A stretch of 32,267 nucleotides of DNA from Candidatus Peregrinibacteria bacterium GW2011_GWF2_43_17 (lineage in GTDB: Bacteria > Patescibacteriota > Gracilibacteria > UBA1369 > UBA12470): contig LCFW01000011.1 in NCBI GenBank assembly GCA_000999315.1, forward strand, positions 1 to 32,267. Reading direction: 5' to 3'. The translations under genes were made by a program, and so were the position numbers. Position 1 is the first letter of the stretch; every line of letters begins with the position of its first letter. Below the pieces are notes generated by a model. It saw only the letters and a program-made list of their open reading frames with translations, was not told the origin of the DNA and ran no database searches. Shown here piece after piece: positions 1 to 32,267 of this stretch.

Positions 1-90
1 GTCTCTTGAATTCCATGCCCAAAAGATACCACATCAAGAAGATGCGGGACACACTTCATCCGCCAGCTCACGCTGGCGGGTCTGCGTAGG
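1..90. repeat. Left-edge repeat with GC-rich palindrome
   Basis: A 17-base string (TCAAGAAGATGCGGGAC, 34-50) recurs inverted at 32223-32239. It is followed by a perfect 8-bp hairpin (CCGCCAGC / GCTGGCGG, 60-67 and 72-79) whose unit also resembles 32178-32197. A plus-strand frame open from the left edge reads through the 17-mer and stops at 87-89. This looks like the tail of a dispersed genomic repeat; its body would lie outside the window. Confidence 0.5.
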
Positions 91-95
91 TAGGC

Positions 96-110
96 TAGAC
101 TATCAGTCTA
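96..110. repeat. Palindrome overlapping the stop codon of the DUF3467 gene
   Basis: TAGACT (96-101) and AGTCTA (105-110) form a 6-bp stem with a 3-nt loop. On the minus strand the first three bases of the palindrome are the TAG stop of the DUF3467 gene. There is no T-run behind it, so it is not a classical rho-independent terminator; the GC-rich hairpin at 60-79 lies just beyond. Confidence 0.5.
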
Positions 111-374
111 CTTCCCCTCCTTTTGTTTATTCCTAAAATCCAAAACCGCATTTTGGAAAACTTTCAAGAAAGATTCCGCAGTCTTATGAGTCATGTTAAC
201 CCTTTGTAAAACTTTAACAACTCTCTCTTGTCCTGCCGGCATCAAATAACCGAAATCCAAAACGACTTCATTTGAAGAAACATTCACGGAAACCGCATTT
301 GAATAAATCCCAGCTTGCGCCTGCTCGCTCAATACGACTTTAACTTTTCCCTGTTGTGGTTGTGGTTCAGTCAT
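108..374 (-). CDS. DUF3467 family protein
   Basis: 88 residues, the usual size of the DUF3467 family, whose function is unknown. Family features visible here are the 'GIYSNAVSVNVSSNEVVLDF' segment, a central 'MPAG' and the C-terminal 'KTAESFLKVFQNAV' helix. The protein has no signal peptide or membrane segment, so it is probably cytosolic. Its start lies 61 bp after the stop of the upstream minus-strand lipoprotein gene, so the two may be cotranscribed. The ATG is preceded by an A/T-rich stretch with no Shine-Dalgarno motif. Its TAG stop opens a small palindrome. The family assignment is from remembered family sequences. Confidence 0.8.
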   Translation of the reverse strand: MTEPQPQQGKVKVVLSEQAQAGIYSNAVSVNVSSNEVVLDFGYLMPAGQERVVKVLQRVNMTHKTAESFLKVFQNAVLDFRNKQKEGK

Positions 375-435
375 TTTTTAAAATTAAAAGATAAAAAAAC
401 ACTTACATTTAAGCACGAAAACTAAAATTAGTACA

Positions 436-1962
436 TCAATCTTGCGGTAAGGAAACATTTAAGAAAGTTGTACCATCCTCCGAATCCCAAAATCCAAAAG
501 ATGCTCGATCACCAATAACAATAGAAGCACCGGGATCATCATCAATGAATTTATCATTATCCAATTCGGCCATTCTCATCCTCACATCGCCTTGAGCTCC
601 TTCCAGCAAAACTTTTTTTCCGGAATCCATATCTGCAATCGCGTAAAATTCACCGGAATCGAGAAGTATTATATTGCTGGAATCAACCTCGCCACCCAAA
701 TCATAAGTTTTACTCAAAACCTCTCCGGTATTTAAATCCAAAACATAAAAACAATAGCCATCATGCACAACCATATGCCCATCACTATTTACATTGCTAA
801 AACCAAATAGACCACTCTGTAATTTCAACTTAGTCTCCATTTCACCCATCATGTTTTTACCAACATCAAAATATTGTATTACCACTTGCCCATCCGGAAA
901 ACCCCAAGGGACCATCCATACCTTATTGTCATAAACAGCTGTTTTGTTGATACCGCCGATTGCACCCACCTTCCACGATACAATTTCGGAAAACTGACCG
1001 CTGACCAAATCAAGCTCGATTAATTTCAAATCATAATCTTTAGATGCCACCATATAAATACCCCTATCGGATTCGGAAAAACTAAACAAATTTAAATCCC
1101 ATCCTTCCTCCATATCGAAGCTATACTCTTGAACTTCACCTCCTTCCGCCTCCAACGACAATCGGAAACCACCATTATAAGTGTATGCAATTAATTTCAG
1201 GAGTCCGGATTCCGTCAATATAAGATCGCTAAATCCATTATCTTCTCCGTTTGCATTATAAAAACCTCGAGTTGTTTCAATCTGAGAATAAGCGGGAACA
1301 AGCATATCGCCGGTTTGAACCTTCGCCCGATTAACCGATCTTGTTAACCCCTCTTCCCCCAAAAAAGTTAAAGGACTAATCCCCCATGTTGATATTGTTT
1401 CAGCATAGTGTTCCTCAGGTCCCGCACATGCATAGAAGCTTACACATTGATCGTCCAAATCAACACCCGACACGGACTCGCCCTGATATATCCCATGATA
1501 ATTAATATCGGCAAAATCATCTTTCCATTCGGGCCAACCCATTTCCCCATAATCTGCTTGACCATGAGTAAATTCGTGAAAAACAGCACGATCAAAAAGA
1601 TTCTGTTGGAATCCGAAGGTATCTTCCGGAATATAAACAGTATCAACAGTATCATAAGAAGCCGCCGCATCATTACTATTTTTCGTTCTCTCCGCGAACT
1701 CCCGATCACTCAAAGCAACCATACTGTCAACCGGACACGTCAAAGTTTGATAAACCGATTCTCCGTGTTCCACAGCCGCTTCTATCTTCTCTTTTATTGA
1801 AAGGGTGGATGTACTTACAGTTTGATTACTTATTTCGGGCACACCACAAGCATTCTCAAAATTAGCACATCCCGCAGATACACCACTAGCCAATAGAGCA
1901 CTGCCCAATAACAACAATCCCTTTTTACCATCATGCGGATTTTCATCATACGGATTTTTCAT
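436..1962 (-). CDS. Predicted lipoprotein with HExxH metallopeptidase motif and C-terminal beta-rich domain
   Basis: 508 residues from the ATG at 1962. This start is preferred to the longer frame opening at 2154 because the extra 64 codons come from a hairpin element and read as low-complexity translation. Residues 15-31 form a hydrophobic signal segment followed by a lipobox-like S-A-G-C (Cys32), so it is probably lipid-anchored on the outer face of the membrane. An HEFTH motif (His129-Glu130-His133) with an acidic/His segment 'PEEHYAET' about 50 residues later resembles a zinc gluzincin site, with Glu184 or Glu188 as possible third ligand. From about residue 220 to the end the protein is a series of short beta-rich repeats ('SDLILTESGLLKLIAY', 'VLDLNTGEVLSKTYDLGG') that suggest a beta-propeller. 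The substrate is unknown. Stop codon is TGA. Confidence 0.7.
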   Translation of the reverse strand: MKNPYDENPHDGKKGLLLLGSALLASGVSAGCANFENACGVPEISNQTVSTSTLSIKEKIEAAVEHGESVYQTLTCPVDSMVALSDREFAERTKNSNDAAASYDTVDTVYIPEDTFGFQQNLFDRAVFHEFTHGQADYGEMGWPEWKDDFADINYHGIYQGESVSGVDLDDQCVSFYACAGPEEHYAETISTWGISPLTFLGEEGLTRSVNRAKVQTGDMLVPAYSQIETTRGFYNANGEDNGFSDLILTESGLLKLIAYTYNGGFRLSLEAEGGEVQEYSFDMEEGWDLNLFSFSESDRGIYMVASKDYDLKLIELDLVSGQFSEIVSWKVGAIGGINKTAVYDNKVWMVPWGFPDGQVVIQYFDVGKNMMGEMETKLKLQSGLFGFSNVNSDGHMVVHDGYCFYVLDLNTGEVLSKTYDLGGEVDSSNIILLDSGEFYAIADMDSGKKVLLEGAQGDVRMRMAELDNDKFIDDDPGASIVIGDRASFGFWDSEDGTTFLNVSLPQD

Positions 1963-2023
1963 TTTTGCAAATTCTACGTGTATTATAACACATTTCGGCA
2001 AGCACGACAAATGACCACACAGG

Positions 2024-2138
2024 GGGAAAAAATAACTATTTTGCAAATATCTGCAATGCTCCTGCTTTTCTGAAGTCGTACATGCTAGACTGAAGAAAAT
2101 AGGAAATGAAGCCGTTTGCAAAATAGTTATTTTCTCCC
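2024..2138. repeat. Structured hairpin element, copy 1 (locus-specific stem around a conserved core)
   Basis: Outer arms 2024-2047 and 2115-2138 are complementary over 24 bp with one mismatch. The right arm contains the rlmN stop codon (2127-2129). The roughly 67-nt core (2048-2114) matches the core at 16247-16311 at about 77% by eye. Inside the core are a middle stem (TTTTCT / AGAAAA), an inner stem (AGTC / GACT) and a 10-nt apical loop GTACATGCTA. It sits between rlmN and the lipoprotein gene, both minus strand, so it would appear in the RNA as the 3' end of rlmN mRNA. Confidence 0.75.
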
Positions 2139-3137
2139 TGCCAACTGCCCGCACGCCGCATCAATACTTTGCCCCAAACTAACCCTCACCGTAACCGGCA
2201 CACGATAAGTCTCGACAATCCTTTTGAACTCTTCAACCTTCTGATCCCTCGATCTTCTGAACTTCGTCTTATCCGTAAAATTATAAGGGATCAAATTCAC
2301 ATGACAAAGCCTCCCTTTAAGCAATTTTCCCAATTCATGAGCCAAACTCAAACTATCGTTTACACCGGCAAGCATCACGTACTCATAAGAAATCCTTCGG
2401 TGAGTTTTATCGGTATACTCTTTCAAAGCATCCATCAGCTCGATCAAAGGATATTTCTTAGCGATAGGCACCAACTCCTGACGCAACTCCTGATTCGGCG
2501 CATGCAAAGAAATCGCCAAATTAACCTGTAAATCTTCGGGAATTAATTGCAAAATCCCCGGGATCACACCCGCAGTCGACAAAGTAATATTCCTCGCCCC
2601 CAAATTCATGCCCCGACTATCATTTAAATGCCTGCAAGCGCGAAGAACATTTTCATAATTATTAAAAGGTTCACCCATCCCCATAAAAACAACATTTGTT
2701 ATCTCCTCCTCCGAATCCAAAACGAAATACAAAACCTGATCCGCTATCTCTTCATAACTCAAACTTCTTTTAAACCCCATCTTCCCCGTAGCGCAAAAAA
2801 CGCATTTAACCGCACACCCAACTTGAGAAGAAACACAAACCGTCCTTCTCCCATCCCTGAATCTCATCAAAACTGACTCGATCTTTTTACCATCTTTTTT
2901 ACATCTAAATAAAATTTTGCGCACGGAACCATCAGGAGTAATCGAAACATGCTTCTCTTCTATAGATAAAACCGGAACCTTCTCCGACAAAACATCCCGA
3001 AGTCCTTGCGGCAAATTGATCATTTGCGAATAATCGGCAATACCTTTCTTAAAAACATCATGCAAAACTTGGCTCGCCCTAAAAGGCGGATGCCCCGCAT
3101 TCTCCAATATTGAAACCAACTCTGCGTAATCTTTCAT
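2127..3137 (-). CDS. rlmN: 23S rRNA (adenine2503-C2)-methyltransferase RlmN
   Basis: 336-residue radical-SAM enzyme that methylates C2 of A2503 in 23S rRNA, and in some bacteria also A37 of certain tRNAs. The iron-sulfur motif CxxxCxxC is Cys108, Cys112 and Cys115 in 'CVSSQVGCAVKCVFCATGK'. The conserved C-terminal 'DAACGQL' supplies the catalytic methyl-carrier cysteine (Cys329). The SAM-binding stretch 'NVVFMGMGEPFNNYENVL' is intact. Length is slightly shorter than E. coli RlmN but normal for the family. Its target segment is present in the 23S gene of this same window. No Shine-Dalgarno motif precedes the ATG. The last codons and stop form one arm of structured element copy 1. Confidence 0.96.
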   Translation of the reverse strand: MKDYAELVSILENAGHPPFRASQVLHDVFKKGIADYSQMINLPQGLRDVLSEKVPVLSIEEKHVSITPDGSVRKILFRCKKDGKKIESVLMRFRDGRRTVCVSSQVGCAVKCVFCATGKMGFKRSLSYEEIADQVLYFVLDSEEEITNVVFMGMGEPFNNYENVLRACRHLNDSRGMNLGARNITLSTAGVIPGILQLIPEDLQVNLAISLHAPNQELRQELVPIAKKYPLIELMDALKEYTDKTHRRISYEYVMLAGVNDSLSLAHELGKLLKGRLCHVNLIPYNFTDKTKFRRSRDQKVEEFKRIVETYRVPVTVRVSLGQSIDAACGQLAGRK

Positions 3138-3279
3138 GTCACAACTTTATGACAATAAATAAAAAAATCAACCCGTTACGAAAATAGTGTCACGAAAATT
3201 TGACAGAATTTGCATCACAGACCCTTGCAAAACTCAAGTTATAAGGAAGAGAATAGCACACCGACCAAAAAACCACTCT

Positions 3280-3927
3280 ATGCATGCACTCATCGTAACA
3301 TGCAGACCGGAATGTACCGGCGACATAAAAAAGCTTCTCGGCAAGTCCGGTATTGAATGTACAACAACAACCCCAAGAAACCTGGATAAAATATGGTTCC
3401 ATCAATATCACATCGCATACATCCACCCGCCAATCGAAGAAGAAGATTGCACCCACGCCATTAAAAAAATTCGCGAAACAAACTCGCAAATCCCGATACT
3501 TCTCCCCTACCCGATAACACAATTGATAGAAAATGCTTACGTCTTACCACGCAACATCTCGAAAAACGACATCACTCTCACCATAAAAGCTCTCTCGATA
3601 ATAAAATCGGAAAAACTCAAGAAAAATCTCAAATTCCAAGACCTCGTTCTCGACCCAAGCAAAAGGGTTGTCAGAAGAAGTGGAAAACTCGTAAATTTAA
3701 GGAATAAAGCATTCTGCATACTTGAAATTCTCATGCAAAATCCAAAAAGGATAATTTCGAGAGAAGAAATCACGGAAATCATATGGGACAGAAACTCGAT
3801 TCTCACAAGCAACACAATAAACTCACACATATCCCATCTAAGAAAACAGATAGACAAAGGATTTAAACAAAAATTAATACACACGGTACACTACGCAGGC
3901 TACAAGCTGGACACATCAAAATACTAA
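3280..3927 (+). CDS. OmpR/PhoB-type winged-helix regulator with degenerate receiver domain
   Basis: 215 residues from the ATG at 3280. A GTG at 3187 would add 31 residues with no match to the family, so the ATG is preferred. Residues about 1-105 have the alternating strand/helix pattern of a response-regulator receiver ('MHALIVTCRPE' as strand 1), but the acidic pair after strand 1 is missing and the expected phosphoacceptor Asp after strand 3 is replaced ('YHIAYIHPPIE'). Residues about 120-215 are a clear Trans_reg_C winged helix ('LVNLRNKAFCILEILMQNP', 'ISREEITEIIW', 'NTINSHISHLRKQID', 'IHTVHYAGYKL'). It therefore probably binds DNA without phosphorelay control. No histidine kinase gene is nearby. 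It lies divergent from rlmN. Confidence 0.85.
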   Translation: MHALIVTCRPECTGDIKKLLGKSGIECTTTTPRNLDKIWFHQYHIAYIHPPIEEEDCTHAIKKIRETNSQIPILLPYPITQLIENAYVLPRNISKNDITLTIKALSIIKSEKLKKNLKFQDLVLDPSKRVVRRSGKLVNLRNKAFCILEILMQNPKRIISREEITEIIWDRNSILTSNTINSHISHLRKQIDKGFKQKLIHTVHYAGYKLDTSKY

Positions 3928-3993
3928 CAAAATAAAAATAAAACCGCGCAACAAATCAGCTAACGCCACAACAAAAAAAGCAATTATCAACTC

Positions 3994-4034
3994 TTTACTT
4001 GCTACAAACATGTGTGCTAGATTTCGACACACAT
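3994..4034 (+). promoter_or_regulatory. Extended -10 promoter with overlapping inverted repeat
   Basis: TTTACT (3994-3999), 18-bp spacer, TAGATT (4018-4023) preceded by TGC, which makes an extended -10. A 7-bp inverted repeat ATGTGTG (4010-4016) / CACACAT (4028-4034) flanks the -10 and the likely start of transcription, a typical operator position. It would drive the sigma-region-4/HARE gene at 4066. Confidence 0.5.
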
Positions 4035-4065
4035 TGACGACCACTACTATTTAAAACAAAATTTT

Positions 4066-5136
4066 ATGCCCACTCCGAATTTCACCATCAACGCAAACGC
4101 AACGGCGAACGACATAAAACTTGGTGAATTGGTAAACAATCTGCTTATCGTTTTGAACGAGAAAGAGAAGCATATTATTCAAAATCGCTTCGCTTTGAAC
4201 CAGGGCAACAAGCAAACTTTGGAGCAGATCGGTCAAAAATTTTCTGTCACCCGAGAAAGAATCAGACAAATTGAAAAAAACGCACTCAAGAAACTTTCGA
4301 GAAACGCACAAAACACGAACTTGAAGACTTTAAACGAATATGCAAAAACAATCGTCAGAAAACACGCCGGTATAATGACGGAAGAAACTCTAACCTCGAC
4401 GGTTTTAAATTCTCTGAAAAACATATCCGCGACAGAGGTCAATGAATTAAAATTGGCACTTGCCCTCGATGCGGAACTCGAGAAAATCTCCAACACGATC
4501 AACTACGAACCGAACTGGAGACTGAAAACAATTCCGTTCCAATTGATAAAAGAGATCACCCAACACGCAATAAAAGTTCTAAACGAATCAAAAGATGTCA
4601 TGGATCCGGCGATTTTGGCACAAAAAACGTTGGAAAAACTTTCAGACAAAACCGATCCGGCATTGATAGTCAGCACGATAAGAATAGACAAGAGAGTAAA
4701 ATTCACCGAAAAAGGTGTCGGCTTGAAACTCTGGAGGCACATCAACCCGAGAACACTCCGCGACAAGATCAACTTCGTTTTGGAACGAGAACAAAAACCT
4801 CTTCACTTCGTCAAAATCTCAAATCTGATAACAGACACCCGATTCGACAACAAGATGGTAAACGTCCAAGCAGTCCACAACGAACTCATCAGAAATAAAG
4901 ATTTTGTTTTGATCGGTCGAGGTATCTACGCATTGTCAAAATGGGGATTCAACCCGGGGACGGTTTCCGACATAATTTCAAAAATCCTTGAAGGTGACAA
5001 AAGCATGACACGCGAAGAAATCATCAGGGAAGTTTTGAAACAAAGACAAGTAAAAACAATCACGATTTATTTGAATCTGAAAAACAAGAAACACTTCAAG
5101 AGAGTCGGCAAAGATTCATACGCCCTTATATCATAA
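4066..5136 (+). CDS. Sigma-70 region 4-like / HARE-HTH transcriptional regulator
   Basis: 356 residues. Residues about 20-80 match sigma-70 region 4: 'LEQIGQKFSVTRERIRQIE' followed by 'NALKKLSR' is nearly the housekeeping sigma signature that contacts the -35 box. No region 2 or 3 is present, so it cannot act as a complete sigma factor. Residues about 225-295 resemble a HARE-HTH (RpoE/delta-subunit-like) domain ('LRDKINFVLEREQKPLHFVK', 'GRGIYALSKWGF'), and a second, shorter copy may follow at 295-356 ('KSMTREEIIREVLKQRQVK', 'FKRVGKDSYAL'). The combination suggests a protein acting at the RNA polymerase/-35 region. It is monocistronic and convergent with proC, with 2 bp between stop codons. 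Its promoter carries a palindrome that could be an autoregulatory site. Confidence 0.85.
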   Translation: MPTPNFTINANATANDIKLGELVNNLLIVLNEKEKHIIQNRFALNQGNKQTLEQIGQKFSVTRERIRQIEKNALKKLSRNAQNTNLKTLNEYAKTIVRKHAGIMTEETLTSTVLNSLKNISATEVNELKLALALDAELEKISNTINYEPNWRLKTIPFQLIKEITQHAIKVLNESKDVMDPAILAQKTLEKLSDKTDPALIVSTIRIDKRVKFTEKGVGLKLWRHINPRTLRDKINFVLEREQKPLHFVKISNLITDTRFDNKMVNVQAVHNELIRNKDFVLIGRGIYALSKWGFNPGTVSDIISKILEGDKSMTREEIIREVLKQRQVKTITIYLNLKNKKHFKRVGKDSYALIS

Positions 5137-5138
5137 AC

Positions 5139-5894
5139 TCACAGCTCTTTTGCTCTTCGAAAGGCCGCCTCTGCGGCCTTTTTTAAAACATCTTTCCAAG
5201 CCGCATCATTAAGAACTTTTAAAGCGACCTCTGTAGTTCCACCTTTTGACTCAACTTTGGAAATAGCTTCCTTCGGGCTCAAGCCTTGTAATGCCCCCAT
5301 TGCCCCATCTACAAAAACAGGCAAAGCTTTATCCAACAGCTTTTCATCAAATCCAAACTCCAAGCCCTTCTCCATCAAAGCATCCAAAAACAGATACAAA
5401 TAAGCCGGCCCACACCCAAACAACGCCGTCATTTTATCTATCTCATCATCACTCTTAACCTCAATCGCCACACCAAATTTCTCAAGCAAATTTTTAACAA
5501 AAATCTTGTCGTCAGCACTCACATCCCCACAAATAAAAGCATTCACGCTCTTCCCAACTCGCGCACCAAGATTCGGCATTACGCGAACGACCCTCGCGGG
5601 CAAATCGGCAAGCTTCACTCCGGCCATAATCGAAACAACCAACTTGTCTTTAAAATCAACTTTCATCTCACGAAAATTTTGTGGCTTAATAGCCAACAAC
5701 ACACAATCAACCGCATCCACAAGCGCCTCGACAGAATCCGCAACCGAAATCCCAAGCGCCTCAACTTTTTCACGATTATTATCAAATCCAACCAGTTTTT
5801 CCCCGGGAAGAAATCCCGCAATCGCACTTCCCATAACTCCACAACCTATGATTCCTACGGTTCTGGAAAGCGAAACGGTTCCAATTTTGCGCAT
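5139..5894 (-). CDS. proC: Pyrroline-5-carboxylate reductase
   Basis: 251 residues. Catalyses the last step of proline synthesis, reducing 1-pyrroline-5-carboxylate with NAD(P)H in the cytosol. The N-terminal Rossmann motif is 'GIIGCGVMGSAIAGF'. The substrate-binding region includes 'GCGPAYLYLFLDAL' and 'SKGGTTEVALKVLNDAAW', the equivalent of the family 'PGGTT' loop. Length is a little below the usual 260-275. It is third in proB-proA-proC, with only one base between it and the proA stop. The final codons contain a strong hairpin that also works as a plus-strand terminator for the convergent gene. Confidence 0.96.
   Translation of the reverse strand: MRKIGTVSLSRTVGIIGCGVMGSAIAGFLPGEKLVGFDNNREKVEALGISVADSVEALVDAVDCVLLAIKPQNFREMKVDFKDKLVVSIMAGVKLADLPARVVRVMPNLGARVGKSVNAFICGDVSADDKIFVKNLLEKFGVAIEVKSDDEIDKMTALFGCGPAYLYLFLDALMEKGLEFGFDEKLLDKALPVFVDGAMGALQGLSPKEAISKVESKGGTTEVALKVLNDAAWKDVLKKAAEAAFRRAKEL
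5160..5184 (+). terminator. Rho-independent terminator for the sigma/HARE gene, inside proC
   Basis: AAAGGCCGC (5160-5168), 4-nt loop and GCGGCCTTT (5173-5181) form a 9-bp stem followed by a T-run to 5184 on the plus strand. It lies 24 bp after the stop of the plus-strand gene and within the last codons of proC, where it encodes the 'KKAAEAAFRR' segment. Confidence 0.85.
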
Positions 5895-5895
5895 A

Positions 5896-7065
5896 TTATC
5901 TTGTTAAATAATCAGAAACACACTGCCACTTATAAGTCGTCAACTCCCTTATCCCCATCGGACCTCTCGCATGCAATTTTTGCGTACTTATACCGATTTC
6001 ACCACCCAATCCAAACATTCCACCATCAGTAAATCGCGTGGAAGTGTTGACGTACACAACAGCGGCATCAACTCTATTTGAAAACTCGCGAGCATGCTCC
6101 TTATTTGATGTCAAAATCGCCTCCGAATGTTTTGAAGAATATTTCGCGATATGATCTATCGCTTCATCCAAACCGCCAACGATTTTAATCGACATTTTTA
6201 AGGATAAAAATTCCCGCCCGAACTCACTGCAAATCTCAACTCCGGCAGATTTTAATTTCGGCAACAACTCTTTCAAAAATTTCTTTTCGATCTTTTTATG
6301 AACCAAAAGTGTATCCAGCGCATTACAAACCGACGGACGTGAAACTTTCGCATTAAAAACAACCTCCGCCGCCTTCTTAATATCAACTTCACTATCAACA
6401 TAAGTATGCACAACTCCGGCACCGGTTTCGATTATAGGGATTCTGGAATTCTCGCGAACCATATCTATAAGCCCCCTGCCTCCGCGCGGAATAACAACAT
6501 CAATATATTTATTCGCCTTAAGCATTTCCGCAACAAGCACGCGATCCGTCCCCAACAAAGCAACACAATCTCGCGGCAAACCGGCCTCAACCAAAGCCTC
6601 AACGATAATCGCCACCAACACCTTATTCGAATTGTAAGCCTCGCTACCGCCGCGTAAAACGACACAATTGCCGGATTTGATACACAAAGCCGCAACATCG
6701 GAAGTCACATTCGGCCTGGATTCATAAATCACACCGATAACACCCAATGGAACGGAAACTTTCTTTAAATTTAATTCATTCACATTACGCTCTTCAAGAA
6801 TTCGCCCAAGCGGATCTTCCATCCCTGCAATCTCTTTTAAAGAGTCAGCCATAGCAAAAATCCTGGCCTCATTAAGCATTAAACGATCCCTCATCGGATC
6901 ATCGGCACGCAAACCGGTAAGATCTTTTTTATTCGCCTCAATAATTTTATCCACATTTTTTTTGAGATTTTTCGCCAAAACGCGAAGAAACTTATTTCGC
7001 TTCACGACAGGTTCATTTGCCAGAACCCTCTCCGCCTCCGCAACTTTTTTTAGAATTTTCTCCAT
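5896..7065 (-). CDS. proA: Gamma-glutamyl phosphate reductase
   Basis: 389 residues. Reduces gamma-glutamyl phosphate to glutamate-5-semialdehyde with NADPH, the second step of proline synthesis. It is an aldehyde-dehydrogenase fold protein: 'PLGVIGVIYESRPNVTSDVA' is the family signature near residue 105, and the catalytic cysteine is in 'SRPSVCNALDTLLVH'. The C-terminal 'STRFTDGGMFGLGGEIGIST' is strongly conserved in ProA. It starts 3 bp after the proB stop and ends 1 bp before proC, so the three genes form one tightly packed operon. Confidence 0.97.
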   Translation of the reverse strand: MEKILKKVAEAERVLANEPVVKRNKFLRVLAKNLKKNVDKIIEANKKDLTGLRADDPMRDRLMLNEARIFAMADSLKEIAGMEDPLGRILEERNVNELNLKKVSVPLGVIGVIYESRPNVTSDVAALCIKSGNCVVLRGGSEAYNSNKVLVAIIVEALVEAGLPRDCVALLGTDRVLVAEMLKANKYIDVVIPRGGRGLIDMVRENSRIPIIETGAGVVHTYVDSEVDIKKAAEVVFNAKVSRPSVCNALDTLLVHKKIEKKFLKELLPKLKSAGVEICSEFGREFLSLKMSIKIVGGLDEAIDHIAKYSSKHSEAILTSNKEHAREFSNRVDAAVVYVNTSTRFTDGGMFGLGGEIGISTQKLHARGPMGIRELTTYKWQCVSDYLTR

Positions 7066-7068
7066 AAA

Positions 7069-8313
7069 TCATAAAATTACAACATTGTCTGCATGAATCA
7101 CCTCTTTTCTATTCTTTTTATCTTTCAATTTCAACGCTTCCACTAACTCTCCAGAAGAATAATTCGCAATTCCAACCACCAAATTTTCACCTCGCTCATT
7201 ATATACATCCACAGTATCACGTTTCTCAAACTCGCCTGCGACACTTTTCACACCAACCAATAACAAACTTTTTTTATTCAAAAGTGCTTTCGCGGCACCA
7301 TCATCAATCACAATCCGCGAAAACGAAAGCGCACCTGCGGTAAGCCACCTTTGAAACCCTTTTAGACCTTTTTCTTTGGCTGAAAATTTCGTTCCTTCAA
7401 AACAGCCATCAAGAACCGTATCAACCAAATTTCCCTTCTTCTTCCCGTTTATAACAAAAGTCTCAATCCCCGCTCTGGTAGCCAACCGCGCAGAATTCAA
7501 TTTACTAACCATCCCGCCAAGCCCGTTTGTACTGACAGACTTTCCGCACATTTGGTAAATTTCTTCCGTTATAGCAGAAACTTCTTTCACAACTCGCGCA
7601 TTTTTATTTTTAACCGGATCAGAGTCATACAAGCCGTTTATCGAAGAACAAATCACGAGTTTTTTCGCTCCCAACATCACGGCGAGAAGCGTCGCAAGTT
7701 CATCGTTATCACCAAACCTAAGCTCCTTATCGGCAATAACATCATTTTCATTCACGATCGGCACAACTCCATTATTGAGAAGCTCGGATACAACACCTCT
7801 AACAGATAAGAATCTCTTCCTGTCGGAAAAATTTTCTCTCTCAAGCAAAATTTGCGCGACCTTCAACCCCTCTTTACCAAAAAAATCGGAATAATAGTGC
7901 ATAAGCCTCGCCTGCCCGATCGCGGCAAGCACCTGTTTTTGCAAAATCTTATCTTTTATAAGCGATCCGTCAAAAACCTCTCTTCCGGATCCAACCGCAC
8001 CCGAACTCACAAGCACAACATGCCACCCATCGCGTTTCAAAAGAGCAATTTCACTCGAAAATCTCCTAAGTACATTCAAATTCAGTTCATTTTCAGAATC
8101 GAGCAAAACCTGCGTCCCAACCTTAACCACCACGATCCCCTTGGAACGATTTTGTGATAAATAGTCGAAAAATTCTTTTTTTGGAATCTTAAAAGATTTG
8201 CCAACCTTTTGCGCCGGAATCTTTCCCGACCTTACGTACAAATAAACAGTTCGAACCTGTATTCCAAGCATCTTAGCAACATCTTCCGTACTAAAAAATT
8301 CAAAATCAGACAT
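7069..8313 (-). CDS. proB: Glutamate 5-kinase with N-terminal excisionase-type HTH domain
   Basis: 414 residues, longer than the usual ~370. Residues 1 to about 55 are a typical HTH_17/excisionase-family DNA-binding domain ('FFSTEDVAKMLGIQVRTVYL', 'VRSGKIPAQKVGKSFKIPKK'). From residue 58 a full glutamate 5-kinase follows, phosphorylating glutamate with ATP as the committed step of proline synthesis: 'GIVVVKVGTQVLL' (start of the amino-acid kinase fold), 'LVSSGAVGSGRE', 'VPIVNENDVIADKELRFGDN' and 'GLGGMVSKLNSARLATRAGI'. A C-terminal PUA domain (about 325-400) is present. The frame runs unbroken through the junction, and the ATG at 8313 fits a promoter about 20 bp upstream. The HTH is not a normal part of ProB. 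Together with direct repeats over its own promoter it suggests an enzyme that represses or senses its own operon; that role is inference. Confidence 0.95.
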   Translation of the reverse strand: MSDFEFFSTEDVAKMLGIQVRTVYLYVRSGKIPAQKVGKSFKIPKKEFFDYLSQNRSKGIVVVKVGTQVLLDSENELNLNVLRRFSSEIALLKRDGWHVVLVSSGAVGSGREVFDGSLIKDKILQKQVLAAIGQARLMHYYSDFFGKEGLKVAQILLERENFSDRKRFLSVRGVVSELLNNGVVPIVNENDVIADKELRFGDNDELATLLAVMLGAKKLVICSSINGLYDSDPVKNKNARVVKEVSAITEEIYQMCGKSVSTNGLGGMVSKLNSARLATRAGIETFVINGKKKGNLVDTVLDGCFEGTKFSAKEKGLKGFQRWLTAGALSFSRIVIDDGAAKALLNKKSLLLVGVKSVAGEFEKRDTVDVYNERGENLVVGIANYSSGELVEALKLKDKKNRKEVIHADNVVIL

Positions 8314-8337
8314 GTAGACTTACATTAATATGCCAAC

Positions 8338-8366
8338 ATGATAGTGACAAATAGTGATAAAGGCAA
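8338..8366 (-). promoter_or_regulatory. proBAC promoter with overlapping direct-repeat operator
   Basis: On the minus strand TTGCCT (8361-8366), a 17-bp spacer and TATCAT (8338-8343) make a good promoter about 25-30 bp upstream of the proB ATG. Two identical TCACTAT repeats (8351-8357 and 8341-8347) are exactly 10 bp apart and cover the spacer and the -10. This is the spacing expected for a small winged-helix protein of excisionase type binding one face of the helix. Confidence 0.65.
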
Positions 8367-8414
8367 GAAAGAATTACGCCGGGCCGTCTTAGACAAAACG
8401 TAAACAAGTAGGAA

Positions 8415-8954
8415 CTAAATCAATCCCACCATCTCCTTAATCCGTCCATAACTCTCCTGCGTCAAATGCCCCTTCCCATTCTCAACTATAACCTCCCCGC
8501 CAGTCACCTCCTGATATTTACAACCATGTTCTAACGGCACATAGGGATCATTGTCCGAATTCAAGATAAAAAACTTCTTCGCCTTTTTCGATATATCTTG
8601 CGCAATCACTCCTTTTTTGAAAAATGGCTTCAAGGTGGGCCATCCCAAGTCATCAAACGGCGCCGCAACCAAGAAAACCGCCAAAAACGGCTCGCCTTCC
8701 CATCCGCTCAAAAATCTCGGGATTAAAGCCCCTCCCAAACTATGCCCAATCAAAACGGTTTCAGCCGAATCCAACTTTTTCACAACCCCTTGAAGACCCT
8801 CAACCCATTTCTCAAAAATCGGCACCTCGTCTTGCCCGAAATTCGGTACAAAAACTTTCAATCCTTCCTTTTCAAGCTCTTTTTTAAGCCAATTAAACCA
8901 ATGCGAACTCGGATCACACCCGTAACAATGCGCTATAACGACATTTTTTATCAT
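8415..8954 (-). CDS. RBBP9/YdeN-family serine hydrolase
   Basis: 179 residues from the ATG at 8954. The longer frame from 9020 is translated out of a palindrome and is rejected. It is an alpha/beta hydrolase of the small RBBP9/YdeN type: 'NVVIAHCYGCDPSSHWFNWL' at the N-terminus, nucleophile elbow 'LIGHSLGG', Asp in 'NSDNDPYVP', His in 'GKGHLTQ'. The conserved 'APFDDLGWPTL' is typical of the family. The natural substrate is generally unknown. It is downstream of the nitroreductase gene on the same strand, separated by a long nested hairpin that ends 10 nt before the start codon. Confidence 0.85.
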   Translation of the reverse strand: MIKNVVIAHCYGCDPSSHWFNWLKKELEKEGLKVFVPNFGQDEVPIFEKWVEGLQGVVKKLDSAETVLIGHSLGGALIPRFLSGWEGEPFLAVFLVAAPFDDLGWPTLKPFFKKGVIAQDISKKAKKFFILNSDNDPYVPLEHGCKYQEVTGGEVIVENGKGHLTQESYGRIKEMVGLI

Positions 8955-8963
8955 AAAAGGTGA

Positions 8964-9057
8964 GTAAAACAGCTTGAGTTCGAGTAGCGAAATGATAGTT
9001 TGGGTCTCGCTGGGTCCCAAATTAACATTTCGCGAGCCTTCACGAAAGCTGTTTTAC
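8964..9057. repeat. Nested three-tier palindrome
   Basis: Three concentric stems: 12 bp (GTAAAACAGCTT 8964-8975 / 9046-9057), 8 bp (GCGAAATG 8987-8994 / 9026-9033) and 6 bp (TTTGGG 8999-9004 / 9016-9021), with an 11-nt loop. All stems are perfect. It occupies the leader of the hydrolase gene. The architecture is like the elements at 2024 and 16220, but the core sequence is different. Confidence 0.75.
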
Positions 9058-9087
9058 GAACAACAGAAACCAGCCGTTTCCCTCACG

Positions 9088-9672
9088 CTACTTTAACCAT
9101 TTCTGTATTTTATTAAAATCTCTATCAACTTCACCATCCATCTGATCTGAATACCCAAATACCATTCCAAACATAAGTTCCTGCGACTCTTTCATCCCAA
9201 CACTAATTAACTCTTCACGAGCCGCATGACACGCATACCCGATCATACAACTCGCAATCCCCTGTTCTCGCGCATATAAGCACATATTTTCGGCCGCCAT
9301 CCCGCAATCTATTGGCGCATAAGCGCTATCTTTTTCGACAACAACAAGCACAACACAAGGCGCCCCATAAAAAACAGTATCTTCTTTCAATTCAAGTCTC
9401 TTTTTCACCCTTTCGACTCTCTCTTCAGAGCCAAAATCGGCAATTGCATTTTCACCGGAAACTTTTTCCAAAAGATACCCCTGCACCGACGCACTCAACC
9501 CGTTTATCGCATCTCTATTTGTAATCACGATAAAATTCCACGGCTGATGATTGTGAGCCGACGGCGCCATCATTCCCGCCTCAAGAATCGCCTTAATCTG
9601 CTTATCGGTTAAAAAATCAGGTTTATAAGAACGAACCGACCTGCGAGAACGAATCATATCAAGAATGGACAT
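9088..9672 (-). CDS. Nitroreductase family protein
   Basis: 194 residues from the ATG at 9672. The longer frame from 9741 adds a low-quality N-terminus. It is an FMN-dependent oxidoreductase fold: 'MSILDMIRSRRSVRSYKPDF' with the FMN-phosphate-binding RRSVR, 'MAPSAHNHQPWNFIVI', 'APCVVLVVVEKDSAY', and 'DCGMAAENMCLYAREQGIAS', in which the usual 'aenl.L.A...Gl' is clear. The family reduces nitro compounds, quinones or flavins with NAD(P)H; the substrate cannot be told here. It lies downstream of tRNA-Val on the same strand. Confidence 0.9.
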   Translation of the reverse strand: MSILDMIRSRRSVRSYKPDFLTDKQIKAILEAGMMAPSAHNHQPWNFIVITNRDAINGLSASVQGYLLEKVSGENAIADFGSEERVERVKKRLELKEDTVFYGAPCVVLVVVEKDSAYAPIDCGMAAENMCLYAREQGIASCMIGYACHAAREELISVGMKESQELMFGMVFGYSDQMDGEVDRDFNKIQKWLK

Positions 9673-9783
9673 ATTGAGATTGATTAAAAATACAAAAGAA
9701 ATATAACAAAAAAAACGATCCATATAAAGATTCCACAACACAAATAAAGAGATTGGAGACCATCTGCTTCGCTACCGGCCTAC

Positions 9784-9860
9784 TGGTGGGCGCTATAGGG
9801 CTCGAACCTATGACCTACTGGGTGTAAACCAGTCGCTCTAGCCAACTGAGCTAAGCGCCC
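9784..9860 (-). tRNA. tRNA-Val (anticodon UAC)
   Basis: Complete cloverleaf: 7-bp acceptor GGGCGCT/AGCGCCC, D-arm GCTC..GAGC, anticodon loop TTTACAC with anticodon TAC, T-arm ending GGTTCGAGCCC. The CCA end is encoded (9784-9786). Confidence 0.97.
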
Positions 9861-9872
9861 AACACAAGGAAC

Positions 9873-9901
9873 CTTTTACCAAAACCACAAGAAAATATCA
9901 A
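9873..9901 (-). promoter_or_regulatory. Promoter for tRNA-Val
   Basis: On the minus strand TTGATA (9896-9901), a 17-bp spacer and TAAAAG (9873-9878) with an upstream TGG. The tRNA 5' end is 13 bp beyond the -10. Confidence 0.5.
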
Positions 9902-10145
9902 TCAAATTCCTCATTAAAAGCATAAAACGTCTCCCGGAACCCCCAGGCTGTCCGAGAATGAACTTTTTTAAGAAAACGCATTGTTTTTAAATTTGCTTAA
10001 TGATTCGCAATGCTTTTTGCTATCTGTTGCACAGAATAACATGGCCCGTCCTCCAATTTCATTGTCGGACGGTCTGGTCTCTCCGATCAACGTACATCTC
10101 GAAATCAATAGGGCGCACAGACCCTAAAAGTAAAAACCTTCCCCT
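9902..10145. other. Spacer between tRNA-Leu and tRNA-Val, no gene recognised
   Basis: About 240 bases with no convincing reading frame. Hairpins are visible: CGTCC/GGACG around 10050-10075 and GCATTG/CAATGC around 9980-10013. A small RNA is possible, but I could not match the sequence to SRP RNA, 6S RNA, tmRNA or RNase P. Confidence 0.4.
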
Positions 10146-10229
10146 TGGTGCCGTGGAGAGGACTCGAACCTCCAAGCCTTTCGGCATACGCACCTCAAGC
10201 GTACGTGTATACCATTCCACCACCACGGC
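10146..10229 (-). tRNA. tRNA-Leu (anticodon GAG)
   Basis: Class II tRNA with a long variable arm (TGCCGAAAGGCT). Acceptor GCCGTGG/CCACGGC, anticodon stem TACGC/GCGTA with loop TTGAGGT, anticodon GAG, T-arm GGAGGTTCGAGTCCTCT. CCA is encoded (10146-10148). Confidence 0.97.
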
Positions 10230-10250
10230 AAATTTTGAAAGAGCGAGGAC

Positions 10251-10278
10251 ATTTTACCGACCACCCGCAAAAAAACAA
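10251..10278 (-). promoter_or_regulatory. Promoter for tRNA-Leu
   Basis: On the minus strand TTGTTT (10273-10278), a 16-bp spacer and TAAAAT (10251-10256), 22 bp before the tRNA 5' end. It begins just after the degP stop codon. Confidence 0.55.
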
Positions 10279-10285
10279 TAGTCCC

Positions 10286-10304
10286 GGATTTTCATTGAAA
10301 ATCC
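10286..10304 (-). terminator. Hairpin across the stop codon of the HtrA protease gene
   Basis: GGATTTTC (10286-10293) and GAAAATCC (10297-10304) form a perfect 8-bp stem with a 3-nt loop. The TGA stop (10292-10294) lies within it. On the minus strand a run of seven T begins about 10 nt after the stem, so this may terminate, weakly, ahead of the tRNA-Leu promoter. Confidence 0.5.
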
Positions 10305-11518
10305 TCCTCCTTACTCTGCCCCAACGTCACCTTCACCTCAATCTCTTCGCCATCCCTCCAAACCTTCAATATAACTTCATCCCCTATTTCATAATCCAAA
10401 ATTACATCTTTCAAGTCATTACTCTCATCAATTTTCACCCCATCAACCTCCAAAATAATATCCTTGGCTTGTAATCCTGCCTCATCCGCCGGACTCCCTT
10501 CCACGACAGCGGAAGTTTCAGTGGTAGGATCCCCAACGATAGCCGCCCCGTAATCAACGCCCAAATCCAACCTCTCATTCGCCTGTTCGTTCACCAAAAC
10601 ATACATTACCCCCAAATAAGGATAAGCTATATATCCATACTGCTCATAAGAATCAACGATCTGCGCCACATCATTTATGGGTATCGCAAATCCTATACCT
10701 TGCGCCTCCGAATCAACAGCCGTATTAATACCGATCACTTGTCCATCCAAATTCACCAAAGGACCGCCGCTGTTTCCGGGATTGATGGCCGCATCCGTTT
10801 GTAACAAGTCCACAAGCTCGCTCGGATTTCTGCCAAACATATCCGAAGCGACAATCTCTCGACCCGTAGCGCTTATAATTCCCGCAGTCGTAGTGTTTTC
10901 ATATTCGGCAAAAGCGTTACCGATAGCAAGCACCATCTGTCCAACCTTCACACTGTCCGAATCGCCAAACTCAACATAAGGCAAAGACCCGACCAAACCA
11001 GCCGCATCTGTTCCCTCGTCGGCTTTCAACTGCAAAATCGCCAAATCGTTAGACTGATCTATCTCCAAAATCTCAACATCAAACTGCACTCCATCGGCAG
11101 TATAAGCGACATACTCCAAAGTCGTATCCTCGATAACATGTCTGTTTGTAATAGCCATACCATCTTTAGTGATCAGAAAACCGGTTCCTCCACCAACTTC
11201 TTGCAAATTATCCTCCGATTCAGATTCGTCATAAGAATAATAATAATCGAGCGGCCCCCAGAAGTATTCATCATAATAAGAGTTCAAATCCTGAAGCGCA
11301 ATTATACTGATAACGGCAGGCGAAACTTTATCGTAAGCCGCAATTATTTTGGACTCTTCGGTATAAACCTCTCCGACAGTGGTATTCACGGATTCCTGCG
11401 ATTCAACTTCGACAATCCCGCTCGTAAGAAGATACATACTGGTACCGGCACCCGAAACACCGCCTAAAATCAGACTGAAAAGCACGGATACAAGAAAGGT
11501 TGTTCTCCCTCTGGACAT
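10292..11518 (-). CDS. HtrA/DegP-like serine protease (trypsin-like plus one PDZ)
   Basis: 408 residues. Membrane-anchored quality-control protease acting outside the cytoplasm. Residues 8-31 form one hydrophobic segment, probably an uncleaved anchor. The trypsin-like domain has the catalytic triad His127 ('TNRHVIED'), Asp158 ('SNDLAILQL') and Ser250 ('NPGNSGGPL'). One PDZ domain spans about 290-400 ('AVVEGSPADEAGLQAKDIIL', 'VDGVKI'). A Tyr/Asp-rich insertion around residues 87-112 lies just ahead of the protease core. One PDZ rather than two resembles DegS or Gram-positive HtrA. It is divergent from the folate cyclo-ligase gene. Confidence 0.94.
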   Translation of the reverse strand: MSRGRTTFLVSVLFSLILGGVSGAGTSMYLLTSGIVEVESQESVNTTVGEVYTEESKIIAAYDKVSPAVISIIALQDLNSYYDEYFWGPLDYYYSYDESESEDNLQEVGGGTGFLITKDGMAITNRHVIEDTTLEYVAYTADGVQFDVEILEIDQSNDLAILQLKADEGTDAAGLVGSLPYVEFGDSDSVKVGQMVLAIGNAFAEYENTTTAGIISATGREIVASDMFGRNPSELVDLLQTDAAINPGNSGGPLVNLDGQVIGINTAVDSEAQGIGFAIPINDVAQIVDSYEQYGYIAYPYLGVMYVLVNEQANERLDLGVDYGAAIVGDPTTETSAVVEGSPADEAGLQAKDIILEVDGVKIDESNDLKDVILDYEIGDEVILKVWRDGEEIEVKVTLGQSKEEDFQ

Positions 11519-11633
11519 ATTTGTTTTTATTAAAAATTACGTGCGACAATTTTAACCCTTTCGGCACATAAAAACAATATTGAAAAGTTTTGAACTAAAG
11601 CTAAAATACCCACGGTCAAGAAAAACACGAATT

Positions 11634-12194
11634 TTGATTCAAAAACAGAAAATAAGAGAAGAAGTCAAAAGAAAAAGGCACAGCCTCGGACTCTTAAAAA
11701 AAATTTCCCTGAACAAAAAAATCAGAGCTAATTTGGAAAATCTGCAAGATTTCAAAAACGCAAAAACAATCCTCATATATACATCGATGAAAGACGAAGT
11801 TGACACCTTGAAAATCATTAAAAAACACTTCAAAGAAAAACGCCTGATCCTCCCTACGGTCTGCAAAGATTCAAACACACTGAAGCTTTATCATTTGGAG
11901 AATTTAAAAGAACTTAAAAAAGGATACCAAGGCATCCTCGAGATCCCTCACTGCACAAAAAATACAACCCTTCCAAGCGAAATCGAACTTTGTATAATCC
12001 CGGGGCTCGCATTCGACTTAAACGGCAATCGGATCGGCTACGGCAAAGGTTTCTTCGACTCTCTCCTCAAAAACATCCACGCGAAAAAAATCGCACTGGC
12101 ATACGACTTTCAAATATACGAAACACTCCCTTGTCACGAAGACGACGTGCCGATAAACTCAATCATCACCGAATCTCAAATAATTAATATTTAA
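11634..12194 (+). CDS. 5-formyltetrahydrofolate cyclo-ligase
   Basis: About 186 residues. Converts 5-formyl-THF to 5,10-methenyl-THF with ATP, returning the stored folate to one-carbon metabolism. The signature is '[20 protein letters not shown]' near the C-terminus, and the N-terminal '[12 protein letters not shown]' is the usual start of the family. No ATG exists near this point; the TTG at 11634 fits family alignment, while a TTG at 11580 would add 18 residues, so the start is uncertain. It is 11 bp upstream of glyA and probably cotranscribed, placing two folate one-carbon enzymes together. Confidence 0.9.
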
Positions 12195-12205
12195 CAAAAA
12201 CGCCA

Positions 12206-13465
12206 ATGTCAGCAATCCAAAACCAAGACCCGGCAGTTTACACGGCAATCGTAGGAGAAAAAAAACGCGAAGCGGAAGGACTCGAACTGATAGCTTCGGA
12301 AAACTACGTCTCACCGGCGGTACTCGAAGCATTAGGAACGGTTTTTACAAATAAATATTCCGAAGGTTATCCGGGAAAACGTTATTACGGCGGACAAACT
12401 TACACCGACCAAGTCGAATCCCTGGCAATCGAAAGAGCCAAGCAACTTTTCGGCGCGGACCACGTCAATGTCCAACCGCTTTCCGGCGCTCCGGCAAACA
12501 TAGCCGCATACTTTTCAATCCTTGAACCCGGCGACACGGTCTTAGGCATGGATTTATCACACGGCGGACATTTGACCCACGGTCACCCTGTCACTTATAT
12601 CGCGAAACTTTTTAAATTCATCAGATACAAAACCACCGAAGAAGGCTCAATCGACTACGATGAAATCGAAAGAATGGCAAAAGAACACAAACCCAAACTA
12701 ATTCTCATGGGTTACTCCGCATACTCTCGCGAAATCGACTACACAAGAGTTAAAAAAATCGCAGACTCCGTAGGCTCGCTCACAATGGCCGACATCGCAC
12801 ACTTGGCGGGTCTGATAGCCGGAGGCGAAATGAACAATCCCGTCCCGTTATTCGACCTTGTCACAACCACAACTCACAAAACATTACGTGGCCCTCGCGG
12901 CGGCATGATTATGTGCAAATCACACTTAGCAAAAGCTGTGGACAAATCGGTCTTCCCTGGCTTCCAAGGCGGTCCTCATGAAAATAACATCGCCGCAAAA
13001 GCGGTAGCTTTCGGCGAAGCTTTAAAACCTGAATTCAAAGAGTATGCACGCCAAATCAAAAAAAATGCGAAAACGATGGAAAACGAACTTCGCGAACTTG
13101 GATTTAAACTCATGTTCGGCGGAACCGACAATCACCTCCTATTAATAGATGTCTCAAACAAAAACGCCACGGGCAAAGAAGCCGAAATCGCACTCGACAA
13201 AGCCGGCATCACCGTCAACAAAAACATGATCCCAAACGATCCTCGCTCTCCTATGGATCCATCCGGCATCAGAATCGGCACCCCGGCCATGACAACCCGC
13301 GGAATGAAAGAAGCCGAAATGGTCAAAGTCGCAAAATGGATGGACCTCGCCATCGCAAACAGAACCAACGAACAAGAACTCGCAAAGATAAAAGAAGAGG
13401 TGAAAGAGCTTTGCAAAGGGTTTCCGGTACCGGGAATAGGCAATGATAGTCCGATAAACCGATAA
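12206..13465 (+). CDS. glyA: Serine hydroxymethyltransferase
   Basis: 419 residues, normal length. PLP-dependent interconversion of serine and glycine with transfer of a one-carbon unit to tetrahydrofolate. '[20 protein letters not shown]', '[15 protein letters not shown]' and the PLP-lysine motif '[14 protein letters not shown]' are all intact, as is '[20 protein letters not shown]'. Second gene of a plus-strand run with the folate cyclo-ligase; the cysteine-rich gene follows 17 bp later. Confidence 0.98.
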
Positions 13466-13482
13466 ACTAATAGTCACATAGT

Positions 13483-15162
13483 ATGGATATCACAAATACT
13501 TGCGCAAAATGCCAAAATAATTTCATCTTCACCGGAGATGACGAACAATTTTTGCGAAAAATAAGTCCCGAGTTTAATGGCAAAAAATATCAAATCCCAC
13601 CGCCAAAATTATGCCCGGATTGCAGACAACAAAGACGATTAACCTGGCGAAACGAACGAAACCTCTATCAGCGAACTTGCAATCTTTGTAAGAAAAAAAT
13701 GCTGTCGATTTATCGTGAAGACAATCCGTTCCCGGTCTGTTGTCTCGATTGCTGGTGGAGTGACAAATGGGATCCGCTCGCCTATGGCAAAGAGTTCGAT
13801 TTCAATCGTTCCTTCTTCGAACAATTCAAGGAATTACACAACTCCGTCCCGAGAATGACGGTTCTGCAATCCCAAAACGAAAATAGCGAATATACCGCCA
13901 ACGTATCTCATCTGAAAAATTGCTATCTGCTTTTCTCCGCGGATTTCAGTAAAGATTGTTATTACGGAGTTTTGATTGAAAACTGCCAAGACAGTATTGA
14001 CAACCTCATAATAAACAAATGCCAACTTGCTCACGAAGCGATTTTTTCCAACAATATTTATAACAGCACTTTTGTAATACACTCCTCTCAATGCTCGGAT
14101 TCGGCTTTTCTTCTTGATTGCAAAAACTGTTCTCGTTGTTTTATGTGTTACGGATTACGGAATAAGCAATACTGCATTGGGAACAAGCAGTATTCCAAAG
14201 AAGAATATTTTGAGAAAATTAATTCTTCCCCATTATCTTCCCATAAAAACTACGAAAACTTTAAACAGCACTTTCTTGAACTGATTAAAAACGTACCATA
14301 TCTTTTCATGTGGAGAAATGGTCACATCGTAGACTCGAGCGGAGATCTTTTAATAGATGTGAAAAATTGCCTGGAATGTTACGAGGTTACGGAAGGACGC
14401 GATTGTAAATATATTCAAGGAGCATATCAAATAGCGGATGTACGCGATTGTTCGTATGTTAACGGCGAATTGGGTTACGAAAATTGCGAATGTTTCCCGA
14501 TGCCAATGAGATCTGCATTTAATTTAAACAGTTATAACGGAAATGATGTTTATTACAGCGACATGTGCATGAACAACAATTCCTATCTTTTGGGATGTAT
14601 AAGCCTAAAAAGAAGTAAATATTGCATCTTGAATAAACAATATAATCCCACAGAATATAACGAGCTGGCTTCAAAAATAATTGAACACATGCAAAGAACA
14701 GGAGAATACGGTGAATTCCCCCCTTCCTCTCTTTCGCCATTTAATTACAATGAAACAAATGCTCAGGAATTTTTCCCGTTAACCAGAGAGGAAGCTTTAG
14801 CGCAAAACTACACTTGGCTTGAAAAAGAACAAAAATATTACCAACCACAAACTTACGAAATACCCGACGACATTAGAGATACCCCAAAAGACATCCTCAA
14901 CCATATTCTATCATGCAAACAATGTGGTAAAAATTACAAAATAATCGGGCAAGAATATGACCTGTTACAAAAACTGCAATTACCGATTCCATGTTTGTGT
15001 TTTGATTGCCGCCATAACAATCGAAGCACCTTCTTTCGCAAACCAAGAAAACTCTATAATAGGAAGTGTTATAAATGCGGAAACGACATCCAAACAAACT
15101 ATTCACCCGAACATCCCGAAAAAGTCTATTGCGAAACGTGTTATATGGGAGAAGTTTACTAG
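13483..15162 (+). CDS. Cysteine-rich protein with four zinc ribbons (copy 1), uncharacterised
   Basis: 559 residues; function not known to me. Large proteins of this layout are common in CPR genomes. Two N-terminal zinc ribbons: Cys7/10/44/47 and Cys66/69/87/90. Two C-terminal ribbons repeat the pattern ('CKQCGKNYKI', 'CLCFDCRHNNR', 'CYKCGNDI', 'CETCY'). Both pairs share 'P-x-P-x-x-C-x-x-C-R' and 'LY-x-R-x-C', so the ends look like an internal duplication. The middle is rich in evenly spaced Cys/Asn (about 140-380: 'LKNCYLLFSADFSKDCYYG', 'CIGNKQYSKEEYFEKI') and could be a beta-helix. 'GEYGEFPPSSLSPFNYNETN' is shared with copy 2. No signal peptide. Lies 17 bp after glyA, probably cotranscribed. 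Confidence 0.8.
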   Translation: MDITNTCAKCQNNFIFTGDDEQFLRKISPEFNGKKYQIPPPKLCPDCRQQRRLTWRNERNLYQRTCNLCKKKMLSIYREDNPFPVCCLDCWWSDKWDPLAYGKEFDFNRSFFEQFKELHNSVPRMTVLQSQNENSEYTANVSHLKNCYLLFSADFSKDCYYGVLIENCQDSIDNLIINKCQLAHEAIFSNNIYNSTFVIHSSQCSDSAFLLDCKNCSRCFMCYGLRNKQYCIGNKQYSKEEYFEKINSSPLSSHKNYENFKQHFLELIKNVPYLFMWRNGHIVDSSGDLLIDVKNCLECYEVTEGRDCKYIQGAYQIADVRDCSYVNGELGYENCECFPMPMRSAFNLNSYNGNDVYYSDMCMNNNSYLLGCISLKRSKYCILNKQYNPTEYNELASKIIEHMQRTGEYGEFPPSSLSPFNYNETNAQEFFPLTREEALAQNYTWLEKEQKYYQPQTYEIPDDIRDTPKDILNHILSCKQCGKNYKIIGQEYDLLQKLQLPIPCLCFDCRHNNRSTFFRKPRKLYNRKCYKCGNDIQTNYSPEHPEKVYCETCYMGEVY

Positions 15163-15187
15163 GGTCTGTGCACACTAGCGAAGACAA

Positions 15188-16216
15188 TTACAATCCTTTT
15201 CTGTATTTAAACTTGTCGTACTCATCTTCATACGCAGGATCGCTTACTTTTCTAAACCCGGCCTTTTCATGAGCTCTAACAGAAGCAATATTACTTCTGC
15301 TAATTGTAGCAATTAAAAATTCCAATCCGGTTTTCTCAAGCAAAACTTGATAAAATTTCGAAGGTAATCCCCTACCACGATATTTTGGATCAACAACGAT
15401 ATGGGTAATATTTTTCTCACTATCGGTATCATAGACACCTACAACCCCAAGCTTTTCCCCATTCTCACCGATAACAATATAATATCTCTGATTTCTACAA
15501 TTCTCCATCCCTAAAGCAATCCATCCGTCAGTTCCTTCCAACTGATAAAAATAATCCATATCGCCCTTCGGATTAAAATCATGGAGCTCCAATTTGCCGA
15601 AATCACTTTCTTGCAGACCTTCAATATTCTCTCTCATTCTATTCCCAAAACCATTTCTTTCATCGGCAACATCGCTATCTTTAACCAAAATCGAATAACC
15701 CGTTTCAGATAAATGCTTTATACGACCATTATCTTTTTGTATTAAATCCGCAAATTCGGGATATGGAACCTTTCTATACCCTTTCTCAACAGCATAACCA
15801 TGCATCGTTTTCGTAACAGAAACCAGAATCGACCTCGGATCATTCTTCATAATATCAGACTCCAAATTCGAAACGATATCATCACCGACTCTAAATCCGC
15901 GATGAGAAGGCAAAACAACTATCCGTCGCCACTCACAAACCGGAGCACCATCCTTGGTAACTCCATCAACCTCCCACATACCAAAACCTATCAACTTATC
16001 ACCATCAAAAACCAATACGGTTTTTGGATCCTTAACAGCTCTTGAAAAAATCTCACGCACATCACCCCTTTCTTTATTCGCTTCTTCAGGAGTATCAGAA
16101 ACGGAATCAACATAGCAATCCGCAATTCGGTTAACAACATCTTCAGACAAGCTTACGTCGAGCCCACCCCTCATAACGGATACACTATCCGGATTTTTTA
16201 GCACATCATTTCCCAT
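15188..16216 (-). CDS. Tandem GNAT acetyltransferase-like protein
   Basis: 342 residues with two GNAT-like halves. The first (about 15-160) has 'RRIVVLPSHRGFRVGDDIVS' with the acetyl-CoA pyrophosphate loop RGFRVG. The second (about 190-342) has 'THIVVDPKYRGRGLPSKFY' (RGRGL) and the typical end 'NIASVRAHEKAGFRKV'. The second half is the better match; the first may be structural or act on a different substrate. The substrate is unknown. Its start is 4 bp from structured element copy 2, and it is convergent with the cysteine-rich gene. Confidence 0.82.
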   Translation of the reverse strand: MGNDVLKNPDSVSVMRGGLDVSLSEDVVNRIADCYVDSVSDTPEEANKERGDVREIFSRAVKDPKTVLVFDGDKLIGFGMWEVDGVTKDGAPVCEWRRIVVLPSHRGFRVGDDIVSNLESDIMKNDPRSILVSVTKTMHGYAVEKGYRKVPYPEFADLIQKDNGRIKHLSETGYSILVKDSDVADERNGFGNRMRENIEGLQESDFGKLELHDFNPKGDMDYFYQLEGTDGWIALGMENCRNQRYYIVIGENGEKLGVVGVYDTDSEKNITHIVVDPKYRGRGLPSKFYQVLLEKTGLEFLIATISRSNIASVRAHEKAGFRKVSDPAYEDEYDKFKYRKGL

Positions 16217-16219
16217 TCA

Positions 16220-16339
16220 AAGCGTTTAATTACTTTCGAAATAAACATCTGCAGTGATCCTCGTTTCTCGAAGGCGTACACGATAGCCTGAGAGAAACAG
16301 GAAACGAAGCCGTTTATAAGAAAGTAATTAAATGCGCTT
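16220..16339. repeat. Structured hairpin element, copy 2
   Basis: Outer arms 16220-16237 and 16320-16339 pair over 18 bp with a 2-nt bulge, extended by TAAAC / GTTTA (16242-16246 / 16312-16316). The right arm contains the TAA stop (16328-16330) of the phosphatase gene. The core (16247-16311) aligns with copy 1 at about 77%; middle stem TTTCTC/GAGAAA and inner stem AGGC/GCCT differ from copy 1 by compensatory changes, and the apical loop is GTACACGATA. Confidence 0.75.
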
Positions 16340-17911
16340 CACCACAACTATCGTCATATCATCCGCCTGTTTCGCCTTCCCCATAAACTCCTTCACATCC
16401 GCCAAAAGCGCATTTTTGATACCGTCGGAAGTAACCAAATCGCAATACTCCGAAACGGCTCGTTTGAACATCGGCATCCCGTATTGTTCATCTTTCATAT
16501 TCCTCGCTTCGGGCATCCCATCGCTATAAATTATTAGCACGTCGCCGGTCCTCATCGAAACCTCAACCTCATTCAAAGTTTTCCCTATATCCTCAACCAT
16601 CCCAAGCGCGATACCGCCCGTCGGCATCTCCTCGACCTTCTTTTCCGCCGCATTGAATTTCAAAATCTGATTATGACCAGCGCTGATATAGCGCAACACG
16701 CCGGTTTTCTCATCTATGCTCGCAAGCGCCATCGTCATAAACATATTTGCGGCAGTTTTTTCATTCAAAATATCATTCACATTGATCAATATATCTTTGG
16801 AATCAGAGGTAAAATTCGTCGCACTATAAAGCAAAGCATTCGCGACCGAAGCAACTATTCCGGCCGGCACACCGTGACCCGTCACATCGCCAAGATACAA
16901 ATAAAATCGTCCGTCTTTGGTTTTTATAAAATCATAACAATCCCCTCCAACTTCATCCGCAGGTATCAACCCGCCAGTAATATCAAACCCGACAACTGAA
17001 GGCTTTCCCTTGGGCAAAATCTCTTTCTGAATTCTACTGGCAAGCTCGAGCTCTTTCGCAACCCTCTCCTTATAAACAAGTGCTTTCGTACTCACTTCAA
17101 GATCGGATGCCATCTTATTAAAAGCTTTTGACAGAACACCGAGCTCATCATTGCTTTTCACAACCACTCTCGAAGCGAAATCTCCCGTCGCGATTTTCAA
17201 AACTCCCATCTCAAGCGCCTTAACCGGCTTAACTACCGAAGATGCCATTGAAAAACTCAAGAAAAACGCCACCACGACACCAAGCAACATCAAAATCAAA
17301 ATCCTGGTCTTTGTCGCATCTATTCTCGACTGCAAATTTTCATAAGAAATATCGTAAATAACCGCATATTTCCCATCATAAGGATAAACTATATTCGATA
17401 CCCTATCCGCCTCCGTAATCCCCTCCTCCAAAACATTCTCGTTTTGATCCACAAAATACTCATTCCCATCAGCATCTTCTTTGATATAAACGATACTTCC
17501 GTCCTCAAGCAAATAAGATGAGTTCGCGGCCTTAATTCTATCCGTCATCCACGATTCGCTAACCGTTCTCTCATCACCCGTATATTGCGCAACCTCTTCC
17601 GTTTCCGAATCATATAAAACCTCTCCGGCATAAGTCGCAAGATAAATTCTGTCCACATCATCATTTTTCTTAAAAATCTCTTTTATCTCTCTATTAAAAT
17701 TTAAAAATCCGTCCTGCTCCAAATAATTTTGGCTCAAGAGAACTATATCCTCAGCGGTAAGCTCGGAAAAGCTTTTCGCGTTCCTGTAAATATCATGCGA
17801 AAGTTCGAGTGATTTCTCCTTTAAAAGCATAAAACCCGTAAGCCCGAAAAGGAGCACTATCAGCACCGAAACAACCGCTATGAATTTGGTCTTTAGGGAA
17901 TAAAAAAACAT
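16328..17911 (-). CDS. Membrane-bound HAMP / PP2C-type (SpoIIE/RsbU) serine phosphatase
   Basis: 527 residues. Transmembrane segment 9-30, an extracytoplasmic sensor region about 31-200, second transmembrane segment about 203-225, HAMP about 224-277, then a SpoIIE/RsbU phosphatase domain from about 280 to the end. Metal-binding aspartates are in 'VGGDCYDF' (Asp324) and 'GDVTGHGVPAG' (Asp342), and 'DVLIIYSDGMPEARN' is also conserved. In known systems such proteins dephosphorylate anti-sigma antagonists in partner-switching. No STAS or RsbW-like gene is in this window. A good promoter with a palindrome precedes it; its stop codon lies in element copy 2. Confidence 0.93.
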   Translation of the reverse strand: MFFYSLKTKFIAVVSVLIVLLFGLTGFMLLKEKSLELSHDIYRNAKSFSELTAEDIVLLSQNYLEQDGFLNFNREIKEIFKKNDDVDRIYLATYAGEVLYDSETEEVAQYTGDERTVSESWMTDRIKAANSSYLLEDGSIVYIKEDADGNEYFVDQNENVLEEGITEADRVSNIVYPYDGKYAVIYDISYENLQSRIDATKTRILILMLLGVVVAFFLSFSMASSVVKPVKALEMGVLKIATGDFASRVVVKSNDELGVLSKAFNKMASDLEVSTKALVYKERVAKELELASRIQKEILPKGKPSVVGFDITGGLIPADEVGGDCYDFIKTKDGRFYLYLGDVTGHGVPAGIVASVANALLYSATNFTSDSKDILINVNDILNEKTAANMFMTMALASIDEKTGVLRYISAGHNQILKFNAAEKKVEEMPTGGIALGMVEDIGKTLNEVEVSMRTGDVLIIYSDGMPEARNMKDEQYGMPMFKRAVSEYCDLVTSDGIKNALLADVKEFMGKAKQADDMTIVVVKRI

Positions 17912-17912
17912 A

Positions 17913-17965
17913 ATATTGATTCAAGACTATCAATATATTTTACCACAAAAGCCGGGAAGCGACAA
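17913..17965 (-). promoter_or_regulatory. Phosphatase-gene promoter with palindrome
   Basis: On the minus strand TTGTCG (17960-17965), a 17-bp spacer and TAAAAT (17937-17942) preceded by TGG, an extended -10. An 8-bp inverted repeat ATATTGAT (17913-17920) / ATCAATAT (17929-17936) lies between the -10 and the start codon at 17911, a likely operator or leader hairpin. Confidence 0.65.
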
Positions 17966-17966
17966 T

Positions 17967-19520
17967 CTAAAACTCAGCCGCCAAAATATACCCGTCAACC
18001 CTCGAGCTCCAACTCACTCCCTCCGAGAACCCGTAAATAAATTTAGATTCGAACAAAGGAACCCCCGCCAAATCTTCCTCGATCAAAATATGCATAATCT
18101 CCTTCAAGATCGAAATTCTTTCCATGGAATCACTCTCCGAAAAAGACTCCTCTATAAGCTCATCAACTTCCGAATTCTCATACCCGACATTATAAGCCCC
18201 GTAAAACTCATCTTTGCTGTGAAAAACCGTCTCATATAAATCCACCGCATCACCAAGCTCGGATTTCCAACCCGTAAAATAAACATCATAAGAACCTTCC
18301 GTCATAGCCAATGTCAAATCAGCCGCACTCAAGTACTCCGCGTTGACTTCAACCCCCGCCCCAAAAGCGAACATATCCTGCAAATACCCACCGAGTTCCT
18401 CCATCCCATCGGCCATCGCAATAGAGAAATCGAAAACCTCATTCTCTTCAAAAACACTTTTCGCACCATCCGCATCATAAGCAGGCATCTTTATAGTCGA
18501 ATCATATCCGCTGACACCTTTCCCCACAAACTGATCCGCCACTTGTGCATATTCCGAAAACCCGGAAACCAAATCTTCCGTATCAACAGCCATCGCGAAA
18601 GCCTCCCTCAAAACGACATCCTCAAACACACTTTCGGTATTGAATAAGAAAAAATTCACTTCCAAACTCGGCTGAGTCACAACAGAAATCCCGGCAGTTT
18701 CCAAGTCGGCAACAGACTCCGGCGCAACGTTCGCCAACACATCAATTTCGCCATTTAAAAGCGCCTCTTCCCTTTTCTCGCTATCCGATATTGAAACAAT
18801 CTTCACACTCTCGTAAGAAGGCTTGAAACCCCAATAATATGAAAAATACCGGAGAACAAGTTCGCTATCCCCCGAATCGGAAGAGACATTATAAGAGATT
18901 GCGGAATATGGTCCTGTACCTATAGGCGCATCTTGCACATCTTCATCCGAAGGAAAAACATTGATATAAGCCAATCTATTCGGCAAAATCGGATCTATTT
19001 TATTTGTTGTAATCAAAACCGTTAAATCATCCGTCGCCTCGACATTTTCTATCGAGCTCAAAACCGACATCATCTGCGAATTTTCATCATCCATCGCATA
19101 ATTGATACTTGCCAAAACATCCGCAGAATCAAATATCGTCCCATCATGGAAATAGACCTCATCCCTCAATTTAAACTCCCATGTAAACTGATCAATCTGC
19201 CCCCAGCTTATCGCCAAACACGGTTCAAGCGCCAAATTTTTATCAAATCTGGTCAACCCCTCATAAATATTACCGAGAAATTTCCTGTTTCTGACATCGT
19301 AATTCGCCGGATCAAAACTCGTCAGCCCCTCGGCATAAGCAATCACCAACATCTCATCATTCACACTCTTTTCCGTCTTAAAAGTATCCTCTACAAACCT
19401 CGAAACACTATCCCTGAAATAATAAACAATCCCAGCAACAATCGTAACAATTATCAAAAACACCATCATCTTAACCACACTCGGTCGTCCGCTTTGTTCT
19501 GTTTGTATTTGTTCGTCCAT
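17967..19520 (-). CDS. Family-5 ABC transporter solute-binding protein (peptide/nickel type)
   Basis: 517 residues from the ATG at 19520. The longer frame from 19604 runs through heptamer repeats and is rejected. Residues about 18-36 ('MMVFLIIVTIVAGIVYYF') form a membrane anchor with no lipobox. The rest is a type-5 periplasmic binding fold: 'SFDPANYDVRNRKFLGNIYE', 'FKLRDEVYFHDGTIFDSADV', 'GTGPY'. Such proteins deliver oligopeptides or nickel chelates to DppBCDF-type permeases. No permease or ATPase gene is adjacent, so it is either an orphan receptor or served by genes elsewhere. It lies between lepA and the phosphatase on the same strand. Confidence 0.92.
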   Translation of the reverse strand: MDEQIQTEQSGRPSVVKMMVFLIIVTIVAGIVYYFRDSVSRFVEDTFKTEKSVNDEMLVIAYAEGLTSFDPANYDVRNRKFLGNIYEGLTRFDKNLALEPCLAISWGQIDQFTWEFKLRDEVYFHDGTIFDSADVLASINYAMDDENSQMMSVLSSIENVEATDDLTVLITTNKIDPILPNRLAYINVFPSDEDVQDAPIGTGPYSAISYNVSSDSGDSELVLRYFSYYWGFKPSYESVKIVSISDSEKREEALLNGEIDVLANVAPESVADLETAGISVVTQPSLEVNFFLFNTESVFEDVVLREAFAMAVDTEDLVSGFSEYAQVADQFVGKGVSGYDSTIKMPAYDADGAKSVFEENEVFDFSIAMADGMEELGGYLQDMFAFGAGVEVNAEYLSAADLTLAMTEGSYDVYFTGWKSELGDAVDLYETVFHSKDEFYGAYNVGYENSEVDELIEESFSESDSMERISILKEIMHILIEEDLAGVPLFESKFIYGFSEGVSWSSRVDGYILAAEF

Positions 19521-19546
19521 GACGCATGGATATAGTACATACGACG

Positions 19547-19567
19547 CAGTCCGTAGTCCATAGTCTG
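19547..19567. repeat. Short tandem heptamer repeat
   Basis: Three imperfect units of TAGTCCR (CAGTCCG, TAGTCCA, TAGTCTG) in the 87-bp gap between lepA and the solute-binding protein gene. They account for the spurious N-terminal extension of the latter. Confidence 0.6.
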
Positions 19568-19607
19568 TAGCAAGTATCAGAAAACAATGCCACAAACGAA
19601 CCAATAA

Positions 19608-21407
19608 TTATCTCTTCAATACTGCCATAAACGCCTCTTGCGGCACATTCACCCTCCCCACCATCTTCATTCTTTTCTTTCCCTCTTTTTGCTTCTTAAG
19701 AAGTTTATCTTTTCTGCTTCTATCACCTCCGTAAAGATATCCGGTCACATCTTTTCTATATGCTGGAATAGTTTCACGAGCGATAATTTTAACACCGATA
19801 GCGGCTTGAATCGGTATCTCAAATTGAGTACGCGGAATCAACTCTTTCAACTTTTTCGCGACAGCCGAACCGACATAATAAGCCTCGCTTTTATGCATAA
19901 TCATAGACAAAGGCGGCACAATATCACCGGCAACCAAGATGTCAACTTTTACCAAATTTTCCTCCCTGTAATCCAAAAACTCGTAGTTCATCGAAGCATA
20001 TCCGGAAGAGATACTTTTAAGTTTGTCATAAAAATCCACAACTATCGAAGCCAACGGGATTTCATAATCCAAAACGACTCTCGATTCGCTCAAGTAATGC
20101 ATACCTTTACTGATACCTCTTCTCTCTTGTAAAAGTTTTATAACCGCACCCGTATACTCTTTCGGCACCAAAATCTCAACCTTAACCCAAGGCTCTTTAA
20201 CCGCCGTAAGATACGACCTGTCGGGCAAATCCGAAGGACTTTCTATCGCCTGCTCCTCCCCCGTCGTCAGTATCGCCTTATAAGATACCGACGGAGCCGT
20301 AACCACCAAATTCAAATCGTACTCCCTTTCCAATCTTTCTTGAACAATATCAAGATGTAAAAGCCCCAAAAATCCGCATCTGAAACCATGCCCCAACGCA
20401 TTCGATCTTTCGGGCTCATAAGACAAAGCCGAATCATTCAAACTCAACTTCTCAAGAGCATCACGCAAAACAGGATAATCATCCCCTTCCACACAAAATA
20501 TACTGGCAAAAACAAAAGGAGTGACTTTTTTATAACCTGCCAAAGGTTTTGCAAAAATCAAATCCGTCTTGTCGCTCTTCCACAAAGTATCACCAACTCT
20601 CGCCTCAGATATGGTTTTCAACCCTGTAACCACATACCCGACCTCTCCACACGCAATCACGTCTGCCGGCTTATATTTCGGTTTAAAATACCCAACCTCC
20701 AATATATCGAAAACCGCCCTCGTGTGGAGCATCGTAATTTTATCCCCTCTCTTAAGACTCCCCTCTTTTACCCTGACATAAGTCACAACTCCCTTATAAG
20801 AATCGTAAACAGAGTCAAAAATCAAAGCCTTGGTCTCTCCCGTATCATCTGTTTTCGGAGGCGGAACAGTCTCAACAACCCTCTTCAAAACCTCCTCGAC
20901 GTTTGTCCCTTCCTTCGCAGAGACTGCAATGATTTCGTCAGCGGGAATCCCAAGCGCTTCTTCTATTTCCTTAGCCCTCTTTGACACTTCCGCAGCAGGC
21001 AAATCTATCTTATTCAAAACCGGAACAATCGTTAAATTATGATCTAAAGCCATATAACAATTCGCAAGCGTCTGAGCCTCAATCCCCTGCGTCGAATCAA
21101 CTATCAAAATCGCCCCCTCGCACGCTGCAAGACTTCTCGAAACCTCATAGGAAAAGTCTACATGCCCCGGAGTATCTATCAGGTTCAAAATGTAATTCTC
21201 TCCTCCATAATTCCACTCCATCCTAACCGGCTGAAGTTTTATTGTAATACCTCTCTCCTGCTCAAGCTCCATCGTATCGAGCATCTGAGCATGTTTCATG
21301 TCTCGCTTCGAAATCGTCCCGGTCAACTCAAGCAACCTGTCGGCAAGAGTTGATTTGCCATGATCTATATGCGCAATTATGCAGAAATTTCTTATATTAT
21401 TTGCCAT
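19608..21407 (-). CDS. lepA: Elongation factor 4 (LepA)
   Basis: 599 residues, full length. Ribosome-bound GTPase that back-translocates or helps ribosome function under stress. G1 'AHIDHGKSTLADR', G2 region 'ERGITIKLQPV', G3 'DTPGHVDF', G4 'NKIDLP' and G5 'SAKEG' are all present. The LepA-specific C-terminal domain follows: 'KVTPFVFASIFCVEGDDY', 'RCGFLGLLHLDIVQERLERE', and the terminal 'KKQKEGKKRMKMVGRVNVPQ'. It is divergent from the second cysteine-rich gene. A promoter with an extended -10 lies just upstream. Confidence 0.98.
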   Translation of the reverse strand: MANNIRNFCIIAHIDHGKSTLADRLLELTGTISKRDMKHAQMLDTMELEQERGITIKLQPVRMEWNYGGENYILNLIDTPGHVDFSYEVSRSLAACEGAILIVDSTQGIEAQTLANCYMALDHNLTIVPVLNKIDLPAAEVSKRAKEIEEALGIPADEIIAVSAKEGTNVEEVLKRVVETVPPPKTDDTGETKALIFDSVYDSYKGVVTYVRVKEGSLKRGDKITMLHTRAVFDILEVGYFKPKYKPADVIACGEVGYVVTGLKTISEARVGDTLWKSDKTDLIFAKPLAGYKKVTPFVFASIFCVEGDDYPVLRDALEKLSLNDSALSYEPERSNALGHGFRCGFLGLLHLDIVQERLEREYDLNLVVTAPSVSYKAILTTGEEQAIESPSDLPDRSYLTAVKEPWVKVEILVPKEYTGAVIKLLQERRGISKGMHYLSESRVVLDYEIPLASIVVDFYDKLKSISSGYASMNYEFLDYREENLVKVDILVAGDIVPPLSMIMHKSEAYYVGSAVAKKLKELIPRTQFEIPIQAAIGVKIIARETIPAYRKDVTGYLYGGDRSRKDKLLKKQKEGKKRMKMVGRVNVPQEAFMAVLKR

Positions 21408-21431
21408 TTCAATCTGTTATACACGGGCAAG

Positions 21432-21460
21432 ATTCTATCATAAGCCATCACGCCACTCAA
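21432..21460 (-). promoter_or_regulatory. lepA promoter
   Basis: On the minus strand TTGAGT (21455-21460), a 17-bp spacer and TAGAAT (21432-21437) preceded by TGA (extended -10), 24 bp upstream of the lepA ATG. Confidence 0.65.
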
Positions 21461-21541
21461 ATCTCGAAATTCAAAACTACAAATCATTGTCATATCGTCA
21501 CATATAGGATTAAATAACAGCAGGTATAACTCGCATCTCCA

Positions 21542-23137
21542 ATGAATTCATGCACCAAATGCCATTCCTCGTTCCAAATTACCACTCAAGAAGAGAAGTA
21601 CTACATAACCAACGACTTACCGGCACCTACGCAATGTCCGGAATGTCGGCTAATACGACGATTACAGGAAAGAAACGCACGAAAATTGTATTATAGAAAG
21701 TGTGACCTTTCGGGCAAAACCATACTTTCCATGTACCATCAAGATCAACCGTTCCCGGTTTACGATCAGGCACTTTGGTGGCAAGACAGCTGGAACGAAC
21801 TCGATTATGGAATGGATTTTGATTTCAACAAAACATTTTTTGAACAATTCAAAACACTCAAAAATCGTGTCCCGCATTTCTCGGTTTTCGTAGTTGGCGG
21901 CACATTGGAAAATAGCGATTTCACAAATTGCACAGGATATCTCAAGAATTGCTATCTGATTTCTGAAAGCGATTATGACGAAGATTGCCTATACTCAAAC
22001 CGCATTTATCATTCCAAAAAACTAATAGATTGTACGAACTGCTATAACTCAGAATGGTGTTACGAATGCATAGACTGTCAAAATGTTTACGATCTCAAAT
22101 GGTCGCAAGAATGTGAAAATTGCCACTCGAGTGCTTTTTTAAAAAACTGTATAGGATGCAGAAATTGCATAGCTTGCATCAACCAACGACACAAAGAGTT
22201 CATGATTTTCAACAAGCAATATTCTCCTGAAGAATACAAAAAAGCATCATTAGATTTAAGCCTATACAACGCGGAGCAAATCGAAAAATTCTTCACTTCA
22301 CAGCCGCAAAAAGCGGTTCAAGGCGAACATAACGAAAATGTAATTGGCGATCACGTATACAACTCAAAAAACAGCACCGAGTGCTTCGACTGCAAAGATT
22401 TGGAAGATTGCCTTTATTGCGCAAAAACAGCTGTAAGCGTCAAAAACTGCATCGACTACACAGCATGGGGATTCAAAGCCGAACTTGTATATCAATCCGC
22501 CGCTTGCGGCGACAATATATACGATTGCAAATTTTGCGTCACGTGCACAACCAACCTGTCTAACGCAGAATATTGTTCCCTCTGTAGCAGCTCAAATCAT
22601 ATCTTCGGATGCGTCGGACTCAAAAAAAAGAAATTTTGTATATTAAACAAAGAGTATTCCGAACAGAACTTTTACAAATTAAGAGAAAAAATAATCGCAC
22701 ATATGAAAAAAACCGGCGAATGGGGCCAGTTTTTCCCAATAGACATATGTTCATTCGGATACAACGAAACATTAGCCATGGACCATTTCCCAATCACCAA
22801 AGAAGAAGCCTTAGCTAAAGGATATAAATGGTCGGATTACGAAATGCCAACTCAAAAAACATCAAACGACATTACAGATAAAATCATTCTATGTGAAATA
22901 ACAAAAAAACCTTTCAAACTTACAACACAAGAATTGGACTTCTATCAAAAAATGAATATCCCATACCCCAACAAGCGACCAGATCAGCGACATGCCGACA
23001 GAATGTCCAAACGGTCCGCTTACAGGTTGAAAATGGCACCATGCAGTTCATGCAAACGTGAAATCATCCAAAGTATAAATCAAACACCTTTGGAAAAGCC
23101 ACTTTGCAACGAATGTTATCTAAAATTGGTTTACTAA
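21542..23137 (+). CDS. Cysteine-rich zinc-ribbon protein (copy 2), uncharacterised
   Basis: 531 residues, paralogue of the protein at 13483-15162 with the same order of domains. Outer ribbons are kept: Cys4/7/32/35 at the N-terminus, and 'CSSCKREI' with 'CNECY' at the C-terminus. The two inner ribbons have lost ligands: 'KCDLSGKTILSMY' with 'PFPVYDQALWW' where copy 1 has Cys, and 'CEITKKPF' with 'YPNKRPDQRHADR' where copy 1 has C-x-x-C pairs. The Cys-rich middle ('DEDCLYSNRIYHSKKLIDC', 'CIGCRNCIACINQRHKEFMI') and the 'GEWGQFFPIDICSFGYNETL' segment are conserved. Function unknown. Monocistronic, divergent from lepA. Confidence 0.8.
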   Translation: MNSCTKCHSSFQITTQEEKYYITNDLPAPTQCPECRLIRRLQERNARKLYYRKCDLSGKTILSMYHQDQPFPVYDQALWWQDSWNELDYGMDFDFNKTFFEQFKTLKNRVPHFSVFVVGGTLENSDFTNCTGYLKNCYLISESDYDEDCLYSNRIYHSKKLIDCTNCYNSEWCYECIDCQNVYDLKWSQECENCHSSAFLKNCIGCRNCIACINQRHKEFMIFNKQYSPEEYKKASLDLSLYNAEQIEKFFTSQPQKAVQGEHNENVIGDHVYNSKNSTECFDCKDLEDCLYCAKTAVSVKNCIDYTAWGFKAELVYQSAACGDNIYDCKFCVTCTTNLSNAEYCSLCSSSNHIFGCVGLKKKKFCILNKEYSEQNFYKLREKIIAHMKKTGEWGQFFPIDICSFGYNETLAMDHFPITKEEALAKGYKWSDYEMPTQKTSNDITDKIILCEITKKPFKLTTQELDFYQKMNIPYPNKRPDQRHADRMSKRSAYRLKMAPCSSCKREIIQSINQTPLEKPLCNECYLKLVY

Positions 23138-23182
23138 AGAAAGCAGAATAAAAGAGAAAATCTGTTTATCTATAATTCTGCC

Positions 23183-23211
23183 TTCCGCAACCCTGCTTTT
23201 CGTGCTATAAT
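23183..23211 (+). promoter_or_regulatory. Promoter of the PrgI / TraC-like pair
   Basis: A perfect TATAAT (23206-23211) preceded by TGC (extended -10), 17 bp from a weak TTCCGC (23183-23188). Transcription would start about 17 bp before the PrgI ATG. Confidence 0.65.
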
Positions 23212-23234
23212 TAATAGATTTAAAAGGGCCAACT

Positions 23235-23684
23235 ATGCAATTCAAGGTTCCACAAAACGTCCAGATGGAAGACAAAATCGTCGGTCCTCTAACCCTAAAA
23301 CAGCTCATAATCTGCGCTGTCGGAGGCGGCATATCTTATTTCATCTACATCAGCACCTCCAACATCTACGTTCTCTCCATCTGGTTACCGGCAACATCAA
23401 TTCCGGCATTAATCACAGTCGCAATCGCATTTGTAAAAATTAAAGACATTCCATTCATAAAATTCGTATTCCTGGAACTGGAAAGACTCCTCGTCCCTCA
23501 AAAAAGATTTTTCATCAAAGGAAGCGCCGAAACTTACAAGTCATGTCTTTATCAAGAACAAACAAAAAAACAGATCAAAAAAGAGGCCGACAACATTAAG
23601 AAGAAAAACGAAGCCGTAAAAGGAAAAATTAAAGACATAGACAAGCTCACTAAAATTTTAGATTCACAAGGAGTAACCAAATAA
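23235..23684 (+). CDS. PrgI family membrane protein
   Basis: 149 residues. PrgI proteins are small membrane components of Gram-positive conjugation-like (type IV secretion) systems and are very common in CPR. 'MQFKVPQNVQMEDKIVGPLT' is the typical start, followed by 'LKQLIICAVGGGISYFIY' and a second hydrophobic segment (about 50-72), so there are two transmembrane helices. The C-terminal third is a Lys/Glu-rich, coiled-coil-like tail (about 105-149). It is 3 bp upstream of the TraC-like gene, with which it surely forms an operon. Confidence 0.9.
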   Translation: MQFKVPQNVQMEDKIVGPLTLKQLIICAVGGGISYFIYISTSNIYVLSIWLPATSIPALITVAIAFVKIKDIPFIKFVFLELERLLVPQKRFFIKGSAETYKSCLYQEQTKKQIKKEADNIKKKNEAVKGKIKDIDKLTKILDSQGVTK

Positions 23685-23687
23685 AAA

Positions 23688-24446
23688 ATGGCAGATCCAC
23701 AAACAGCCTACAAAGATTCAATCAAGGGCACGGCAAAAAACGCGATGTTGGGCACTCAAGTGCACATGAAAATCGCGGAAATCCACGACAACGCAATCGT
23801 ACTGAAAAACGGCGGCATCCGCGCTGTTCTCAAGACTTCGAGCGTCAACTTGCATTTAAAATCGGAAGAGGAAAGAAACGCAATTATTTTCTCATATCAA
23901 AGCTTCTTAAACTCTCTAGAATTCCCAATTCAAATCGTAGTCAGATCGAAAAAACTCGACCTCGATAACTACATCGTAAATCTGAAAAAAATCGAATCCA
24001 AGCAACCAAACAGACTTCTTCGCGAGCAAACCGCCGAATACATCGAGTACATCCAAAAACTGATCGAGTATGCCGACATTATGGAAAAAGAGTTCTACGT
24101 CGTCATCCCTCAAGATCCTTTCAGAATGCAAAAAACGAGTTTCATAAAATCGCTGATGGAAAATTTCAATCCGAAAGACACCATCGCAAAAATCAATCAA
24201 CGCAAAAACGAATTCGAAAATCTGAAAAAACAACTAAATCAAAGAGTTAACGTCATCAAATCGGGCCTGGAAAACTGCGGCCTGCACGTCGAAACACTCG
24301 ATACAACACAATTGATCGAACTTTTCTACGAAACATACAACCCGCTGACGGCCCGAAATCAAAAAATCACACAGCTCGACAAAATAAACGTTCAAGCGGA
24401 CCCGGATTTAAGACCGAATCCAAACGCCACGGGGAGTAACGAATAA
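23688..24446 (+). CDS. TraC-like / VirB4 N-terminal-domain protein without ATPase
   Basis: 252 residues. It resembles the N-terminal domain of VirB4/TraC conjugation ATPases as found in CPR ('HMKIAEIHDNAIVLKNGGIR', 'VLKTSSVNLHLKSEEERNAI', 'FQSFLNSLEFPIQIVVRSKK' pattern, and 'LIELFYETYNPLTARNQ' near the end). Walker A and B motifs are absent, so the ATPase would have to be a separate gene. In related genomes a VirB4 ATPase usually follows; here the convergent 5S rRNA gene is next. It probably forms a membrane-associated complex with PrgI. The stop codon lies in a small hairpin. Confidence 0.85.
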   Translation: MADPQTAYKDSIKGTAKNAMLGTQVHMKIAEIHDNAIVLKNGGIRAVLKTSSVNLHLKSEEERNAIIFSYQSFLNSLEFPIQIVVRSKKLDLDNYIVNLKKIESKQPNRLLREQTAEYIEYIQKLIEYADIMEKEFYVVIPQDPFRMQKTSFIKSLMENFNPKDTIAKINQRKNEFENLKKQLNQRVNVIKSGLENCGLHVETLDTTQLIELFYETYNPLTARNQKITQLDKINVQADPDLRPNPNATGSNE

Positions 24447-24451
24447 CTCCC
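24432..24451 (+). terminator. Hairpin at the stop codon of the TraC-like gene
   Basis: GGGAGT (24432-24437) and ACTCCC (24446-24451) form a 6-bp stem with an 8-nt loop; the TAA stop is 24444-24446. No T-run follows on the plus strand. On the minus strand six T (24467-24462) stand between the 5S terminal stem and this hairpin and may end the rRNA transcript. Confidence 0.4.
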
Positions 24452-24472
24452 GTTAAGTAATAAAAAAGGCAT

Positions 24473-24594
<122 letters not shown>

Positions 24595-24628
24595 TACCTT
24601 TTTTTGGAAAAGAACAATTTCTATAAAA

Positions 24629-24705
24629 TATCAGACAAAAAGTTTTCTATCGTTCAGTGACAAAGGCCATATGCGCCCTCGTCACTGACGAAAGATAAGG
24701 AAGTT
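24629..24705 (-). other. 23S-5S spacer with processing stem
   Basis: TATCAGACAAAAAG (24629-24642) is exactly complementary to CTTTTTGTCTGATA at 27753-27766, so the 23S is bracketed by a 14-bp stem like the RNase III processing stems of other bacteria. The spacer also holds a hairpin (GTCACTGA arms around 24655-24690). Confidence 0.7.
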
Positions 24706-27742
<3,037 letters not shown>

Positions 27743-27853
27743 GACTTCCTCACTTTTTGTCTGATAACTTACAGAAAGATTATCAGGCAAAAATAAAAAT
27801 ATTTTTTAAACTTAACTTAATTCTACTTGATTGCCGTTTTCCATTACTTAACG

Positions 27854-27867
27854 AATTGTCAATGAGC
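27854..27867 (-). promoter_or_regulatory. boxA-like antitermination site
   Basis: GCTCATTGACAATT on the minus strand closely matches rRNA boxA sequences (E. coli GCTCTTTAACAATT). NusB/NusE-type factors bind boxA to prevent premature termination. It lies about 110 nt before the 23S. Confidence 0.6.
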
Positions 27868-27877
27868 TTCAGAAGAT

Positions 27878-27905
27878 AAAAAAGAGTGCGATTCTACGCA
27901 CTCTT
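27878..27905 (-). terminator. Terminator-like hairpin in the 23S leader
   Basis: AAGAGTGCG and CGCACTCTT (27882-27890 and 27897-27905) form a perfect 9-bp stem with a 6-nt loop, followed on the minus strand by six T (27883-27878). It sits between the rRNA promoter and boxA and could be an attenuator, or the end of a short leader RNA of about 120 nt. Confidence 0.6.
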
Positions 27906-28016
27906 CAACCTAAACCCGGAAGTTTGGGACCGCTTAAGTCTTTAAGCTGAAGATTGCGTAAAAGTTTGAGTTTTTCAGTACCAATTAATTTGGTTTAACT
28001 TAACAAAGCGAAAAGA

Positions 28017-28045
28017 TTATATTTATCCGAGAACCTGATGTCAAC
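28017..28045 (-). promoter_or_regulatory. Consensus promoter of the 23S-5S operon
   Basis: On the minus strand TTGACA (28040-28045), a 17-bp spacer and TATAAT (28017-28022): a perfect sigma-70 consensus, as expected for a stable-RNA gene. It lies about 270 bp upstream of the 23S and shows that the 23S is transcribed independently of any 16S. Confidence 0.85.
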
Positions 28046-28152
28046 ACTTTTTTTGAAAAATCTTGCAATATACGAAAAATCACATGGAATTCACGGCCCC
28101 CGCACCCGCATCGCCAAACCTTAAAACGGAAAAATCGTTCCACTCGCGCGCC

Positions 28153-28389
28153 CTAAAAAAAACTCCCAAACAAACTTTCAAAAGCCCCCTGAAAAGTCCC
28201 CGCCGCCCACATAAGCCCGAATATAAATGTAAAAATCCCCAAAAGAATATAAAAGGTCCAAGTTCCGCCCGACCCAAGATACTTTTCCGCAAACCCGATA
28301 TCTCCCGTAATATCTTTAAGTTTTGCACGATAAATAAGGATCAAGAAACCCGCAACCATCGCGCCAAACCCAACTATATATCTGTTCAT
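28153..28389 (-). CDS. Small two-helix membrane protein
   Basis: 78 residues with hydrophobic segments at about 4-20 and 43-66 and a central 'GDIGFAEKYLGSGGTWTFY'. Function not known to me; I recall similar small proteins in CPR genomes. Its ATG overlaps the stop of the MFS gene by one base (TAATG), so translation is probably coupled and the two products may work together. Stop is TAG. Confidence 0.75.
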   Translation of the reverse strand: MNRYIVGFGAMVAGFLILIYRAKLKDITGDIGFAEKYLGSGGTWTFYILLGIFTFIFGLMWAAGTFQGAFESLFGSFF

Positions 28390-29570
28390 TATTCTTTGTG
28401 TATTAAATGCCCCACGAAAACCATAGGTAGTAAAGCAAACCCCGTAACCAAAAACAAGATTTCATATCCGAATAAAACCGCGACAATCCCCCCAAAAATA
28501 GGTCCGACGAAATATCCCAGTTGCCTCGCAGTGGAATATATGGGAAAAAGATCGGCCTCTTCATGCTTGCCGAGATGCATAAAAAGATAAGTTTCTTTTA
28601 CAGGCTCGACAAAAGCCGCTCCGATGCTCACCACGACAAACATCGCAATGGAAAAATAAACATTTTTAAATATAAAAGTTGCCATCAGCGCCAAAACCAT
28701 AATCAAAAAACCCTTCCTGATATTCGCACCCATATTGCCATTTTTAACATGTTCCCCCACCCACTTTTCAAGCACAACCAAAGGAACAAGTGTCAAAGCC
28801 ATGACTATACCTATATAAAAATCGTTGAAATCATAAAGCAACATATATAAAGGCACCGAAATTGTGGAAATCGCCCACCAAAAATACAACCCGAAATCCA
28901 CCAAATACGCCTTACGCAACTGTTTCCTGGTCCAAAACTGCTTAATCCCATAAATTAACGGAAGTCTCGTAACATTATTAACTTTATCGGCAATCAGAGA
29001 TACTTTCTTATGTTGCAAAAAGAAAGCCGCGCAAACAAACACAACCATCGAAAACAAAAACAGAAACCTTTGATCGAATTTTAAAGATAAAAGACCTCCC
29101 AAAATCGGACCGATAATCCAAGCGATATTCATAAACCAATAATAAACCCCCTCCTCTTTAGATAACTTATCCTCATCCGTATAATCTTTAACCATCAAAG
29201 GTATCACCACGAGCAATATCGCTATCGCAAACCCTTTCACAAACTGCAAAAATAAAACCGGATAAAATCCGCTCGCAAAAAAATACATCATGAAAACCAA
29301 CGCCATCCCCAAAAAACCCGCATACAAAAGAAGCATCCTGGAATATTTGTGCAAAAATTTCGGAACCAACAAGCTCCCCAAAAAAGTCATCAACGAAGAT
29401 ACCGCCACAAAAAGCCCCACATAAAATTCCGACCTCGAAACATCTTCCAAATATCCCGGAAAAATCGGCGACACTATCGCAACAGCCAGACAATAGAAGA
29501 AAATCATATAAGAGAATACTCTCCCTCGGCTTGTTAATTTCGGCGTTTTGTATTTAACAAATTGAAACAT
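28389..29570 (-). CDS. Major facilitator superfamily transporter
   Basis: 393 residues with about twelve hydrophobic segments, the usual MFS layout. The first is about 18-40 ('FSYMIFFYCLAVAIVSPIFP'), and a cytoplasmic loop with many charges (about 190-215) separates the halves. The pattern 'ARQLGYFVGPIFGGIVAVLF' near the end is typical of MFS drug/sugar exporters. Substrate unknown. It has its own promoter with a palindrome and is followed by a coupled small membrane protein. Confidence 0.88.
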   Translation of the reverse strand: MFQFVKYKTPKLTSRGRVFSYMIFFYCLAVAIVSPIFPGYLEDVSRSEFYVGLFVAVSSLMTFLGSLLVPKFLHKYSRMLLLYAGFLGMALVFMMYFFASGFYPVLFLQFVKGFAIAILLVVIPLMVKDYTDEDKLSKEEGVYYWFMNIAWIIGPILGGLLSLKFDQRFLFLFSMVVFVCAAFFLQHKKVSLIADKVNNVTRLPLIYGIKQFWTRKQLRKAYLVDFGLYFWWAISTISVPLYMLLYDFNDFYIGIVMALTLVPLVVLEKWVGEHVKNGNMGANIRKGFLIMVLALMATFIFKNVYFSIAMFVVVSIGAAFVEPVKETYLFMHLGKHEEADLFPIYSTARQLGYFVGPIFGGIVAVLFGYEILFLVTGFALLPMVFVGHLIHKE

Positions 29571-29592
29571 CTGCTAGAAAATTTGACAAAAA

Positions 29593-29614
29593 GGTATATC
29601 GTTTAATTATACCA
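29593..29614 (-). promoter_or_regulatory. MFS-gene promoter with palindrome
   Basis: On the minus strand TATAAT (29606-29611) preceded by TGG, a strong extended -10; no clear -35. GGTATA (29593-29598) / TATACC (29608-29613) is an inverted repeat over the -10, a possible repressor site. The start codon is about 30 bp downstream. Confidence 0.55.
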
Positions 29615-29637
29615 GAAAAGTCGCCAAACTTAAAGAG

Positions 29638-31698
29638 TTAATCAGCCTTCCTCCATATACCTCTTGCTTTCCTATAAGCCTGAATCAATGGCAACCTATC
29701 AAATAATGGCGTTATATCGAGATATCCATAACCAATATCGGAGGGAACCATGTCGACGGGACGAGTATCATCATGCTCAACAACCAAAGTTCGCTCAACA
29801 TTGATACCGTCATCGAAACTATACTGTTTAGCCACCACAACAGATTCAGCGGGATTCAGCCCTGTTATATCTTTATCATACTGATGAGGCTTAACTGAAA
29901 ACGGACCGCAAAGTAAAACAGACTTTCTCGTACCAAAGCTGGTTATTTCACCACCAACCTCCTGTATATGATCAACCCAAACACGACCTTTTATATCTGA
30001 AACCATATCAAAATGAAGCTGTATTCCGCGATAATTATGCTCATATTTTTCTATTCGAACTCCATCCATACGAACATAAACAGTAGCAGGATCCTTGCTG
30101 AAATCAGGAATAAAATCATCCGGAACAGAATCTTGGCCGAAGAACCTATCAACATCTTCCCTATGAGCCAAAGCGAGATTCGGATCGATATCCGATAAAT
30201 GATAAAAACCAGGTAACGGCAACCTCTTTACAACACCCTCGCGATCATATGTCTCAATCTCTCTCGCATCATCACTGGGAAAATCAAAATCCATAGAGAT
30301 TATCCTGGAACCATCAAACGAACTTTCAAGTTCATTCAAAACACTATCAACTTCGTCAATCGGAATCGTTTCAGAGGCATAAGAAGAAAAACCTTTCCCA
30401 TATGTACCTAGATACGAAGAGACCCTCCATCTAACCCCCGATCTGGATTTATAAGCCAATCTCGGATAACAAAAACCATCCGGAGTTAAAACGAAAAACA
30501 GACATTCTAAATAAGAATTGTCAGAGCCTGATTTTGAAACGGGAGTAAACAAAAAACTATATCCGCCAACATCAACTTTTCTGCAAATTTCACTCCCAAA
30601 TCTATCCAAAACTATCTTGGTCGCATTAGGCATACAAACGCTAACATTACCTGCAAGCGGAATATCGAAATCTTCTTTCCAAATTTCTTTAGACTCTTTG
30701 AAAATATTTTTCCATTTCGATGCTAAATTCGAAACCAACTCGAAAATATAACCTCTCTGCAACCTGAAAGCACTTTCAAATCCCTCGGTTTCATTAACAC
30801 TCTCGATCAATCCCAGGAAATCACGGAATTCCTTGCTCAAAAGCCCGGTTATATTCAGTTTCAAAAGCCGATGTTCCTTATCGGCAACAAGAAAACGATC
30901 CGATAAAATCTCAAAAAAAACAGAAACACGTCTCAAGAATTTAACCCTTTCGGCAATATCAACACTTCCCAAATCGAAAGAATCAATATCGGTAGCAAAA
31001 CCTTCAACAACAACGCCCATATCGGCATCGCCCTTACTGCTATTGCGAGGACTCCTCGGTTTATCACAAGATAAATTCAAAACAAGCAAACCATCTCGAA
31101 CACTAAACCGACACGATACGGAACCTCTACCCCATAATTTTCCTGGAGAAGCGTCTCTAATTCGCTTTGCCAAAATCCCTCTTGGCGAATCTGAGAAAAA
31201 AGACATCTTGATTTTTTCTTGCACGTATTCAAACATCTCGCCCACCCAAGCTTTTCTACCAAGTAAGCCCACCTTCTGAAAATTATCTTCATTCAAATCA
31301 ATTTCTTCTTGAACAAAATCGATATCGGCCAATTCAACCAAAGGTATTTCCAATCGAACACGACTTTCTCCAGTATAAAACCTAGTAAAATCACCCTCGT
31401 TTAAACCCGCAATCTTTCCGTCGATAGCATCATGAATTTTCCTCCATCGATCATCCGAATCGGGAGAAAATACGGGAAGAGGTTTTGATTTGGGCACGTC
31501 AGTACCAACATAAGTTTTTGGTCCTTTATCTCTAAAAACTTTTAAAGTACATGCTCTTGTTGAATATCTTACTGCAAAACACGACGGATCATCTCCCGGG
31601 TGCTCTCGAACAACCTGATCCAATTCTTCTGTTTGAACAGGAACATCATATAAGCGCCTCTTTCCACTATGCGGAACAATATACTTACCTTTATCCAT
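29638..31698 (-). CDS. Large protein of unknown function
   Basis: 686 residues; I do not recognise a family. There is no signal peptide or clear transmembrane segment, and the composition is rich in Asp, Arg, Ser and aromatic residues. Visible features are a 'MDKGKYIVPHSGKRRLYDVP' start; 'GRKAWVGEMFEYVQEKIKM' around 150; 'NITGLLSKEFRDFLGLIE' around 285; 'SSYLGTYGKGFSSYASETIP' around 440; and 'DITPLFDRLPLIQAYRKARG' at the end. The mix of helices and strands suggests several globular domains. It has a near-consensus promoter and lies alone between the tRNA-Ile/Ala pair and the MFS gene. Confidence 0.75.
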   Translation of the reverse strand: MDKGKYIVPHSGKRRLYDVPVQTEELDQVVREHPGDDPSCFAVRYSTRACTLKVFRDKGPKTYVGTDVPKSKPLPVFSPDSDDRWRKIHDAIDGKIAGLNEGDFTRFYTGESRVRLEIPLVELADIDFVQEEIDLNEDNFQKVGLLGRKAWVGEMFEYVQEKIKMSFFSDSPRGILAKRIRDASPGKLWGRGSVSCRFSVRDGLLVLNLSCDKPRSPRNSSKGDADMGVVVEGFATDIDSFDLGSVDIAERVKFLRRVSVFFEILSDRFLVADKEHRLLKLNITGLLSKEFRDFLGLIESVNETEGFESAFRLQRGYIFELVSNLASKWKNIFKESKEIWKEDFDIPLAGNVSVCMPNATKIVLDRFGSEICRKVDVGGYSFLFTPVSKSGSDNSYLECLFFVLTPDGFCYPRLAYKSRSGVRWRVSSYLGTYGKGFSSYASETIPIDEVDSVLNELESSFDGSRIISMDFDFPSDDAREIETYDREGVVKRLPLPGFYHLSDIDPNLALAHREDVDRFFGQDSVPDDFIPDFSKDPATVYVRMDGVRIEKYEHNYRGIQLHFDMVSDIKGRVWVDHIQEVGGEITSFGTRKSVLLCGPFSVKPHQYDKDITGLNPAESVVVAKQYSFDDGINVERTLVVEHDDTRPVDMVPSDIGYGYLDITPLFDRLPLIQAYRKARGIWRKAD

Positions 31699-31722
31699 AT
31701 TTGCACAAAATTACTTCTTTAA

Positions 31723-31751
31723 ATTATAACAATAAACGACCAAGACGTCAA
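31723..31751 (-). promoter_or_regulatory. Promoter of the 686-residue protein gene
   Basis: On the minus strand TTGACG (31746-31751), a 17-bp spacer and a perfect TATAAT (31723-31728), 24 bp upstream of the ATG. Confidence 0.75.
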
Positions 31752-31795
31752 TCGCGAGTCTTGTCCAAATCTATTCGCGGAACTGCGCACTGTGG

Positions 31796-31872
31796 TGGTG
31801 GAGCATGAGGGAGTCGAACCCTCGACCTCCGCGGTGCAAGCGCGGCGCTCTAGCCAACTAAGCTAATGCCCC
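31796..31872 (-). tRNA. tRNA-Ala (anticodon UGC)
   Basis: Acceptor GGGGCAT/ATGCTCC (one G-U pair), D-arm GCTT..., anticodon stem CCGCG/CGCGG with loop CTTGCAC, anticodon TGC, T-arm GAGGGTTCGACTCCCTC. CCA is encoded (31796-31798). Confidence 0.97.
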
Positions 31873-31952
31873 ACAGTATTCAATAAGTTTTATAAGGAGA
31901 TTGCTATCGCAATCAGCTTATAGAATAGGCCGTCTGTTTCACTTCCGGCCTT

Positions 31953-32029
31953 TGGTGGGCGGGAGTGGACTCGAACCACTGACCTCGTCGTTATCAGCGA
32001 CGCGCTCTAACCACCTGAGCTACTCGCCC
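31953..32029 (-). tRNA. tRNA-Ile (anticodon GAU)
   Basis: Acceptor GGGCGAG/CCCGCCC with an A-C mismatch at the sixth pair, anticodon stem CGTCG/CGACG with loop CTGATAA, anticodon GAT, T-arm AGTGGTTCGAGTCCACT. CCA is encoded (31953-31955). It is 80 nt upstream of tRNA-Ala, the usual Ile-Ala order of an rRNA spacer. Confidence 0.95.
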
Positions 32030-32052
32030 ATTAATTTCAAAAAAGCAAAAGC

Positions 32053-32081
32053 AATTTAATGAAAAGATAACCCTTAGTCAA
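32053..32081 (-). promoter_or_regulatory. Promoter of the tRNA-Ile/tRNA-Ala pair
   Basis: On the minus strand TTGACT (32076-32081), a 17-bp spacer and TAAATT (32053-32058), 23 bp before tRNA-Ile. Confidence 0.6.
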
Positions 32082-32135
32082 ACGGAAAACAAAACACACA
32101 GATTGTTATTTTTATTTCGAACGACTCCACAGCAC

Positions 32136-32267
32136 TACCGTCCCGCTTAGCGGGACGGTAAGCGAGGTCCTAAACTTCCGCCAGCTTACGCAGGCGGGGT
32201 TAGCGTAGTTCAAGCTTCGCTTGTCCCGCATCTTCTTGACCTTGGTTCTCAATATACGCACGAATGA
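32136..32267. repeat. Right-edge palindromes and repeat
   Basis: A perfect 11-bp palindrome (TACCGTCCCGC arm, 32136-32146 / 32150-32160), a second GC-rich hairpin (CCGCC/GGCGG, 32178-32197) like the one at 60-79, and the 17-mer GTCCCGCATCTTCTTGA (32223-32239), the inverse of 34-50. A minus-strand frame open from the edge runs to a TAA at 32112-32114. No identified gene; probably the tail of a dispersed repeat. Confidence 0.5.

Follow-up and report, generated by a model that had tools for sequence, protein, structure and literature searches.

In this study, we showed that two hairpins in the genome of Candidatus Peregrinibacteria bacterium GW2011_GWF2_43_17 belong to a dispersed family of DNA palindromes located just behind genes, in which the core is conserved while the two long outer arms differ from locus to locus and yet remain almost perfectly matched to each other within most copies. 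This pattern is best explained by the DNA copying one arm from the other. The analyzed window was the complete stretch of 32,267 nucleotides of contig LCFW01000011.1, and the two elements lie at 2024-2138 (element 1) and 16220-16339 (element 2). No description of this family was found in the literature. The features of the two loci are as follows.

2045..2117, minus strand: core of element 1, a hairpin with conserved internal loops (covariance model positions 1-73)
2118..2138, minus strand: gene-side arm of element 1 (GGGAGAAAATAACTATTTTGC), comprising the last codons and stop TAA of rlmN plus 9 nt
2024..2044, minus strand: far arm of element 1 (GCAAAATAGTTATTTTTTCCC), the complement of the gene end with one G.U
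2127..3137, minus strand: upstream gene rlmN (radical SAM, RlmN_N)
1982..2010, minus strand: sigma-70-like promoter match (TTGTCG-17-TATAAT) between element 1 and the next gene, about as frequent by chance
436..1962, minus strand: next gene downstream of element 1 (508 aa, no Pfam match)
16243..16315, minus strand: core of element 2
16320..16339, minus strand: gene-side arm of element 2, comprising the last codons and stop TAA of the phosphatase gene plus flank
16220..16238, minus strand: far arm of element 2
16328..17911, minus strand: upstream gene encoding a HAMP + SpoIIE (PP2C-type) phosphatase
15188..16216, minus strand: next gene downstream of element 2, encoding a GNAT acetyltransferase whose ATG lies 3-4 nt beyond the far arm

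To verify the two hairpins, we examined their sequences and compared their folding with that of dinucleotide shuffles. Element 1 has 24-nt arms (2024-2047/2115-2138) that are 96% complementary with 67 nt between them, and it folded far better than the shuffles as DNA (z -6.2) and as RNA (z -7.2), with 0/200 shuffles as stable. Element 2 has a stem of about 18 bp with one A.C mismatch and a small bulge, and also folded far better than the shuffles (DNA z -6.0, RNA z -5.4). The two cores aligned at 75-80% identity. The initial annotation had described compensatory changes in the middle stem (TTTTCT/AGAAAA versus TTTCTC/GAGAAA) and the inner stem (AGTC/GACT versus AGGC/GCCT), a conserved apical loop GTACAYGMTA, and an outer stem in which one arm is the end of the upstream gene with its stop codon; all of these were correct, with the stop codons of rlmN (2127-2129) and of the phosphatase gene (16328-16330) lying inside the gene-side arms. 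The observation made in the initial annotation is therefore confirmed. Its statement that the outer stems are unrelated between loci needs a slight correction, since a weak family resemblance remains among arms of different loci (z 3.5-5.7).

To determine whether further copies exist, and whether their outer arms are complementary, which had been set beforehand as the points on which the observation would stand or fall, we first performed a BLAST search with the core of element 2, which found further copies in the genome. We then built a covariance model from seven cores, in which 13 of 24 pairs were changed on both sides (0/500 shuffles). The model found 16 loci in this 1.2-Mb genome (G000), of which the weakest have E values of 0.03-0.1 but carry 18-bp stems, about 12 loci in G001 and 8 in G002, the other two members of its family (family f1). 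Elements 1 and 2 scored E 2.4e-22 and 1.5e-24, respectively, but both were among the sequences from which the model was built and match by construction. Hits in the remaining order-level genomes of that draw were weak. A palindrome scan of 432 kb (the window plus a 400-kb sample of the genome) added two more copies and gave 13 long inverted repeats against 0 in a shuffle. On 35 aligned cores, 22 of 24 pairs showed double changes, with 181 doubly changed cells against 51 in shuffles (0/500 shuffles); that alignment was fitted to the model and leans towards the structure, but the slid controls were far lower. Searches against Rfam (release 15) gave no match over the elements at the gathering score, and permissive scans gave only chance-type hits, such as plant miRNA precursors, far below their cut-offs. 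A search of phage records gave no match and a search of viral contigs gave 0 hits.

We next examined the anatomy of the copies. On the strand of the upstream gene, the core reads GGC[T/A]TC[G/A][C/T]TT ... hairpin ... [A/G][C/T]TGC[A/T]GAT, with a third type GTCCTC ... CTGCGGA, and the pair at positions 8/66 occurs as T-A, A-T and C-G. By eye, a TC/TC mismatch usually separates the core from the outer stem. The results showed that 27 of 36 single-hairpin copies had a complementary outer stem (score 12 or more), whereas control pairs of arms from different loci had a mean score of 6.7 and a maximum of 14. Both conditions set beforehand as refuting the observation therefore failed, as there are many more copies and most have complementary outer arms. 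The stem ended 18-23 nt from the core in 24 of 27 copies, corresponding to about two helical turns. The core began 9-25 nt behind a gene 3' end in most copies, and 23-24 nt behind the tRNA in all five copies with a detected tRNA, in the sense of the gene in those cases; the sense orientation behind genes and tRNAs held in nearly all copies of this family. The 10 nt behind the stem were 49% T, against 31-38% at 20-60 nt (Fisher p 2.8e-6) and 23% on the other side.

These features support a rival explanation, that the element is a functional RNA 3'-end structure (a terminator or exonuclease barrier) whose outer stem is held by ordinary compensatory selection, without any copying at the DNA level. 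The fixed sense orientation, the stem of about two helical turns, the T-rich tail on the sense side only, the strong covariation and the very stable folds are all in its favor. To test this, we counted mismatches, since selection on the sense RNA should make G.U outnumber A.C on that strand. The results showed 17 G.U and 17 A.C in the cores, and 17 and 23, respectively, in the arms, indicating that the sense RNA alone does not explain the pairing. The 25-32-bp stems without mismatch in a related genus, the concerted stop-codon and indel changes, the core inversions and the decaying inverted copies of coding sequence described below also argue against it, and we consider this explanation unlikely as a full account. 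Compared with intrinsic (Rho-independent) terminators, the elements share a stem-loop just behind the stop codon or tRNA and a T-rich tail on the sense side, but they are about 115 nt long, with an AT-rich stem at the base, a conserved core with internal loops and a T tail of mixed composition rather than a canonical GC stem with a run of T. Canonical terminators were found at only 14 of 362 gene ends in this genome, too few to assess whether the element replaces them. The promoter-like match between element 1 and the next gene would fit a terminator-then-promoter arrangement, but 1 was found with 0.8 expected.

To identify related elements more widely, we scanned 84,980 species genomes for the apical hairpin. 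This gave 11 stretches, all from Peregrinibacteria or Peribacteria. Within the order, 12 of 89 genomes matched TCGNNCTARCATGTACGNNCTC, with one match for the reversed control. Relatives with the same CTARCATGTACG hairpin occur in two more families (Peribacteria/Peregrinibacteria). In those other families the element is larger than the single hairpin of the window's family, with a long outer stem enclosing a three-way junction with two CATG-loop hairpins, hairpin A (CTAACATGTACG) and hairpin B (a CATG loop), the second of which aligned poorly.

To investigate how the arms change over time, we compared orthologous sites in four species (G034, G121, G110 and G189) of one genus, g30. At gene A, whose C-terminus RQGLI* is the same in all four, three species carry an element whose arms differ in 9 to 17 aligned columns between species but have one mismatch within each, while the fourth is empty. 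Because G189 appears closest to G110 (gatA 92% identical), this is probably a loss. Beyond the stem lies a decayed inverted copy of the native gene end. At gatA/Y, the arms are perfect in G110 (25 bp) and G189 (31 bp) although they differ in 15 of 32 aligned columns, and in G034 and G121 half of the element has been replaced by another hairpin. At X/Y and at clpP-like/Z, both arms changed together, including both genes' stop codons (TAA/TAG) at clpP/Z, and the core is inverted between G110 and G121. At the G121_C15 locus (contig C15 of G121), G110 holds half a core in the opposite orientation between similar arms, and G189 holds a half core plus a nested different hairpin. Thus, arms alike within each copy but divergent between orthologues were found at four loci, and inversion of the core between conserved arms at three. 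In addition, G110 (contig C2, stretch L254) and G189 (contig C14, stretch L253) carry a different hairpin element, with a core starting CGATTCTGTTC and about 27-bp near-perfect arms AAGAAGGGGTGGGAATAT.., nested inside the loop region of an older element. Across copies, 9 of 38 showed a decayed inverted copy beyond the stem above the 99% control. The concerted evolution and the core inversion were seen in another family (f14) of the same order and not directly in the window's own family, whose relatives are too diverged; for the most diverged arms (gene A, G034 against G121), reinsertion of a new element at the same site is not strictly excluded.

We also found one clean insertion, of about 160 bp upstream of dnaJ on contig C11 of G034. 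In the three sister species the site is closed, the 32-bp arms are not there, and no clear target-site duplication was seen. A CIRCE-like GGCACT-N9-AGTGC site lies upstream of dnaJ in G034 (stretch L175, around 4100) and its orthologues, directly beside this insertion.

To establish the direction of copying in the window's own family, we examined the end of rlmN. Its C-terminus LAG[RK]K* is native, being also present in a relative without the element, indicating that the gene-side arm of element 1 is native and the far arm must be the copy. The orthologous sites of elements 1 and 2 in G001 and G002 were too diverged to align, except that only the left half of an element remains behind rlmN in G002 (stretch L085), showing decay of an element at the same gene end as element 1.

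The initial annotation offered two alternatives for the outer stem, and its interpretation is partly supported. The first, that insertion copies flanking DNA in inverted form, is half right: the far arm is an inverted copy of native gene-end sequence at rlmN, at gene A and at gatA/Y, but the one clean insertion brought arms that are absent from the empty sites, suggesting that copying is a continuing arm-to-arm process rather than the insertion step itself. The second, that the stem evolves to embrace the gene end as an RNA structure, is weakened by the lack of any G.U over A.C excess and by the core inversions, but helped by the fixed sense orientation, the 18-23-nt stem and the T-rich tail in the window's family.

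Taken together, we interpret these elements, with moderate confidence, as copies of a palindromic DNA repeat without a protein gene (REP/MITE-like), found so far only in Peregrinibacteria/Peribacteria. In this view, the arms are kept identical, and rewritten over evolution, by replication template switching across the hairpin: the nascent strand would fold back through the core and copy one arm to replace the other. Where one arm overlaps coding sequence it could not drift freely, so it would act as template and the non-coding arm would become its inverted copy; the same process would invert the core. Concerted arm change together with spacer inversion is the published signature of template switching between inverted repeats (PMC8604942, PMC8794818). 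In the window's family, the element is probably used as a sense-oriented transcription terminator or mRNA 3'-end structure. Our analysis shows the family, its structure, position and orientation, the concerted arm change, the core inversion, the inverted copies of native gene ends and one recent insertion with empty sites, whereas template switching as the agent, terminator activity (deduced from position, stability and the T-rich tail only), mobility and an enzyme that moves the element are inferred. Two features do not fit template switching alone. The stems of the window's family end sharply 18-23 nt from the core with no decayed extension, whereas a purely mutational copying process should give variable lengths, so some selection or an enzymatic ruler is likely; and the fixed sense orientation calls for an RNA-level or transcription-coupled role. 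If this reading is correct, the family offers a natural, many-copy series in which template switching, usually seen as rare mutations, appears to build and repair long perfect hairpins repeatedly and to rewrite gene ends, including stop codons. This bears on the open question of how long RNA and DNA stems keep perfect pairing, and the core inversions and empty sites in one genus make the process directly testable. It also provides a first repeat family for a little-studied candidate-phyla group, with possible terminator function.

A second rival is a mobile element whose insertion step itself produces an inverted copy of about 20 nt of target DNA, for example by ssDNA or hairpin-end transposition with snap-back synthesis. 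In its boldest form, this would be a new type of mobile element that seeks gene 3' ends in the sense orientation and creates, during its own insertion or replication, an inverted copy of the host gene's end, so that every copy is born with a perfect stem made from its host gene. Six near-identical cores (about 93% or more, by eye) at unrelated gene ends with unrelated arms in G001, as well as the tight 18-23-nt ruler and the gene-end targeting, are in its favor. This recent spread means either core movement followed by arm making or core conversion among elements, which we could not separate. The arms of the one clean insertion, the weak family resemblance among arms and the absence of an associated Y1/RAYT transposase argue against it, and we regard both forms as doubtful. 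A search for the Y1 transposase (PF01797) found none in G000, G002, G110, G121, G189, G210 or G027, and no association with IS200/RAYT mobilization was seen.

A third possibility, which we consider very unlikely, is that a conserved core inserts into, or is swapped by gene conversion between, pre-existing long palindromes at gene ends. Different core types at the same gene end in different genera (G0_C6_98139 against G2_C7_23391) and nested and half elements are consistent with it. However, empty long AT-rich palindromes are rare, with few simple hairpins with stems of 12 or more in 432 kb, and the orthologous empty sites showed no long palindrome.

We then compared the elements with known systems. 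The family is ordinary in being a palindromic repeat behind genes, but unusual in its locus-specific, self-matching arms and in the clear traces of arm-to-arm copying. REP/BIME elements and RAYT-mobilized repeats (PMC2817692, PMC12306157) are likewise short dispersed palindromes without a protein gene behind genes, but REPs have one consensus stem, whereas here the outer stem differs at each locus and only the core is conserved, and this genome has no Y1/RAYT gene. Quasipalindrome correction or template-switch mutation (PMC8794818, PMC8604942, PMC7202029) shows the same arm homogenization, multi-base concerted changes and spacer inversion, but is known as sporadic mutations at unrelated sites, while here it appears tied to one recurrent element family across a bacterial order. 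MITEs and fold-back elements share the non-coding palindrome with long inverted arms, dispersed copies and empty sites, but the arms here differ almost completely between copies. Integron attC sites are also imperfect palindromes just behind a gene with structure more conserved than sequence, but we saw no conserved R-box arms by eye (RYYYAAC/GTTRRRY), and the elements occupy single chromosomal gene ends without a cassette array. Coding palindromes in Nematomorpha mitochondria (PMC6649704) are perfect inverted repeats overlapping coding sequence, but they occur in organelle genomes and are embedded within genes, with no shared core reported in the abstract.

Other repeats were observed in the sequences examined. 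Two elements of G001 (stretches L051, 1669-1872, and L055, 1830-2058) carry the same insertion of roughly 150 bp in the apical part (GCAATAGGGTTTTGCTTCATT...), one of them in a tandem duplication, representing a nested repeat. A second dispersed, MITE-like repeat of about 120-130 bp bounded by GTCCGACAATGAA inverted ends had three near-identical copies in 400 kb (L067:7216-7332, L068:16485-16606 and L081:19462-19591; contigs C2 and C7 of G000). Two related long hairpins of another type (GGTTAAAGA..AAAT arms, core with GTACC.GTTGGTACG) with similar flanks lie at L074:5872-5975 and L076:8151-8254, and a perfect 25-bp palindrome with a 7-nt loop and no core lies at L064:4064-4120. Within the window, long near-perfect stems flank the 5S and 23S rRNA (24462-24604 and 24618-27777), as expected for rRNA processing.
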